DNA of 64,000 nucleotides from Flagellimonas ochracea (GTDB taxonomy: Bacteria > Bacteroidota > Bacteroidia > Flavobacteriales > Flavobacteriaceae), in NCBI RefSeq assembly GCF_009903685.1, contig NZ_JAAABI010000001.1:372001-436000 (forward strand), written 5' to 3'. The notes under the pieces were generated by a model, which worked only from the letters and a program-made list of their open reading frames with translations, was not told the origin of the DNA and searched no databases. Shown one piece after another: positions 1 through 64,000 of this stretch. The position numbers were made by a program, and so were the translations under genes. Every line of letters starts with the position of its first letter. Within the stretch, counting starts at the first letter, position 1.

Positions 1-63
1 GGTATCACCTCTACCGCTTTACGTGATGGAATAGCATATAATGGACGAATGTTGCTATACTAA
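1..63 (+). CDS. C-terminal end of an unidentified protein (partial)
   Basis: The first 20 codons are open in frame 1 and end at a TAA at 61-63; the last residues read GIAYNGRMLLY. The gene starts before the window, so neither its length nor its family can be judged. The 239 bases that follow, up to the next gene, show no coding signal and no obvious hairpin. Confidence 0.4.
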   Translation, partial: GITSTALRDGIAYNGRMLLY

Positions 64-302
64 CCATAAAAATACTACATTTAAAAATCCAAAGCCTTAA
101 GAAATGTGATAGGATTCTCATTTCAGGCTAGTCATTTTCAGGTCTGCTCAGGCGGATAACCTCCTTGAAAAATTTTCAACCTTCATTTTCAACCTCAAAT
201 GAGATGGGGCTTATTGTCCTTTTCTTATGAGCTATTAGTGTCGAAAATCGAAATACTAAATATGCTGATTACTTGAATTACTAACTATTAATTCTATTAT
301 AT

Positions 303-806
303 ATGAAGATGAGTAAATTTAATTTGTTGATTTTGGGCGTGTTATTTTCATTTACCACAGTAAGGTCACAAGAGTTCAAATTAGGAGGTGGACTTTCATT
401 AGGCACTGAATCCAGTGTTGATGAAGATTTTTTAGGTGACCCAGCCTTTGGTGTAAACCTACGAGGTCTGTACAAAATAACTGAAAAATGGGGAGTTACT
501 GGAGGGGCCACCTATTTCTTTTCCAAAGCGCCTGAACCTCTCGAAAGCACCGTTTATGCATTCAATTTTGACGGAACCTATTCCTTTGTGACCAATGGTA
601 CATTGGATTTTTATGGATTGGTAGGTTTCAATGTTGGGTATATTAAGGTAAAGAACACTGAAGAAAATATTGAGGCGGATGATACCTTAACTGGAATGGA
701 ATTGGGTATTGGAATTATGACCAAGATGGGCCTCTTCTTTGAGGCCAAAGCAGATGGTGCTTTGGAACAAGGACAATTTACATTGGGTTATTTACTAAAG
801 CTATAA
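303..806 (+). CDS. Outer-membrane beta-barrel protein, porin family
   Basis: The 167-residue product starts with a signal peptide (about residues 1-22, cleavage near VRS/Q). The remainder alternates short hydrophobic and glycine or aromatic stretches and ends in LGYLLKL, as expected of a small eight-stranded outer-membrane barrel. By family resemblance it sits in the outer membrane; no substrate can be inferred. A second ATG at 309 would give an almost identical signal peptide. The next gene begins three bases after the stop, so the two are probably co-transcribed. Confidence 0.7.
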   Translation: MKMSKFNLLILGVLFSFTTVRSQEFKLGGGLSLGTESSVDEDFLGDPAFGVNLRGLYKITEKWGVTGGATYFFSKAPEPLESTVYAFNFDGTYSFVTNGTLDFYGLVGFNVGYIKVKNTEENIEADDTLTGMELGIGIMTKMGLFFEAKADGALEQGQFTLGYLLKL

Positions 807-808
807 AA

Positions 809-1545
809 ATGAAAAAGATAATTTTATTACTACTCATCATTTTTATTAGTTCCTGTTGTAAAGAAGATGATACCGCCCTAGTATGCATTTCAGACTGTAC
901 CGTGGTGCAAGGTCAAATCGTAACATCAAATGGGAAACCCTTGGCGAATATTCCAATAGAATTTAGACACAATTCAAGTCGGCCTTACAATTCTTCGATA
1001 AGGAGGATCAAAAAAGCTACAACTGATAAAAATGGCTACTATAATATGGAATTCTTTATTGAGAGTGATGAGCTGGCTCTGAAGCGAAAGGTTATTTTGA
1101 GCTAATAATCGATTATAGCAAGTTAGATGAAAAAGTATATATGAATAATAGTCCTTTCTATGACATCACTATTTCATCAATAAATAGACGTGACACAACA
1201 GGTACAATGGATTTCTACAATCCTAAAAAAGCATATATCACGGTGAATCTTAAAGGTTTTAACCCTGAAGTTGAAGAGGATTATTTTAGGGTAAGTTCCC
1301 TATATCCATCCGGTTTAAAAATAGGCCAGAATGAGTTTTTAAATTCTGAATATCAACTTGCCTACGATGGCAATAGATCTTATGCTACTTTAACGGACAC
1401 CAAGATTGACAGTATTCTGGTTGCAGAAAGTGATTATAATTTGATAAGCATATCCAAACGTAAAAATGGCGGAGAAGTTGAAGATGAATACCATGAAGTA
1501 TATGTGCCGAAGCATTCGAAATTGGAATTGACATATAACTATTAA
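809..1545 (+). pseudogene. Lipoprotein with carboxypeptidase-regulatory-like domain, frameshifted
   Basis: The first part (809-1105) encodes a lipoprotein signal peptide with lipobox ISSC, then a carboxypeptidase-D regulatory-like beta-sandwich (VVQGQIVTSNGKPLANIPI through NGYYNMEFFIES). Its frame closes at 1103-1105. A different frame is open from about 1072 and reads EAKGYFELIIDYSKLDEK directly into the second open segment that ends at 1545, which has no good start of its own. One continuous protein of about 245 residues is restored if one base is missing near 1072-1085. I see no slippery heptamer there, so a mutation or a sequencing error is likelier than programmed frameshifting. Function is unknown; it is probably a cell-surface lipoprotein, co-transcribed with the barrel protein three bases upstream. 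Confidence 0.65.
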
Positions 1546-1658
1546 AAAATGGTTCATTCTGATTTTTTTGCCCATTTAATATGTTATGTTTTTGACTTTG
1601 AACTCACATCAAAATTAGCAGCATAATCCCAAATCCATAAACTTTAATCTACTTGAAA

Positions 1659-2177
1659 ATGAAAAAATTACTGATTGCTCTTTACATTTTGTCTTTGAGC
1701 GGCTGCAGCAACGACGACAAACCCGAAAACCCGGTGGATGCCCTCCCGCCCATAACCCAGACCGGAGAAAACACCTTTGCCTGCCTGATCAATGGAAAAC
1801 CGTTTTTTCCCAGTTCAGATAGGAGAGCCTTTTATACTATTGGAAATGGGGCATACACATTAAGTATCAGTGGTTCGCGAAACGACAATCAGGGGCTTAG
1901 GACTATTCAATTATCGGCGTTAGATATAGAAGGTGGAGTCAATGAAGGAGAATACCCTCTTACGACTCGAGCAAGTGGTGGCTATAGTGCAGAATATTTT
2001 ATCGATGGAGGGCTAACTCTCGATGCTAGAACCACGGATGAAAACCCAGGTATTTTGACCATTACCCGTTTTGATCTGGAGGAATTTATCGTTTCGGGCA
2101 CCTTTGAGTTCTCGGTCAAGGACAAGGTGGGCAACATCCTGAACTTTACCGACGGCCGTTTCGACCTAAAATTTTAA
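1659..2177 (+). CDS. DUF6252-like lipoprotein, array copy 1
   Basis: The product is a lipoprotein with a short hydrophobic signal and lipobox LSGC, followed by the acidic stretch SNDDKPENPVDALPP and a globular beta-rich domain containing TFACLINGKPFF near the start and RFDLEEFIVSGTFEF near the end. This pattern (a short strand with a Cys before NGK, and a closing SGTFEF strand) resembles the Bacteroidota family DUF6252; function is unknown. I chose the ATG at 1659 over the TTG at 1653 because copy 2 can only start at the equivalent ATG. Its central segment (GSRNDNQGLRTIQLSALD) is of the type shared with copy 4. It is likely anchored in the outer membrane. Confidence 0.75.
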   Translation: MKKLLIALYILSLSGCSNDDKPENPVDALPPITQTGENTFACLINGKPFFPSSDRRAFYTIGNGAYTLSISGSRNDNQGLRTIQLSALDIEGGVNEGEYPLTTRASGGYSAEYFIDGGLTLDARTTDENPGILTITRFDLEEFIVSGTFEFSVKDKVGNILNFTDGRFDLKF

Positions 2178-2249
2178 CCCAACACTTAAAACTGAGAATT
2201 TAAAATAAAAAAAAGCACCCCCCAATCCATAAACTTAAATTTATTTAAA

Positions 2250-2774
2250 ATGAAAAAATTACTGATTACGCTTTTACCGTTTTACCTTTTGACATTTAAT
2301 GCATGCAGCAACGACGACCAACCCAAAAACCCGGTGGACAGCCTCCCGCCCATAACCCAGACCGGGGAGAACACCTTTGCTTGCCTGATTAATGGGAAGC
2401 CCTTTTTCTCGAGCAAGGATAGGCGTGCATCTTATACTGTCGCCAATGGTGCCTATGCTTTTGGAGTTTACGGTTCGAGACGTGATGAAATAGGTTTGCG
2501 TACCGTGTCGATACAAGGTATTGATGTAGACCCATTGAAAGAAGGAACATACACCCTTAAATCCGAGATAAGTGGAAATTTTAGTGGGCTTTACGGGATT
2601 GATGGAGGCCTTACCCTAGATACCGGAACTAAAGATGAAAATCCAGGCCTTTTGACCATTACCTGTTTTGACCTGGAAGAATTTATCGTTTCGGGAACCT
2701 TTGAGTTCTCCGTGAAGGATGATGAAGGCAATACCTTGAAGTTTACCGACGGCCGTTTCGACCTAAAATTTTAA
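2250..2774 (+). CDS. DUF6252-like lipoprotein, array copy 2
   Basis: The 174-residue product has the lipobox FNAC and the same N- and C-terminal blocks as the other three copies. Its N-terminal block (PVDSLPP) and pre-C-terminal segment (DTGTKDENPGLLTIT) match copy 4. The central block (GSRRDEIGLRTVSIQGID) instead matches copy 3, so the gene is a mosaic relative to its neighbours. One conserved Arg of the RFDLEEF block is Cys here (ITCFDLEEF). No enzymatic motif is visible. It lies 72 bases after copy 1 and probably belongs to the same transcript. The DUF6252 assignment is from memory of the family pattern. Confidence 0.75.
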   Translation: MKKLLITLLPFYLLTFNACSNDDQPKNPVDSLPPITQTGENTFACLINGKPFFSSKDRRASYTVANGAYAFGVYGSRRDEIGLRTVSIQGIDVDPLKEGTYTLKSEISGNFSGLYGIDGGLTLDTGTKDENPGLLTITCFDLEEFIVSGTFEFSVKDDEGNTLKFTDGRFDLKF

Positions 2775-2847
2775 TCCACTACTTAAAACTAAGAATTTAA
2801 AACTAAAAAAGCATACCCCAAATCCATAAACTTAAATCCATTTGAAA

Positions 2848-3360
2848 ATGAAAAAATTACTGATTGCCCTTTTACCATTTTACCTTTTGGCATTTAATGC
2901 CTGCAGCAACGACGACAAACCCGAAAACCCGGTGGATGCCCTCCCGCCCATAACCCAGACCGGGGAAAATACTTTTGCCTGCCTGATCAATGGGAAACCG
3001 TTTTTCTCCAGTTATAAAAGAAGTGCCTCATATTCAGGAAATAGCTTTGGTGTTAGGGGCTCAAGACGTGACGATTTGGGGCTAAGAACAGTATCGATAC
3101 GTGGTTTAGATATTGAACCAATAAGTGAGGGTAAATATCTACTTCAATCGGAGGGAAATGGAAAAATTAGTGGAATCTATTTAATTGGGGGAGGCCTTAC
3201 TCTTGATGCAGTAACCACGGATGAAGCCCCTGGCCTTTTGACCATAACCCGTTTTGATCTCGAGGAATTCATCGTCTCTGGTACTTTCGAGTTTACAGTT
3301 GTAGATGATGATGGTAACCTATACGAAATTACCGATGGCCGTTTCGACCTAAAATTTTAA
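2848..3360 (+). CDS. DUF6252-like lipoprotein, array copy 3
   Basis: The product (about 170 residues from the ATG at 2848; a TTG at 2842 is also in frame) has the lipobox FNAC. Its N-terminal block (KPENPVDALPP) and its TTDE motif agree with copy 1, whereas the central block (GSRRDDLGLRTVSIRGLD) agrees with copy 2. It is the shortest copy: it lacks several residues before the GSRRD motif where the others carry an NGAY-type insertion. Its late segment (VVDDDGNLYEI) is the most divergent of the four. It is probably a surface-exposed lipoprotein of unknown role. Confidence 0.75.
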   Translation: MKKLLIALLPFYLLAFNACSNDDKPENPVDALPPITQTGENTFACLINGKPFFSSYKRSASYSGNSFGVRGSRRDDLGLRTVSIRGLDIEPISEGKYLLQSEGNGKISGIYLIGGGLTLDAVTTDEAPGLLTITRFDLEEFIVSGTFEFTVVDDDGNLYEITDGRFDLKF

Positions 3361-3435
3361 CCCAACACTTAAAACTGAAAATTTAAAATTAAAAAAAATC
3401 ATCCCCCAAATCCATAAATTTTAATCTACTTGAAA

Positions 3436-3984
3436 ATGAAAAATCTACCATTTACCCAACACCTTTTACCCATCACCCTTTTAACCTTTTATCTGTTAAC
3501 CCTTGTAGCCTGCAGCAACGACGACAAACCGGAAAACCCTGTGGACAGCCTCCCGCCCATAACCCAGACAGGCGAGAACACCTTTGCTTGCCTGATCAAT
3601 GGGAAACCGTTTTTTTCCAGTTCTGGTAGAAGGGCTTCCTACACATTTGCGGATGGGGCCTATACCCTCAGTATAAGTGGCTGGAGAAATGATGACATCG
3701 GACTTAGGTCAATACTTTTATCATGTTTAGATATTAATGGGGGGGTAAAGGAAGGAGCTTTCCCATTAACCACTCGTATAAGCAATGGTTACAGTGCTAG
3801 ATATACAATTGGTGGAGGTCTTACCCTTGATACCGGAACTAAAGATGAAAACCCGGGTCTTTTGACCATTACCCGTTTTGATCTGGAGGAATTTATCGTT
3901 TCCGGCACCTTTGAGTTCTCGGTCATTGATGATGAAGGTAATACACTGAACTTTACCGATGGCCGTTTCGACCTTAAATTTTAA
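3436..3984 (+). CDS. DUF6252-like lipoprotein, array copy 4
   Basis: This is the longest copy (about 182 residues from the ATG at 3436; TTG at 3430 is in frame). The extra length lies in the signal peptide, which contains TQHLLPITLLTFYLLTLVAC and ends in the lipobox LVAC. Its N-terminal block (PVDSLPP) and DTGTKDENPGLLTIT segment match copy 2, while the central block (GWRNDDIGLRSILLSCLD) matches copy 1. The next gene, a secreted lipase-like protein, follows after 88 bases that carry the same type of leader, so both may be expressed together. Confidence 0.75.
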   Translation: MKNLPFTQHLLPITLLTFYLLTLVACSNDDKPENPVDSLPPITQTGENTFACLINGKPFFSSSGRRASYTFADGAYTLSISGWRNDDIGLRSILLSCLDINGGVKEGAFPLTTRISNGYSARYTIGGGLTLDTGTKDENPGLLTITRFDLEEFIVSGTFEFSVIDDEGNTLNFTDGRFDLKF

Positions 3985-4036
3985 ATAATCCCATCACCTA
4001 TAACTTAAGACTAAACATTTAAAATTTTAAAAGGCA

Positions 4037-4072
4037 GCATACCCCAAATCTTAAACTTATAACCTATAGAAA
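4037..4072 (+). repeat. Fifth copy of the array leader, in front of the lipase-like gene
   Basis: The bases before the ATG at 4073 read ACCCCAAATCTTAAACTTAT and onward, a diverged version of the leader found before each of the four lipoprotein genes. The gene behind it is unrelated to the lipoproteins, so the shared leader is either a common regulatory or translation element or the edge of the amplified segment. Confidence 0.5.
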
Positions 4073-7000
4073 ATGAAAACATTACAAACATCTTTTACCC
4101 TTTACCTTTTTGGATTTCTCTGCTGCCTTTCGGCCAATGCCCAATTGCATTTTGATCTAGAGGTCGCCAACAAGACCAACGAGGTCTTTGGCCCTTTGGA
4201 CAAAAGCAAGATACCCCACAGCATGCTATTGGACTACGGTTACGATTTTGTGGACGTGCCCAATTACGATGGCGTGTTGCGGGATAACAATTATATTGTA
4301 CCCTCCGTATTCCGTGATCTATATAATAGCGTGGTCTCCATGCGTACCTCCTTGGTGGTGCCCGAACTAGTGGATCCCATTGCCCTGGAGCAGGATTGGA
4401 AGAGCATGGCCAAGTCCCATGCCGCAAAATTTGGGAAAAAGCCCTTGACCACGGCCATCACGCTCAACGGATTGTACTACCATTATTCCCGCATTCGGCC
4501 CGATGCCCTCGATGAAGGATTGATCCAAATCATTGACGGTAAAAAATATGGTGATGTGTATAAAGGAACCAACTGGCAAAACCCCTACGAAACCAAAGAG
4601 GTGTTTGCCATCACTTTGCCGCGAACCCAAATAAGCAGTTCCACCATATCCCTATTGCTGGAAGATTCCGAATGGCGTACCAACCAGCCTACCTTGGTAG
4701 AAAGTTTTGCCGTGGACTTTGGGGATGGTGGTGGATTTCAACCCTTGGAATTGGGCACTACCCTAAACCATACGTTTGCCGAAGATGGCGATTATGTGTG
4801 GACCTTTCAATTACAACTGACCGACAATACCTTTAGGTATTGCCGCACCCCGGTAAAGATTACGGGCAAGGCCATGCAGCAGACCTTAACGGCCCGTAAC
4901 CCCGAATGCACCGAACCTTGGGAAGAAACCATTACAGCCTCCAAAACGTATCAAGGTGTAAAAGGAGTGGCTAAGTTGCAGATAGCCGCCGCTAACGAAT
5001 GTAAAACAATCAGCAAACCCCTGATCGTGGTGGAAGGTTTTGATTCTGGATTGACTGGAAATCATCCAATATATGGAGATACCGACCTTGACTATTTTTT
5101 ACGTGAAGTTGTAGATTCAGATAGTCAAGAGTTACAAAACCTAATTACAGCGGATACCGAAGAAAGTTTTGATATCATCTATGTCAATTGGGCAGATGGC
5201 ACCGATTGGTTGCAGCGCAATGCCTATGCCCTAGAGGCGGTAATCGAATGGGTCAACAGTAAAAAAGAAGATCCCACGGCGCCCAATGTGGTCTTGGGGC
5301 AAAGTATGGGCGGTGTGTTGGTCCGTTATGCCTTGCGCGATATGGAGAACAACAACCTGGACCACGATACCAGCCTTTACATTAGCCACGATGCCCCGCA
5401 CCAAGGGGCCCATGTACCCCCAGGAGCTCTGTATATGGTCCGGCATGTCCTCAACGAACTTATCACCACACCCATTGGCGATGTGTCTGTGGCCATAGCG
5501 AGTGGGGCATATCCTGTGAACGAGGGAAGAAAATTAATAGACCAACCTGCGGTACGGCAGCTTTTGATCAATTGGGTGGATGTAAACTATGAAATCAACA
5601 ACGAAACCCATAAAGCCTGGCAAGATGAACTCAATGCCATGGGCTATCCACAACAAACCTGGAACATTGCGCTCAGCAACGGTAGCCATTGTGCACAACC
5701 GTATGGCATAGAACCCGGCCAAACCTTGTTTAGGCTCCATGGTACGGGTTCCACCAGGCCATTTACGGATGTGATTACGTTTATTACTGGTACAGGATGG
5801 CTTGTAGGTGCCGCTTTGGGGGACATCCCTGCATTACTGATGGGTTTTCTGCCAGGAAATTCCAAACTCAAGACCGACTTTCAGGTATGGGCCTTTCCAG
5901 GTGGGGAAGAAGACTGGTTGTACAAAGGCTGGATCCAATACGAGAAAAAGCTGCTTTGGGTGGCTCCTTTAATGCGGACCATCACCAATCGTACCTTTTC
6001 CATAGCTGATGACAACCTATTATTGGATGATTTTCCGGGCGGGGCCATGCCGTTTATTGGCACTATTGATGAATTTGACGAATATGAAAGCAATATTTTG
6101 GCAACTTTTAACCTGAACTTGGAAGTCACTCCAGATATCAACTTCATACCCGTTACCAGCGCCTTGGATGTGGGGAGTAACAATGTCCCGTTAATTGAAG
6201 AAGACTATCTGCAGATTTATACTACCGAAAACCCACCGCCCCAAGAATTGGCCATACCTTTTGATAATTTCACCACGACTTTCGATATTTCGGGGCGAAA
6301 TGCAGCACATATTTCCTTCAATCGCACCAATGGGGATTGGTTGGCACAGGAACTCAACACGGTCTCAACTTCGTTCGATTGCACCTTTTTGTGTAATCCT
6401 GAGGCGGCGATACAGGGCAGCAAATTGCTTTGTCAGGAAGAACTGTATTTTGTTGAAGTTCCAGGAGCTGTACAAGTGCAGTGGAGTTCGAGCAATCCAG
6501 ATGCCGCCTTTCCCACCGACCCTAACAGCCCGGCAACTTTTTTCACAACACCACCCAATACCTATAGCCAACCTGTGACTATAACGGCTACGATTACTTC
6601 AGAAAGTTGCGGAGGCGAACCTGTGGTACTGGAAAAGGTGTTGCAAGTGGGAAAGCCTTCCCAACCTTCCGATTTGTTCGGTCCGGAAGTAGTATTGACA
6701 GGGGCCCTTGTAAGTTACTTTGGAGGTCCGGCCATAGGAGCGGATAGCTACCAGTGGTGGTTGCCACATCCTTTTGAAAAAGTAAATCAGTTTGACCTTT
6801 TTGGCGACAATTGGCAGGTAAAAGAAACGGCTACGAGTTATGAAAGTGTTCAAGTGTTCACTGGTTATGCGCAGAATGATGGATTGGTACAGCTTATGGG
6901 TGTCAATGAATGTGGTGTGGGTCCTGCGAGAACTTTGTACGTAGAACATGCTGGTGGCGGAAACGGCGGTGGTGGTGGAGGCGTCCCGCTGCAACCTGAC

Positions 7001-7312
7001 ACCGATTTGGACGTGCTCTCGCCAGATAGTGGGAATGGAGACGGATTGATTCTATATCCCAATATCGCCACCGAGGAAGTGACCATTGCATTGGACACCT
7101 TACCATTACTCAATGATGACCAGCAACCTACAGGAATTGTGGGTGTAACCGTATATGCACAAATGCAGCCCATTGTAAAGAAACGATTGGCCTATGCGTA
7201 TCCAGGAGTGCCATCAGTGACTTTGGACATTAGGGATTTAAACCAAGGGTATTATACCGTAGCTGTTGAAACAACGACAGGCCTATCGAGCAAAATTTTA
7301 ATTGTGGAGTAG
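4073..7312 (+). CDS. Secreted alpha/beta-hydrolase (lipase/esterase-like) with PKD-like domains and T9SS sorting domain
   Basis: The 1079-residue protein has a signal peptide (about 1-23, cleavage ANA/Q). A PKD-like segment around residue 213 (VDFGDGGGF, then HTFAEDGDYVWTF) precedes an alpha/beta-hydrolase core beginning at KPLIVVEGFDSG (about 315). The nucleophile elbow is GQSMGG with Ser411, followed by SHDAPHQGA, a pattern of lipases and PGAP1-like esterases. A second Ig/PKD-like region follows (about 770-900), then a glycine-rich linker near 960. The last 90 or so residues contain LILYPN and end in KILIVE, a type A type IX secretion C-terminal domain. The family would be exported across the outer membrane and act on ester bonds; the substrate is unknown. 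It follows the lipoprotein array and carries a similar leader. Confidence 0.8.
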   Translation: MKTLQTSFTLYLFGFLCCLSANAQLHFDLEVANKTNEVFGPLDKSKIPHSMLLDYGYDFVDVPNYDGVLRDNNYIVPSVFRDLYNSVVSMRTSLVVPELVDPIALEQDWKSMAKSHAAKFGKKPLTTAITLNGLYYHYSRIRPDALDEGLIQIIDGKKYGDVYKGTNWQNPYETKEVFAITLPRTQISSSTISLLLEDSEWRTNQPTLVESFAVDFGDGGGFQPLELGTTLNHTFAEDGDYVWTFQLQLTDNTFRYCRTPVKITGKAMQQTLTARNPECTEPWEETITASKTYQGVKGVAKLQIAAANECKTISKPLIVVEGFDSGLTGNHPIYGDTDLDYFLREVVDSDSQELQNLITADTEESFDIIYVNWADGTDWLQRNAYALEAVIEWVNSKKEDPTAPNVVLGQSMGGVLVRYALRDMENNNLDHDTSLYISHDAPHQGAHVPPGALYMVRHVLNELITTPIGDVSVAIASGAYPVNEGRKLIDQPAVRQLLINWVDVNYEINNETHKAWQDELNAMGYPQQTWNIALSNGSHCAQPYGIEPGQTLFRLHGTGSTRPFTDVITFITGTGWLVGAALGDIPALLMGFLPGNSKLKTDFQVWAFPGGEEDWLYKGWIQYEKKLLWVAPLMRTITNRTFSIADDNLLLDDFPGGAMPFIGTIDEFDEYESNILATFNLNLEVTPDINFIPVTSALDVGSNNVPLIEEDYLQIYTTENPPPQELAIPFDNFTTTFDISGRNAAHISFNRTNGDWLAQELNTVSTSFDCTFLCNPEAAIQGSKLLCQEELYFVEVPGAVQVQWSSSNPDAAFPTDPNSPATFFTTPPNTYSQPVTITATITSESCGGEPVVLEKVLQVGKPSQPSDLFGPEVVLTGALVSYFGGPAIGADSYQWWLPHPFEKVNQFDLFGDNWQVKETATSYESVQVFTGYAQNDGLVQLMGVNECGVGPARTLYVEHAGGGNGGGGGGVPLQPDTDLDVLSPDSGNGDGLILYPNIATEEVTIALDTLPLLNDDQQPTGIVGVTVYAQMQPIVKKRLAYAYPGVPSVTLDIRDLNQGYYTVAVETTTGLSSKILIVE

Positions 7313-7426
7313 ACTCTTAGAACCATTAATAAAGCACAAGTCATTTTGAAGAGAGCTAGCGACCACAAAATCCAAACCTGGGATTTCCCAATCAATTCCA
7401 TATATTTTATTTTGAAATTACAAAAA

Positions 7427-7537
7427 CTACACCCCAGTATAATTCGCTGGGGCAATTTTTTTCACCTCACTTTTGATGGCATTGTAAACTGACAGGGTCT
7501 CCATGAAATCTGCAATGGAATTTTGGGTATTTTTTAG
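7427..7537 (-). pseudogene. Duplicated 3' end of purB (about 35 codons)
   Basis: Read on the minus strand, this segment encodes KNTQNSIADFMETLS and ends in PANYTGV followed by TAG, aligning in frame with the last 35 codons of the purB gene at 8641-9984 (KITQKSIADFIETLS to PANYTGV). I count about 25 of 35 residues identical, with no stop or frameshift, and most differences are conservative. Upstream (above 7537) the similarity stops abruptly. The rest of the 7313-7689 gap holds nothing I recognise. It looks like a purB end that diverged as a working gene in another lineage before landing here, 1.2 kb from the intact copy. Confidence 0.75.
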
Positions 7538-7689
7538 GATTCCTATCAATAAATTGAGCGTTCATTGATCCAAAGGTATCATCCATCCATTTCTTTCAGA
7601 TTTTGTAAATCATATTCTTGAAATTCGTTTACCTATAGCTCATTAAAATGTGCTGTATCTAAAAGTTTAGGCAATATTGATACAAAACC

Positions 7690-8352
7690 ATGCGGATTTT
7701 TAGACCATCGGATGAGAGGCTTATAAAAAAGTTGGTAAATCATGTTTATTTCAAGGTTCAAGCCAACGGGGTAGTTAGAGTTGAGGATATGCTATACATG
7801 ATGGCCACCATTGTGGCAGTACAATGTATAGAGGTAGCAAAAGAGCTTTCAATAGACAAACATAATTTTGAACTTGGTAACGCAGTATTTCCAAAAAAAA
7901 TCAATGAAACCCTTATTGGACCAGATACTGTAGAAAATTGGAATGAATTGCCTAAGGAATGTGTTTTTGGAAGAATTAAGAACAAAATTGATAAACACTT
8001 TAACGAAACAGCCTTTCCTTCATTGACTGGAATTTTTAAAAATTATACAAAAAATGTCGATGAATCAGAATGGGAGAAAGTCACTTTGAACATTCCAGAA
8101 GATAGCATACCATCTTTATTGACTTTAAGGGCTGGGTATGAAACAAAAAAATTCGTTGATAGGCGAATAAATCTTGAAAATAACCAAAAGACGTTGACGA
8201 TAGCAATTGACTCGCTTAGCCGTGTATTGATTGAAACTAGGATAGCACTAAATCCGTCAATTGCTTTGATGATGACTTTTGAAACTATATTCGGTATGTC
8301 CAAAACAGCAACGATGGCCAACCAAAAAATGCTGAAAGGCAATCTAAAATAA
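7690..8352 (+). CDS. Hypothetical protein, orphan gene next to the purB 3' duplication
   Basis: I do not recognise this 220-residue protein. It has no signal peptide or clear membrane segment. It is rich in charged and helical stretches, with a hydrophobic run near the start (YMMATIVAVQCIEVAKEL) and another near the C-terminus (ALNPSIALMMTFETIFGM). The DNA is noticeably more AT-rich than the neighbouring genes. It lies alone between the duplicated purB 3' end and purB itself, which suggests acquired DNA. No phage, toxin, nuclease or transposase motif could be made out. Confidence 0.55.
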   Translation: MRIFRPSDERLIKKLVNHVYFKVQANGVVRVEDMLYMMATIVAVQCIEVAKELSIDKHNFELGNAVFPKKINETLIGPDTVENWNELPKECVFGRIKNKIDKHFNETAFPSLTGIFKNYTKNVDESEWEKVTLNIPEDSIPSLLTLRAGYETKKFVDRRINLENNQKTLTIAIDSLSRVLIETRIALNPSIALMMTFETIFGMSKTATMANQKMLKGNLK

Positions 8353-8465
8353 ATGAGGCATTGCCTAACAACGCCCATAATTTTGTAGGGCTGAATTTCT
8401 AATAAAGAAAACAATGAAAGAAAGCAGAGTGGATTTCTTCCGCAAGACGATTCTGTCCAATATTT

Positions 8466-8591
8466 CTAAGCCCAAATCATGGCCTGTTCTATAAGCACAA
8501 TCCGAACCTCATATTGTTTCTTGCCATTTTTGGAATAAATCACATATGAGTTGATCCAAAGCAGCCATCTATCAATCACCGAGGTATTCAT
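8466..8591 (-). other. Possible small gene or gene fragment in the purB-flanking island
   Basis: On the minus strand an ATG at 8591 opens 41 codons ending at TAG (8466-8468). The product contains VIYSKNGKKQYEVRIVLIEQ, which has the look of a genuine beta-strand segment rather than random sequence. There is no family recognition and no clear start signal, so it may be the tail of a decayed gene. The remaining bases between 8353 and 8640 show nothing else. Confidence 0.2.
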
Positions 8592-8640
8592 TCCATGCTT
8601 GTCCCGCACTTCACACTACTTTCGGAATCAAAAAAAACAT

Positions 8641-9984
8641 CTAAACCCCCGTATAATTCGCTGGGGTAATTTGTTTCAGTTCATCTTTGATCGCATCAGA
8701 AATCGAAAGGGTCTCAATAAAATCTGCAATGGACTTTTGCGTAATTTTTTCATTGGTACGGGTCAAGCCCTTTAGGGCTTCATACGGGTTGGGATATCCT
8801 TCTCGGCGAAGAATGGTCTGGATGGCCTCGGCCACCACTGCCCAGTTATCTTCCAGGTCTTGTTCAAATTTTTGTTGGTTCAAAACCAATTTGTTCAACC
8901 CTTTCAGCGTGGACTGAAATCCAACCAAAGTGTGCGCAAATGGCACTCCCACGTTTCTAAGCACAGTACTGTCCGTTAAATCACGTTGCAGTCTTGAAAT
9001 AGGTAGTTTTGCCGAAAGATGTTCAAAAAGGGCATTGGCAAGCCCTAAATTCCCTTCGGAGTTTTCAAAATCGATGGGGTTTACTTTATGTGGCATGGCC
9101 GATGAACCCACTTCACCCTTTTTTATTTTCTGCTTAAAATAGTCCATTGAAATATAGGCCCATAAATCCCGGTTCAAATCGATGATGATAGTGTTGATGC
9201 GCTTTAAGCAGTCAAATAGCGCGGCCATGTGGTCGTAATGTTCTATTTGGGTGGTAGGAAAGGAATGGTGTAAACCCAGTTTTTCTTGCACAAATTGTTT
9301 TCCGAATACTTTCCAATCAATGTTTGGAAAAGCAACCTTATGCGCATTATAGTTTCCAGTGGCGCCACCAAACTTGGCCGCACTGGGTATGTCATTCAAT
9401 AAATTGAACTGTTCTTTTAAGCGCTCCACAAATACCTCAATTTCTTTTCCGAGACGGGTAGGGGATGCTGGTTGACCATGTGTGCGTGCCAACATGGGGA
9501 TGCTTTCCCATTCCTTGGCCAGCGTTTTCAATTTTTCAAAGACTTCAAAATAAGTGGGGACATACACTTCGTTCATCGCCTCCTTTATGGAAAGGGGTAT
9601 GGCCGTATTGTTTATGTCCTGGGAGGTCAGTCCGAAATGGATAAATTCCTTATACTTTTCCAGGCCCAATGTATCAAAATGCCCCTTTATAAAATATTCA
9701 ACAGCCTTGACATCGTGGTTGGTGGTCTTTTCAATTTTCTTGATTTCGTTAGCATCATCCTGTGAAAAATCAATGTAGATTTTTTGAAGTTTCGAAAACT
9801 GTAAAGCATCAAAATCGGCCAATTGGGGCAATGGAATTTCACAAAGCGCTATAAAATATTCAATTTCAACCTGAATACGATATTTGATCAATGCCGCTTC
9901 GGAGAAATAATGCTGAAGGCCTTCCGTTTTGTTTCTATATCGACCATCAATAGGAGAGATGGCATTAAGTGGGTTCAAAGACAT
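8641..9984 (-). CDS. purB: Adenylosuccinate lyase
   Basis: The 447-residue enzyme splits adenylosuccinate to AMP and fumarate, and SAICAR to AICAR, in purine synthesis. The fumarase/aspartase superfamily signature is intact as SSAMPHKVNPIDFENSEGN, and the N-terminus (LNAISPIDGRYRNKT) and the THGQPASPTRLGKE segment match the PurB family. The length is normal. On the minus strand it follows a 190-residue conserved protein with a 46-base gap. A hairpin overlapping the last codons probably ends transcription. A diverged duplicate of its final 35 codons lies 1.2 kb further on at 7427-7537. Confidence 0.97.
   Translation of the reverse strand: MSLNPLNAISPIDGRYRNKTEGLQHYFSEAALIKYRIQVEIEYFIALCEIPLPQLADFDALQFSKLQKIYIDFSQDDANEIKKIEKTTNHDVKAVEYFIKGHFDTLGLEKYKEFIHFGLTSQDINNTAIPLSIKEAMNEVYVPTYFEVFEKLKTLAKEWESIPMLARTHGQPASPTRLGKEIEVFVERLKEQFNLLNDIPSAAKFGGATGNYNAHKVAFPNIDWKVFGKQFVQEKLGLHHSFPTTQIEHYDHMAALFDCLKRINTIIIDLNRDLWAYISMDYFKQKIKKGEVGSSAMPHKVNPIDFENSEGNLGLANALFEHLSAKLPISRLQRDLTDSTVLRNVGVPFAHTLVGFQSTLKGLNKLVLNQQKFEQDLEDNWAVVAEAIQTILRREGYPNPYEALKGLTRTNEKITQKSIADFIETLSISDAIKDELKQITPANYTGV
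8646..8666 (-). terminator. Hairpin overlapping the purB stop region
   Basis: Read on the minus strand, CCCCAGCGAATTATACGGGG, built from the codons for the last residues of PurB, can fold into a short C/G stem just before the TAG, followed by a run of eight T. The duplicate at 7432-7452 keeps an even better stem (CCCCAG/CTGGGG) with five T after it. The gene end thus probably doubles as an intrinsic terminator. Confidence 0.5.
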
Positions 9985-10030
9985 TTCATCAAGTTTTTGA
10001 AAGCTCCAAAGATACTTAAACTCGCAGAGT

Positions 10031-10603
10031 TTAGTGCTCTAATAGCACAAGCATGTCCAAGGTTTTTTTTGCTCGGTTTTTATATCCGGCGGTACCAGAG
10101 CCTATAGTATTTTCCAAAACAAGCTTTAATTCAGGATGGACCCAATCAAATTTGAAACCCAAATAATATAGGCTCGTCATGGAAAATACTTTAGGAGCAA
10201 CATTTATGGGGCTTATTAACCAATCGAAACAGGCAGTCAATATTTTTTCCAAATGGCCATCCGAGACATGTTTATGGAAGAAAGCATCCTTTTTTTTGAA
10301 ATAAGTGACACATACCATTTCACACACATGGGCCATGGGCCTAATGCATGAATCGGTTTGCAATTGTGCTAGACCTTCTGTGAAATCATCCATAAAGGGA
10401 ATAAGATAAACCAACTTTTTTCGCATCAGATGGTCAAAAGTCCAACTTGCGTTAAAGTCTCCTTCCTTATCTTCTCGCAAAACTTCCTGAAAGAGCCTTT
10501 TAGTGAGCGAGGGCTCCTGTTCCAGTTCAGTGACCAATCGTTCAATTTTTGCTTTGGAAAGCCGCCCAGAATTTAATGTGCTATGCAGTTGCGCTTCAGT
10601 CAA
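10031..10603 (-). CDS. Conserved purB-adjacent protein, HEAT-repeat-like
   Basis: The 190-residue product has no signal or membrane segment. It is predicted mostly helical, with repeated hydrophobic helix pairs (for instance SWTFDHLMRKKLVYLIPFMD and ILTACFDWLISPINVAPKVF), like HEAT or armadillo folds. Similar proteins occur beside purB in Flavobacteriaceae and are sometimes mislabelled as adenylosuccinate lyase because of that position; it has none of the lyase motifs. It lies directly upstream of purB and is probably co-transcribed. The function is unknown; a scaffold or PurB-associated role is only a guess. Confidence 0.65.
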   Translation of the reverse strand: MTEAQLHSTLNSGRLSKAKIERLVTELEQEPSLTKRLFQEVLREDKEGDFNASWTFDHLMRKKLVYLIPFMDDFTEGLAQLQTDSCIRPMAHVCEMVCVTYFKKKDAFFHKHVSDGHLEKILTACFDWLISPINVAPKVFSMTSLYYLGFKFDWVHPELKLVLENTIGSGTAGYKNRAKKTLDMLVLLEH

Positions 10604-10632
10604 AAAAATCTATTTTTACAGAAATAGTGACG

Positions 10633-11106
10633 ATGAAATTAGCAAAAAAAATAGCAATAGTGTTGTTGGTCATTTTTGTTGGCATGCAATTTTACAGACC
10701 CGATAAAAATGTGGCCAACGGCGATTATGTAACTGCCTTTGAAAGCGAAACCCAACCTGGTCCAGAGGCACAAAAGATATTGAAAACAACCTGTTATGAC
10801 TGCCATAGTGATAACACAAACTATCCTTGGTACAACAACATCGCCCCAATTTCATATTGGTTGGATGATCACATCGAAGAAGGTAAGGAGCATTTGGATT
10901 TTTCGGATTGGGGCAATTATTCCGTTAAAAAGAAGGATCACAAATTGGAAGAGCTTGTTGAAGAGGTTGAGGAAGGAGAAATGCCGCTAAAAGAGTACAC
11001 TTGGACCCACAAAGAGGCGCGTTTGACCGAAGCTCAGAAAAAGGCATTGATGGACTGGGCCATGGAAGCTAGATCAATGTATCAAACAACTGGTTCACTA
11101 GAGTAG
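10633..11106 (+). CDS. Haem-binding domain protein, membrane-anchored, CxxCH
   Basis: The 157-residue protein starts with a hydrophobic anchor (residues 7-19), then contains CYDCHSDNTNYPWY, a c-type haem attachment motif CxxCH at residues 54-58, and ends in an acidic helical region. This is the pattern of the small Bacteroidota haem-binding domain family, expected in the periplasm; its redox partner is unknown. I chose the ATG at 10633 because an upstream in-frame start at 10549 would overlap the divergent gene and place non-signal sequence before the anchor. Its 3' end overlaps the convergent sirtuin gene by 38 bases. Confidence 0.8.
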   Translation: MKLAKKIAIVLLVIFVGMQFYRPDKNVANGDYVTAFESETQPGPEAQKILKTTCYDCHSDNTNYPWYNNIAPISYWLDDHIEEGKEHLDFSDWGNYSVKKKDHKLEELVEEVEEGEMPLKEYTWTHKEARLTEAQKKALMDWAMEARSMYQTTGSLE

Positions 11107-11770
11107 GGACCCCGTCCACGGCTGTTTTTGGAATTACGGTCAAATTGCCAAAATCTGAAGAGCGGATATTGGGCTTGGGATCCACAAAATAAATAGGTGT
11201 TCTGGATGACACATGGTGAATCAACCCCGCTGCTGGGTAAACCTGCATGGAAGTACCTATGATCATCAGCATATCGGCCTGTTGGGTTATCTGTGCTGCA
11301 ACGTCCATCATAGGCACCATTTCCCCGAACCAAACAATATGCGGCCGTAATTGATGCCCCCTATCGTCCAAATCGCCCAGTACCAAGTCTTTTTTCCATT
11401 CCAAAACATGGTTTTCGTTGACGGTACTACGCGCTTTGAACAATTCGCCATGCAAATGGACCACATGTGAACTTCCCGCCTGCTCATGGAGGTTATCTAC
11501 ATTTTGGGTCACTATACTTACATCAAAATGATTTTCCAAGGTAACCAAGGCATGATGACCAGCATTTGGCGAAACTTCCAGCAACTGTCTTCTCCTTTGG
11601 TTGTAAAATTCCAGTACTAGTTCAGGGTTTCGGCTAAAGCCTTGTGGCGAGGCCACTTGCATTACATCATGTCCCTCCCAAAGTCCATTGGAGTCCCTAA
11701 AAGTTTTTAAACCGCTTTCAGCACTCATGCCTGCGCCTGTTAAAACGACTATTTTTTGTTTCCTTCCCAT
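11069..11770 (-). CDS. cobB: NAD-dependent protein deacylase, sirtuin (CobB type)
   Basis: The 233-residue protein has the sirtuin NAD-binding GAGMSAESG (12-20), the TQNVDNLHEQAG segment and the catalytic His107 in HLHGEL. Tyr56 and Arg59 in FYNQRRR match the Tyr-x-x-Arg pair that recognises succinyl- or malonyl-lysine in class III sirtuins such as E. coli CobB, so desuccinylase as well as deacetylase activity is likely. The region between HGEL and LRPHIVWFGE normally holds a four-cysteine zinc site; here it contains no cysteine, and I find none in the whole protein. It is cytosolic and convergent with the haem-binding gene. Confidence 0.92.
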   Translation of the reverse strand: MGRKQKIVVLTGAGMSAESGLKTFRDSNGLWEGHDVMQVASPQGFSRNPELVLEFYNQRRRQLLEVSPNAGHHALVTLENHFDVSIVTQNVDNLHEQAGSSHVVHLHGELFKARSTVNENHVLEWKKDLVLGDLDDRGHQLRPHIVWFGEMVPMMDVAAQITQQADMLMIIGTSMQVYPAAGLIHHVSSRTPIYFVDPKPNIRSSDFGNLTVIPKTAVDGVPTLVNQLFDTLI

Positions 11771-11814
11771 ACCGCATCAAAAATATAAAATTCAATTTTT
11801 GCTATCTTGTTTTT

Positions 11815-12468
11815 ATGTTTGACAATGATTTGCTCACTTATCTGGAGACTTTTGTCACTGAGGAAAGAAAACAACGTTTTCTAGACATCCTTCAAAACCG
11901 GATGAAGTATCTCACCGTGGCCATTGAAGATGTGTTTCAAATGCACAACACCAGTGCCATACTCCGAAGTTGTGATGCATTTGGAGTACAGGAACTTCAT
12001 GTGGTTGAAGACCGATTTGGAAAACGTTTGGATAAAAACATAGCGGTGGGAGCGGAACAGTGGGTGGACGTTGAACGCTACCAAAATACCCATGAATGCA
12101 TAAGCAAACTAAAGGAAAGAGGATATCAGATTATAGCCACAACGCCGCATGACGATGCCCAATTGTTGGCGGATTTCTTTCCCAAAACTCCAACAGCCTT
12201 GTTTTTTGGTACCGAAAAGGAAGGATTGAGCGAGGAAGTGATGCAAAAAGCAGATGGGTTCCTGAAAATACCCATGGTGGGCTTTTCCGAGAGCTTGAAT
12301 GTATCAGTTTCCGCAGCTATCATGCTTCAAGAAATTACCCAAAAGATTAGAAGTTCCACCGTAGAATGGCAGCTATCTGAAACGGAAATTTTTGAAAAGC
12401 GGCTTGACTGGACCAAAAAATCCATAAAAAATGCGGAAGGGATTATCAGCAGATACTTGAGCGATTGA
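11815..12468 (+). CDS. trmH: tRNA (guanosine-2'-O-)-methyltransferase, SpoU/TrmH family
   Basis: The 217-residue protein carries the SPOUT motifs HNTSAILRSCDAFG, LFFGTEKEGLSEEV and SLNVSVSAAIML, which form the SAM-binding trefoil knot. The N-terminal layout and C-terminal extension resemble TrmH, which methylates G18 in the tRNA D-loop. It could be another 2'-O-methyltransferase of the family, but overall arrangement (VFQMHNTSAI, VGAEQWVDVERYQ) favours TrmH. It is a monocistronic gene that starts 44 bases from the divergent sirtuin gene. Confidence 0.85.
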   Translation: MFDNDLLTYLETFVTEERKQRFLDILQNRMKYLTVAIEDVFQMHNTSAILRSCDAFGVQELHVVEDRFGKRLDKNIAVGAEQWVDVERYQNTHECISKLKERGYQIIATTPHDDAQLLADFFPKTPTALFFGTEKEGLSEEVMQKADGFLKIPMVGFSESLNVSVSAAIMLQEITQKIRSSTVEWQLSETEIFEKRLDWTKKSIKNAEGIISRYLSD

Positions 12469-12507
12469 AGTTTTTTGTACATTTAGTTATAACCAATTTA
12501 GAAACAA

Positions 12508-13035
12508 ATGATTACAGCACTTTACATTGTAGGAGGCATCGTATTGCTTGTGCTTATTTTAGCTATGATTGCCCCTAAAACATACCATGTTTCCCGTTCC
12601 ATTGAAATTGCAAAACCAAAAAGCGAGGTATTTGAAAACCTACGTTTTTTGAAGAATCAGGATGCATGGTCACCATGGAACAAAAAAGATCCCCACATGG
12701 AGAAGAAGTTCACAGGAACCGATGGTACGGTGGGCGCAACGAGTTATTGGAATGGAAATAAAGACGTAGGTGAAGGCGAACAGGAAATCACAAAAATTGT
12801 GGATGGTGAGCGCGTTGAATCGGAGCTACGGTTTTTGAAACCGTGGAAATCCACCTCGGATGCATACTTGGCAACCGAAGAAATTGATGCAAACATCACT
12901 AAGGTGACTTGGGGATTTTCAGGTAAGAACAAATTTCCAATGAGCATTATGATGCTCTTCATGAACATGGACAAAATGGTGGGCAAAGATTTTGAGGAAG
13001 GATTGTCCAGTTTAAAACAGACTTTGAAAAAATAG
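12508..13035 (+). CDS. SRPBCC family protein (START-like fold), membrane-anchored
   Basis: The 175-residue product has one N-terminal membrane helix (about residues 3-20) followed by an SRPBCC/polyketide-cyclase-like domain (SRSIEIAKPKSEVFENL, AWSPWNKKDPHMEKKF, then TKVTWGFSGKNKFP). Such proteins hold a hydrophobic ligand in a deep cavity; the ligand is unknown. It starts 39 bases after trmH on the same strand, so read-through is possible. Confidence 0.8.
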   Translation: MITALYIVGGIVLLVLILAMIAPKTYHVSRSIEIAKPKSEVFENLRFLKNQDAWSPWNKKDPHMEKKFTGTDGTVGATSYWNGNKDVGEGEQEITKIVDGERVESELRFLKPWKSTSDAYLATEEIDANITKVTWGFSGKNKFPMSIMMLFMNMDKMVGKDFEEGLSSLKQTLKK

Positions 13036-13062
13036 CGTCTTAGTTGTCCCTTTGAGAGCCTG

Positions 13063-13080
13063 CACTGAGCGAAGTCGAAG
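13063..13080. repeat. Flavobacterial intergenic repeat core
   Basis: The sequence CACTGAGCGAAGTCGAAG lies between two genes. This core is, to my knowledge, widely scattered in genomes of Bacteroidota as a short REP-like element; related forms occur here at 34426-34507 and inside prmC at 63519-63540. Confidence 0.5.
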
Positions 13081-13143
13081 CGGTACTTTGGGGCGTGTGC
13101 AACAAGATTTCCACTCTTGTAGGAATTATAAAATATAGTTATT

Positions 13144-13524
13144 ATGAAGGAAAATATGGTGGGCTGGTTCGAAATCCCGGTAAAGGATATGGATCGGGCC
13201 AAGAAGTTTTACGAGACCGTTTTTGAAATAAACATACAAGTCCAGGATTTTCACGGAACTCTGATGGGTTGGTTTCCTTGGGCAGAAGGAAAACCTGGAG
13301 CTGCTGGCTCCCTCATTTATCAACCCGATTGGTACAGACCCAGCAATGTAGATGGCGTTGTAATTTACTTTTCAAGCAGTGATGTTCAAAACCAACTGGA
13401 CCGTATTGAAGCCGCTGGAGGAAGAATTCTAAAACCAAAGACACAAATCAGTCCAGATATAGGGTATATGGGTCTCTTTTTAGATTCCGAAGGGAACCGG
13501 ATTGCCTTGCATTCGAGAAAATAA
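13144..13524 (+). CDS. VOC family protein (glyoxalase/bleomycin-resistance-like)
   Basis: The 126-residue protein has the paired beta-alpha-beta-beta-beta modules of the vicinal oxygen chelate superfamily: VGWFEIPVKDMDRAKKFYE opens the first, and VVIYFSSSDVQNQLDRIE with DIGYMGLFLDSEGNRIAL forms the second. Substrates vary widely in this family and none can be inferred. Its stop codon abuts the stop of the convergent alpha-amylase gene with no gap. Confidence 0.85.
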   Translation: MKENMVGWFEIPVKDMDRAKKFYETVFEINIQVQDFHGTLMGWFPWAEGKPGAAGSLIYQPDWYRPSNVDGVVIYFSSSDVQNQLDRIEAAGGRILKPKTQISPDIGYMGLFLDSEGNRIALHSRK

Positions 13525-15210
13525 TTACTCCACTAATTCCAACAAGGCGATATCAAAATCATTTTCCAAGATCACCTTGCCTTTGTTTACGGTAACCTCG
13601 GTTTCGGAATAGGTATCGTAGAGTTTGGTGCCGTCTCCAAAAAAACCTTTTACCCAAAGCGATTTTTTGCCCTTGGGCAAATCGAGTCCAATGACCACCT
13701 TATCCTTAAAGTCTCCTTGAGCATAGGTTCTGGAAAAAACGTATGGGGATTTCGCCAATCTTTTGTGCTTTCCTGCTCCAACAGCGGGGTGATTTCTTCT
13801 GAATTGTCCCAGTTTTTGCCAGTGCTTGTGAATTTTTTGTATTTCGGGCACGCTGTCCAACTCCTCCCAATTCATAAAGGAACGCAAAGTAGCATCACCC
13901 TCTGCACCTTCAATGACAAGGTTTCTTGAGGTTTCGTCACCATAGTAAACCTGCGAAGCTCCTGGAGTCAGCAACAGCACATTGGCCGCTCGGTACGGTT
14001 TTTTTCGTTCCTTGTCGAAAGGGGAACCATCATCGTGGGAGGTCAAGTAGTTCATCACACTTTTGTCTTTCAGTTTGGTATGAAGCAATCGGCTGTATTT
14101 CTTAAATATCGTTTCGTAATCTTTAAGGGCATCCGTTTTCAGCTCAAAATTGATGAGACTTTTGAACCCGTGATTGAAAAAGTCCACTTTCTTATCCCCA
14201 AAATTAAACTCTCGGCCACTCGAAATACCATAATTGTATACCTCGCCGACCATGTAGAAAGTATTGTCATCCAGAATTTGGTCCTTGTGCTTTTTCTTCC
14301 AGGTTTCAAACGCATAATCAGCTTCTTTACGAAGCTCGGCCCATGCATTTTCGTTGACATGTTTCACGGTATCCACTCGAAAACCGTCCACACCAAAATC
14401 GTTGATGTAATCCGTGAGCCATTTTATAATATAAAACCTTGGAGCCCGCGGGTATCCAGTACGCTCAAAAAATAGCTGAAGTTCGTCTAACTCTTGGCTC
14501 AGGCGGCCCTCCTTTTTCCATTTAGCCAGTAATGCATCGGGAAGTTCCACTGGTTCATCTGACTCCGTAAGAATATCGGGAAGATTATCCACCAAAGTAC
14601 AGGCTGTTGTATTCTCATAGGTGGTGAATTCGCATGTGGGATTGGTCCGCACCCAATCATCCGGCCAAACCGGATCTTTTTCGGTTACAGGTCCTGTATG
14701 GTTCAATACTACGTCCAAGAGCACGCGAATGCCTTTGGCATGTGCTGATTTCACCAATTTTTCAAGGTCTTTTCGGGTTCCAAAGTTAGGGTCAATAGCG
14801 GTCCAGTCCTTGGCCCAGTAACCATGATACCCATACGTGTTGCCGGTACCCTCATTGGTTGCCCCATGTATCTGTTCAACAACAGGGGTGAACCAAATGG
14901 CATTTATCCCTAAATCAGTGAAATATCCGTCTTCAATTTTCTGGGTGATTCCTTGGATGTCCCCACCTTCAAAACCGCGAAGGACTCCTGTCTCTTCGGT
15001 GCGTTCAAAATTGGTATTGTTCTCTGGATTTCCATTGTTGAAACGGTCGGTCAGCAGAAAATAGACGTTGGCTGCTTCCCAAACAAAGGGCACATCTTTT
15101 TTAACCTCTTTATTTTCGACTACTTGAACCTCTTTTTGTTTATTTTTCTCAGCTTGCTTGCAGCCTACGAGCAATGAAATAATGGACATGGTAGCAAGTA
15201 GTTTTTTCAT
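13525..15210 (-). CDS. GH13 alpha-amylase family lipoprotein
   Basis: The 561-residue protein has a lipoprotein signal with lipobox LLVGC (Cys17), so it is likely periplasmic or surface-exposed. The GH13 regions are all present: DVVLNHTGP (166-174), GFRVDTVKH with nucleophile Asp280, MVGEVYNYG with acid/base Glu323, and TSHDDGSP with His392-Asp393 as region IV. It should cleave or transfer alpha-glucosidic bonds in starch- or glycogen-like glucans. The C-terminal 80 residues form the usual small beta domain. No susCD pair or other amylolytic gene lies beside it, so it looks like a stand-alone enzyme. Confidence 0.92.
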   Translation of the reverse strand: MKKLLATMSIISLLVGCKQAEKNKQKEVQVVENKEVKKDVPFVWEAANVYFLLTDRFNNGNPENNTNFERTEETGVLRGFEGGDIQGITQKIEDGYFTDLGINAIWFTPVVEQIHGATNEGTGNTYGYHGYWAKDWTAIDPNFGTRKDLEKLVKSAHAKGIRVLLDVVLNHTGPVTEKDPVWPDDWVRTNPTCEFTTYENTTACTLVDNLPDILTESDEPVELPDALLAKWKKEGRLSQELDELQLFFERTGYPRAPRFYIIKWLTDYINDFGVDGFRVDTVKHVNENAWAELRKEADYAFETWKKKHKDQILDDNTFYMVGEVYNYGISSGREFNFGDKKVDFFNHGFKSLINFELKTDALKDYETIFKKYSRLLHTKLKDKSVMNYLTSHDDGSPFDKERKKPYRAANVLLLTPGASQVYYGDETSRNLVIEGAEGDATLRSFMNWEELDSVPEIQKIHKHWQKLGQFRRNHPAVGAGKHKRLAKSPYVFSRTYAQGDFKDKVVIGLDLPKGKKSLWVKGFFGDGTKLYDTYSETEVTVNKGKVILENDFDIALLELVE

Positions 15211-15294
15211 CTATTGGGATTTTGCCTAAAGCTATAAAATGAATGCGGAATTATAAAATTTATTTGTAGTGCAGGCCCCTGTTTAGATATAGGT

Positions 15295-16071
15295 TTACTT
15301 TCTGTTCAATACTTTGTATTCTTCATAACAGCTTGAAATGGCATCCAAAATTTGGAGATCGTTGGCGGTGTTGATGAACGACCTGCTGTAGTTACAGTTA
15401 TTAAGGATGTCCTCAATATCCACTTTTTCCAATTGAAGTAGTTCGGTAAGGGTTTCACGATCAAACTTCGAGGCCAATAGGTTTCGAATGTCATCATCCT
15501 CTTTCATTTGCCGCAACTTTCGCATTTGTCTGGGTTTTTTCCCAAAAAGATTGCGCAGTAGGTCTGCGGGATTAAGAATGGCACCCAATACCTTGGTCAC
15601 GGCACTGGGACTCTTACTGCCCCCTTCATAACTTGTTGGAAGCCCCGATATGCTATATTGATATGCGTTGTTGATCGGCAAGTTTTTGACATCTATCTCC
15701 AAATAACCGGTCAATTGATATGGCCTAACAATCACTTCTTCCAAGGCATAGGCGAGTTCGGTTAGCGCTATTTTGGTATCCTCGTACCGGAACATATCGT
15801 TGGTGACGCGTACCTTTTGTGACTTGAAACCCAGAAATGAGAAGTAAAGCGTGTCGTTCACGGCGGCGTCTATGGTAAAACGTCCTTTTTGATTTGAAAT
15901 GGTACCCTTAACTTTGTTAAGATTGATGATATGCACACTTTCTAAAGGGAAATCGGTTTGGGCATTGACCACAGTCGCGGTCAATTCACCCTCTACCATT
16001 GTTTCGCTTTCGTTTTGGGCAAAGCAAAGGAATGGGACAAATGAAAAAACTATAAGTAGGATCTTTCTCAT
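15295..16071 (-). CDS. Carboxypeptidase-like regulatory domain protein
   Basis: The 258-residue product has a signal peptide (MRKILLIVFSFVPFLCFAQ), then a CarboxypepD_reg-like beta-sandwich (about 28-110: GELTATVVNAQTDFPLESV, KGTISNQKGRFTI). A helical C-terminal half rich in Leu, Lys and Arg follows (KKPRQMRKLRQMKEDDD). This looks like the N-terminal part of TonB receptors without plug and barrel, a common stand-alone secreted type in Flavobacteriaceae. The role is unknown. A 75-base gap separates it from the helicase gene upstream of it on the same strand. Confidence 0.75.
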   Translation of the reverse strand: MRKILLIVFSFVPFLCFAQNESETMVEGELTATVVNAQTDFPLESVHIINLNKVKGTISNQKGRFTIDAAVNDTLYFSFLGFKSQKVRVTNDMFRYEDTKIALTELAYALEEVIVRPYQLTGYLEIDVKNLPINNAYQYSISGLPTSYEGGSKSPSAVTKVLGAILNPADLLRNLFGKKPRQMRKLRQMKEDDDIRNLLASKFDRETLTELLQLEKVDIEDILNNCNYSRSFINTANDLQILDAISSCYEEYKVLNRK

Positions 16072-16146
16072 GCAATCTTTGTAAGCATAAAAATACTAAA
16101 CAAAGAAAAATAAATAGGAGTGTATTGGCATTTAATATAGAATTAA

Positions 16147-17886
16147 CTAATAAAAGCCCGATCGTTTTTTTCCTCCTTTTTTTCCGAAACCACTTTTTTT
16201 GCCTTTTCTGAAGGATTTGTTTTCACCACCTTTGCGATGACCTCGCTTTCTGTCGCGGTTACGACCTCCCTTGCCACCACCACTTGGTTTTTTGGAAACC
16301 TCTACATTGATAAAGCGACCATCCACCTTAAAGTCGGTAAAGGTTTGCAAGATGAAGTCCGTAAGCTTGGCATCGCTATTGAAGAACGAGAAGCTGTCTT
16401 TGGTATCCACATTGAAAATATCCTCTTTTTCCAATTTCAAGGTATCCCTAAGAAAATCCTTTAGTGACATCCAGTCGTATCCATCGCGTTCGCCAACATT
16501 TATAAAATAGCGTACTGAACCATTGGATGAAAATTTTCCTGAGGTTTCTCTCTCGCCGTTTTCTTTGGAATTGAGATCTTTGGACTTGCTATAATAGTTG
16601 TAGAATTGTGAAAACTCCACCGAGACCATCTTTTTGATGAGTTCTTCCCGGTCAATCCCCTCCAATACATCATTTATGGCCGGCAGATACCCGTCAATTT
16701 CTGGATTAATCTTGGTGTCCTTTATTTTATTGGCCAAATGATAAAGCTGTATCTCACAAATCTCAATGCCCGAAGGAATATTTTTTTGGATAAACTCCTG
16801 CTGAATTTTCTTTTCTATGGCCTTTATCTTACGCATTTCGGAGCGTGTAACAATAACCATGGAGATTCCTGACTTGCCAGCTCTTCCTGTTCTTCCACTA
16901 CGGTGGGTATACGTTTCAATCTCGTCAGGCAGTTGATAGTTTATTACATGGGTAATATCATCAACATCAATACCACGTGCAGCCACATCAGTGGCCACTA
17001 ACATCTGAACCTGTTTTTTTCTAAAGGCGTTCATTACCAAATCCCGTTGGTTCTGACTCAAATCACCGTGCAGCGCTCCCGCATTGTACCCATCATCAAT
17101 CAACTTTTCAGCAACTTTTTGAGTATCCCTTTTTGTTCTGCAGAAGACTACAGAAAAAATATCTGGGTTGGCATCGGCCAAACGCTTAAGTGCAGCATAA
17201 CGATCACGTCCACCTACCACATAAAACTCATGTTGTACTGTAGTGGCTCCGGCATTTTTGGTTCCCACAGTGATTTCCACTGGATTACGCATGAATTTTT
17301 TGGCAATGGAGGCCACTTCCTTGGGCATGGTCGCGGAGAACAACCACGTGAATTTATCCTTAGGGGTGTTTGACAGGATATCCTTGATGTCTTCATAGAA
17401 CCCCATGTTGAGCATCTCATCGGCTTCATCCAAAATACAAAAGTCAATTTTGGAAATATCGACCATACCTCTTCGTATCATATCCTTCATACGGCCTGGG
17501 GTTGCCACCACAATTTGTGCCCCACGTTTAATTTGTCTGGCCTGCTCAGTTATGCTGGCACCACCATAAATGGCTACGGTGTTCAGTCCTTTTACGTATT
17601 TGGAATATAGTTTTAGTTCGTTGGTTATTTGAAGACATAGTTCCCGAGTAGGGGAAAGGATGAGTCCTTGCGTGGTTCTGCTATCCGCATGAATCTTTTG
17701 AATCATGGGAAAACCAAATGCAGCGGTCTTTCCTGTTCCAGTTTGGGCCAAGGCCACTAAATCGGTGTCTTCTTGTAAAAGTATCGGAATTGATTTTTCC
17801 TGTACTTCGGACGGCGTTTCAAATCCAAGGTCGGAAATAGCGTCCAATAGGGGTTTGTCCAACCCCAGAGCTTCAAATGTTGTCAT
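16147..17886 (-). CDS. DEAD-box ATP-dependent RNA helicase with DbpA-type RNA-binding domain
   Basis: The 579-residue protein has the helicase motifs AQTGTGKT (motif I), PTREL, DEAD (motif II), SAT (motif III) and HRSGRTGRAG (motif VI). A DbpA-like RRM follows (RYFINVGERDGYDWMSLKDF to GRFINVEVSKK), and then a strongly basic Gly/Lys/Arg tail of about 45 residues. This domain order is that of CsdA/DeaD and DbpA, which remodel rRNA during ribosome assembly or unwind mRNA in the cold. The tail probably adds non-specific RNA binding. Confidence 0.93.
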   Translation of the reverse strand: MTTFEALGLDKPLLDAISDLGFETPSEVQEKSIPILLQEDTDLVALAQTGTGKTAAFGFPMIQKIHADSRTTQGLILSPTRELCLQITNELKLYSKYVKGLNTVAIYGGASITEQARQIKRGAQIVVATPGRMKDMIRRGMVDISKIDFCILDEADEMLNMGFYEDIKDILSNTPKDKFTWLFSATMPKEVASIAKKFMRNPVEITVGTKNAGATTVQHEFYVVGGRDRYAALKRLADANPDIFSVVFCRTKRDTQKVAEKLIDDGYNAGALHGDLSQNQRDLVMNAFRKKQVQMLVATDVAARGIDVDDITHVINYQLPDEIETYTHRSGRTGRAGKSGISMVIVTRSEMRKIKAIEKKIQQEFIQKNIPSGIEICEIQLYHLANKIKDTKINPEIDGYLPAINDVLEGIDREELIKKMVSVEFSQFYNYYSKSKDLNSKENGERETSGKFSSNGSVRYFINVGERDGYDWMSLKDFLRDTLKLEKEDIFNVDTKDSFSFFNSDAKLTDFILQTFTDFKVDGRFINVEVSKKPSGGGKGGRNRDRKRGHRKGGENKSFRKGKKSGFGKKGGKKRSGFY

Positions 17887-18027
17887 AATGGTGTATACCT
17901 TAAAATCGCAAATATGCTGTGTTGCATAGAGCGATTTTAATATAACCTTTAAGCTCCTCGCAACACCTTGCCCATACCGGCGGCGTTAATAAAGCGGCAA
18001 AGGTACGCTTAATTTTTTGAGCAGATG

Positions 18028-18609
18028 TCAGGAAAGATTGTTTTTTAGAAACTCGGCCAGCTTTTGGATTGCCAAACCCCGATGGCTGATGGCATTTTTT
18101 ACTTCTGAAGAAAGCTCGCCAAAAGTTTTGTCGTACCCTTTTGGTTTGAAGACGGGGTCGTACCCGAACCCTCCTTGACCGTATTCTTTTTCTGTGATAC
18201 TTCCATTCACACGACCTTCGAAGACATGGCTTGTTCCGCTTAGGTTTAAATGGATCACTGTTTTAAAGTGTGCCCTTCGATCTTGCACCCCATCCAATTC
18301 GGATAAAAGCTTGGCCATGTTGTCCCGTGCATTCTTTTGTTCACCAGCATAGCGGGCCGAGTATACTCCCGGTTTTCCGTATAGTGCTTCCACCAGCAAC
18401 CCGGTATCATCAGAGAAACAATCCAAACCATAATGTTTTACGACAAAATCGGCCTTAATCTTTGCATTTTCCTCCAGAGTCTCCCCTGTTTCGGGGATTT
18501 CGTCAAAGCAGCCAATATCATTAAGCGACAAAAGCTGGATGTTTTTTGGCAATAGCTGCTTTACCTCTTTCAATTTATGGTCGTTGTGTGTGGCAAATAC
18601 AAGTTTCAA
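18028..18609 (-). CDS. rdgB: Non-canonical purine NTP pyrophosphatase (RdgB/HAM1)
   Basis: The enzyme hydrolyses dITP, ITP and XTP to monophosphates, keeping deaminated purines out of DNA and RNA. The family features are present: the N-terminal KLVFATHNDHKLKEV, then FSDDTGLLVEAL, GVYSARYAG, YGQGGFGYDPVF and ISHRGLA. A start at the TTG at 18609 places Met directly before KLVFATHN and gives 193 residues, the usual family length. The upstream ATG at 18669 would add 20 residues not seen in the family and would lie three bases from the divergent gene; it cannot be excluded. Confidence 0.92.
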   Translation of the reverse strand: MKLVFATHNDHKLKEVKQLLPKNIQLLSLNDIGCFDEIPETGETLEENAKIKADFVVKHYGLDCFSDDTGLLVEALYGKPGVYSARYAGEQKNARDNMAKLLSELDGVQDRRAHFKTVIHLNLSGTSHVFEGRVNGSITEKEYGQGGFGYDPVFKPKGYDKTFGELSSEVKNAISHRGLAIQKLAEFLKNNLS

Positions 18610-18671
18610 AATAGGGATGTTCAAATACTCTTTAAAAGTAGTAAATTCGATGTTCAACGTTTGAAACATTT

Positions 18672-19124
18672 ATGCGTATTAAATTATTCCCGCCTTTGGT
18701 GATGTTGTTATTTGGGGCACTCATGTTTTTGTTGGCTAAATATTTGCCGGTTGGAGACTTTGATTTTTTTGGACGCATGGAAATGGCATCATTTCTCGGG
18801 GTACTGGCGATTTTAATCATGTTTTTGGCAATTTTCCAATTTAGAAGGTCGAAGACTACAACGAATCCAATCAATTTAAAAAAGACAAGTCAACTGGTGA
18901 CCACGGGTGTTTATCGATATACGAGAAACCCCATGTACTTGGCCATGTTACTTTTTTTATTGGCGTTTGGGCTTAAGTTGGGCAATGCTTTCAACACCTT
19001 GTTGGCAGCAGGTTTTGTGTACTACATGAACCATTTTCAAATCAAACATGAAGAGGAAGCGCTGACCACCTTGTTCGGGAAAAAGTACCGGATGTATTGC
19101 ATGGAAACCCGGAGATGGTTTTGA
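18672..19124 (+). CDS. Isoprenylcysteine carboxyl methyltransferase-like membrane protein
   Basis: The 150-residue protein has about four hydrophobic segments and the ICMT/PEMT-type signature YRYTRNPMYLAMLL followed by a C-terminal HEEEALTTLFGKKYRMY. These motifs bind SAM in membrane methyltransferases of this superfamily. The bacterial substrates are mostly unknown, so only the fold can be assigned. It is divergent from rdgB. Confidence 0.85.
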   Translation: MRIKLFPPLVMLLFGALMFLLAKYLPVGDFDFFGRMEMASFLGVLAILIMFLAIFQFRRSKTTTNPINLKKTSQLVTTGVYRYTRNPMYLAMLLFLLAFGLKLGNAFNTLLAAGFVYYMNHFQIKHEEEALTTLFGKKYRMYCMETRRWF

Positions 19125-19269
19125 CTTTCATTGTCGGTATTTTTTCATTTTGAAATTTTTTAAAGTGGATTTTTGATATATCCGCATTAATAAGCCATTT
19201 TTTGGCACTTGAACTGTCCCAGATGGAATTAATTTTTAATTTTAGGGTTTAATTTTTTTGAAGAGAAAC

Positions 19270-21162
19270 ATGGTGGAAGCGGGACGCAAATATGTTTTTG
19301 ATTTTGACAGCACCCTCACACAGGTGGAGGCATTGGATGTTTTGGCAGAGATGACTTTGCAGCACAAGTCCAACAAAGCTGAAATTATCAAGGAAATTCA
19401 GGAAATCACCAATCAAGGTATCGATGGTGATATTTCATTCACAGAATCACTGGAGCGCAGAATTAAATTGTTAAATGCCCACAAAGATGACCTGGAAGGT
19501 CTTGTTCGCGAGCTACAACAGAAAATATCAAAATCCATAGCGTCAAACAAAGAGTTTTTCCATCAATTCTCCGATGATATTTATGTGATCTCCTGCGGTT
19601 TTAAGGAATTTATCGACCCTATTGTAGAAGAATATAACATTCCGTCGGAGCGTGTCTATGCCAACACCTTTGAGTTTGATGACCAAGGGAACATTATAGG
19701 TTTTGATGAGGACAACGTACTGGCCACCCACAATGGAAAAATCAAATGTCTAAAACAATTGGATTTGGATGGTGAGGTACAGGTAATAGGCGATGGTTAC
19801 AGCGATTATGTGATGCGTGAAGCCGGAATTGCCGATAAATTTTTTGCCTATACTGAAAACGTGCATCGCGAAAAAGCCGCTAACAATGCTGACCACGTGG
19901 CCCCCAATTTGGATGAATTTTTATTTGTAAACGATTTGCCAAGGAATATTTCATACCCAAAAAATCGGATCAAGATTCTGTTGCTGGAAAACGTACATCC
20001 TGCAGCCTTCGACAATCTTTCCAACGACGGATTTTCCGTTGAGCTGGTGAAGCACAGTCTGCCCGAGGAGGAACTTATAGAGCACATTAAGGGAGTACAT
20101 GTCCTTGGAATCCGTTCCAAGACCCAGGTTACCCAAAAAGTATTGGATGCAGCGGACAAACTATTGGTCATCGGTGCATTTTGCATTGGGACCACCCAAA
20201 TTGATTTGGAATACACCAAGAAGCGCGGAGTTGTGGTGTTCAATGCGCCATACAGCAATACCCGCTCCGTGGTGGAAATGGCCATTGGTCAAATCATCAT
20301 GTTGATGCGCAACATTTTTACCCGAAGTACTGAAATCCATGCTGGCCAGTGGAACAAGACTGCCATTAATTCTCGGGAAGTGAGGGGAAAGAACTTGGGA
20401 ATCGTTGGCTATGGAAATATTGGCAAGCAACTTTCTGTGTTGGCGGAGGCCATCGGTATGCGGGTATATTACTATGATGTGCTTGAACGTCTGGCCCTTG
20501 GCAATGCTATAAAATGCAATACGTTGGAGGAATTGTTAGCTGCTTCGGATGTAGTGAGCCTACATGTGGACGACAACAAGTCCAACAAGAATTTCATTGG
20601 TGAAAATGAAATACAACAAATGCGGGATGGAGCTGTCCTCGTTAATCTCTCCCGCGGATTTGTGGTCGATATCGATGCCTTGGCCTCAGCACTTAAAAGC
20701 GGAAAGCTAGGAGGAGCAGCTGTTGATGTGTATCCCTCTGAGCCACGAAGCAACGGAGCTTTTGAAACGGCCTTGCAAGGTATTCCCAATGTAATACTGA
20801 CACCCCATATAGGAGGTAGTACCGAGGAAGCCCAACGTAATATTGCCGACTTTGTACCCAATAAAATTATGGACTACATAAATTCTGGAAACACTGTGGA
20901 TGCGGTCAATTTTCCAAATATCAGATTGCCCAAGCAGAATAAGGCCCATCGTTTTTTGCACATTCATAAAAACGTTCCGGGAATCATGGCAAAAATCAAT
21001 GAAGTATTGGCCAAATATGAGATGAACATCACTGGGCAGTACCTATCTACTGATAGTGAAGTGGGCTATGTAATTACAGATTTGGACAAGGACTACAACA
21101 AAGGGGTGCTCAAGGACCTCAAAAATGTGGAAAACACTATTAAATTCCGGGTGCTTTATTGA
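19270..21162 (+). CDS. serA: Bifunctional phosphoserine phosphatase / D-3-phosphoglycerate dehydrogenase fusion
   Basis: The roughly 630-residue protein joins two enzymes of serine synthesis. Residues 1-220 are a HAD phosphatase of SerB type with FDFDSTLTQVEALD (nucleophile Asp11, acid Asp13 counted from the ATG at 19270), VISCGF and GDGYSD. Residues from about 235 are phosphoglycerate dehydrogenase with the Rossmann motif VGYGNIG, VNLSRGFVVD, TPHIGGSTEEA and a C-terminal ACT domain (LHIHKNVPGIMAKINEVL). The ACT domain suggests serine feedback. The fused form is, as I recall, common in Flavobacteriaceae. A TTG at 19258 is in frame, but the ATG is preferred. The 3' end overlaps rlmH by seven bases. 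Confidence 0.93.
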   Translation: MVEAGRKYVFDFDSTLTQVEALDVLAEMTLQHKSNKAEIIKEIQEITNQGIDGDISFTESLERRIKLLNAHKDDLEGLVRELQQKISKSIASNKEFFHQFSDDIYVISCGFKEFIDPIVEEYNIPSERVYANTFEFDDQGNIIGFDEDNVLATHNGKIKCLKQLDLDGEVQVIGDGYSDYVMREAGIADKFFAYTENVHREKAANNADHVAPNLDEFLFVNDLPRNISYPKNRIKILLLENVHPAAFDNLSNDGFSVELVKHSLPEEELIEHIKGVHVLGIRSKTQVTQKVLDAADKLLVIGAFCIGTTQIDLEYTKKRGVVVFNAPYSNTRSVVEMAIGQIIMLMRNIFTRSTEIHAGQWNKTAINSREVRGKNLGIVGYGNIGKQLSVLAEAIGMRVYYYDVLERLALGNAIKCNTLEELLAASDVVSLHVDDNKSNKNFIGENEIQQMRDGAVLVNLSRGFVVDIDALASALKSGKLGGAAVDVYPSEPRSNGAFETALQGIPNVILTPHIGGSTEEAQRNIADFVPNKIMDYINSGNTVDAVNFPNIRLPKQNKAHRFLHIHKNVPGIMAKINEVLAKYEMNITGQYLSTDSEVGYVITDLDKDYNKGVLKDLKNVENTIKFRVLY

Positions 21163-21629
21163 TGATGATAGGGTTCGTTCCTAAGAATGGTAAACGCCCT
21201 ATAGAGCTGTTCTACCACAAAAAGGCGCACCATTTGATGTGAAAAGGTCATTTTCGACAGACTTACTTTGCCATTGCTTCGTTCATAAATCGTTTGACTG
21301 AATCCGTAGGGGCCACCTATTGCCAGAACGAGATTTTTAATACCGCTGTTCATTTTTTTTTGTAGAAACTGCGCAAACTCCACGGATGAAAATTGTTTTC
21401 CCTTTTCATCCAAGAGTATCAAGATGTCTGAGGGCTTCATTTGGCTCAAAATCAATTCGCCTTCCTTTTGTTTTTGTTGATCTTCGGAGAGGTTTTTGCT
21501 GTTTTTGATATCTGGTATAATGTTGAACTCGAATCGGATATAATGTTTCAACCTTTTCTCATAGAGGGCTATGAGCTGACCAAGCTGTGCATTATCCGTT
21601 TTTCCAATCGCAATGAGGGTAATCTGCAT
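21156..21629 (-). CDS. rlmH: 23S rRNA (pseudouridine1915-N3)-methyltransferase
   Basis: The 157-residue SPOUT enzyme methylates pseudouridine 1915 in helix 69 of 23S rRNA. The SAM-binding knot is visible as LVLAIGGPYGFSQ and the family C-terminus as HQMVRLFVVEQLYRAFTILR with the final YHHQ. The length matches the family. It is convergent with the serine biosynthesis fusion, with which its end overlaps. Confidence 0.97.
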   Translation of the reverse strand: MQITLIAIGKTDNAQLGQLIALYEKRLKHYIRFEFNIIPDIKNSKNLSEDQQKQKEGELILSQMKPSDILILLDEKGKQFSSVEFAQFLQKKMNSGIKNLVLAIGGPYGFSQTIYERSNGKVSLSKMTFSHQMVRLFVVEQLYRAFTILRNEPYHHQ

Positions 21630-21726
21630 CTTCCAAAAATAATTTTTATTTAGAAAACAATATCACTTAGCCAGTGATGTAGGTGGTAAATGTTTTTAGT
21701 ATTTTCGTTAAAACGCCCATTTCAGG

Positions 21727-22584
21727 ATGATATCCGAAGCACAATTTCAAAAAGAAATCGACCTCATAATAAAAAATGCCATTCGGGAAGATGTAGGGGA
21801 TGGTGATCACAGTTCTTTGGCCTGCATACCAGAATCAGCGCAAGGAAAAGCGAAGTTGTTGGTTAAGGATGAAGGTGTTGTCGCAGGGGTTCAATTCGCT
21901 AAGCGCGTATTTGACTATGTGGATTCAGAGCTTCAGTTAGAAGAGATAATATCGGATGGGAACCCAGTTTCGCACGGGGACATTGCCTTTTATGTGGAAG
22001 GAAGTTCCCAAAGCATCTTAAAGGCCGAGCGATTGGTGCTTAATGCCATGCAGCGTATGAGTGCCATAGCGACCAAGACCAAACAGTTTGTTGATTTGTT
22101 GGAAGGTACGGATACCAAAATTTTGGATACCCGAAAAACAACCCCGGGCATTCGGGCCCTGGAAAAATGGGCGGTTAAAATAGGAGGAGGGGAGAACCAT
22201 AGATTCGCCCTCTACGATATGATTATGTTGAAGGACAACCACATTGATTTTTCGGGGGGTATTACCAAAGCCATCCAAAAAACCCAAGACTATCTTAAGG
22301 AAAAGGGGAAAGACTTGAAAATCATTGTTGAGGCCAGAAATCTTGATGAAGTTGAAGAAATATTAAAATCCGATGGGGTATACCGTATTTTATTGGACAA
22401 TTTTGACTACGAAGACACCAAAAAAGCTGTAAAAATGATTGGTGACCGTTGTCTCACCGAGTCTTCTGGTGGAATCAATGAAAATACTTTGAGAAAGTAT
22501 GCTGAATGCGGTGTGGATTACATTTCTTCTGGGGCATTGACCCATTCTGTCCACAATATGGATCTTAGCCTAAAAGCCGTATAG
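21727..22584 (+). CDS. nadC: Nicotinate-nucleotide diphosphorylase (carboxylating)
   Basis: The 285-residue enzyme makes nicotinate mononucleotide from quinolinate and PRPP in NAD synthesis. Family motifs include REDVGDGDHSS at the start, LDTRKTTPGIRALEKWAVK, GGGENHRFALYDMIMLKDNH and EARNLDEVEEIL with LLDNF. It heads a tight plus-strand run with the YihY, DUF2147 and priA genes (gaps of a few bases or overlaps), so co-transcription is likely. Confidence 0.97.
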   Translation: MISEAQFQKEIDLIIKNAIREDVGDGDHSSLACIPESAQGKAKLLVKDEGVVAGVQFAKRVFDYVDSELQLEEIISDGNPVSHGDIAFYVEGSSQSILKAERLVLNAMQRMSAIATKTKQFVDLLEGTDTKILDTRKTTPGIRALEKWAVKIGGGENHRFALYDMIMLKDNHIDFSGGITKAIQKTQDYLKEKGKDLKIIVEARNLDEVEEILKSDGVYRILLDNFDYEDTKKAVKMIGDRCLTESSGGINENTLRKYAECGVDYISSGALTHSVHNMDLSLKAV

Positions 22585-22588
22585 TACT

Positions 22589-23569
22589 ATGTCAGAAGCC
22601 ATAGAGGAGCGATTGGAAAAAATACCGGTAATAAACTGGTTGGCTCGTTTGCTGAAAAAAATAAAACTTAAAGCATTTGAGGGACTCTCATTGTATGACC
22701 TTTTGGAAATGTATGCTATGGGGATTGTGAAAGGGGCCTTGTCTACCCGAGCCAGTTCCATTGCTTTTAGCTTATTCATGGCACTGTTTCCCCTACTCAT
22801 TTTTTTGGTTACGCTCATCCCGTTCATAATACCTTATGTGAGCATAGGCAATGAAAATTTCGATGCTCAATTTTTACTGTTTTTGGAGTCATTTCTTCCT
22901 ACCGCAACAAGTGATTATTTTGGGGATATTTATCAGCAGATCAAAGACCAAAAACAGGGTGGGCTTTTGTCTTCGGCCTTTATCATTTCTATTTTTTTGG
23001 TGGCGAATGGGGTGAATGCCATATTTGGGGGCTTCGAATATTCCTATCACGTTGAACTTACCCGAAATTTTTTCCGTCAATATGCCTATGCGCTAATGGT
23101 GGGCTTAATACTTTCCATATTGCTTATTGTGGGTGCTGTTGCCTTTGTTTATTTCGAGTTTTATATTGTCGAGTACACCAGCGAGTATTTCGGAAAAACC
23201 TTGGGCTACAGTGTGGAAAAAGGGGATGCCATTGGCATACAAATTGCAAAGGCCCTCTTTTTCATGTTGCTGTCTTATCTTACCACGGCAATTCTGTATT
23301 ATTTTGGCACGGCAGAGGGACGACAGGCTAGATTCTTTTCCGCAGGTGCTTTGATGACCACGCTCCTGTTTTTGCTAACCTCATATCTATTTGGGGTGTA
23401 TGTAGAAAAATTTGCCCGCTACAATGAGCTGTATGGGGCACTGGGAGGATTATTGATATTAATGGTATTCATTTGGTTGAACTCCAATATTTTGTTGTTG
23501 GGCTTTGAGTTGAATGCTACCTTGAATTCGTTGAAGAAAAAACATGAAAAACAGCCACATGCATCATAG
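22589..23569 (+). CDS. YihY/virulence factor BrkB family membrane protein
   Basis: The 326-residue protein has about six membrane helices and the family pattern STRASSIAFSLFMALFPLLI near residues 52-71, then YGALGGLLILMVFIWLNSNI. The family was once called RNase BN in error; its real role is unknown, with transport suggested in some members. It starts four bases after nadC, and its last codons overlap the DUF2147 gene by 26 bases. Confidence 0.9.
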   Translation: MSEAIEERLEKIPVINWLARLLKKIKLKAFEGLSLYDLLEMYAMGIVKGALSTRASSIAFSLFMALFPLLIFLVTLIPFIIPYVSIGNENFDAQFLLFLESFLPTATSDYFGDIYQQIKDQKQGGLLSSAFIISIFLVANGVNAIFGGFEYSYHVELTRNFFRQYAYALMVGLILSILLIVGAVAFVYFEFYIVEYTSEYFGKTLGYSVEKGDAIGIQIAKALFFMLLSYLTTAILYYFGTAEGRQARFFSAGALMTTLLFLLTSYLFGVYVEKFARYNELYGALGGLLILMVFIWLNSNILLLGFELNATLNSLKKKHEKQPHAS

Positions 23570-23993
23570 GGTAATTTTAGGTTTGTGTCTGCTGATGTTT
23601 CAAGCAGGATGGTCGCAAACCGTTTTTGGAAAATGGAAGACTATAGATGACCGCACTGGTATTGAAAAAGCGATTGTGGAAGTCTATAAAAAAAATGGAT
23701 TGTTAGAGGCAAGAGTCAAAGAAATTTTGGAAAAAGGAAAGGAAGATGCAGTCTGTATCAAATGCGAGGGTGAACTGAAGGACAAACCTATTTTGGGCAT
23801 GAAGATCATTTCAAATTTCAAGAAAAATGGTGATGGTGAATATAAGGGCAATCGACTTTTCGACCCGGAACACGCCAAGACCTACCGGGGAAAAGTATGG
23901 CTGGACCCCGATAATGAAAACAAACTAAAGGTGAGAGGGTATCTGGCATTTTTCTATCGCACCCAGACCTGGCTTAGAGTAAAGGAGGAATAA
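23544..23993 (+). CDS. DUF2147 domain secreted protein
   Basis: The 149-residue product has a signal peptide (GLCLLMFQAGWSQ) and the DUF2147 pattern: FGKWKTIDDRTG at the start, CIKCEGELKDKPILGM in the middle, GNRLFDPEHAKTYRGK and LKVRGYLAFFYRTQTWLR at the end. This lipocalin-like family is often near transport or stress genes; function is unknown. It overlaps the YihY gene at its start; an internal ATG at 23559 would reduce the overlap and still keep the signal peptide. Confidence 0.88.
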   Translation: MKNSHMHHRVILGLCLLMFQAGWSQTVFGKWKTIDDRTGIEKAIVEVYKKNGLLEARVKEILEKGKEDAVCIKCEGELKDKPILGMKIISNFKKNGDGEYKGNRLFDPEHAKTYRGKVWLDPDNENKLKVRGYLAFFYRTQTWLRVKEE

Positions 23994-23997
23994 GCCC

Positions 23998-26454
23998 ATG
24001 GAATATTTTTTGGATGTGGTCTTGCCCATTCCTTTGGAAAGACTGTTTACCTATAAAATTTCACAAGAAGAAGCAGCTATTTTGCAGCCGGGTATGCGGG
24101 TGGCAGTTCCGTTTGGTAAATCCAAGATTTATACAGCGCTTGCCTACCATGTCCATTCAAATCCACCTATTGCTTACGAGGCTAAGGAGATTTATCAGGT
24201 TTTGGACGAAAGAGAGGTTGTTACCCAAAATCAAATTAAACATTGGGAATGGATTGCCCAATACTATATGTGCACGTTGGGTGAAGTGGTTCGTAGTGTC
24301 TTGCCCAGTGCTTTTCTGTTGGAGAGCGAGACCTTGATTTTATCGAACAAAGAGACTGAAATCAATGAAATGGAACTTAGGGACGATGAGTTTTTGGTAT
24401 ATGAAGCCCTGCAACATCAAACGGTGCTGCGCATTGCCGAAATAAGTGATATTGTGGACAAAAAGAACGTTCTGTCATTGATCAATGCATTGGTTGCAAA
24501 AGGGGTGGTTTTGCAAAAAGAAACATTGTACGAAAAGTACAAGCCCAAGTTGATTCGGTACGTGAAACTGGCTGCTGAATTTGAAGATGAGACAAAGCTG
24601 GAATCACTTTTAAACAATTTTACCCGCGCGCCAAAACAAAGTCAGGTAGTGTTGTCTCTATTTCAACTTCAGGCCAGGACCAAAAAACCCGTTCCTATTG
24701 CAGATTTGGAAAAAGAAAGCAAGACCTCACGGGCAATCATAAAGGCACTCGTGGACAAAGGGGTATTGGAAGAGTACCGCATCCGAACAGATAGGATACA
24801 ATATGCTGAAGATTCCATTACATTCAAGAATATACAGCTAAATGAATATCAAGAGAAAGCACTTTCCAAGGTGCAGCAAAGCTTTGACCAAAAAAAACCG
24901 ATACTGCTACATGGTGTAACCAGTTCTGGCAAGACCGAGGTGTATGTAAAGTTGATTCAGGAATGCTTAAATGAAGGAAAGCAAGCACTTTATCTCTTAC
25001 CGGAAATTGCCCTCACCTCTCAGCTTATAAATCGATTACGCGACTATTTTGGCAACAAAGTGGCGGTTTATCATTCCAAATATAGCATACATGAGAGAGT
25101 AGAGGTATGGAACAATGTACTGTCCAATGCTGAAAAGGCGCAAATAGTCATTGGAGCACGTTCTGCGCTGTTTTTGCCATTTTCCAGCTTGGGTTTAGTG
25201 GTGATTGATGAAGAACATGAAAGTTCCTTTAAACAATTTGATCCAGCCCCGCGATATCATGCCAGGGATGCCGCACTGGTTTTAGCTTCTTCTCATGGCG
25301 CCCATACCATTCTGGGCTCTGCCACACCGAGCATTGAGAGTATGGAGAATGCAAAAAAGGGAAAGTATGGTTATGCTTCAATTGATTATCGGTATGGGGA
25401 TGTGCTCATGCCGGAAATAAACCTTGTTGACATTAAAGAGGCGACCCGGAAAAAAAGAATGAAGGGGCATTTTTCCGAAAAGCTGATTGATGCCATTTCC
25501 GAAAAATTGGAAGACGGGGAACAGATAATTCTTTTTCAAAACCGGAGAGGTTTTGCACCTGTTGTGGAATGTACTACCTGTGGACATGTGGCACAATGCC
25601 CCAATTGCGATGTTAGCCTTACCTATCATCAGCATAGAAACCAATTGCGCTGCCATTATTGTGGATACCATATGGCCCTACAACAAGCCTGTTTGGCCTG
25701 CGGAAGCGCCACCTTGGATAAAAAGGGATTTGGCACAGAGCAAATTCAGGAAGAATTGGGCCAGCTTTTTCCTGAAGCTAAAGTGGGCAGAATGGATTTG
25801 GACACCACCCGCGGAAAGTTTGCCTATGAAAAAATCATATCGGCATTTGAAAGCCAGGAAATGGATATTTTGGTGGGAACTCAAATGGTCACCAAGGGAT
25901 TGGATTTCAGAAATGTGGGCTTGGTCGGCATCATGAATGCCGATTCCATGCTTAATTTTCCCGATTATCGCGCTCATGAAAAAAGTTTTCAGATGCTTAC
26001 CCAAGTGTCGGGTAGGGCAGGGAGAACCCAAAAAAGGGGTAAGGTGTTGATTCAAACCTATAATCCCTATCATCAAATTCTGCAACAGGTCACAACCAAT
26101 AACTATGACAAGATGTTTGAAGAGCAATATTATGAACGGGAGCAGTTTAAGTATCCTCCGATAGTCCGTATCATAAAATTGACTTTGAAAGACAAGGATT
26201 TTAACAAATTGAACGAAGCGGCCGATTGGATGGCCACTTCTTTGCGAAACATTTTAAATCATCAAATTCTTGGACCAGAGTATCCACCCATAGCAAGGAT
26301 TAGAAGAGCATATTTAAAAAACATATTGATCAAGATACCCCGCAATCAATCATTGGCCAAAACAAAAAATAGCATTAAAAGAATTGAAAAATCCTTTAAT
26401 GCTATTTCCAAGTATAAGAGTGTAAGACTGGTCTACAACGTGGACCACATATAA
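23998..26454 (+). CDS. priA: Primosomal protein N', replication restart helicase
   Basis: The 818-residue protein has the DNA-binding N-terminal domain (FLDVVLPIPLERLFTY), the helicase motif GVTSSGKTEVY, the DEEH box (VVIDEEHESSFKQ) and TRGKFAYEKII. Between the helicase lobes sit four CxxC pairs in CTTCGHVAQCPNCD and CHYCGYHMALQQACLACG, which bind two zinc ions. PriA restarts stalled replication forks by loading DnaB. It is the last gene of the nadC run and abuts the stop of the convergent LytTR gene without any spacer. Confidence 0.97.
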   Translation: MEYFLDVVLPIPLERLFTYKISQEEAAILQPGMRVAVPFGKSKIYTALAYHVHSNPPIAYEAKEIYQVLDEREVVTQNQIKHWEWIAQYYMCTLGEVVRSVLPSAFLLESETLILSNKETEINEMELRDDEFLVYEALQHQTVLRIAEISDIVDKKNVLSLINALVAKGVVLQKETLYEKYKPKLIRYVKLAAEFEDETKLESLLNNFTRAPKQSQVVLSLFQLQARTKKPVPIADLEKESKTSRAIIKALVDKGVLEEYRIRTDRIQYAEDSITFKNIQLNEYQEKALSKVQQSFDQKKPILLHGVTSSGKTEVYVKLIQECLNEGKQALYLLPEIALTSQLINRLRDYFGNKVAVYHSKYSIHERVEVWNNVLSNAEKAQIVIGARSALFLPFSSLGLVVIDEEHESSFKQFDPAPRYHARDAALVLASSHGAHTILGSATPSIESMENAKKGKYGYASIDYRYGDVLMPEINLVDIKEATRKKRMKGHFSEKLIDAISEKLEDGEQIILFQNRRGFAPVVECTTCGHVAQCPNCDVSLTYHQHRNQLRCHYCGYHMALQQACLACGSATLDKKGFGTEQIQEELGQLFPEAKVGRMDLDTTRGKFAYEKIISAFESQEMDILVGTQMVTKGLDFRNVGLVGIMNADSMLNFPDYRAHEKSFQMLTQVSGRAGRTQKRGKVLIQTYNPYHQILQQVTTNNYDKMFEEQYYEREQFKYPPIVRIIKLTLKDKDFNKLNEAADWMATSLRNILNHQILGPEYPPIARIRRAYLKNILIKIPRNQSLAKTKNSIKRIEKSFNAISKYKSVRLVYNVDHI

Positions 26455-27147
26455 TTAAACATTGGCAAGTGCCTCTGCCAATTCGGTCTTTTTATTTCTA
26501 CTTAGTGGAATCTGTCTGCCCCCAACTTCAACATTTTTGCTGTTGAACTTCTCTATCTTCTCCAGATTCACAATATATGATTTGTGGATGCGCAGAAATT
26601 TTTCTTCGGGTAATTGTTTTTCAAAGGCTTTCATGGTGGAAAGGATAACGATGTTTGCTTCATCGGTCACCAATTTGATGTAATCCCCAAGTGCTTCAAT
26701 CCACTTAATATCATTTAAAATAACCTTTCGTTTTTTAAGGTTACTCTTTACAAAGATGTGCTCCTCGTCTTCATCTACCCTATTAAGTTGCTCATATTTG
26801 GCCACAGCTCTTTTTACGGAAGCTTCGAATCTGGCCAAGGTAATGGGTTTGTGAAGATAGTCGGTCACATCATAATCAAATGCCTTAAGGGCATAGTCTG
26901 GTTTTCCGGTGATGAGGATAACCTGAGGTGGGTTCTCTAATGCCTCCAATAGGTCGAAACCATTGATGATTGGCATTTCAACATCCAAAAAGATTAAATC
27001 AATCTCATGGTTTTTCAGCCCATTTTTGGCTTCGATAGCATTGCTGTACTCAGCGACAAGGGCAAGATGTGGATGATTGTTGACCAATTTTGCAACAGCC
27101 ATACGCTGCATGGAGGAGTCGTCGACAATTATACTCTTTAATTTCAT
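26455..27147 (-). CDS. LytTR-type response regulator
   Basis: The 230-residue protein has a receiver domain (acidic pocket Asp9-Asp10, phosphoacceptor Asp55 in FLDVEMP, Lys in LHKPI) and a C-terminal LytTR DNA-binding domain (about 135-228: DIKWIEALGDYIKLV, FLRIHKSYIVNL). Such regulators normally pair with a membrane histidine kinase, but none lies in the neighbourhood, so it is an orphan here. Targets are unknown. The 182-base gap to the rpsF promoter shows no other feature. Confidence 0.93.
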   Translation of the reverse strand: MKLKSIIVDDSSMQRMAVAKLVNNHPHLALVAEYSNAIEAKNGLKNHEIDLIFLDVEMPIINGFDLLEALENPPQVILITGKPDYALKAFDYDVTDYLHKPITLARFEASVKRAVAKYEQLNRVDEDEEHIFVKSNLKKRKVILNDIKWIEALGDYIKLVTDEANIVILSTMKAFEKQLPEEKFLRIHKSYIVNLEKIEKFNSKNVEVGGRQIPLSRNKKTELAEALANV

Positions 27148-27329
27148 AGAATGGGGTGATTTGTAGGGTTTTAAATCATCGGCAAATTACACAAAAAAGA
27201 AGGTTAACAGCAATAAAAGATGTAAACATGGTCTATTTTGTTGTGTATATTACCATATACGTTACGTAGGTTTATAAGGTTCATTTTTGTTAATAACTCT
27301 TGTACCTAAACGAAGATTTTATGCTTTTC

Positions 27330-27360
27330 TTGCGGGGTGACGGAAATATTACTAATTTTG
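27330..27360 (+). promoter_or_regulatory. rpsF operon promoter (Bacteroidota type)
   Basis: TTG at 27330-27332 and TAATTTTG at 27353-27360 are separated by 20 bases and match the Bacteroidota -33/-7 consensus TTG and TAnnTTTG. The start codon of rpsF follows 26 bases after the -7 element, leaving a leader of about 20 bases, too short for an S6:S18 regulatory hairpin. Confidence 0.7.
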
Positions 27361-27385
27361 CGCTCCTTTAAATAAAATATAATAT

Positions 27386-27724
27386 ATGAACCATTACGAA
27401 ACTGTTTTCATTTTGAATCCCGTTCTATCTGAGACCCAGATAGAGGAAACAGTCAAGAAGTTCGAAGATTTCTTGATTAAGAATGGCGCCAAAATGGTCT
27501 CCAAGGAAGATTGGGGACTTAAAAAATTGGCCTATCCCATTCAACACAAAAAAAGTGGCTTTTACCACTTGTTCGAATTCGCTGCTCCCGGTGAGGCCAT
27601 AGGGCCTTATGAGCTAGAGTTCAGAAGAGACGAACGTGTTATGCGTTTTTTGACCGTTAAATTGGACAAGCATGCTATTGCTTGGGCAGAAAAAAGAAGA
27701 AACAAACTAAAAGCAAAGGCATAG
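27386..27724 (+). CDS. rpsF: 30S ribosomal protein S6
   Basis: The 112-residue protein has the S6 start [16 protein letters not shown] and the RNA-binding [18 protein letters not shown], and ends in the usual basic tail. S6 pairs with S18 on the 30S platform. It heads the rpsF-rpsR-rplI operon; in this phylum the single-strand-binding gene often found between rpsF and rpsR is absent. Confidence 0.98.
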
Positions 27725-27728
27725 GGGT

Positions 27729-28025
27729 ATGGCATCCATAGAACAACAAGCAAAATCGAAAAAAGACGGAGAAATCAGGTATTTGACCCCGTTGAACATT
27801 GAAACCACCAAGCAAAAGAAATACTGTAGGTTCAAAAAATCTGGAATTAAATACATTGACTATAAAGACCCTGATTTTTTGATGAAATTGGTCAATGAGC
27901 AAGGCAAATTGCTTCCCAGAAGACTTACAGGTACTTCTCTAAAGTATCAAAGAAAAGTAGCACAGGCCGTAAAACGTGCCCGTCACCTGGCCTTAATGCC
28001 GTATGTTGGCGATATGTTGAAATAA
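27729..28025 (+). CDS. rpsR: 30S ribosomal protein S18
   Basis: The 98-residue S18 contains [35 protein letters not shown] and [13 protein letters not shown]. It starts four bases after rpsF and binds S6 on the 30S platform. The N-terminus carries about 20 residues ([20 protein letters not shown]) more than the E. coli protein, which is usual for this phylum. Confidence 0.98.
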
Positions 28026-28037
28026 AAAACGAAGAGC

Positions 28038-28490
28038 ATGGAACTTATTTTAAAAGAAGACGTACAGGATTTGGGCTTTAAGGACGATGTCGTCACTGTA
28101 AAGAATGGATATGGTAGAAACTACCTAATTCCACAAGGCTTGGCCACACTGGCAACACCATCTGCCAAAAAGGTGTTGGCTGAAAACCTGAAACAAAGGG
28201 CCCACAAAGAGAAAAAAGTGATTGATGAGGCCAATAAGGTTGCCGAAGCCCTAAAGCAATTGGAGATTCGTATTCCAGCTAAAGTGGGGGCCGGCGATAA
28301 ATTGTTTGGTTCGGTTACCAATATTGACTTGGCCGCAGCTTTGGACAAGGAAGGCCACCAAGTAGATAAGAAATTCATCAGTATCCAAGGGGGTGCCGTC
28401 AAAAGAGTGGGACCTTATAACGCTGAAATTCGTTTACACCGCGAAGTAATCGTTGACTTTCCATTTGAGGTGGTCGCTGAGGCCAAATAA
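28038..28490 (+). CDS. rplI: 50S ribosomal protein L9
   Basis: The 150-residue L9 has the N-terminal GYGRNYLIPQGLA motif, the long connecting helix and the C-terminal KLFGSVTNIDLAAAL domain. It lies 12 bases after rpsR and is the last gene of the operon; a strong terminator follows. Confidence 0.98.
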   Translation: MELILKEDVQDLGFKDDVVTVKNGYGRNYLIPQGLATLATPSAKKVLAENLKQRAHKEKKVIDEANKVAEALKQLEIRIPAKVGAGDKLFGSVTNIDLAAALDKEGHQVDKKFISIQGGAVKRVGPYNAEIRLHREVIVDFPFEVVAEAK

Positions 28491-28517
28491 ATAGGATATT
28501 TCGGTTAATAACTTGTG

Positions 28518-28546
28518 AAGAGCTATGCGCGCATAGCTCTTTTTTT
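28518..28546 (+). terminator. Intrinsic terminator of the rpsF-rpsR-rplI operon
   Basis: The 22 bases at 28519-28540 are a perfect palindrome (arm AGAGCTATGCG) and are followed by seven T. The stem is too tight at its centre to close fully, but it should still form a strong hairpin and U-tract directly behind rplI. Confidence 0.9.
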
Positions 28547-28590
28547 GTTCTAAGTTTGTAGATACTCACAGTCTAATTAACACATAGCAA

Positions 28591-31500
28591 ATGAAAAGAT
28601 TTCTACCCTTGGGAGTACTATTCTTTATGGTATTCTCGTCAGCTTTTTCCCAAGTTACAACCTCCAACATTCGCGGGAATGTGGTCGATGACCAGAACGA
28701 ACCCTTGTTTGGGGCCAATGTGGTCGCCGTGCACACACCAACAGGTACCCGATATGGGGCAATAACCAACGACGAAGGTCGATTCAACCTATTAAACCTT
28801 AGGGTCGGGGGACCTTATGAGGTCACCATTTCCTATGTCGGTTTCAAAAGTGATGTTCGCAATGACATATCCCTGTCACTGGGAAAAACCTTTACCTATT
28901 CCGTAAGTCTGCAGTCCGATAGCCAACAATTGGACGAGGTTATACTTGTTTCAGACCAAACTGGAACTTTTGGTAGTGATCGAACTGGTGCCGAAACGAG
29001 TGTAAGCCGTAGGGATTTGCAGCGTTTGCCTACCATTTCCCGTTCCGCCAACGATTTTATCCGCTTGGAACCTGCCGCTTCTTCTGGTGCTTCTGGACTC
29101 TCTTTTGGAGGTAGAAATGATCAGTATAATAACTTTTCTTTGGATGGTGCCATATTCAACAATCCCTTTGGTTTGGATGCTGCTACGCCTGGTGGACAGG
29201 CCAATGCGCAGCCTATTTCTCTGGACGCCATTGACCAAATTGCGGTTACTACGGCTCCGTATGATGTAACCCAGTCTGGATTTACAGGAGCTTCGGTAAA
29301 TGCAGTGACCAAGAGTGGAACCAATAAATTCTACGCCACCGCCTATGGCTTTTTCAGGAATGATGATTTAACAGGAGGAAAAATTGAGGGTGATGATGTG
29401 GTCAAGACAGGATTGGAACAAACGCAATACGGATTCAGTATAGGAGGACCCATTATAAAGAACAAATTGTTCTTTTTTGCCAACTTTGAACGTGATGAAC
29501 TAACCGAGCTGGGCACCGATGGTTTTGTACCGGGTGGCGTTGGAGCCGATGGCATTAGTACTTCCAGGGTAACCCAGACCGATATGCAGCTTGTGGACGA
29601 CATATTAAGACAAGTGGTAATCGGACAGGACGCCCAAGGGAACGATATTTTCTACAACCCAGGGGCCATCACCGGATTTAACTTTGATCAAGAATCCAAC
29701 AAGGGCATCATCAAATTGGATTGGAACATTAACGATAACAATCGATTGGCGGTGATCTATAACTTTTTAAATGCTTCTAGAGGACTGCCGGCCAACAGAA
29801 ATGCCATTACATTTCGTGGCCCAAGCACACAAACGCTCCAGTTCGAAAATGCTGGATATGAAATCAATAACAATATACAATCCGTTCAGTTGGAATTGAA
29901 CAGTACCCTGAGCAACGAAGCAACGAATAAACTTCAAGTGGGATACACCCATTTTGACGATTTCAGAAATCCGTTTTCCACACCTGCACCAAGTATTACG
30001 CTTTTGGACGATACAGGAAGTTCCAACTATATTATTGCTGGACACGAACCGTTTTCAATCAACAACAGACTGGACCAAAAGGTATTTCAGATTACGGATA
30101 ATTTGAATTTCTTCATTGGCAATCACACGTATACGGTTGGTTTTGCCTTTGAAAAATTCCAGTTCGACAACTCGTTTAATCTTGGATTTTATGGTGCCCA
30201 AGGTGTGTTTTTCCCTTCAGGGTCCATAGCGGACTTTAGAAATTTGGATGCGGCTGGGGAAGCAGCTCTCGTGGGTCAATATCAAGCCCAGTTCGATGCT
30301 GCGATAGCAACTGCCAACAATAATAACCAATTTCCTGATGGGACTCCCGGGGGATGGTCATTGGCAGAAACCAACGTAGGGCAAATGTCATTTTACTTAC
30401 AAGACCAATGGGATATGACCGATGACTTCAAATTGACCTACGGGATACGTTTTGACCGACCCTTGTATTTCGATACGGCGGACAAAGTCAGGGAAAACAT
30501 AGACCGAAAAGGCGGTACCTTGGCTGAAGGGGGCACTTATGCGCCAGACATTACCTACTTTGATCCAGAGACCAATGAGGAAATATTTATCGATTCTGAG
30601 CAATTGCCAAATAATGATTGGTTAATATCACCCCGGGTTGGGTTTAATTGGGATATTAATGGTGACCAAACCCTTCAATTAAGAGGTGGGTCTGGTTTGT
30701 TTACCGGTAGATTTCCTTTCGTTTGGTTAGGAAATCAAGTTCAAGGAACAGATTTCTTTTTCTACCAAGTCGTGGACCCCGATTTTCAATGGCCACAAGT
30801 ATGGAGGACCAATATCGGTGTCGATAAAAAGTTCGAAAATGGAATTATCTTGACAGCCGATTTGGCCTATACCAAAGACGTAAACGCGGCTCATGTTCAG
30901 AATTGGGGTCTGGGCGCGCCATCCGAGACCTTATCCGGCGTGGATAATCGAGCGGTATACGCCAATGAGGATAAATCCCAATTATTTGGAGGGCCGACCA
31001 ATGCGTATGTGTTCACTAATTCAGATAAGGGTCGCATTTGGAACGCTACATTAAAGCTCCAAAAGACATTCGATAACGGTCTTTATACTCAATTGGCCTA
31101 CAACTTTTTGGATGCACGGGAGGTCAACTCCATCGATGCAGAGATTACTGGGGATGCTTTCGCAGGTAATGCGGTAGTCGGAAATGCCAATAATGATGTT
31201 CTTGCGTTTTCGAGATATGGTGACAGGCATCGAATCATCGGTGTTATTTCAAAAGCATTCAAAACGGGAACCACGATTTCCTCTTTCTTTGAATATGCCC
31301 AAAGTGGCCGGTTCAACTACATCTACGGAGGTGATATAAACAACGATGGCTCGGCGATAAACGATTTGATCTATATACCCACTGCCAGCGAATTACAACA
31401 AATGAACTTCAGCGGTGATGGCCAAGCAGCAGCTTTTGAGGCTTTCATTCAGCAAGACGATTATTTGAGTGACAGAAGGGGAGAATATGCGGAACGCTAC

Positions 31501-31797
31501 GGTGCCCTTGCTCCTTGGAGAGGTCGATGGGACATCAAAATTTTACAGGATATAAAGGTAAATGACAGAAACAGGTTCCAAATCAGTTTGGACGTCTTGA
31601 ATATTGGTAACCTAATTAATTCAGATTGGGGCGTTGTGGAGCAGCAAGATTTTGACCAATTGCTAGGGGTAACGGTGGATGATACCAACACACCGACCTT
31701 CACCTTCAATCCAGACCGTACCAATACATTTTCAGCGGATACCCGCTTGCGTTCTAGATGGCAGGCTCAAGTCGGTTTACGTTATATTTTGGATTAA
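28591..31797 (+). CDS. Oar-like TonB-dependent receptor with carboxypeptidase-regulatory domain
   Basis: The 1068-residue protein has a signal peptide (about 1-21), a CarboxypepD_reg-like domain (27-110: NIRGNVVDDQNEPLFGANV, TNDEGRFNLLNLRVGGPY), a plug (from about 120, with FSLDGAIFNNPFG and SGTNKFYATAYGFFRNDD) and a long outer-membrane barrel ending in WQAQVGLRYILD. The layout is that of Oar-type receptors, which take up large ligands with TonB energy. No SusD partner or catabolic gene is adjacent, so the ligand cannot be guessed. The gene is a single transcription unit between two clear terminators. Confidence 0.92.
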   Translation: MKRFLPLGVLFFMVFSSAFSQVTTSNIRGNVVDDQNEPLFGANVVAVHTPTGTRYGAITNDEGRFNLLNLRVGGPYEVTISYVGFKSDVRNDISLSLGKTFTYSVSLQSDSQQLDEVILVSDQTGTFGSDRTGAETSVSRRDLQRLPTISRSANDFIRLEPAASSGASGLSFGGRNDQYNNFSLDGAIFNNPFGLDAATPGGQANAQPISLDAIDQIAVTTAPYDVTQSGFTGASVNAVTKSGTNKFYATAYGFFRNDDLTGGKIEGDDVVKTGLEQTQYGFSIGGPIIKNKLFFFANFERDELTELGTDGFVPGGVGADGISTSRVTQTDMQLVDDILRQVVIGQDAQGNDIFYNPGAITGFNFDQESNKGIIKLDWNINDNNRLAVIYNFLNASRGLPANRNAITFRGPSTQTLQFENAGYEINNNIQSVQLELNSTLSNEATNKLQVGYTHFDDFRNPFSTPAPSITLLDDTGSSNYIIAGHEPFSINNRLDQKVFQITDNLNFFIGNHTYTVGFAFEKFQFDNSFNLGFYGAQGVFFPSGSIADFRNLDAAGEAALVGQYQAQFDAAIATANNNNQFPDGTPGGWSLAETNVGQMSFYLQDQWDMTDDFKLTYGIRFDRPLYFDTADKVRENIDRKGGTLAEGGTYAPDITYFDPETNEEIFIDSEQLPNNDWLISPRVGFNWDINGDQTLQLRGGSGLFTGRFPFVWLGNQVQGTDFFFYQVVDPDFQWPQVWRTNIGVDKKFENGIILTADLAYTKDVNAAHVQNWGLGAPSETLSGVDNRAVYANEDKSQLFGGPTNAYVFTNSDKGRIWNATLKLQKTFDNGLYTQLAYNFLDAREVNSIDAEITGDAFAGNAVVGNANNDVLAFSRYGDRHRIIGVISKAFKTGTTISSFFEYAQSGRFNYIYGGDINNDGSAINDLIYIPTASELQQMNFSGDGQAAAFEAFIQQDDYLSDRRGEYAERYGALAPWRGRWDIKILQDIKVNDRNRFQISLDVLNIGNLINSDWGVVEQQDFDQLLGVTVDDTNTPTFTFNPDRTNTFSADTRLRSRWQAQVGLRYILD

Positions 31798-31816
31798 TCG
31801 AAACAATTATTTGATT

Positions 31817-31850
31817 AAAAACCCTGACTTTTTTGGTCAGGGTTTTATTT
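31817..31850 (+). terminator. Intrinsic terminator behind the TonB receptor gene
   Basis: AAAACCCTGAC at 31817-31827 pairs with GTCAGGGTTTT at 31836-31846 across a short T-rich loop, an 11-base-pair stem with flanking A and T runs that could act in both directions. Confidence 0.88.
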
Positions 31851-31942
31851 TTGCAGCATGCAATAAGCAAGATGAAATTCGATTTGAACGGAATGCCTTT
31901 TACGCAGATTACATCGGACGGTAGAAGATAAATGAGTAATAG

Positions 31943-32413
31943 ATGAAATACAAAAGACTTTCTAAAGAGCAATTGGAAGAGCTACATCCCGAATTCATCA
32001 ATTTCTTGGCTACCCAATCCATCACCGCAGAAGAATGGGAAGCGTTAAAAAAAGAAAGACCGGATGTAGCAGAAGAGGAAATCGATGTTTTCAGTGATTT
32101 AATATGGGAAGGAGTACTCTCCAAAGTGGAGTATTTGGAGAACATTTCTGAAATGCACATGCATCTTTTTCACCTTACCGATAAGGAGATGAAATTGTTT
32201 TCAGTCAAAGTATTGAATCCTGAAATAGATTTGCGTACCCAAGAAGGTTTTGGTTGGTTCAAGAGAAACTTTCAATCTGATTTTGTGGAATATCTGACGG
32301 CATCAAAAGCATATGGAGAAGATAAGAATCTGGATAAGTTTGAATTGATAAAGCAGGGTGCGGTCATTACCAAAGGAGAATTGTATCGGTGGTTTGAGCA
32401 GATTATGGAATAA
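31943..32413 (+). CDS. Conserved hypothetical protein (DUF6495-like)
   Basis: The 156-residue cytosolic protein is acidic and mostly helical (MKYKRLSKEQLEELHPEFIN, EEEIDVFSDLIWEGVL, KGELYRWFEQI). It resembles a family conserved beside hisS in Flavobacteriaceae that I remember as DUF6495; the number should be checked. Function is unknown. It lies 68 bases before hisS on the same strand, but hisS has its own promoter motif. Confidence 0.65.
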   Translation: MKYKRLSKEQLEELHPEFINFLATQSITAEEWEALKKERPDVAEEEIDVFSDLIWEGVLSKVEYLENISEMHMHLFHLTDKEMKLFSVKVLNPEIDLRTQEGFGWFKRNFQSDFVEYLTASKAYGEDKNLDKFELIKQGAVITKGELYRWFEQIME

Positions 32414-32454
32414 AGAGGTCTTTCTTTTACCCAAACCCCTTCACCCAAACCATG

Positions 32455-32462
32455 TATATTTG
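32455..32462 (+). promoter_or_regulatory. hisS -7 promoter element
   Basis: TATATTTG at 32455-32462 fits the Bacteroidota TAnnTTTG consensus and lies 19 bases before the hisS ATG. No convincing TTG is present at the -33 position. Confidence 0.5.
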
Positions 32463-32481
32463 CACGAGAATCAGAAATTAA

Positions 32482-33861
32482 ATGCCACAAAAACCTTCCA
32501 TACCCAAGGGAACCCGAGATTTTTCACCTGCCGAGGTGACCAAGCGCAATTACATTATCAATACCATTAAAAAGCATTTCGAGACTTTTGGTTTTCAGCC
32601 GATAGAGACACCCTCATTTGAAAATTCAGATACGCTGTTGGGCAAGTATGGAGAGGAAGGGGACCGCTTGATTTTTAAAATCCTGAATTCGGGTGATTTC
32701 ATATCCAAAGTGGATGATGTTACCTACAGTTCCAAGAATTCAAGCTCCTTGGCTCCAAAAATATCGGAAAAAGCTTTGCGCTATGACCTGACCGTCCCCT
32801 TTGCGCGTTACGTGGTCATGCATCAGAACGAGATTGATTTTCCTTTTAAAAGGTATCAGATACAACCTGTTTGGCGGGCCGACCGTCCTCAAAAGGGTCG
32901 TTTTCGGGAGTTTTATCAGTGTGATGCTGATGTGGTCGGGGCCAATTCATTGCTTCAGGAAGTAGAATTTGTGCGGTTATATGATTCAGTATTTACCGAT
33001 TTGGGACTGAAAGGAACTACAATCAATATCAATAACCGAAAAGTTTTATCAGGAATAGCCGAGGTGATTGGTGCTAAGCATCTTTTGGTGGACTTTACCG
33101 TTGCGTTGGATAAGCTCGATAAAATAGGAGCGGAGAAGGTCAAAGCTGAAATGTTGGAAAAAGGGTTGTCAGAAGGTGCCATTGACAAGGCTGAACCACT
33201 CTTCGCTATGTCCGGAACTGCTTCCGAACAGTTGGACCAACTAAAACGTCTGCTTGTTGGGTCTGAAGTAGGGATGCGTGGTATCGCAGAACTTGAAGAA
33301 ATCATTGAAATGGTTAATATCTTAGGATTGCAATCTGCCCAATTGCAGTTGGATGTTACCCTGGCCCGTGGACTTAACTACTATACTGGAGCTATTTTTG
33401 AAGTAGAAGCCCCAGAAGGTGTTGACATAGGTTCCATCGGTGGTGGTGGACGCTACGATGATCTTACTGGTATTTTTGGTTTAAAAGATGTGAGTGGCGT
33501 TGGAATTTCGTTCGGACTAGATCGGATTTATCTGGTTTTGGAGGAGCTGGGACTTTTTCCTGATGATTTGGATACCCAATTGGATGTTCTATGTTTGAAC
33601 TTCGGCAAGAACGAACAAAATGCAGCTTTAAAATTGGTTGCGACACTCCGAAAGCATGAACTTCGGGTGGACTTGTACCCAACCGATACCAAGGTGCAAA
33701 AACAGTTTAAATATGCTGACAAACGTGGTGTACCCTATGTAATTTTATTGGGAGCAAAAGAGCTGTCCGAAGGTGTTTTTGTAGTGAAGAACATGAAAAC
33801 GGGACATCAGGAATCCTTTTCATTGGACAATCCTTCCCAGTTTGTACATAAGATAGGTTAA
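32482..33861 (+). CDS. hisS: Histidine-tRNA ligase
   Basis: The 459-residue class II synthetase charges tRNA-His. Class II and HisRS motifs are present: LRYDLTVPFARYV, the motif-2 loop RADRPQKGRFREFYQCDAD, the histidine A motif LARGLNYYTGAIFEVE, GGGGRYDDL and motif 3 GISFGLDRI, followed by the anticodon-binding domain (LCLNFGKNEQNAALKLV). The 3' end overlaps the convergent NUDIX gene by four bases. Confidence 0.98.
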   Translation: MPQKPSIPKGTRDFSPAEVTKRNYIINTIKKHFETFGFQPIETPSFENSDTLLGKYGEEGDRLIFKILNSGDFISKVDDVTYSSKNSSSLAPKISEKALRYDLTVPFARYVVMHQNEIDFPFKRYQIQPVWRADRPQKGRFREFYQCDADVVGANSLLQEVEFVRLYDSVFTDLGLKGTTININNRKVLSGIAEVIGAKHLLVDFTVALDKLDKIGAEKVKAEMLEKGLSEGAIDKAEPLFAMSGTASEQLDQLKRLLVGSEVGMRGIAELEEIIEMVNILGLQSAQLQLDVTLARGLNYYTGAIFEVEAPEGVDIGSIGGGGRYDDLTGIFGLKDVSGVGISFGLDRIYLVLEELGLFPDDLDTQLDVLCLNFGKNEQNAALKLVATLRKHELRVDLYPTDTKVQKQFKYADKRGVPYVILLGAKELSEGVFVVKNMKTGHQESFSLDNPSQFVHKIG

Positions 33862-34406
33862 GTTCTTTTTTTGATTTCGGTTACGATCTTTTTGTAATAA
33901 CTTGGCCCATGAGGTACATATTTCTCTGTGCGTCCCAATCCCCAAGTTTCTTCAGCAAAACGGAACAATGGGATCAAATCCAATGCTTCGACCTCATTTT
34001 CCTGCTTAACTAATGCTGAAAAAGGCACTTTCAACTTAACCAAAAAAAGATGGTGCAGTTCGGCATCAATAAAATCTTCAGCATGTTTATGCGTTTCCCT
34101 GAAAGTCCCAATGGATTCCAAATCGGATTTCTTTATTTGAAGACCTATCTCTTCCTCGACTTCACGAAGGGCAGCGGTTTCAATATTTTCACCTGCCGAA
34201 ATATGTCCAGCTACGGATACATCCCAAAGTAGGGGATAGGCCATCTTTTTTCTACCCCGCTGTTGGATTAAGACCTTGCCGGTTTGGGTATAGCACCAAA
34301 CATGGACCGTAGGATGCAATAAACCTTTTTGATGGGCCTCGGATTTTAAACAGGATTTACCAGTCGGCTTTCCATTGTCATCCAGAATGTCAACCTGTTC
34401 TTCCAT
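33858..34406 (-). CDS. NUDIX hydrolase (isopentenyl-diphosphate-isomerase-like subgroup)
   Basis: The 182-residue protein contains a full Nudix box: GHISAGENIETAALREVEEE continuing to IGL. Its general layout (VDILDDNGKPTGKSCLKSEA, LHPTVHVWCYTQTGKVLIQQ) is that of the YfcD/IDI-like hydrolases. It probably hydrolyses a nucleoside or phosphate diphosphate; isomerase activity is less likely because the region around the catalytic Cys of true IDI is not conserved here. It is a single gene, convergent with hisS. Confidence 0.88.
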   Translation of the reverse strand: MEEQVDILDDNGKPTGKSCLKSEAHQKGLLHPTVHVWCYTQTGKVLIQQRGRKKMAYPLLWDVSVAGHISAGENIETAALREVEEEIGLQIKKSDLESIGTFRETHKHAEDFIDAELHHLFLVKLKVPFSALVKQENEVEALDLIPLFRFAEETWGLGRTEKYVPHGPSYYKKIVTEIKKRT

Positions 34407-34425
34407 TGGTTTGAAAAAGTCTGCT

Positions 34426-34507
34426 TGTCATTTCGAACGTATGTGAGAAATCTCAAAACAAAGTCCGGAGTAAAGATTGACATATCTCGTGTTCACTCGA
34501 AATGACA
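34426..34507. repeat. Intergenic inverted-repeat element
   Basis: TGTCATTTCGA at 34426-34436 and its exact reverse complement TCGAAATGACA at 34497-34507 bound an 82-base element, with weaker complementarity continuing inward (GTGAGAAATCTCA against a similar arm). This matches the style of scattered TGTCATTTCGA-type repeats of Flavobacteriaceae. It sits between the starts and stops of two minus-strand genes. Confidence 0.65.
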
Positions 34508-34518
34508 TCAATAATTAT

Positions 34519-35607
34519 TTAGTCAAAATAACTGAAAGTTTCCCCAACTTTGATGTTCAACAAGGTTTCGTAGATAAGGCGGATTACATTTTCCACGTCA
34601 TCTTTATGTACCGTTTCCACTGTGGTATGCATATAGCGCAAAGGCAAGGAAATCAAAGCAGAGGCAACGCCACCATTGCTGTACGCAAACGCATCGGTGT
34701 CCGTACCGGTGTAACGTGAGGATGCCAGGCGTTGAAAAGGTATTTTCTTGGCCTCGGCCGTTTCAATAATGCGCTCCCGAAGTTTGTTTTGCACTGCAGG
34801 TGCATACGATATTACAGGTCCAGAACCGATGGAAGTCTCACCTTCCTTTTTCTTATCGATCATGGGGGTTGTGGTATCGTGACAAACATCGGTGACCAGA
34901 GCCACATTGGGTTTAATTGTCTGGGTGATCATTTCGGCACCTCGCAACCCTATTTCTTCTTGTACAGAATTGGTTATGTAGAGCCCGAAGGGCAGCTTTT
35001 CCTTTTTCTCATGTAACAGTCGGGCCACCTCGGCTATCATAAATCCACCAGCTCGATTATCCAAGGCGCGACATACGAATTTATCTTTGTTCAAAACCTG
35101 AAATTCATCCGGGTAGGTAATGACACAGCCTACGTGAACTCCCATTTTTTCCACCGCTGACTTATCCTTGGCACCTACATCGATAAAAATATTGTCCAAT
35201 TTGGGCGGTTCTTCCTTGCTTTTGTCTCTAGTATGTATGGCAGGCCAACCAAAAACACCTTTTACGATGCCCTTTTTGGTATGGATATTCACCCATTTGG
35301 AAGGTGCAATTTGATGATCACTACCGCCATTGCGTATCACATAGATCAATCCATTATCGGTAATATAGTTTACATACCAAGAAATCTCATCAGAATGGGC
35401 CTCAATAACCACTTTGTATTCCGCTTTGGGGTTGATCACAGCTACGGCGCTTCCATAGGTATCGGTAATGAACTCATCCACATAGGGTTTCAGGTACTCC
35501 ATCCAGATTTTTTGTCCACCCCACTCATAGCCCGTTGGAGAAGCATTGTTGAGGTATTTCTCTAGAAATTTAAGGGATTTCGCATTTAATATTTTTGATG
35601 TGGCCAT
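34519..35607 (-). CDS. M42 family metallopeptidase (aminopeptidase)
   Basis: The 362-residue peptidase carries the di-metal site of the M42 family: EAHSDEI (metal His), RALDNRAGG (bridging Asp), EEIGLRGAE (catalytic Glu and metal Glu), VTDVCHDTT (metal Asp) and MHTTVETVHKDD (metal His). It is cytosolic and should remove N-terminal residues from short peptides. In Flavobacteriaceae it usually lies next to DUF4294 and DUF6095 genes, as it does here. Confidence 0.93.
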   Translation of the reverse strand: MATSKILNAKSLKFLEKYLNNASPTGYEWGGQKIWMEYLKPYVDEFITDTYGSAVAVINPKAEYKVVIEAHSDEISWYVNYITDNGLIYVIRNGGSDHQIAPSKWVNIHTKKGIVKGVFGWPAIHTRDKSKEEPPKLDNIFIDVGAKDKSAVEKMGVHVGCVITYPDEFQVLNKDKFVCRALDNRAGGFMIAEVARLLHEKKEKLPFGLYITNSVQEEIGLRGAEMITQTIKPNVALVTDVCHDTTTPMIDKKKEGETSIGSGPVISYAPAVQNKLRERIIETAEAKKIPFQRLASSRYTGTDTDAFAYSNGGVASALISLPLRYMHTTVETVHKDDVENVIRLIYETLLNIKVGETFSYFD

Positions 35608-35676
35608 ATATCGAATTTAGGTAACAAACATAACAATATTCACTTTTATTTAATAGCTACATCATAGCTTTATCCT

Positions 35677-35684
35677 TAATTTTG
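35677..35684 (+). promoter_or_regulatory. -7 promoter element before the DUF4294 gene
   Basis: TAATTTTG at 35677-35684 matches the Bacteroidota TAnnTTTG element and lies 19 bases before the ATG at 35704. Confidence 0.45.
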
Positions 35685-35703
35685 GCAAGACTTTTGACAG
35701 CAA

Positions 35704-36411
35704 ATGGCTATGGGCCGACATAAAACATTGTTGATTTTACTACTGGTTTGCTCCTTTGGATTTTCACAACAGATGGAGCTCGATTCAATTGTTCACCCCA
35801 AAGATTCCTTGACCGATTATTATGTGAGATTTGAGGGAGATTCCGTTTTATACAGTTCCATTGCCCTTGATGAGGTGTTTCTTTTTGATCGATTAACGTT
35901 TAAGGATCGAAAGGAGAAATTGAGGTACTACATCCTTAGAAGAAAAACACTAAAGGTGTATCCCTACGCGAAGTTGGCTGCAGAAAGATTGGTGGAACTC
36001 AACGACAGCCTTGTACATATAAAGAAGCGAAGACATCGAAAAAAATACACCCGCAAAGTCCAGAAATATATTGAGGAGGAATTTTCAGCTGAACTCAAAA
36101 AACTGACCCGTACAGAGGGACAGATATTGGTAAAGTTAATTTATCGTCAAACGGGGACAACGGCCTTTGACCTGGTCAAGGAACTTCGCAGCGGATGGCG
36201 GGCCTTTTGGTACAATGCCACTGCAAAAGCGTTCAACATCAGTATCAAGGAGGAATTTCATCCTGAAAGGGAGCATGAAGATTATCTTATTGAGGACATA
36301 TTGCAAAGGGCTTTTGCCTCAAATCAATTGGAACGACAAAAATCAGTATTGGACTACGATTACGCCCAGTTGAACAACAAGTGGAAAGACGGTCCCAATT
36401 CCAAAAATTAA
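35704..36411 (+). CDS. DUF4294 domain secreted protein
   Basis: The 235-residue product has a signal peptide (LLILLLVCSFGFSQ), then the DUF4294 core (LRYYILRRKTLKVYPYAKLA, TRTEGQILVKLIYRQTGTT, LVKELRSGWRAFWYNATAK). The domain is conserved across Bacteroidota, and its role is unknown. A long basic stretch (HIKKRRHRKKYTRKVQKY) lies in the middle. Its end overlaps the convergent DUF6095 gene by four bases. Confidence 0.88.
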   Translation: MAMGRHKTLLILLLVCSFGFSQQMELDSIVHPKDSLTDYYVRFEGDSVLYSSIALDEVFLFDRLTFKDRKEKLRYYILRRKTLKVYPYAKLAAERLVELNDSLVHIKKRRHRKKYTRKVQKYIEEEFSAELKKLTRTEGQILVKLIYRQTGTTAFDLVKELRSGWRAFWYNATAKAFNISIKEEFHPEREHEDYLIEDILQRAFASNQLERQKSVLDYDYAQLNNKWKDGPNSKN

Positions 36412-36644
36412 TGTTCATCCTTTTTTCCAAAAACCGCATCCATAACAATATTTACCGATCTAAATCCCAAGTAAATGGCCAAAACGGCAAATAGTATTCC
36501 GAGTATAAGTACGGGAATAAAAAAGGGATGCTCTTCATTTTTAAAGGCCTGATAAAGTAAGAAAGGAGCCAAAAACATGATCGCCACGGTATAACCAAAC
36601 GACTTTAGCCCCTTTACTAAAAGTTCTTTGTCGGTCCGCTTCAT
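36408..36644 (-). CDS. DUF6095 small membrane protein
   Basis: The 78-residue protein has two membrane helices (FGYTVAIMFLAPFLLYQA and FFIPVLILGILFAVLAIYL) and a charged tail. It matches the small family found next to M42 peptidase and DUF4294 genes in Flavobacteriaceae. Function is unknown. Confidence 0.75.
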   Translation of the reverse strand: MKRTDKELLVKGLKSFGYTVAIMFLAPFLLYQAFKNEEHPFFIPVLILGILFAVLAIYLGFRSVNIVMDAVFGKKDEH

Positions 36645-36694
36645 GGTACCAAAGTAGGAATATTAGTTTATATTTATAAGGTTACTTTTTCTGA

Positions 36695-38020
36695 ATGGCC
36701 AAAAAACCACATTCCAAAATAGAACAAGCGAAAATCGTACTGGAAAAAAATTGGCAGGGCAGTTTTACTATTCCCTGCGAAGGCCTCTATCCCTTTCAAT
36801 GGAATTGGGATTCAGGATTTATTGCTTTGGGCTGGGCACACATTAATATGGACCGTGCCAAACAAGAGATACGTTCCTTGCTTTCTGGCCAATGGAAAAA
36901 TGGATTTATTCCGCACATTTTATTCCATAATGAATCTGATTCCTATTTCCCAGGTCCTGAAGTTCATGCGTCCTATTTAAGTCCACATTCCCCAGCTTTG
37001 AAGACGTCCGGAATCACCCAGCCACCTGTATTGGGGTTTGTTTTGGAAGAATGCTTCAAAATATCCCATAATGAAGAGTTGGACTTTGTACGTGAGGTTT
37101 TCGACGCAATATATCACAACCACCATTACTTTTATACGAACAGAGACCCCAAAAATGAGGGGTTGGTATACATCTGCCATAATTGGGAAGCTGGAACGGA
37201 CAATACTCCTGTATGGGATGAAATATGGAAAGATTTGGAATCACCAGAATATCAATTGGACCGTAGGGACACCAAGCATGTGGACGCATCCAACAGACCT
37301 TCAAACAGAGAATATCAGCATTATATTCACCTTATCGAATTGTTCAAGAGTTGGAAATATGACGATGGTCTTATCGCTTCAAACGGTCCTTTTTTAATAC
37401 AGGACCCACTGTTCAACGCAATGCTCATCAAATCCAACGAAAGCCTTATAAATCTTGGTAATCTTTTGGAAAAGAAGGAACAAGTGAGTCAACTTAGAAG
37501 ATGGCAGCAAAAGGCAAAAGAAAGTTTCAATAAGAAGCTGTACAGCAAAGAGTTAGGTACCTATGTATACTATGATTTAAGAAATGAAAGACACCTAAAC
37601 TACGTATCGTCCTCTTCATTTGCTCCTCTTTTTGCGGGCGTTCCAAACCAGGAAATAGCAGAGGAAATGGTTAGGTGGTATTTTGAAAAAGGCACATTTT
37701 CCGGAAACAAAGGACAATTTTTGTTGTGCGCCTCTTTCGACCCCAAAAGCACCTCTTTCGACCCAAAACGCTATTGGCGGGGACCAGTTTGGATCAACCT
37801 TAACTGGATTATTTATCGGGGATTGTTACGGTATGGAATGAAAGATGTAGCCGAAAAAATTAAACACGATACTATGTACGTGTTGAACAAATTTGGTTTC
37901 TATGAATATTTTGACCCTCGAAAGGAGGTTTTGAACACCTTGGACAAAGGATATGGTGGCAATAACTTTTCTTGGTCCGCCGCCCTTTATATTGACATGC
38001 TAAAAAACACCAATTTATGA
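36695..38020 (+). CDS. MGH1-like glycoside hydrolase (GH63-like, alpha-toroid)
   Basis: The 441-residue protein has no signal peptide, so it acts in the cytosol. It shows the (alpha/alpha)6 toroid signatures WNWDSGFIALGWAH (36-49), HNWEAGTDNTPVWD (162-175, with Asp169 as the presumed general acid), YWRGPVWINLNW and GYGGNNFSWSAALYI. This pattern belongs to the mannosylglycerate/glucosylglycerate hydrolase-like group near GH63 and trehalase. The gene overlaps the next one (a sodium:solute symporter) by four bases, and a GntP permease follows, so a glycoside is probably imported and split. The true substrate is not known. Confidence 0.8.
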   Translation: MAKKPHSKIEQAKIVLEKNWQGSFTIPCEGLYPFQWNWDSGFIALGWAHINMDRAKQEIRSLLSGQWKNGFIPHILFHNESDSYFPGPEVHASYLSPHSPALKTSGITQPPVLGFVLEECFKISHNEELDFVREVFDAIYHNHHYFYTNRDPKNEGLVYICHNWEAGTDNTPVWDEIWKDLESPEYQLDRRDTKHVDASNRPSNREYQHYIHLIELFKSWKYDDGLIASNGPFLIQDPLFNAMLIKSNESLINLGNLLEKKEQVSQLRRWQQKAKESFNKKLYSKELGTYVYYDLRNERHLNYVSSSSFAPLFAGVPNQEIAEEMVRWYFEKGTFSGNKGQFLLCASFDPKSTSFDPKRYWRGPVWINLNWIIYRGLLRYGMKDVAEKIKHDTMYVLNKFGFYEYFDPRKEVLNTLDKGYGGNNFSWSAALYIDMLKNTNL

Positions 38021-39663
38021 ACGGATTGGATTATACCATCGTTGCCATTTACCTCTTCGGCTTTTTGGCCATGGGGTATTTTTTTAAAAACAATAAGGAT
38101 TCCAAGGATTACTTTTTGGGAGGACGGAGCATGGGCTGGTTTCCACTTAGTCTATCCACGATGGCAACGCAATTATCCGCCATAAGTTTTGTTTCGGCCC
38201 CAGCTTTTGTGGGCTTAAAGATGAATGGGGGAATGAAATGGCTCAGTTTTGAGTTTGCCGTACCATTGGCCATGCTTTTTATCATGATTTTCATTATTCC
38301 CCCGCTGTTTCGGTCTGGGGTAGTAAGTATCTATGAATTTGTTGAAAGACGATTTGATGTGTCCACACGATTGATTTTAAGTGTGGTCTTCCAGATAAGC
38401 AGAGCCTTGGGAACGGGTGTCATGGTCTACACCATAGCCATAATTTTGCAAGCAGTTTTGGATATTGATTTTGTATATACCATTCTTATTATCAGCATAA
38501 TAACCATCATTTATTCTTGGCAAGGCGGGATGAAAGCCGTTGTTTGGGGAGATGCTATTCAAATGATCATTCTCTTTGTTGGTTTGTTGACCTGCTTGTT
38601 CTACGGTTGGCAGCTGTTGAATGATCATGGTGGTCTTGCCAACGGTTTTAACCCCGAGAGACTCAACGTTATTGATTTCAACTGGGGGATTGGCGAAGGA
38701 GAGGAATATGGCTTTTGGCCCATGTTGATAGGTGGATTCTTCTTATATGTATCCTATTATGGATGTGATCAGACCCAGGCCCAACGAATGCTATCCGCCA
38801 AAGATGAGGGTACTATTCGTAAACTGTTATTGGCCAATGGCTTGCTTCGGTTTCCAGTGGTATTATTGTATTGCACCATAGGATTGATCATTGGTGGTTT
38901 AGTTACTCTGGCTCCCGATTTTTTGCAGGAAATATCATCAATGACCCAAAAATATTTTCCGGAAGAATTCGCGCAAAGTGGAACAAAACCCGATTTGATG
39001 ATTCCCATTTTCATAACCAAATACTTGCCACACGGATTTATCGGCTTGCTCATGGTAGGTATTTTGTCCGCGGCCATGTCCTCCTTGAGTTCTACTGTGA
39101 ATTCGCTCTCTGCAGTTAGTGTGGAGGATTTTTTTAATAGAGGAAAGAAACAATTATCACAAAAACGCTACATGTGGATTTCAAAATTGGCCGTCCTGTT
39201 TTGGGGTGCGGTCTGCATGGCGTGCTCTTTCTTGTTTGGAGGCAGCAAAAGTGCAGTAATTGAAATCATCAACGCGATAGGTTCCGTTTTTTATGGTCCA
39301 GTATTGGTAACCTTTCTTTTGGCCATCTTCTCAAAGAAAGTGAATCATATTGGAATGAATGTTGGCATCTTGGTTGGAGTTTTGGTTAATCTTATTTTTT
39401 CGAAGACCATGCAGGATATCTTCAATATAGATTTGGGTGTTGAAATTTTCTGGATTTGGTTGAACTTCACCGGGGTGGTGTTGACATTGATTGTGGCCTA
39501 TTTGGTAAGCTATGTAACCACAACAAAAAAAGTTCCGGTGGACAATCAAGATTTAAAGCCCAAACTTTCTGACTTTAAGCAAAAGGAGGTATATATACTG
39601 GTGGGCTTTTTTGTATTGATTTTGATATTTAGTGCATTGATTCCAACTATTTATGGCGGTTGA
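38017..39663 (+). CDS. Sodium:solute symporter (SSS family)
   Basis: The 548-residue protein has about 13-14 membrane helices and SSS features: the SKDYFLGGRSMGWFPLSLS start, YGCDQTQAQRMLSA and GLLMVGILSAAMSSLSSTVN. Members import sugars, amino acids or other solutes with sodium. The ATGA overlap with the glycosidase gene upstream implies translational coupling, so the solute may be the substrate or product of that enzyme. Confidence 0.93.
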   Translation: MNGLDYTIVAIYLFGFLAMGYFFKNNKDSKDYFLGGRSMGWFPLSLSTMATQLSAISFVSAPAFVGLKMNGGMKWLSFEFAVPLAMLFIMIFIIPPLFRSGVVSIYEFVERRFDVSTRLILSVVFQISRALGTGVMVYTIAIILQAVLDIDFVYTILIISIITIIYSWQGGMKAVVWGDAIQMIILFVGLLTCLFYGWQLLNDHGGLANGFNPERLNVIDFNWGIGEGEEYGFWPMLIGGFFLYVSYYGCDQTQAQRMLSAKDEGTIRKLLLANGLLRFPVVLLYCTIGLIIGGLVTLAPDFLQEISSMTQKYFPEEFAQSGTKPDLMIPIFITKYLPHGFIGLLMVGILSAAMSSLSSTVNSLSAVSVEDFFNRGKKQLSQKRYMWISKLAVLFWGAVCMACSFLFGGSKSAVIEIINAIGSVFYGPVLVTFLLAIFSKKVNHIGMNVGILVGVLVNLIFSKTMQDIFNIDLGVEIFWIWLNFTGVVLTLIVAYLVSYVTTTKKVPVDNQDLKPKLSDFKQKEVYILVGFFVLILIFSALIPTIYGG

Positions 39664-39708
39664 TGAATTTGGCATTCTAGATAGTTTTTTAATCTAAACA
39701 TTGAACTT

Positions 39709-41034
39709 ATGGAGTTGTTTTTTTTAGCGATTGTGATACTATTCATCATCGTGGCAACGGTCAAGTTTAAAATGCATCCCATTTTTTCATTGACCCTTGC
39801 TGCAGTTACAACTGGCTTTTTTTTGGGATTATCACCAAAGGATATTGCAGCTACCATAGGTGAGGGGTTTGGCAAAACACTTTCCAGCATAGGGCTGGTC
39901 ATTGCTTTTGGGGCCGTGATAGGTGTTTTTTTGGAGAAAACGGGAAGTACGCAGGTATTGGCCAATAGCGTTTTGAAGATTATCGGATTAAAACGTTCCC
40001 CTTTGGCTTTAAACCTGGCGGGGTATATTATTTCCATTCCGGTATTTTGTGATTCGGGGTTCATCATTCTTTCCTCACTAAATAAAGCATTGAGCAAAAA
40101 AACCAGAATTCCAATCATGGTCTTTGCTATTTCTTTGGCCACCGGACTTTATGCAGCCCACGTTTTTGTTCCGCCAACACCCGGACCGTTGGCCGCTGCG
40201 GCAATTCTAGAAGCCGATTTGGGAAGGGTACTTATTTTGGGCATTGTTGTTTCAATTCCCGTATCGATTACAGGGTATTTTTGGGCTAACTATATCGGAA
40301 AAACCTTGAAAATTGATAAAGAAGGTGAGTTGGAATTGGAACAACAGGAAATTGTTGAAGTGAAAATAAAACCCTACCAAGCTTTTTTACCACTTCTTAC
40401 ACCCATATTGCTTATTGCTTTGAAATCGATAGCCAACTACCCCACTTTACCTTTTGGAAATACCTGGGCCTTTCATTTTTTTGATTTTATGGGAGAACCC
40501 GTGATTGCGCTTCTCATTGGTGTTTTCTTTGCTTTTTTATTGGGAAGGAAGACTCCATCGAAGGAAAAAAAGGGTTGGATTCCAGAAGCCTTTAAGCAAG
40601 CGGGTTCCATCGTCCTTATTACGGGCGCAGGAGGTGCTTTTGGTGCGGTCTTGAGGACGATGGATATAGCCTCCATCCTTAATATGGAATCCGGTTCGGC
40701 CGTAGGGGGGCTTTTGATAGCCTTTGGGATTGCGGCTGTTTTAAAAACTGCCCAAGGATCTTCAACGGTTGCAATCATAACAACTTCAGCCATAATTGCA
40801 CCGCTATTGGAGACATTCGGATTGCTATCATTGACGGATAAAGCATTGGCAGTTCTTGCCATAGGGGCGGGTGCAATGACAGTTTCCCATATAAACGATA
40901 GTTATTTTTGGGTGGTTTCCCAGTTTTCAAACCTCAATGTAAAAAATGCCCTAAAGGGGCATACCGCAGCTACTTTCCTGCAAGGTTTGGTAGGTATCGG
41001 TATAATTCTATTGCTACACCAAATCATTCAATGA
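39709..41034 (+). CDS. GntP-family permease
   Basis: The 441-residue protein has about 12 membrane helices and GntP-type motifs: HVFVPPTPGPLAAA, GSIVLITGAGGAFGAVL and TAQGSSTVAIITTSAIIAP. The family moves gluconate, glycerate and similar sugar acids with protons. Located 45 bases after the symporter, it could handle a sugar acid released by the upstream glycosidase. The C-terminal codons overlap the convergent DUF4249 gene by 11 bases. Confidence 0.92.
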   Translation: MELFFLAIVILFIIVATVKFKMHPIFSLTLAAVTTGFFLGLSPKDIAATIGEGFGKTLSSIGLVIAFGAVIGVFLEKTGSTQVLANSVLKIIGLKRSPLALNLAGYIISIPVFCDSGFIILSSLNKALSKKTRIPIMVFAISLATGLYAAHVFVPPTPGPLAAAAILEADLGRVLILGIVVSIPVSITGYFWANYIGKTLKIDKEGELELEQQEIVEVKIKPYQAFLPLLTPILLIALKSIANYPTLPFGNTWAFHFFDFMGEPVIALLIGVFFAFLLGRKTPSKEKKGWIPEAFKQAGSIVLITGAGGAFGAVLRTMDIASILNMESGSAVGGLLIAFGIAAVLKTAQGSSTVAIITTSAIIAPLLETFGLLSLTDKALAVLAIGAGAMTVSHINDSYFWVVSQFSNLNVKNALKGHTAATFLQGLVGIGIILLLHQIIQ

Positions 41035-41920
41035 TTAGGCTCTGTGTAAATTCCTGGACAACTGCAAAGTAACCCAAAGCGAACAATTCTGGTTGCCCAA
41101 CATTGTCAAAGACATCGATATTATCCAAATCCGTGATATCAAATACATTGCCCCTTGCAGTTGCAATCGGGGTCTGGAATACCCCTCCATTATTATCGGT
41201 CTGTTCAACCAGCAAATCCATGTAATTATAAAAATCTTGTGTAGCTCCCAAGATACTGATGTTGATTTCTTGTCCTGGCTCCAAGTTTGAGTCATAGAAA
41301 TAGGAAAATTGGAACGCTTGCCCATCAATAAATTGGTCATCTAAGGCAAGGAATTCCCCAAAACCGAAATCAAATACATAGTAGTTTTCTTGGTCTGGAA
41401 CATCGGTAAAAGAAACGATTACCTCAGTTTCATCTTCATCAAAAAGGGTGTTGTCACCTTGTAGAAGGCCATTAATTGGTACAGTAGAGGCATACTCTGT
41501 CCTTGCGAAGTAGCTCCTATCGTTATAAGTGATTTGCAAAAAGAAACTGACACCTGGACCAACATCCGCAGTCCTAATACGTTGATCGGAAGTAAAATTG
41601 GGGTCTGGCACATATACACCGGAACCAGGTTCTCTTTCAGCTAGGTTGGAGAAAACTGGTTCGGGAATTTCTCCAAATTCATCGGGTATTCCATAAATGA
41701 TGGCTGCACTTTCAACCTGCGTAGGTTGATTGTCCTCAAAAAAGTTACTGGTCTCCATCATGCTTATTTCCACGTTTACAAATTCTTGATCAATGTCAAC
41801 ACGAAGTAAACCATTTACAACAAGTCGGGTTTCTTGCTCTGGCAGATTAACATCAATTACATCTTCGCAAGAAATGAAGATCCAAACTCCCAACAACATA
41901 ATGATAGCTTTGCATTTCAT
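41024..41920 (-). CDS. DUF4249 lipoprotein
   Basis: The 298-residue lipoprotein has a signal with lipobox FISC, then EDVIDVNLPEQETRLVVNG, the opening pattern of DUF4249. This family is regularly encoded just behind a TonB-dependent receptor and is thought to be an outer-membrane partner, in the manner of SusD, though its role is not established. It follows the receptor gene by four bases on the minus strand. Confidence 0.9.
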   Translation of the reverse strand: MKCKAIIMLLGVWIFISCEDVIDVNLPEQETRLVVNGLLRVDIDQEFVNVEISMMETSNFFEDNQPTQVESAAIIYGIPDEFGEIPEPVFSNLAEREPGSGVYVPDPNFTSDQRIRTADVGPGVSFFLQITYNDRSYFARTEYASTVPINGLLQGDNTLFDEDETEVIVSFTDVPDQENYYVFDFGFGEFLALDDQFIDGQAFQFSYFYDSNLEPGQEINISILGATQDFYNYMDLLVEQTDNNGGVFQTPIATARGNVFDITDLDNIDVFDNVGQPELFALGYFAVVQEFTQSLIIE

Positions 41921-41924
41921 AGCT

Positions 41925-44324
41925 CTAGAATTTAAAATTATAGGTTACGGAGGGAATAATTCCAAAAATAGAGGTTCTCAACGCCTCATTTCTTCCAGTG
42001 TCCTCATTTTCTCTGAAATTGATGGAAGCCGCGTTTCGTCTGTTATAGACATTATATACACTAAAAACCCACTCCGATTGCATAGCTCTTCTTTTATTCT
42101 TTTTCGGTGTCAATGTTGCCGAAATATCCAGACGATGGTAATCAGGCAATCGTTCTTGGTTCCGAAGGCCATAAAAGGGCACAGTTATGTCTTCAAATTC
42201 AAATTGTCCTACAGGATAATTGGTTGGTTGACCAGTTTGATATATGAAATTGGCGTTAAGACTCCAGCGATTATTTAGCTCATAATTTCCGTAAATTGAA
42301 AGATCATGGGTCTTGTCGAAAGGGGTACTGTACCATTCTCCAAAATTGATGCCTGTTTCCAAGTCAGACCTTCCAGTATTCAAACCAAGATCTCTTCCTG
42401 GAGTTCGTTGTTCTGATCTTGATAGCGTGTATGCCAGCCAACCCGTTAAGGGACCTTCATTCTTTCGCAATAAAAATTCAATACCGTACGCACGGGCTTC
42501 CCCATTCAGTATAACTTGCTCTATGGCATTATTGGCAATAAGATTGGCCCCATCAATATAGTCGATACGGTTTTGTATGTCTTTGTAAAAGACTTCTGTT
42601 TCAAAGGTGTATGCTCCATCATTGATATTTCTAAAATACCCAGCAGCGTATTGATCAAGCAATTGGGGTTCCACAAAGGGACCACTTGGTGTCCAGACAT
42701 CCAACGGAGTAGGGGAACTTGTGTTCGAAAGCAGATGAAGATATTGTGCCAATCGGGTGTAACTGGCCTTAATGGAACTTTTTCCATTAAAATTGTACGA
42801 CATGGAAATACGGGGCTCGAAATTAAAGAACTTTTCCAATGTCTGCCCTCTTCCCGAACTTATGGTATCAATGGGTTCTGCCTCTCTATATACCAAGGTG
42901 AAAGGGTCAAATAGTACTGGATTGTCATTTTCATATACGAAAAACTCATCCTGTCCAAAACGATTAAATTGACTGGCCCTTAATCCATATTCAACACTCA
43001 AGTTTTCAGTAACCTTATGTTCTATATCAATGTAGATGGCATTTTCATTGGCGTACTTCTTTGTCAGCTGTTCTTCTACAATTCCAGAGTCTGCACTGTT
43101 TGGCCTTATCTTTCCTGGGTTGAACACGTAGTAAATGTTGTTCAGGCCGTAATTCAATTGCAGCTTATCACTCACATAATGTTTGAAGTCATACTTAATA
43201 TTGAAATTCTGTATGCCTGAGTCCCAATCGAATCCCACAAAATCCAATTCCAAACCATAAAAATAATCGGAATAAATAAGGGACAGATTGGAAAACAATT
43301 TGTCAGAGAAAAGATGGTTCCATCTGAAATTGCCCACGGCATTACCATAAACATTGATAAAACTATCGTTGACACTGAACAGGTCACGACCAAAATATCC
43401 GGACAGAAAGATATTGTTCCTATCATTAATCTTATGGTTGATTTTGGTGTTCAGGTCGTAGAAATAGGCTTTGTTATCAATATCGAACAGCGGAAGGAAC
43501 AAATGCGCATATGAAGCTCTTCCTCCAATTAGAAATGCGGTCCGGTCTTTGGCAATGGGCCCTTCAATCAGCAACCTGCTTGATACAGCACCAATACCTC
43601 CTTGAACCTTAAGGTCTTTGCTATTTCCTTCTTTCTGAAAAATTTCCAGGACTGAGGATACCCTTCCTCCATATCTTGCAGGGATACCTCCTTTAAAAAG
43701 CTTAACATCCTTGATGGCATCGGGGTTAAAGACGGAGAAAAAGCCGAATAAATGGGATGAATTGAAGACCACAGCCTCATCTAGGAGAATAAGATTTTGG
43801 TCCACCGCCCCGCCCCTCACATTGAATCCTGATGATGCTTCTCCTGCATTGGTGACTCCTGGTAGGAGCAGTAAAGATTTTATTACATCGGCTTCTCCCA
43901 GTACCACCGGGATTTGTTTTATAGTATTTGCGGCCAATGTGTTCACGCTCATCTGTGGTTTCCTGATATCCAAACGCTCCGCATCATCGGTTACCACTAC
44001 CTCTTCCAGTTCTTCAGCTTGTTCAATTAGTTCAAAGTCCCTTTTAATATTTGAACTTAGGGAAATGGTGCCCCTTACATCTTGAAAACCGAGGTAGCTG
44101 ACCACAATATCATACTCGCCCTCTGGTAAGGTAATTGAATAAAAACCGTATTCATTTGTAGTTGCCCCTGTTTTAAGGGCAGGGAAAGCAATAGTAACAC
44201 CAATTAGAGTTTCATTACTGTTTGCTTCAGATACCGTGCCACTCAGCGTATACTTTTGTTGTGCGTTTAATTGCGAGCCAAAAAACAGGAGGGCAATGGC
44301 AAAGGTGAAGAGATTCTTTGGCAT
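41925..44324 (-). CDS. TonB-dependent receptor paired with DUF4249 protein
   Basis: The 799-residue receptor has a signal peptide (LFTFAIALLFFGSQLNAQ), a CarboxypepD_reg-like domain (about 25-110: YTLSGTVSEANSNETLIGV), a plug (VLGEADVIKSLLLLPGV, SSGFNVRGGAVDQNLILLDE) and a barrel ending in the Phe of VTYNFKF. It is smaller than SusC-type receptors and belongs to the group linked to DUF4249 proteins. The ligand is unknown. A TATTTTTG element at 44363-44370 (minus strand) may be its -7 promoter. Confidence 0.93.
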   Translation of the reverse strand: MPKNLFTFAIALLFFGSQLNAQQKYTLSGTVSEANSNETLIGVTIAFPALKTGATTNEYGFYSITLPEGEYDIVVSYLGFQDVRGTISLSSNIKRDFELIEQAEELEEVVVTDDAERLDIRKPQMSVNTLAANTIKQIPVVLGEADVIKSLLLLPGVTNAGEASSGFNVRGGAVDQNLILLDEAVVFNSSHLFGFFSVFNPDAIKDVKLFKGGIPARYGGRVSSVLEIFQKEGNSKDLKVQGGIGAVSSRLLIEGPIAKDRTAFLIGGRASYAHLFLPLFDIDNKAYFYDLNTKINHKINDRNNIFLSGYFGRDLFSVNDSFINVYGNAVGNFRWNHLFSDKLFSNLSLIYSDYFYGLELDFVGFDWDSGIQNFNIKYDFKHYVSDKLQLNYGLNNIYYVFNPGKIRPNSADSGIVEEQLTKKYANENAIYIDIEHKVTENLSVEYGLRASQFNRFGQDEFFVYENDNPVLFDPFTLVYREAEPIDTISSGRGQTLEKFFNFEPRISMSYNFNGKSSIKASYTRLAQYLHLLSNTSSPTPLDVWTPSGPFVEPQLLDQYAAGYFRNINDGAYTFETEVFYKDIQNRIDYIDGANLIANNAIEQVILNGEARAYGIEFLLRKNEGPLTGWLAYTLSRSEQRTPGRDLGLNTGRSDLETGINFGEWYSTPFDKTHDLSIYGNYELNNRWSLNANFIYQTGQPTNYPVGQFEFEDITVPFYGLRNQERLPDYHRLDISATLTPKKNKRRAMQSEWVFSVYNVYNRRNAASINFRENEDTGRNEALRTSIFGIIPSVTYNFKF

Positions 44325-44486
44325 TTTGCTAATTTGTTTAAAATTACTGATTATTTATTAAACAAAAATATATATCAAACCTTAAAACTTTATCATGAAA
44401 ACTTAAAAACAGTGCAGTCATGAATAGCTCCACAAACATACCCATTCAAGATTTGCCGGAAAGTTCGATGTAATTCGTAAATGAAA

Positions 44487-46721
<2,235 letters not shown>

Positions 46722-46731
46722 TTAAGCGCTG

Positions 46732-46764
46732 CAAATATACAATTTATGGGTAGTGCTCCATCAA
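46732..46764 (-). promoter_or_regulatory. icd promoter (Bacteroidota type)
   Basis: On the minus strand, TTG (46762-46764) and TATATTTG (46732-46739) are separated by 22 bases, close to the Bacteroidota consensus spacing. The icd ATG follows 25 bases after the -7 element. Confidence 0.65.
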
Positions 46765-46803
46765 GGATTACGGTAAAAGTGGAGTTTTAGTATGGAAAAA
46801 ATA

Positions 46804-46839
46804 AAAGCCATATCTATGCTTGCACATTGATATGGCTTT
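46804..46839 (-). terminator. Intrinsic terminator on the minus strand with no assigned gene
   Basis: AAAGCCATAT at 46804-46813 is complementary to ATATGGCTTT at 46830-46839. Read on the minus strand, the stem (extended by one more pair) is followed by TATTTTTT. The nearest minus-strand gene upstream, rplS, already has its own terminator at 47281-47307, so this one implies a separate transcript in between. Confidence 0.6.
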
Positions 46840-47280
46840 CTGAAAAGGGCTAAAAGACTTCATTTTGCGTTGCCACAAAACTACAACCGAAGCTGTATCT
46901 GTTGCCCTTTTAACGTTTACTCCACAGGTTGCCTTTAATTTTTCAACTAAACTGCATCCAGCAAAGTGTTCTGAAATGTTTCCTAAATTCTATCAAAATG
47001 GAAAATTGCTCTCCCATTTGCTCATAAAACTTATTATTTCTCTTCAAAACCTGCCGAAACCTGCTTTGATTTGAAATTCCTTTTGTGATCAGTAGTGTTA
47101 CCAACTAAAAAGGGAAACCACAGTTTTAAAGAACGTCAACTTTAAAAAGAAACATGAGCTTGATATAATCTCCTTCATTATTTCTTCTACTAAAGTAGGA
47201 TAAACATCCAGATATCCAAATTTTATAACCAATTTAAGATCAACAAAATATGAACCACTGTTATTAACAATTGTTCATAA
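46840..47280 (-). other. Possible small transcript or degraded gene between rplS and icd
   Basis: This 440-base stretch has no convincing gene on either strand. On the minus strand two partly overlapping open segments occur: one reading NNKFYEQMGEQFSILIEF up to a stop near 46948, and a shifted one reading HFAGCSLVEKLKATCGVNVK towards 46850. They could be joined by a frameshift, as in a decayed gene, or the region may encode a small RNA that ends at the terminator at 46804-46839. No known RNA family could be recognised. Confidence 0.3.
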
Positions 47281-47307
47281 AAAAAGCACCCTATCTTGGT
47301 GCTTTTT
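47281..47307 (-). terminator. rplS terminator
   Basis: AAAAAGCACC (47281-47290) pairs with GGTGCTTTTT (47298-47307) across a seven-base loop. On the minus strand the hairpin is followed by a run of T, 26 bases after the rplS stop. Confidence 0.85.
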
Positions 47308-47332
47308 AATTCTATCAAGTTGTACGGCTTTC

Positions 47333-47683
47333 TTAGCCCCTAACTTCTTTGATACGTGCTTTTTTACCGGTAAGTCCCCTAAAATAGAAGATTCTAGATC
47401 GGCGCACTTTCCCTTTTTTGTTGACCTCTATTTTCTGGAGGGCGGGCATGTTGATGGGAAATATCCTTTCCACACCTACCGTTCCTGACATTTTTCGGAT
47501 GGTGAACGTTTCAGTGGCACCGCTCCCTCTTCGTTGGATAACTACCCCTTTAAAGAACTGCGTTCTTTTTTTCTCACCTTCCTTGATTTCGTAATACACG
47601 GTAATGGTGTCACCGGATGAAAATTTTGGGAATTCTTTCTTTGGAACAAATTCGTCCTCAACAAATTTTACTAAGGATTCCAT
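47333..47683 (-). CDS. rplS: 50S ribosomal protein L19
   Basis: The 116-residue L19 starts MESLVKFVEDEF and contains the family core FKGVVIQRRGSGATETFTIR and VGVERIFPINMPALQKIEV. I chose the ATG at 47683; an in-frame ATG at 47713 would add ten residues atypical for L19. In many bacteria rplS follows trmD directly; here a small membrane protein gene and a strong promoter lie between. Confidence 0.96.
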   Translation of the reverse strand: MESLVKFVEDEFVPKKEFPKFSSGDTITVYYEIKEGEKKRTQFFKGVVIQRRGSGATETFTIRKMSGTVGVERIFPINMPALQKIEVNKKGKVRRSRIFYFRGLTGKKARIKEVRG

Positions 47684-47750
47684 GCTTGTTTTTTTAGTGT
47701 TTATCAGAACCAACTTTCACGTATCTCGTCAGAGGTTGATTTTGGGACTG

Positions 47751-47780
47751 CAAAAATAATGTAATATTTATAAATAACAA
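47751..47780 (-). promoter_or_regulatory. rplS promoter (Bacteroidota type)
   Basis: On the minus strand, TTG (47778-47780) and TATTTTTG (47751-47758) are 19 bases apart, an excellent match to the -33/-7 consensus. The predicted leader is about 60 bases long. Confidence 0.75.
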
Positions 47781-47812
47781 GGTGTTTTGTTGTAACATTT
47801 ATTTTGGTTTCT

Positions 47813-48124
47813 TCACTTTTTGACCAAGGTAAACACAAACCAAAGCAAGCCTACGGCAAAAAGAAGATGAGGCAGAGGCCCCAACATGGCAATTATCTTA
47901 CTTGTTTTGACCAAGGATTCGGCTCCTTGATGGGCGGAAATTGTGGTCCATGCAAAGCTCGCGACAAAAAAAAGCAATCCCAATAATTGTGAAGCCAACA
48001 TGAGTACGGTTGCTCCAGTTTTACGTTTAGCTACCAGTAAGATACATGCTACGATGATCACTAAATAAGCAATGCCGTTTAGCAATCCACCTGCGGCAAA
48101 CATTAGAGTATCTGTGTTTTCCAT
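47813..48124 (-). CDS. Small membrane protein of unknown function
   Basis: The 103-residue protein has three membrane helices (GLLNGIAYLVIIVACILLV, TVLMLASQLLGLLFFVASFA and PHLLFAVGLLWFVFTLV). No family was recognised. It starts six bases after trmD on the minus strand, so it is likely translated from the trmD transcript. Confidence 0.7.
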   Translation of the reverse strand: MENTDTLMFAAGGLLNGIAYLVIIVACILLVAKRKTGATVLMLASQLLGLLFFVASFAWTTISAHQGAESLVKTSKIIAMLGPLPHLLFAVGLLWFVFTLVKK

Positions 48125-48130
48125 AAGTCT

Positions 48131-48805
48131 CTATTTTAAAAGATCAGGTCTTCTTTCCTTGGTCCGCTTTATGGCCTGTTCTTCACGCCACCGCTCAATT
48201 TTTGGGAAATCACCACTCAAAAGGATTTTGGGCACTTCTTTTCCTTTGTAGGATGCAGGGCGGGTATATACGGGAGGTGCCAATAAGTTGTCCTGAAAGG
48301 TGTCGGTGAGGGCAGAGGTCTCATCATTTAGAACTCCTGGGAGCAATCGGATTACCGCATCGCACAAAACGGCTGCTGCCAATTCGCCTCCTGATAGCAC
48401 ATAATCTCCAATAGAGACTTCTCGGGTCACGAACATATCCCTAACACGCTGGTCCACCCCCTTGTAATGTCCGCAGAGAATGATAAGATTTTTTTTCAAT
48501 GAAATTTCGTTGGCCAGTCCCTGGTTGAGTGTTTTTCCATCTGGGGTCATGTAAATAATTTCATCGTATTCCCTTTCCGACTTGAGCTTGGAAATACACT
48601 TATCAATAGGCTCGACCATCAGTACCATACCAGCGCCTCCACCAAATTGGTAATCGTCCACTTGTCGGTAGTTTCCCGTGGTATATTCCCGTAGATTGTG
48701 AAAATGTACATCCACGAGTCCCTTTTCAATGGCCCTTTTTAGTATTGAAGCATCAAAAGGGCTTTTAAGAAGCTCCGGCAATACGGTAATAATGTCTATC
48801 CGCAT
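48131..48805 (-). CDS. trmD: tRNA (guanine37-N1)-methyltransferase
   Basis: The 224-residue SPOUT enzyme methylates G37 next to the anticodon, preventing frameshifts. Family motifs are visible: [13 protein letters not shown], the [13 protein letters not shown] segment, [29 protein letters not shown] and [20 protein letters not shown]. It lies 27 bases after a GNAT acetyltransferase gene and is followed by the small membrane protein. Confidence 0.97.
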
Positions 48806-48832
48806 GGAATAATAGAAATTGATTAGAAAGGG

Positions 48833-49279
48833 TTAGTCCTGGTCATTTTTCCAAAAGTAATGAAAGAAGTCGGTATCCTTTCGCCAACCCATGCGTTCAT
48901 ATAGATGTTGAGCAGGGTTGTCCTTAGCGGTCTCCAGAGCCAATCCTTTGGCGTTTTGTTCAGAGCAAAACGTTTTTGCGGAATTAAGAAGCGCTTCGCC
49001 TACACCTCTCTTTCGGTATTCTGGGTTTACATACAGGTCGTTTAAAATATAAAAGGATTGCAAGGAAACGGAGGAAAAGGTCTTGTAAAGTTGCATGAAA
49101 CCGATGGGTTCGTTCCCTTCCAATGCTAGGAAGACTACATTGTCCTGATTTTCAAAGCGTGCTTTTAAAAAAGCAAGGGCATCCTCAATATTTGATTGTT
49201 GTTTGTAGAACATTCGATAGGCATCGAAAAGGGGAACGATTTTTCTTAAATCTGAAAGACTAGCCTTTTTAATGATCAT
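48833..49279 (-). CDS. GNAT family N-acetyltransferase
   Basis: The 148-residue protein shows the acetyl-CoA-binding motif YRKRGVGEALLNSAKTFC and the C-terminal YERMGWRKDTDF of GNAT acetyltransferases. The acceptor is unknown. It is probably co-transcribed with trmD. Confidence 0.88.
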   Translation of the reverse strand: MIIKKASLSDLRKIVPLFDAYRMFYKQQSNIEDALAFLKARFENQDNVVFLALEGNEPIGFMQLYKTFSSVSLQSFYILNDLYVNPEYRKRGVGEALLNSAKTFCSEQNAKGLALETAKDNPAQHLYERMGWRKDTDFFHYFWKNDQD

Positions 49280-49302
49280 TTTCTATCCCTTTTTTAATGT
49301 AA

Positions 49303-49324
49303 AAGGCTTCCATTTGGAAGCCTC
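49303..49324. terminator. Hairpin between the GNAT gene and the coiled-coil membrane protein gene
   Basis: AGGCTTCC pairs with GGAAGCCT across a four-base loop. A short T run follows on the minus strand, so it may end the transcript of the gene at 49328-49936 before the GNAT gene. Confidence 0.5.
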
Positions 49325-49327
49325 TTC

Positions 49328-49936
49328 TTATTTTTTCTGTTTGTTCAGCTCGTCTTGCAATTGTCGACTTATTTTTTGTTCTCGTTCAAGGGCACGGCGC
49401 CTATGGTCTTCATATTCCTGTTCTAAGTCTGCCAATGCTGTCTTCGCTTGTTGTGTCAAAAAGTTGCTTTTCCTGAATTTATAGATAAAGAACAAAAGAA
49501 ACAACAATAGACCAAAGATGATGGCCCATAGAATAAATTTGTAGGTCCCTTTACTTACCAAAGCACCAAAAAAGGAGATGCTATCTTTTTCTGATGTAAC
49601 GGTTTTTAGTTTATTGGTGGTTTCCTGAAGCTTGGTATTGAGATCTTCAATTTCCGCTTTATTGGCTGTAATGGTAGCCGATAAGTCTTTGATATTTGCA
49701 TTCGCCGTATTGATCGAATCAAAAATGTTGCGCTTTATTCGATTCAGCTCGACAAGCTTTATCACTTCATACCGAATTCCGTTGGCCCGGTAATTGCCCG
49801 ATTTTCGCTCAAGCTCTTGAAACTGGCCTACCAATGTTTGATCTTTTTCATCAGTGGCTTGCTCTTGGGCCACAATTGAAAACAGGGGGGTCAACAGGGC
49901 AAGGGCAAATAAAAAACGTAATTGCTTCATGGTCAA
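49328..49936 (-). CDS. Coiled-coil membrane protein of unknown function
   Basis: The 202-residue product has a signal peptide (LRFLFALALLTPLFSIVAQE), a periplasmic coiled coil (about 75-120: SINTANANIKDLSATITANK), one membrane helix (FILWAIIFGLLLFLLFFIYK) and a second, basic coiled coil at the C-terminus. Homologues beside trmD in Flavobacteriaceae are sometimes mislabelled as tRNA methyltransferase; no such motif is present. Function is unknown. A start at the second ATG (49930) is equally possible. Confidence 0.7.
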   Translation of the reverse strand: MTMKQLRFLFALALLTPLFSIVAQEQATDEKDQTLVGQFQELERKSGNYRANGIRYEVIKLVELNRIKRNIFDSINTANANIKDLSATITANKAEIEDLNTKLQETTNKLKTVTSEKDSISFFGALVSKGTYKFILWAIIFGLLLFLLFFIYKFRKSNFLTQQAKTALADLEQEYEDHRRRALEREQKISRQLQDELNKQKK

Positions 49937-50040
49937 TGTTCTTATTTAATTTAGATTAAGGGTAGGGCGAAATTACACCATTAAACCAAAAATCAAAAGA
50001 AAACATTTGACCTTAGTCCTGTTAAATCCAATAATTACCA

Positions 50041-51489
50041 TTAATAATAGGTATAACGCCTTACCTTGGCAATGTACTTGGCCAAACGTATTACTTGATG
50101 TGAGTAGCCATATTCGTTATCATACCATATATATAACACAATACTCTTACCATCTGCTGAGACCAATGTTGCCTTACTATCATAAATGGATGGTGCCGAA
50201 GTTCCCACAATGTCCGAAGAGACCAACTCATTGCTTAGGGAATATTTTATTTGCTCTACCAAGTCTCCCTCCAATGCGTACTTTTTAAGGATAGTGTTCA
50301 AACTCTCTGCTGAGGTTTTTTGTTTCACCTCCAGATTTAGAATGGCCAAAGACCCATTGGGTACGGGAACTCTAATGGCATTGGAAGTGAGTTTGCCCTT
50401 TAAGGAAGGAAGTGCCTTGGCCACCGCCGCTCCAGCCCCGGTTTCGGTTATGACCATATTTAATGCCGCTGCCCGTCCCCGTCGATACTTGCTATGCATA
50501 TTATCTACCAAGTTCTGGTCGTTGGTGTAAGCATGAATGGTCTCCAGGTGCCCTTTTTTAATGCCCAGTGAATCTTCTATTACTTTGAGAATGGGCGTAA
50601 TGGCATTTGTGGTGCAGGAGGCCGCAGAATAGATTTTTGTTTTATCGGGATCAAACTCCCCATGGTTCACACCGTGCACAATATTCGGAACTTCTTTTCC
50701 TGGTGCAGTAAGGAGTACTTTTGAAGCTCCCTTGGCTTCTAAGTGTCTTGAGAGCGCTGCTTTGTCCCTAAATGCGCCTGTGTTATCAATTATAAGGGCA
50801 TTGTAAATACCATATTTGGTATAATCGATGTCTTCGGGTTTATCCGCACTTATAAACTTTACTGTGGTCCCGTTGATTATTAGTGCTTCATTCTGGGCAT
50901 CCACATCCACTGTTCCCATAAATTGTCCGTGGACTGAGTCAGTTTTTAGAAGGGCTGCCCTTTTTTCAAGCACTTCATCGTTGAGTGCGCCCCGTACCAC
51001 AATAGCCCTGAGTCGTAGCTGGTTACCGCGCCCGGTTTTTGCCATGAGTTCCCGGGCCAATAGTCTTCCAATTCTTCCAAAACCGTACAGCACCACATCT
51101 TTGGGCTTTATTTCCTTGGAAACCTGGGCATCCTTTAATTTGTCCAATACGAATGCCTTTACATTTAGATGGGTATTCCCATCTGAATGATATTCATAAG
51201 TGAGTTTTCCAATATCAAGTTTGGCAGGAGGGAGGTTGATATCGTTAATGGCCCTCAATATCTCCACTGAATCAAAGATGGAAATCGGTTTTTGCACAAA
51301 TTCACCGGCATATTCGTGTAAGTTGATGATGTCGCTTACATTTTTGTCGATGATTTGATTCTTGAACAAGACCACCTCAATGGCTTTGTCGTACCAGAGG
51401 TCACTGATTATTTTGATGAATTCGGTGGTCGCTTTTCGTCTATCTGCCTGAAAAGCAAGCTCTTTTTCGTAAGACTTGATGTCACTCAT
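50041..51489 (-). CDS. gap: Glyceraldehyde-3-phosphate dehydrogenase, long form
   Basis: The 482-residue protein has an N-terminal extension of about 130 residues before the NAD(P)-binding GFGRIGR (136-142). The catalytic core is intact: Cys292 in SAASCTTNAITP and His319 in ETIHAYTNDQ. The C-terminus is that of a standard GAPDH (IWYDNEYGYSHQVIRLA). Long GAPDHs of this kind occur in Flavobacteriaceae next to a normal glycolytic form and may work in the gluconeogenic direction; that is an inference. It is a single-gene unit. Confidence 0.93.
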   Translation of the reverse strand: MSDIKSYEKELAFQADRRKATTEFIKIISDLWYDKAIEVVLFKNQIIDKNVSDIINLHEYAGEFVQKPISIFDSVEILRAINDINLPPAKLDIGKLTYEYHSDGNTHLNVKAFVLDKLKDAQVSKEIKPKDVVLYGFGRIGRLLARELMAKTGRGNQLRLRAIVVRGALNDEVLEKRAALLKTDSVHGQFMGTVDVDAQNEALIINGTTVKFISADKPEDIDYTKYGIYNALIIDNTGAFRDKAALSRHLEAKGASKVLLTAPGKEVPNIVHGVNHGEFDPDKTKIYSAASCTTNAITPILKVIEDSLGIKKGHLETIHAYTNDQNLVDNMHSKYRRGRAAALNMVITETGAGAAVAKALPSLKGKLTSNAIRVPVPNGSLAILNLEVKQKTSAESLNTILKKYALEGDLVEQIKYSLSNELVSSDIVGTSAPSIYDSKATLVSADGKSIVLYIWYDNEYGYSHQVIRLAKYIAKVRRYTYY

Positions 51490-51570
51490 GGATATTGGTT
51501 ACGATTGTGTTCAAAAATTTCGGCAAAAATAGCTATTTCAAACGTTTTCGTAAAAGAAATTGGAAATAAA

Positions 51571-51594
51571 AAGGCATCCAATTCTGGACGCCCT
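51571..51594 (-). terminator. Terminator behind the HtrA protease gene
   Basis: On the minus strand, GGCGTCCA pairs with TGGATGCC (one G-U pair) across a four-base loop, followed by TTTTTATTT. It lies 24 bases after the protease stop. Confidence 0.75.
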
Positions 51595-51617
51595 TCATGT
51601 TAACTGGTTCACTTCTG

Positions 51618-53009
51618 TTATTGAAGAATCAATCGCTCTTTTTCTCCATCTTTATTGATCATGGTAAAACTGGTTCTACCATATCTTGAAATTTGCTCGA
51701 AATGTTTTTTGGCATCGTCAATGTTATTGATTTCATTGCCATCTACTTCGGTAATAACCTTGTTTCTTAAATCATATCTTCCATACCCTTCTGGCACATC
51801 AATTATTTTTACACCGTTGGAAACCCCAAATGTTTTCCGGTCCTCTTTGGAAAGATTCTTCACCATAAACCCAGTTACGGGCAGAATAATGGTTTGTTGT
51901 TTTTTAAGTGTCACATTTTTGGTCACACGCTTTCCGTCGCGGTCCACAACAACTTTAACCACATCACCAGGTCTTTTGGAAGATAAATACCCGGTCAATT
52001 CCGAAAATTTAGAAATAGCTATGTTGTCAATCTGCTTAATGACGTCTCCTTCTTTCAAGCCCGCCTGTTCTGCTCCGGATTCTTCCGTTATTTGGGATAC
52101 GTAAACCCCTTCAATTTCATTCAATCCCATTTCTATGGCTTGCTTGGAATTGACGTTGGCTGCAGATATGCCCAACAGTCCTTTTTGTACGTTGCCATAT
52201 TCCATAATGTCTTCTACCACCTTCCGTGCTATATTACTTGGCACGGCAAAGGCGTAGCCCACATAAGAACCCGTTTGTGAAGTGATTGCTGTGTTTATAC
52301 CAATCAAGTCTCCGTTTGTGTTTACCAAAGCGCCTCCACTATTGCCCGGATTTACAGCGGCATCGGTTTGAATAAAGGATTGGTTTCTTCCTAAAGACCT
52401 TGCCTTGGCGCTGACGATTCCTGCAGTTACCGTAGAGGTCAGGTTAAAAGGATTTCCAACCGCCAAGACCCATTCGCCAATACGTGTGTGGTCCGAATCT
52501 CCAAAAGCCAGGTAGGGCAGGGGTTCGTCCACTTCAATTTTTATTAGCGCAATGTCCGATTCAGAATCTGCGCCGATGACCTCTGCTTCATAACTCCTAT
52601 TGTTGTTTAGGGTCACTTCTAGTTGACGTGATTGCACTATTACGTGGTTATTGGTGACGATGTATCCATCGGGGGAAATAATTACACCTGAGCCCGTTCC
52701 GATTTGCGGCGTTTGTTGTCTTTCAAATCCATAAAAGAAATCGGAAAGGCTGCTGGACCCTTTGCTAAGTGAAAGATTCTTAACGTGCACCACGGCATTC
52801 ACTGTTTTTTCGGCAGCCAAGGTGAAATCCACCTCATTTATTCCAGCACCTTTGGCCGAAGTAGGTAGTGCGCTAGTACTTAAGAATGGCGCTTCTTGGT
52901 TTGAGGACACCCATTTGTAGTTGTCTTTTTCAAATAATGCTTTGTAGGCCCCAAGGGTTACGGCACCTGCAAGCAGTGCAATTAAAAACAATCCGGCTAT
53001 TCTCTTCAT
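51618..53009 (-). CDS. HtrA/DegP-family periplasmic serine protease
   Basis: The 463-residue protein has an N-terminal signal or anchor (IAGLFLIALLAGAVTLGAY), a trypsin-like domain with the triad His122 (NNHVI), Asp152 (SDIALIK) and Ser224 (GNSGGAL), and two PDZ domains (about 270-360 and 380-455). It should degrade or refold damaged envelope proteins. It is a single gene ending in its own terminator. Confidence 0.95.
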   Translation of the reverse strand: MKRIAGLFLIALLAGAVTLGAYKALFEKDNYKWVSSNQEAPFLSTSALPTSAKGAGINEVDFTLAAEKTVNAVVHVKNLSLSKGSSSLSDFFYGFERQQTPQIGTGSGVIISPDGYIVTNNHVIVQSRQLEVTLNNNRSYEAEVIGADSESDIALIKIEVDEPLPYLAFGDSDHTRIGEWVLAVGNPFNLTSTVTAGIVSAKARSLGRNQSFIQTDAAVNPGNSGGALVNTNGDLIGINTAITSQTGSYVGYAFAVPSNIARKVVEDIMEYGNVQKGLLGISAANVNSKQAIEMGLNEIEGVYVSQITEESGAEQAGLKEGDVIKQIDNIAISKFSELTGYLSSKRPGDVVKVVVDRDGKRVTKNVTLKKQQTIILPVTGFMVKNLSKEDRKTFGVSNGVKIIDVPEGYGRYDLRNKVITEVDGNEINNIDDAKKHFEQISRYGRTSFTMINKDGEKERLILQ

Positions 53010-53117
53010 AATTCAATAATTATTTAACATTAAGCTTCAACAAAATTAAATGAATTGACTTTTTAAGCTGGCGGTTTAACTCGTTTTTAACTACAAAATA
53101 TTCCCTAAAGAATACCC

Positions 53118-53125
53118 TATATTTG
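53118..53125 (+). promoter_or_regulatory. dapF -7 promoter element
   Basis: TATATTTG matches the Bacteroidota TAnnTTTG consensus and lies 17 bases before the dapF ATG. No clear -33 TTG was found. Confidence 0.5.
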
Positions 53126-53142
53126 TCCTTTGGCAAGGTGTT

Positions 53143-53919
53143 ATGAAACTCAAATTTTTCAAATATCAAGGTACCGGCAATGATTTTGTAATTGTTGACA
53201 ATCGCCTTGATTTTTTCAACAAAAACGATACCAAATCAATTGAAAGACTCTGTGACCGACGTTTCGGTATCGGGGCTGACGGTTTGATTTTATTGGAAAA
53301 TGACAAAATGTCGGACTTCAAGATGGTATACTTCAACGCTGATGGGAATGAAAGCAGCATGTGTGGTAATGGTGGAAGATGTTTGGTGGCTTTTGCCCAC
53401 TATCTTGGAATTGTAGGTGACGAGTGTACTTTCAATGCCATTGATGGATTGCACCATGCCACCATTGAGGGTAGCTCAGTGTCTTTGAAGATGAATGATG
53501 TAGAAGAAATTAGGGAAACCGAAGTCTATAGTTTTTTAGATACCGGATCGCCCCATCATGTTCAGTTGGTAAGTGGCTTGGATGATTTTGATGTTTATAA
53601 TGAGGGAAAAAGAATACGCTATGGGCTATATGGTGAATCGGGTAGTAACGTCAACTTTGTGGAACAAGGGGACGCAAATGGCTTTTTGGTGAGAACATAT
53701 GAGCGGGGCGTGGAGAATGAGACGCTGTCATGTGGGACAGGTGTGACCGCGGTGGCCTTGGCCATGCACAATTTAGGCAAAGCAAGGACAAACAAGGTGG
53801 ACGTCAAGACCAGAGGGGGCAGCCTTAGTATCAGTTTTGACCATAAAAATGGCAAGTACACCAATATAAGTCTAAAGGGACCAGCGGTTCAAGTCTTTAA
53901 AGGAGAGCTGGAATGGTAA
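53143..53919 (+). CDS. dapF: Diaminopimelate epimerase
   Basis: The 258-residue enzyme converts LL- to meso-diaminopimelate for lysine and peptidoglycan. Both catalytic cysteines are present: Cys74 in SSMCGNGGR and Cys197 in LSCGTGVTA. The N-terminal FFKYQGTGNDFVIVDN is typical. It heads a plus-strand operon in which an acetyltransferase gene and mltG overlap successively. Confidence 0.97.
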   Translation: MKLKFFKYQGTGNDFVIVDNRLDFFNKNDTKSIERLCDRRFGIGADGLILLENDKMSDFKMVYFNADGNESSMCGNGGRCLVAFAHYLGIVGDECTFNAIDGLHHATIEGSSVSLKMNDVEEIRETEVYSFLDTGSPHHVQLVSGLDDFDVYNEGKRIRYGLYGESGSNVNFVEQGDANGFLVRTYERGVENETLSCGTGVTAVALAMHNLGKARTNKVDVKTRGGSLSISFDHKNGKYTNISLKGPAVQVFKGELEW

Positions 53920-54446
53920 ATCTGAAGGGAAAGCATATCTATTTAAGGGCATTGGAGCCGAATGATCTGGATTTCTTGTACCAATTGGAAAATGACACAT
54001 CCATTTGGGAAATCAGCGGCACCTTAAAACCCTATTCAAAAAAAATGCTCCAACGTTATTTGGACAATGTCCATCGCGATATTTATGATGTAAAGCAATT
54101 GCGATTGTGTATTTGCAATTTGGATGATGTTTGCATTGGGTTGATTGACTTGTTCAATTTTGACCCTAAAAATAGAAGAGCGGGAATCGGGATAGTGATA
54201 AACAACACCAAAAGCAGAAACAAAGGTTTGGGAGCAGAAGCCATTGCTTTGTTGTGCGACTACGCCTTTTCAGTTTTGGACCTTCATCAAGTGTATGCCA
54301 ATATATTGGAGGACAATGCGGCAAGCATTCACTTATTCCAAAAATTGGGGTTTGAAAAAGTTGGTATTAAGAAAGAGTGGATTAGGTCGAGTACCGGTTT
54401 TAAAGATGAAATATTGTTTCAAAAGATAAACGACGATGTATCTTAA
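53913..54446 (+). CDS. GNAT family N-acetyltransferase (RimJ/RimL-like)
   Basis: The 177-residue protein contains IYLRALEPNDLDFLYQLEND and the acetyl-CoA motif NKGLGAEAIALLCDYAF, then NAASIHLFQKLGFEKVG. This pattern belongs to the RimJ/RimL/SpeG-like group, whose acceptors range from ribosomal protein N-termini to polyamines. It overlaps dapF by seven bases and mltG by eleven. Confidence 0.88.
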   Translation: MVNLKGKHIYLRALEPNDLDFLYQLENDTSIWEISGTLKPYSKKMLQRYLDNVHRDIYDVKQLRLCICNLDDVCIGLIDLFNFDPKNRRAGIGIVINNTKSRNKGLGAEAIALLCDYAFSVLDLHQVYANILEDNAASIHLFQKLGFEKVGIKKEWIRSSTGFKDEILFQKINDDVS

Positions 54447-55479
54447 AAAAGTTCTTTGGGCTACGGCAATTTTGGGCCTTTTTATCTGCGGTTTTATCGC
54501 CTATCAGATTTACAGTGCCATTTTTACCCCAAACACCGAATTCAATAACCAAGAAGCTTTTGTTTACATTCCTTCGGATGCCACCTTTTCTGAAGTGAAA
54601 ACTATGATACAGCCGCTACTTAAAAATGTGGGAACCTTTGAAGCTGTAGCCAAACGAAAAGGGTATACCACAAATATCAAAGCCGGAAAATATGTGTTGA
54701 AAAAGGGCATGAACAATAATGAAATTGTCAATTCCCTGCGCAGCAACAACATCCCCGTTAAAGTGGTTTTCAATAATCAAGAATCTCTGGAAGATCTTGC
54801 AGGCAGAATAGCGCAACAGATTGAGGCGGACAGTATCTCGCTTCTGAATGCCTTTAATGATAAAGCCTTTTTACAAGAACAAGGGTTTGACATAAACACC
54901 AAATTGGGCATGTATATTCCCAATACCTATGAATTTTACTGGAATACTACGGCGGATAGTTTTAGGGATAGGATGCTGAAAGAGTACAAAAATTATTGGA
55001 ACGAGGATCGTTTGAAAAAGGCAAAAGCCATGGGTTTGAACCCGGCTCAGGCGATCTCGTTGGCTTCCATAGTGCAAAAAGAAACTGTGAAAGTAGATGA
55101 GAGGCCCAGGGTTGCGGGTGTATACCTCAATAGGATAAAACGGGGAATGTTGCTCCAAGCAGACCCAACGGTGATTTATGCCATTAAAAAGAAAACGGGA
55201 AACTACGATACCATAATCAAGCGGGTACTGAATCGAGATTTGGAAATAGACTCGCCCTATAATACTTATAAATATAAAGGTATTCCTCCAGGCCCCATAG
55301 CTATGCCCGATATCTCCTCAGTTGAGGCCGTATTAAATCCTGAAAAGCATGATTACCTCTTTTTTGTAGCTGATGTATCCAACTTTGGCTACCACCTTTT
55401 TGCCAAGACTTTGGCACAGCACAACCGTAACAAAACACAGTATATTCGGTGGTTAAATGCTCAAAATGTGATGCGTTAA
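54436..55479 (+). CDS. mltG: Endolytic murein transglycosylase
   Basis: The 347-residue protein has an N-terminal membrane anchor (LWATAILGLFICGFIAYQIY), a LysM-like domain and the YceG-type catalytic domain with Glu216 in LASIVQKETVKVDERP, the position of the E. coli MltG catalytic Glu218. It cuts nascent glycan strands and so sets their length. The operon with dapF links precursor supply to wall assembly. Confidence 0.95.
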   Translation: MYLKKVLWATAILGLFICGFIAYQIYSAIFTPNTEFNNQEAFVYIPSDATFSEVKTMIQPLLKNVGTFEAVAKRKGYTTNIKAGKYVLKKGMNNNEIVNSLRSNNIPVKVVFNNQESLEDLAGRIAQQIEADSISLLNAFNDKAFLQEQGFDINTKLGMYIPNTYEFYWNTTADSFRDRMLKEYKNYWNEDRLKKAKAMGLNPAQAISLASIVQKETVKVDERPRVAGVYLNRIKRGMLLQADPTVIYAIKKKTGNYDTIIKRVLNRDLEIDSPYNTYKYKGIPPGPIAMPDISSVEAVLNPEKHDYLFFVADVSNFGYHLFAKTLAQHNRNKTQYIRWLNAQNVMR

Positions 55480-55629
55480 AGACTCATTGGCGTTAATTTT
55501 CAGCACTTTAACGTGTTTTGGGTGTCATTTATGAAAAACTTAAGAGCTTTATGCTTGCCATTTAAGAGTTACCCCATATCTTTGCCGGCCAATTTAATTT
55601 TACTGTTTGCTAACGGTAAAAACTTAAAT

Positions 55630-56283
55630 ATGAAAGTTATGAAAAGATGGACTAGTTTTTTACTTCATCTTGCCATGATTGTAATCTTAACCAGTTTCGG
55701 TTCGTACACTTTGGACCGAAAAGAGGTACGGCAAGTACCGGATTTCCTCCGAGTGGATTCGGAGTTGACATCCAAATTACCCCAAATTACAGAACATTAC
55801 TTTGATCAACCTGTTGTGACACCTCCTTTTTTGGGAAGTTCCTACAACGGATTCAAAGATGCATTGGCTTTTAAAGAGTCTCAAGGAAGATACGACGTAG
55901 TAAATACGCTCGGTTATCTTGGTAAATATCAGTTCGGATTGAGTACGCTAAACCTCATGGGGGTTTACAATGCCGACAAATTTTTGCGGAATCCCGCACT
56001 TCAAGAAGTCATGTTTGACACCAATATTGCGCGAAACAAATGGATTTTACGCCGTGATATCAAACGATTCAAAGGAAAAAGAATCAATGGTGTAGAAATT
56101 ACTGAATCTGGCATATTGGCTGCTGCTCATTTGGCAGGTGCCGGGAACGTAAAGAAATATTTGCGTTCCTATGGAAAAGATGATGTTGCCGATGCTTACG
56201 GAAGCAGCATTTCTTACTACATGAAAAAGTTTGCCGGATATGATATATCGGCAATCCAAAAAAAACGTAACCCAAGGGTTTAA
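55630..56283 (+). CDS. Secreted lysozyme-like (lytic transglycosylase-fold) protein
   Basis: The 217-residue product has a signal peptide (SFLLHLAMIVILTSFGSYT) and a lysozyme-like segment, ALAFKESQGRYDVVNTLGYL followed by GKYQFG, whose Glu in KESQG could be catalytic. A C-terminal helical part contains AAAHLAGAGNVKKYL. This resembles muramidases of the transglycosylase fold; it comes after mltG and may act on the same wall. I chose the ATG at 55630 because an earlier one at 55513 adds 39 residues before the signal peptide. The 150 bases in front show no other feature. Confidence 0.7.
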   Translation: MKVMKRWTSFLLHLAMIVILTSFGSYTLDRKEVRQVPDFLRVDSELTSKLPQITEHYFDQPVVTPPFLGSSYNGFKDALAFKESQGRYDVVNTLGYLGKYQFGLSTLNLMGVYNADKFLRNPALQEVMFDTNIARNKWILRRDIKRFKGKRINGVEITESGILAAAHLAGAGNVKKYLRSYGKDDVADAYGSSISYYMKKFAGYDISAIQKKRNPRV

Positions 56284-56303
56284 AAATCCTGATAAGAATC
56301 GTT

Positions 56304-56336
56304 AAAAGCCTTGAATTATATTCTGGGCTTTTTTTA
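56304..56336 (+). terminator. Terminator between convergent genes
   Basis: AAAAGCC (56304-56310) pairs with GGCTTTT (56326-56332), followed by more T. The hairpin reaches the stop of the convergent methyltransferase gene and may serve both strands. Confidence 0.6.
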
Positions 56337-57062
56337 TGCCTGTATAATGAATATGGTAGGTCGTTTATCAAGGTCGATTTCGAGTTCACTCCATTCGTGT
56401 ACTATTTTAGTCCTGATAAACTCTGATGGAAGGGTAATATCACATGCAATGCACAGTCTTGTATTCTTTTGGAGCGTTCTGATAAGTTCGGCAAGAAGTT
56501 TATTGTTTCGATAGGGTGTTTCCATAAAAATCTGCGTTTGTCCCGTTTCCCGTGACAATCGTTCCAGTTGTTTTATTTTTGTCCTACGTTCGGCTTTATC
56601 AATAGGTAGATAACCGTTGAAAGCAAAATTTTGACCGTTCATTCCACTGGACATCATCGCCATTAAGATGGAAGAGGGACCCACCAGAGGCACCACTTGA
56701 ATCCTTTTGTCATGGGCTACTTTGACTACATCGGCACCAGGGTCGGCAATTCCAGGACAGCCTGCTTCTGATAATAGACCGATATCCAATCCATGGATAC
56801 AAGGGTCCAAATACGCTGGGATGTCGGCAGAATCCGTGTATTTGTTCAATGTTTGTATATGGAGACTTGGTTGGGGCTTGCTTGGACTTACCTTTTTGAT
56901 AAAGTGTCGCGCCGATTTTTCATTTTCAACAATGTAATGGTCAATACTTTCAATGGTTCTTTTGATAGAAATAGGGAGCACTTCCAAAGGTGCATTGTCC
57001 CCAAGTGTTGTTGGAATCAAATAAACTTTTCCCGAAACCAGACTGGGCTTAGACTCTTCCAT
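56334..57062 (-). CDS. SAM-dependent methyltransferase, RsmI-like (tetrapyrrole methylase fold)
   Basis: The 242-residue protein resembles RsmI, the 16S rRNA C1402 2'-O-methyltransferase: VYLIPTTLGD at the start, LLSEAGCPGIADPGADVV, VPLVGPSSILMAMMSSG and FMETPYRNNKLL. It is shorter than E. coli RsmI (286 residues) and may be the variant form common in Flavobacteriaceae. Substrate assignment is therefore tentative. It lies four bases after the phosphatase gene on the minus strand. Confidence 0.85.
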   Translation of the reverse strand: MEESKPSLVSGKVYLIPTTLGDNAPLEVLPISIKRTIESIDHYIVENEKSARHFIKKVSPSKPQPSLHIQTLNKYTDSADIPAYLDPCIHGLDIGLLSEAGCPGIADPGADVVKVAHDKRIQVVPLVGPSSILMAMMSSGMNGQNFAFNGYLPIDKAERRTKIKQLERLSRETGQTQIFMETPYRNNKLLAELIRTLQKNTRLCIACDITLPSEFIRTKIVHEWSELEIDLDKRPTIFIIQA

Positions 57063-57066
57063 AAAT

Positions 57067-57519
57067 TCAACTCAATTTTTTCGCAATGGCATCACAAGCT
57101 ATTTCAATCATTTGGAATACATTTTCAAATCCATCTGCATCATCATGATAGGGGTCGGGCACTTCAACTATTCCCAAATCTACTTCCTCTAGCAGCAGTT
57201 TCACTTTTTGAGCCTGATTTTCACTGGTTGCTAAACGTACGACATTGGCATAGTTGCTTCTGTCCATGACATAAATGTGGTCAAACTCCAAAAAATCCAA
57301 TGTTTCAAACTGGCGGCAGCGTTGATTGCTGATATCGAGACCATATTTTTGAGCCACTGCAACAGACCTTTCATCTGGAGGGTTTCCTACGTGGTACCCA
57401 GCAGTTCCTGCTGAATCAACAAAAAACTTTTTTTTATCCAATTTGGATTTTAGAATACCTTCGGCCAAAGGAGATCTGCAAATATTACCCAGACAGACCA
57501 TCAAAATCTTGGCACTCAT
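57067..57519 (-). CDS. Low-molecular-weight protein-tyrosine phosphatase
   Basis: The 150-residue protein has the P-loop VCLGNICRSP with nucleophile Cys9 and Arg15, and the general acid Asp122 in VPDPYHDD. It removes phosphate from tyrosine or arginine residues; the target is unknown. It starts 12 bases after dnaA ends and is followed closely by the RsmI-like gene, so the three are probably one operon. Confidence 0.93.
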   Translation of the reverse strand: MSAKILMVCLGNICRSPLAEGILKSKLDKKKFFVDSAGTAGYHVGNPPDERSVAVAQKYGLDISNQRCRQFETLDFLEFDHIYVMDRSNYANVVRLATSENQAQKVKLLLEEVDLGIVEVPDPYHDDADGFENVFQMIEIACDAIAKKLS

Positions 57520-57531
57520 TCAACAAAAATA

Positions 57532-58956
57532 TTAAGAAAACTTCTTGTTAAGGTCTTCGATATATTTTCTGAATTGTTTATCAGTTTCAGCGAGGTTGTC
57601 TACCGTTTTGCAGGCATGTAGGACAGTGGCGTGGTCCCGTTTGCCAATTTGTGACCCAATGCTGGCGAGAGAAGCTTTAGTAAATTTTTTGGCAAAAAAC
57701 ATGGCCAATTGCCGGGCCTGAACAATATGCCGTTTTCTGGTTTTTGACTGAAGTGTGGCCACGTCCATCTCGAAGTAATCCGAAACCACTTTTTGAATAT
57801 AGTCTATGGACACTTCCCGTTTGGTGTTTTTTACAAATTTTTCGACCACCTGTTGAGCCAGTTCCAAGGTCACCTCCCTTTTGTTGAAAGAGGATTGCGC
57901 AATTAAAGAGATGATGGCTCCTTCCAGTTCCCGGATATTGGTTTTGATGTTCTTGGCTACATGATCTATGATTTCCTCCGGCATTTCAACACCGTCACGA
58001 TACAGCTTGTTCTTTAAAATGGATACACGGGTTTCGTAATCAGGACTTTGTAGTTCAGCAGAAAGTCCCCACTTGAAGCGTGAGAGCAAGCGCTGCTCTA
58101 TATCTTGCATGTCTACAGGTGCCTTGTCGGAAGTTAAGATTACCTGTTTGCCATTTTGGTGCAGATGATTGAAAATATGGAAGAACACGTCCTGTGTTCC
58201 CGATTTTCCAGAAAGGAACTGAACATCATCTATAATCAGCACGTCGATAAGCTGGTAAAAATGAATGAAATCATTACGAGTATTCTTTTTTACCGACTCA
58301 ATGTATTGTTGTGTGAATTTTTCGGCAGAAATATAAAGCACCGTTTTTTCGGGGTACTTGTCTTTGATTTCTACGCCAATGGCATGGGCCAAATGGGTTT
58401 TTCCCAAACCGACTCCTCCAAAAACCAAGAGAGGATTAAAAGAGGTGCCCCCGGGTTTGTTGGCCACCGCCATACCTGCTGACCGTGCCAATCGGTTGGA
58501 ATCTCCCTCCAAGAAATTCTCAAAATTATAATTTGGGTTTAATTGGGATTCAATTTTAATGTTACGGATACCAGGAATTACGAACGGATTTTTTAGCTCC
58601 GGACTTTTTGAGGTGATGGGCACATCGAGTTCTTGTGGACCCACTGCGGTTCTATTGCTACTGGGAATCTGTTCGGTAAAGGGTTCCTTGTTCCCATATT
58701 TGTTCTCCATTTTTATAATGTAGATGAGCTTTGCATTGTTTCCCAGCTCACGGGTAAGGGCCACTTTGAGCAATTTCACGTAGTGTTCTTCCAACCATTC
58801 ATAAAAAAACTTGCTGGGAACCTGAATGCTCAGTGATTTGTCTGTTAACTTGATGGGCTTAATAGGTTCAAACCACGTCTTGAATGCCTGCGGTTGGATA
58901 TTATCCTGGATAAAAGCCAAACAATTGTTCCATACGGAATTAGCAGTAACACTCAT
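57532..58956 (-). CDS. dnaA: Chromosomal replication initiator protein
   Basis: The 474-residue DnaA has the N-terminal DnaB-interacting domain (WNNCLAFIQDNIQPQAFKTW), Walker A GGVGLGKTHLAHA, Walker B VLIIDDVQFLSG, and the domain-IV signature RDHATVLHACKTVDN that binds DnaA boxes. It opens the replication origin. No dnaN follows, and I saw no DnaA-box cluster nearby, so the origin is probably elsewhere. Confidence 0.98.
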   Translation of the reverse strand: MSVTANSVWNNCLAFIQDNIQPQAFKTWFEPIKPIKLTDKSLSIQVPSKFFYEWLEEHYVKLLKVALTRELGNNAKLIYIIKMENKYGNKEPFTEQIPSSNRTAVGPQELDVPITSKSPELKNPFVIPGIRNIKIESQLNPNYNFENFLEGDSNRLARSAGMAVANKPGGTSFNPLLVFGGVGLGKTHLAHAIGVEIKDKYPEKTVLYISAEKFTQQYIESVKKNTRNDFIHFYQLIDVLIIDDVQFLSGKSGTQDVFFHIFNHLHQNGKQVILTSDKAPVDMQDIEQRLLSRFKWGLSAELQSPDYETRVSILKNKLYRDGVEMPEEIIDHVAKNIKTNIRELEGAIISLIAQSSFNKREVTLELAQQVVEKFVKNTKREVSIDYIQKVVSDYFEMDVATLQSKTRKRHIVQARQLAMFFAKKFTKASLASIGSQIGKRDHATVLHACKTVDNLAETDKQFRKYIEDLNKKFS

Positions 58957-59157
58957 AAAAGTTTTTCCTTGTTTTGTTGGTTAGCTACAATGCTTTAGAT
59001 AAAACATCTGGCGGTATCTAGATGCTCATTGGATGCGACAAATATGTGAACAAATCTTTTAAAAAAAAAAGAAATTGTCATTGAATTTTCTCTTTTTTTT
59101 TCGCATGTTACGTAAATATTAACCAAGCCTCTAAATATATAATTTTTCGCTTAAAAT

Positions 59158-59556
59158 ATGAGGTTAAATTCCTATTCTTTTCGTGTGCGCTACGGAGAAA
59201 CCGACCAAATGGGGGTGGTGTATCATGGCAACTACGCACAGTATCTTGAAATGGGCCGCGTGGAGTGGCTTAGGGCTTTGGGTGTCACCTACCGCAGTAT
59301 GGAGGAAAACGGAATCATGTTGCCTGTAATTTCACTACAAATCGATTACAAAAAATCTGCCAAGTACGACGATTTGATCACGGTTGAAACCACTTTGGCA
59401 AAGTTACCTATGGTAAAAATCGAGTTTGACTATAAAATCTTCAATGCATCCCAAGAACTATTGGCCAGCGCCAATACGGTTTTGGCTTTTGTTGATATGA
59501 AAACCAATAGACCTATCAAGTGCCCAAATTATATTTTGGACAAATTGGATTTTTGA
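59158..59556 (+). CDS. Acyl-CoA thioesterase, YbgC/4HBT type
   Basis: The 132-residue hot-dog-fold protein contains RYGETDQMGVVYHGNYAQYL with the catalytic Asp of the TDQMG motif, then EMGRVEWLRALG. It hydrolyses short acyl-CoAs. The 201-base gap to dnaA holds A- and T-rich tracts only. Its 3' end overlaps the convergent YigZ gene by 28 bases. Confidence 0.92.
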   Translation: MRLNSYSFRVRYGETDQMGVVYHGNYAQYLEMGRVEWLRALGVTYRSMEENGIMLPVISLQIDYKKSAKYDDLITVETTLAKLPMVKIEFDYKIFNASQELLASANTVLAFVDMKTNRPIKCPNYILDKLDF

Positions 59557-60164
59557 TCCGCACACTTTATCGATACATGTTGCATTTCCTCGAAAAGCTG
59601 ATGCACCTTTTTACCCTCACTTGCCCTTACGGAAATTAAAAATTGACAGTCTAGGTCCATCTTTTGGGACACGAGGGTGATCCCTTTTTGTTTGATGGTT
59701 CGCATTATCCTGTCCATTTCTGCATAGCTAAATTGCAGATTAAAGTGGGACATGATGGTCTTTCGGATTATTTTGGCGTCTTCCAAAGCCATTTGTGTTG
59801 CGGTTCGATAAGCTTGAATTAGTCCTCCCACTCCCAGTTTGGTGCCGCCAAAAATTCGTGTTACAGTGACCAGGACGTTGGTTATATCATAAGATTGGAT
59901 TTGCCCATAAATGGGCATACCAGCTGAATTTTTGGGCTCTCCATCATCATTGGCGCGGTACCATCGCTCCCTTTCCCCCAGTTGCCATGCGTAGCATACA
60001 TGGTTTGCAGTATGGTGTCGCTTCCGAAGTTTTTCAACAATGGGTTTGACATCCTCCTCAGAGGTAATGGGAAAGGCTTGGGCATAGAATTTACTTTTTC
60101 GTTCTTTAAAAAGGATTTCCCCAGAAGGTGTTTTTAATGTGTGATATTCATCTTCTTGAACCAT
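59529..60164 (-). CDS. YigZ/IMPACT family protein
   Basis: The 211-residue protein carries the UPF0029/Impact N-terminal domain (FKERKSKFYAQAFPI, RHHTANHVCYAWQLG, DDGEPKNSAGMPIYGQI, VTRIFGGTKLGVGGLIQAYR) and a short C-terminal domain. The family probably works with translation, by analogy with eukaryotic IMPACT. Its start codon overlaps the stop of the EamA gene (TAATG). Confidence 0.93.
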   Translation of the reverse strand: MVQEDEYHTLKTPSGEILFKERKSKFYAQAFPITSEEDVKPIVEKLRKRHHTANHVCYAWQLGERERWYRANDDGEPKNSAGMPIYGQIQSYDITNVLVTVTRIFGGTKLGVGGLIQAYRTATQMALEDAKIIRKTIMSHFNLQFSYAEMDRIMRTIKQKGITLVSQKMDLDCQFLISVRASEGKKVHQLFEEMQHVSIKCADQKSNLSKI

Positions 60165-61027
60165 TAAAACAAAGCTACCATTATTATACTGAAAATGGCC
60201 AGAGCTATGCCGGCCCAGTTTTTTGGGATTAGTCTCTCCTTAAAAGCCAAAATGCCCAGAAGGGTAGAGCATAATACTATGGCAACATTATTTAGTGTAA
60301 AAATGGCGGCACTGTTCAACATGTCGGATTGCAGGGCGCGGATGAGAAAGTATATGGAAAAATAGTTGGGAATACCCAGGGCAATTCCTCCGAGGACATT
60401 TTTCAAATTTAGTTTTAACGGGGTTCGAATCGCTTTTATCCCGATAAATAGGATGCCAAATATAGCGGCAAAACCAAAAATCATTGAAGAAAAAATAGGA
60501 ACTTCTTGGGCGGTCAAATGCCGTTCCTCAAAATATTTCATGCTGGTGTCAATAATTCCAGAACCAAAGAAAACCAGTAAGGGGAGAAGTAAATCCCGTT
60601 TCCTAATGGTTATAGCCTTGCTTTTAAGTGATACCAAATAAACGGCCACCAAAGCCAGAATAACCCCCAATATTTGAAGCAAGGATAATTTTTCGTTGTA
60701 AAGGACCACGCCAAAGACCACCGGAATGGCCAAGGACATTTTCGTGGCTACTGAAGCCACTGCGACACCTGCCACTTGAGCCGTTCTAGCCATCAAATTG
60801 AAAATGACAATGAACAGGATTCCCAAAGCGACCGGACCCCAGAACCAAGATGTATTCGCTAAAACTTCAACTTGTATTGATCCATCATATAAAAATAAGC
60901 CCACAATACATGCAACGAGGTAATTGACAATTATGGCATATAATGTCTGAACCTTGTATGTGTCGTATAGTTTAAAAACCACAAAAATGAGCGTGGAACT
61001 AAGAATGCTAAGTGTCAAATCTATCAT
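60164..61027 (-). CDS. EamA-family (drug/metabolite) transporter
   Basis: The 287-residue protein has about ten membrane helices in two EamA halves (LSLLQILGVILALVAVYLVS in the first, LIPKNWAGIALAIFSIIMVA in the second). It probably exports a small metabolite. It sits between HAD and YigZ genes in a minus-strand operon with overlaps of a few bases. Confidence 0.88.
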   Translation of the reverse strand: MIDLTLSILSSTLIFVVFKLYDTYKVQTLYAIIVNYLVACIVGLFLYDGSIQVEVLANTSWFWGPVALGILFIVIFNLMARTAQVAGVAVASVATKMSLAIPVVFGVVLYNEKLSLLQILGVILALVAVYLVSLKSKAITIRKRDLLLPLLVFFGSGIIDTSMKYFEERHLTAQEVPIFSSMIFGFAAIFGILFIGIKAIRTPLKLNLKNVLGGIALGIPNYFSIYFLIRALQSDMLNSAAIFTLNNVAIVLCSTLLGILAFKERLIPKNWAGIALAIFSIIMVALF

Positions 61028-61629
61028 CCAATAAAATAATCTAGTTGGGTTACTTCCTCCTCACCAACTTTCAGGTGCCAGGTTTTAATGCCAACTTCGA
61101 TGGCAGCGTCTGTGTTTTCCAATGTATCATCCACAAAAAGTGTTTCAGCAGCGACTAGGTTATTTTTTTTTAGAACAAATTCGAATATTTCCCGGTCTGG
61201 TTTGCGCATACCGATTTCATGGGATAGATAAAACCCTTCAAAAACATTCTTAAATCGATTATACTGTTGTCTGCCCATTTGTTGCCTTACACATTCCATG
61301 TGCAGCGCATTAGTGTTGCTCAAAAGAAAGAGCCGATGTCGATTTTTTTCCGCTAAACCTTCCAGGAATCGCAGTCTGTGCTCTGGAAAATCCAACAATA
61401 TTGAATTCCAGGCCTTTTTTAAGTCTTCCATGCCCGCTTTTGGGAAATGTACAGCCACTTGTTCAAGAAAAGCAGGTGTTTCCAGTTGTCCTTTTTCATA
61501 CATTTTGAACAAGGAATCCAGTTCGGGGGTTACACGAGTGAATCCATACCTTTGCATGATTCTGGCTGTGGCGGTCTTGTCCAAGTTGATAAGAACATCA
61601 CCAAAATCCAATATGATGTTCTTAATCAT
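61024..61629 (-). CDS. HAD-superfamily phosphatase, YihX-like
   Basis: The 201-residue protein has a variant HAD motif I, LDFGDVLINLD, as in the YihX-type sugar phosphatases, then LLSNTNALH (motif II) and MRKPDREIF with FVDDTLENTDAA (motifs III and IV). It removes phosphate from a small metabolite. It overlaps ribD by eight bases and the EamA gene by four, so it is part of the ribD operon; a link to flavin synthesis, such as the missing riboflavin phosphatase, is possible but unproven. Confidence 0.87.
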   Translation of the reverse strand: MIKNIILDFGDVLINLDKTATARIMQRYGFTRVTPELDSLFKMYEKGQLETPAFLEQVAVHFPKAGMEDLKKAWNSILLDFPEHRLRFLEGLAEKNRHRLFLLSNTNALHMECVRQQMGRQQYNRFKNVFEGFYLSHEIGMRKPDREIFEFVLKKNNLVAAETLFVDDTLENTDAAIEVGIKTWHLKVGEEEVTQLDYFIG

Positions 61630-62674
61630 GGGTGTATATAAATAAGGTATCGGTCAAAATAGGGCTTGTCGATCTCAATTTTCCTGATATTTTAGGTGCG
61701 GCCAATCCTCTTTCAAAGTGCATGGCACCTTTAAAAATTCGAGCCTCGTCCCACAGCCCCTCACTGATGAAGGTTTGCAGGGTCTTGGAACCTCCTTCCA
61801 AAATCATGCTCGTGATGCCATATCGATAAAGTATTTTACAGATTTCTCTGGCCATTGGCTTTGAAAAATCGATAACCTCATAATCAATATTGTTGATATA
61901 CTTGGACGCATCGGTAATTTGGGTCAGCACCAAAGTTTTTGTGGAACGGTCGAAAACATGAAAACTTGGAGGAATTCTCAAATTCCTATCTAAAATTATG
62001 CGGATAGGACTCTTTCCCGCCCAATCTCTCGTGGAAAGTTTTGGATTATCTTTTAAAACCGTTTCTGTTCCCACCAATATAGCTCGCTCTTCGCTCCGCC
62101 ATTGGTGTACCCGTTGTTTGGAAAACCTATTGGAAATCCAAAACGGTTCAGGTATGGACACTCTTTGGTCGCTTTCCACAGCAATGAAACCATCTTGGGT
62201 CTCCGCCCATTTTAAAATAATGTACGGCCGCTTTTTTTCGTGATAACAAAGGAAGCGCTTATGATGCTGACGGCAGGCATGGACCAGTACACCAACAGTT
62301 ACATCACATCCAGCTTCTTTCAGTCTTTTGATTCCTTTTCCGGCCACTTTTTCATGTGGGTCCTCAATACCAATGACCACTCTAGGTATTTTATGTTTTA
62401 TTAATAAGTCTGAACAGGGAGGTGTTTTTCCGTGGTGCGAACAGGGTTCCAAAGAAACATACAGCGTTGATTTTAAGAGCAAGGACTTGTTTTTCACTGC
62501 GTTGATGGCATTTACCTCTGCATGTAGCCCACCATATGGGCTTGTGAAACCTTCTCCTATAATCTTTTCATCACACACAATAACACAACCAACCATAGGA
62601 TTGGGAGCTGTGGTTCCAAGCCCTTTTTTGCCCAGTTCCAAGCATCGGAGGATGTATTTTTGGTGTATCTTCAC
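61622..62674 (-). CDS. ribD: Bifunctional riboflavin deaminase/reductase
   Basis: The 350-residue enzyme performs the second and third steps from the GTP cyclohydrolase product to the riboflavin precursor. The deaminase domain has the zinc ligands His51 (HAEVNA, with Glu53), Cys78 and Cys87 (EPCSHHGKTPPC). The reductase domain follows from about residue 150 (PYIILKWAETQDGFIAV, LRIPPSFHVFDRS, ILEGGSKTLQTFI). It heads the ribD-HAD-EamA-YigZ operon; no FMN riboswitch fits in the 32-base gap before it. Confidence 0.96.
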   Translation of the reverse strand: MKIHQKYILRCLELGKKGLGTTAPNPMVGCVIVCDEKIIGEGFTSPYGGLHAEVNAINAVKNKSLLLKSTLYVSLEPCSHHGKTPPCSDLLIKHKIPRVVIGIEDPHEKVAGKGIKRLKEAGCDVTVGVLVHACRQHHKRFLCYHEKKRPYIILKWAETQDGFIAVESDQRVSIPEPFWISNRFSKQRVHQWRSEERAILVGTETVLKDNPKLSTRDWAGKSPIRIILDRNLRIPPSFHVFDRSTKTLVLTQITDASKYINNIDYEVIDFSKPMAREICKILYRYGITSMILEGGSKTLQTFISEGLWDEARIFKGAMHFERGLAAPKISGKLRSTSPILTDTLFIYTHD

Positions 62675-62706
62675 CTAACAAAAATAGGACAATAAATTGC
62701 AATACG

Positions 62707-63189
62707 ATGGATGTGATTATTCGCGAAATCACCCCCAAAGACAATGCCCAGGTAGCCCAGGTAGTGCGGAAAGTTTTAGAGGAACTCGGAGTTCCAAAAG
62801 TTGGAACGGCCTATGCTGATAAAGCCTTGGACGACATGTACGGCACTTACAACATCCCCAAAGCAGTTTACTACGTGGTAGAATTGGAAGGAAAAATTGT
62901 GGGTTGTGCAGGTGTTGCCCAGCTAGAAAATTATGAAGGCAATGTATGCGAACTTCAAAAGATGTATTTTTTGGGGGAAGCCAGGGGTAAAGGTATCGGG
63001 AACAGAATGATCAAGATTTGTTTGGACAAAGCCAAGGAATTTGGTTTCGAACAATGCTATTTGGAAACCATGCCCTACATGAAAGCGGCCCAAAAACTGT
63101 ATCAAAACAACGGCTTCGAGTACATAGATGCCCCTATGGGGAATACGGGGCACTACTCCTGCCCGGTTTGGATGCTTAAACAATTATGA
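62707..63189 (+). CDS. GNAT family N-acetyltransferase
   Basis: The 160-residue protein contains the acetyl-CoA loop ARGKGIGNRMIKICLDKAKE and the C-terminal AAQKLYQNNGFEYIDAP. The acceptor is unknown. It is divergent from ribD, and the prmC ATG follows its stop after one base, so it is probably co-expressed with prmC. Confidence 0.9.
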   Translation: MDVIIREITPKDNAQVAQVVRKVLEELGVPKVGTAYADKALDDMYGTYNIPKAVYYVVELEGKIVGCAGVAQLENYEGNVCELQKMYFLGEARGKGIGNRMIKICLDKAKEFGFEQCYLETMPYMKAAQKLYQNNGFEYIDAPMGNTGHYSCPVWMLKQL

Positions 63190-63190
63190 T

Positions 63191-64000
63191 ATGCTCTTAA
63201 AGGATATCAAGGACATTTTCCATAAAGAGTTGCACAGGCTGTATCCGAAAGAAGAAGTGGATTCCTTTTTTTACCAAAGTATCGAACATTTTTTAGGTCT
63301 AGAGCGCTTTGTACTGGTACTCCAACCTGAGATGGTCCTTACCAAGAAAGAAGAACAACCACTTTTTGAAACCGTGGCCCACCTAAAATTGGAAAAGCCC
63401 CTACAATATATTTTGGGGAAAGCCCATTTTATGGACTTGGAGTTTGTGGTGAACGAACATGTGCTAATTCCAAGACCCGAAACTGAAGAATTAGTGCAAT
63501 GGATTCTTAGTGATTGTCAGGTCGAGCGCAGCCAAGACCTCAATATATTGGACATTGGCACTGGAAGTGGGTGTATTGCTATTGCTTTGGCCAAGTATTT
63601 GTCAGGTGCAAACGTTGTTGCCATGGATATCTCTGAGAAGGCGCTGGAAGTCGCACAAGAAAATGCCCGAAACAACAAAGTGGATGTATCATTCATCAAA
63701 GAAAATGTGTTGGACCCTGAACTAGTGCTTGAACCTAAATTTGACATCATCGTTTCCAATCCACCTTATGTCCGCGAGAACGAAAAGCAACAAATGAAAA
63801 ACAATGTCAAAGCGTTTGAACCCCATGTTGCCCTTTTTGTATCGGACTATGACCCATTAAAATTTTATAAAAGCATTGTTCGCTTGACAGAGAAATCCTT
63901 GCGAAAGGGGGGTGAACTATATTTTGAAGTCAATCAATACCTAAGCCAGGAAACATGGGATCTTTTGAAAGCTCATAATTTTTCGGAAATTGAGTTGCGA
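63191..64000 (+). CDS. prmC: Peptide chain release factor N5-glutamine methyltransferase (partial)
   Basis: Two hundred and seventy codons are visible before the window ends. The enzyme methylates the Gln of the GGQ motif in release factors. It has a helical N-terminal domain (PLQYILGKAHFMDL, VLIPRPETEELVQW), the SAM-binding ILDIGTGSG (119-127) and the diagnostic NPPY at 190-193. Residues 110-117 (QVERSQDL) are encoded by a palindromic repeat that seems to be inserted in the linker. The C-terminus lies outside the window. Confidence 0.95.
   Translation, partial: MLLKDIKDIFHKELHRLYPKEEVDSFFYQSIEHFLGLERFVLVLQPEMVLTKKEEQPLFETVAHLKLEKPLQYILGKAHFMDLEFVVNEHVLIPRPETEELVQWILSDCQVERSQDLNILDIGTGSGCIAIALAKYLSGANVVAMDISEKALEVAQENARNNKVDVSFIKENVLDPELVLEPKFDIIVSNPPYVRENEKQQMKNNVKAFEPHVALFVSDYDPLKFYKSIVRLTEKSLRKGGELYFEVNQYLSQETWDLLKAHNFSEIELR
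63519..63540. repeat. REP-like palindrome inside prmC
   Basis: AGGTCGAGCGCAG at the start and CCAAGACCT at the end form a 22-base near-palindrome (outer arms AGGTC and GACCT). It resembles the flavobacterial repeat core at 13063-13080 and lies in frame inside prmC, between the N-terminal and methyltransferase domains. Confidence 0.5.

What the first reader, a model, noticed from the sequence alone, without database searches (positions are those of the whole stretch)
1653..3984. Mosaic lipoprotein array: the ends and the middle of four paralogues group differently
Four tandem paralogues share near-identical N- and C-terminal thirds. By eye, the N-terminal blocks group as copies 1+3 (PVDALPP, with matching codons) and 2+4 (PVDSLPP), and the segment before the C-terminus groups the same way (TTDE in 1+3, GTKDENPGLL in 2+4). 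The central segment groups instead as 1+4 (LSISG, RND, PLTTR) and 2+3 (SRRD, GLRTVSI). Conflicting groupings within 500 bases are what gene conversion or cassette exchange between copies would leave. A variable centre between constant ends on a surface lipoprotein suggests a diversity-generating locus, perhaps against phage, predators or for binding ligands.
Basis: partly seen in the sequence, partly recalled or inferred. Interest (0 to 1): 0.75.

Follow-up and report, generated by a model that had tools for sequence, protein, structure and literature searches.

The report
Mosaic lipoprotein array beside secreted lipase
Four recombined copies of a surface lipoprotein gene sit in front of a gene for a secreted lipase-like enzyme, and the same pairing in many related bacteria looks like a store of shuffled antidote genes for that enzyme, although nobody has tested this.

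Summary
Four tandem lipoprotein genes (1653-3984) are mosaics: the N-block tree is 1+3 | 2+4, the centre tree 1+4 | 2+3; each segment rejects the other's tree (AU p 0.040 and 0.003), and single-tree simulations reach the contrast in 1-3 of 400 runs. The C-terminal block as a whole is unresolved.

The larger finding lies downstream. The lipoproteins (Riean_0653 family) stand directly before a 1079-aa secreted GxSxG hydrolase (4073-7312), probably T9SS cargo. All 11 of 397 family genomes with an enzyme match over 500 bits have the lipoprotein just upstream. Arrays of up to six copies occur; in 11 of 48 multi-copy loci enzyme fragments separate copies. Lipoprotein ORFs are mostly intact (148 to 14 broken), enzymes mostly broken (25 to 45). 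One cassette (lipoprotein centre plus enzyme start) is 90-100% identical between genera inside unrelated flanks.

This resembles orphan-immunity arrays. Best reading: secreted lipase plus surface lipoprotein acting as antidote, possibly also activator (0.5). Against: the enzyme-adjacent copy does not match the enzyme best (p 0.73), and a Riemerella family member is needed for hemolysis. Function is untested.

The parts
1653..2177 (+). Lipoprotein copy 1 (Riean_0653 family / DUF6252); centre block about 1808-1990
2250..2774 (+). Lipoprotein copy 2; centre block about 2408-2587
2842..3360 (+). Lipoprotein copy 3; centre block about 3006-3173
3430..3984 (+). Lipoprotein copy 4, next to the enzyme gene; centre block about 3615-3797; AlphaFold2 beta-rich fold, mean pLDDT 89.8
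2178..4072 (+). Intergenic leaders (2178-2249, 2775-2841, 3361-3429, 3985-4072) similar to each other; the one before the enzyme gene resembles those between the copies
   Evidence: alignment of spacers, by eye
4073..7312 (+). Secreted PGAP1/LCAT-like alpha/beta hydrolase, 1079 aa; GQSMGG motif with invariant Ser411 (codon 5303-5305); PKD-like stretches and a weak T9SS sorting tail at the C-terminus
303..806 (+). Small outer-membrane beta-barrel protein that accompanies the alternative lipoprotein in G002 and G026
809..1545 (+). Alternative upstream lipoprotein gene (about 245 aa in relatives), here split into ORFs 809-1105 and 1141-1545 by a frameshift; intact copies stand directly before the enzyme gene in G002 (two tandem copies) and G026 (one)
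8641..9984 (-). 447-aa ORF (recognised as adenylosuccinate lyase from memory); its counterpart follows the enzyme gene in G036, G053, G026 and G037, fixing the locus

Best explanation
The array is the lipoprotein half of a two-gene unit: a probably surface-exposed lipoprotein (LIP) encoded just upstream of a secreted, probably T9SS-exported, lipase-like hydrolase (HYD). Shown by sequence: linkage, tandem copies, mosaic centres, enzyme fragments between copies, and cassette sharing between genera. Inferred: the enzyme attacks membranes of competitors or other cells; LIP, on the producer's outer surface, binds it through the variable centre and protects the producer (antidote), perhaps also activating or holding it. 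Homologous recombination in the conserved LIP N block and around the enzyme start adds or swaps LIP(+enzyme-start) cassettes. Older enzyme copies are truncated or lost while old LIPs are kept as spare immunity, as in orphan-immunity arrays of T6SS loci.
For: Linkage: in 397 family genomes, the 11 with an enzyme match over 500 bits all have LIP within about 190 bp upstream on the same strand (one search scored two candidates per genome). In the same genus 7 of 9 enzyme-bearing genomes (of 60) have LIP. The pairing also occurs outside the family (L233, L236, L241); 6 of 15 fetched regions hold a full enzyme.
Arrays and fragments: 48 of 75 named loci have two or more LIP ORFs (split copies counted as ORFs). 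After a LIP the next ORF is enzyme-like in 63 cases: 26 full and 37 partial; 28 of the 37 start at enzyme position 20 or less; 17, at 11 loci, are followed by another LIP.
Retention: 148 intact LIP ORFs against 14 pieces, 25 intact enzyme ORFs against 45 pieces. Four LIP-bearing genomes (G191, G393, G342, G370) show no enzyme catalytic domain at E 1e-5. LIPs at loci without a full enzyme are under purifying selection: dN/dS 0.06 (L120/L126, Bizionia), 0.08 (L065/L066), 0.15 (L119/L146).
Exchange: L126 and L090 share LIP centre, C block, spacer and about 60 enzyme codons at 90-100% inside flanks at about 30-55%. The enzyme is mosaic between species too.
GxSxG serine invariant in 25 of 25 aligned enzymes. 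Export-signal-like acidic stretch. T9SS component SprA present in this genome.
Against: The enzyme-adjacent LIP does not track the enzyme better than a random copy from the same array (p = 0.73; 17 enzymes at 16 loci), so one-to-one cognate pairing is not shown. Linkage is one-sided: 59 of the 397 genomes have a LIP over cut-off, and 48 of these had no enzyme over 500 bits. Riean_0653, the Riemerella gene that names the family, is needed for hemolysis and its purified protein is not hemolytic (PMC7881567, passages): this points to a positive role of LIP, not only protection. I did not see that gene's sequence or neighbours. No toxicity or inhibition has been measured. The loci were found through LIP, and the enzyme gene is about six times longer and a split enzyme counts as several pieces, so the intact/broken comparison is biased towards my reading. 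The window enzyme's own sorting tail is below Pfam's cut-off (14.3 of 27 bits). Two same-genus genomes (G002, G026) pair the enzyme with a different lipoprotein.
Confidence: 0.5

Rival explanations
1. LIP is a positive partner of the secreted hydrolase (foldase, activator, secretion escort or surface anchor) and not an antidote; variable centres follow the enzyme or its substrates.
For: Riean_0653 transposon mutants of Riemerella have greatly reduced hemolysis, a plasmid copy of the gene restores it almost completely, and the recombinant protein is not a hemolysin (PMC7881567, passages). LIP centre identity correlates with enzyme N-domain and catalytic-domain identity (Spearman 0.73 and 0.72, 40 pairs), more than the C block (0.62, 0.61), N block (0.56, 0.52) or signal peptide (0.23, 0.22). 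A T6SS lipase immunity protein is known to do both jobs (PMC10294624, passages).
Against: A pure helper should decay when its enzyme is lost; LIPs at loci without a full enzyme are intact with dN/dS 0.06-0.15, and four genomes with LIPs show no enzyme catalytic domain. Arrays of up to six diverged helpers are not obviously needed.
Confidence: 0.27
2. One reading: LIPs are surface receptors or antigens diversified against phage, predators or for ligands; the enzyme neighbour is incidental.
For: Surface-export-like signal; the centre has the highest mean entropy (2.76 bits; N 1.20, C 1.84); 35 of 35 arrays with variable centre; arrays without an enzyme exist, and 48 of 59 LIP genomes had no close enzyme.
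Against: Linkage of every strong enzyme to LIP in 397 genomes, and enzyme fragments between copies. No PADLOC match for the four copies or the enzyme.
Confidence: 0.1
3. Ordinary concerted evolution of tandem duplicates: short identical ends are homogenised by conversion while a weakly constrained centre drifts; no adaptive meaning.
For: N block has low dS and the centre high dS in the window. The centre is also the fastest block between unrelated loci (mean nt identity 0.39 against 0.62 for N and 0.53 for C), so much of the contrast is simply rate.
Against: Centres 97-98% identical between Bizionia and another genus on different signal peptides need transfer, not drift. Purifying selection on whole LIPs.
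Confidence: 0.13

Closest known systems
Orphan immunity-gene arrays of Vibrio cholerae T6SS clusters (PMC5361080; passages read)
   Same: Tandem immunity genes kept after effectors are displaced; a displaced effector end among them; mosaic genes through homologous recombination and horizontal transfer.
   Different: There orphan immunity genes lie in the 3' region after the effector-immunity module; here the lipoprotein precedes the enzyme and the spare copies lie 5', with enzyme 5' fragments. A T6SS link was not tested here, the copies are one homologous family, and toxicity is unproven.
T6SS lipase effectors and their lipoprotein immunity proteins (Tle/Tli; PMC10294624 passages; PMC9860674 seen in a search listing only)
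   Same: Lipase-type enzyme with a lipoprotein partner; one Tli both neutralises and activates.
   Different: T6SS delivery there. Here the enzyme family carries a T9SS-type tail and LIP has a surface-export-like signal; LIP has no convincing match among solved structures by fold or profile.
Riean_0653 family (NCBIfam NF052634), Riemerella hemolysis factor (PMC7881567, passages)
   Same: Same protein family by curated model.
   Different: The passages seen do not mention an adjacent hydrolase, an array or mosaic copies.
TANFOR polymorphic toxins of Bacteroidetes (PMC7073777, outline and two sections read)
   Same: Proposed T9SS-linked toxins of the same phylum with adjacent immunity genes; PKD and sorting-tail domains enriched nearby.
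   Different: No TANFOR match in the window enzyme; its hydrolase core is conserved across the family and not swapped for unrelated toxin domains.

Membership tests
Riean_0653 family (NF052634) | Whole-protein score over curated cut-off of 57 bits | tested here: met
   144-152 bits in 4 of 4 copies
Pfam DUF6252 (PF19765) | Score over gathering cut-off 27.2 | tested here: inconclusive
   3 of 4 copies above; copy 3 at 24.1
T9SS cargo (the enzyme) | C-terminal sorting domain | tested here: inconclusive
   Window protein 14.3 bits, below cut-off 27; 18 of 25 aligned members match Por_Secre_tail at E 0.01, the window's not among them; family profile matches a solved sorting domain, 8glk, E 5.5e-6; SprA present in the genome
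Active serine lipase/esterase | Conserved GxSxG nucleophile; measured activity | tested here: inconclusive
   Gly409, Ser411 and Gly413 invariant in 25 of 25; activity not testable here, Asp/His not assigned
Surface-exposed Bacteroidota lipoprotein | Lipobox Cys followed by an acidic export signal at +4/+5 | tested here: met
   Window copies read C-S-N-D-D; D at +4 in 115 and at +5 in 121 of 167 LIPs with a recognisable lipobox, of 181 examined; signal described in PMC5080379 (passages); exposure itself not measured
Effector-immunity pair | Conserved adjacency of enzyme and partner gene | tested here: met
   11 of 11 genomes with an enzyme over 500 bits; but 2 of 9 same-genus enzymes have another lipoprotein
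Effector-immunity pair | Partner neutralises the enzyme | not testable with these tools
   needs experiment
Effector-immunity pair | Adjacent partner co-varies with its enzyme better than other copies of the array | tested here: not met
   p = 0.73 over 17 enzymes at 16 multi-copy loci
Classical polymorphic toxin | Constant delivery part with exchangeable, unrelated toxin domains | tested here: not met
   Catalytic core homologous in all 25 aligned proteins, which were collected by homology; exchange is between homologous segments
Diversity-generating retroelement | Reverse transcriptase with template/variable repeat | not tested
   No reverse transcriptase search was made

The most novel reading that the evidence does not exclude
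A T9SS-based antagonism system spread over Flavobacteriales and other Bacteroidota, in which surface lipoproteins form exchangeable, recombining immunity arrays against a family of secreted lipases, with cassettes (lipoprotein centre plus enzyme start) passed between genera as ready-made immunity.
Probability: 0.33. Interest if true: 0.85.

Novelty: new variant of a known kind. Interest (0 to 1): 0.62.

Why it matters
A role of T9SS in competition between bacteria is left to future work in the TANFOR paper (PMC7073777, section read). A conserved secreted lipase with tandem, recombining lipoprotein partners gives a specific and testable candidate, and would give a role to the little-known Riean_0653/DUF6252 family. 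The arrays are also a natural record of cassette exchange between genera.

Tried and rejected
Single tree plus uneven rates: rejected for N block against centre; not rejected for the C block. One-to-one cognate pairing of the adjacent copy: not supported. Fold of LIP: no PDB match at E<=0.001; best row E 0.054, TM 0.17; the profile search gave six chains at E 0.045-0.48, zinc-finger proteins by their names. Enzyme model: mean pLDDT 68, top Foldseek rows are fibronectin-like domains, one esterase at rank 36 (9j1e, E 1.2e-6); not relied on. Anti-phage families: none at E 1. Classical polymorphic toxin: defining domain swap not met. BSAP-5i immunity similarity of neighbouring small lipoproteins: far below cut-off. 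Searches listed no paper whose title or abstract start describes this pairing. PMC10288586 passages were not relevant.

Rows dropped before counts: one search reduced 213 LIP ORFs to 177 distinct sequences, which with the window's four gives 181; one search found a lipobox in 167 of 181, and its pattern mis-places the Cys in some; one search left out 3 ORFs at locus edges and enzyme matches starting beyond model position 700. One search's flag for a full enzyme is wrong for L090, which does hold one, so I do not count the L090 pairs as enzyme-less. One search found LIP directly upstream of 39 of 45 distinct fetched proteins counted as full enzymes and added the window's pair (40); of the six without, L045 and L047 have the other lipoprotein, L055 two further lipoproteins, and L069, L143 and L054 are shorter proteins that the rule let in.

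Full report
Observation. The four genes are present at the stated coordinates and align with more conserved ends and a variable centre. Of 50 informative nucleotide sites, 22 of 30 inside alignment nt 186-368 group 1+4 against 2+3, while 13 of the 20 outside group 1+3 against 2+4. Permutation gives p 0.006, and single-tree simulation with the observed local divergence reaches the contrast in 1-3 of 400 runs in each of five settings. Topology tests reject the alternative trees for the N block (AU 0.040; SH 0.064, so modest) and for the centre (AU 0.003), and reject nothing for the C part. So the N-block/centre conflict is well supported; the claim for the C-terminal third holds only for a short stretch of 5 sites.

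Relatives of the four copies. Within the genus, window copies 1 and 4 have centres of the same type as L103 (Muricauda lutisoli) and L104 copy 2 (Flagellimonas aquimarina): 0.66-0.73 nt identity. Copies 2 and 3 share another type with L106 (0.62-0.65). Yet the N block of copy 3 is closest to L103 (0.97), whose centre is of the other type. Centre types therefore look older than the species, while N blocks coalesce recently (inference).

What the array belongs to. The copies match the NCBIfam Riean_0653 family at 144-152 bits. The next gene, 4073-7312, is a 1079-aa secreted protein with a PGAP1/LCAT-like domain (weak in Pfam for the window protein; PGAP1 in 22 of 25 relatives), an invariant GxSxG motif, PKD-like stretches and a T9SS-type tail (18 of 25 relatives; window protein below cut-off). 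In 99 genomes searched, 9 of the 60 of the same genus carry the enzyme with its catalytic region; 7 of these have lipoproteins and 2 (G002, G026) have a different 245-aa lipoprotein in the same position. One genome (G051) has a split lipoprotein and no enzyme catalytic region. The window carries both lipoprotein kinds, the second one frameshifted. In 397 family genomes, all 11 with an enzyme match over 500 bits have the lipoprotein directly upstream. Weaker enzyme matches also do in G417, G186, G199, G108, G229 and G485; for most other weak matches, many of them shorter or C-terminal only, I did not check. Conversely 59 of the 397 genomes have a lipoprotein over cut-off, and 48 of these showed no enzyme over 500 bits.

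Array anatomy. Among 75 named loci, 27 have one LIP ORF, 26 two, 12 three, 4 four, 5 five and 1 six; 47 hold some piece of the enzyme and 25 a full one (some loci are cut by contig ends, and split copies count twice). The order LIP-stub-LIP-stub-LIP-enzyme is seen in L165 and L236, and a longer, broken form in L128. Of 37 partial enzyme ORFs following a LIP, 28 begin at the enzyme start and 4 at positions 250-290, near the start of the catalytic part; some of the 37 are long pieces of a split enzyme. In 35 of 35 arrays with two or more full copies, N and C blocks are more alike than the centre; the nearest relative lies in the same array for 70 of 103 copies by N block but 44 of 103 by centre.

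Exchange. Of 41 between-locus pairs with centre identity over 0.7, 8 have a centre more alike than the N block by more than 0.04. L120 (Bizionia paragorgiae) against another L090 copy shows a tract ending at the LIP stop; L117/L127 is similar, but their genera are not both known. The enzyme is mosaic as well: among four genus members, informative sites at nt 1261-1620 of the alignment favour window+G002 (26 against 4 for window+G036), and sites at nt 1801-2700 favour window+G036 (71 against 8).

Function. Surface exposure is suggested by the acidic stretch after the Cys, which resembles the lipoprotein export signal of PMC5080379 (passages). The AlphaFold2 model is confident (mean pLDDT 89.8) and mostly beta, with the highest mean entropy in the central block, and has no PDB relative at E<=0.001. 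Retention of intact LIPs where the enzyme is broken or missing, with purifying selection, argues for an antidote role. The Riemerella data (PMC7881567, passages) argue for a positive role in a hemolytic activity. A dual role has precedent in a T6SS lipase immunity protein (PMC10294624, passages). The co-variation test is mixed: the centre tracks the enzyme best of all blocks (0.72-0.73), but the adjacent copy is no better than a random copy (p 0.73). I therefore give the antidote (or antidote-activator) reading 0.5.

Known and new. The evolutionary pattern is close to the V. cholerae orphan-immunity arrays (PMC5361080, passages), in mirror order. I found no paper for DUF6252 and one for Riean_0653; the broader searches listed nothing that describes this pairing, as far as titles and abstract starts show. 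The library holds open-licence papers only.

Noticed in passing
window 809-1545: Alternative lipoprotein gene split by a frameshift; its 5' part resembles one tandem copy in G002 (L045) and its 3' part looks more like the other copy, so it may be mosaic too (by eye).
   Followed up: partly
L055:4273-5575 and 5699-10663: Two tandem lipoprotein-like genes without a family match at the cut-offs precede a 1654-aa PGAP1-like protein with a strong T9SS tail: a third kind in the same position.
   Followed up: partly
L053:5678-7677: A 130-aa lipoprotein-like gene precedes a trypsin-like protease with a T9SS tail; lipoprotein before secreted enzyme may be a wider rule.
   Followed up: no
L173: Two LIP-enzyme units in one locus, with longer enzymes of 1379 and 1398 aa.
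   Followed up: no
L128, L135, L157: In L128 and L157 a LIP stands between an enzyme N-domain ORF (to about position 256) and an ORF of the later enzyme part; in L135 LIPs are followed by fragments starting at 271-277. This hints at a modular boundary in the enzyme.
   Followed up: partly
L048:6927-10784 (G037): One lipoprotein copy and the enzyme gene are each split into two ORFs.
   Followed up: no
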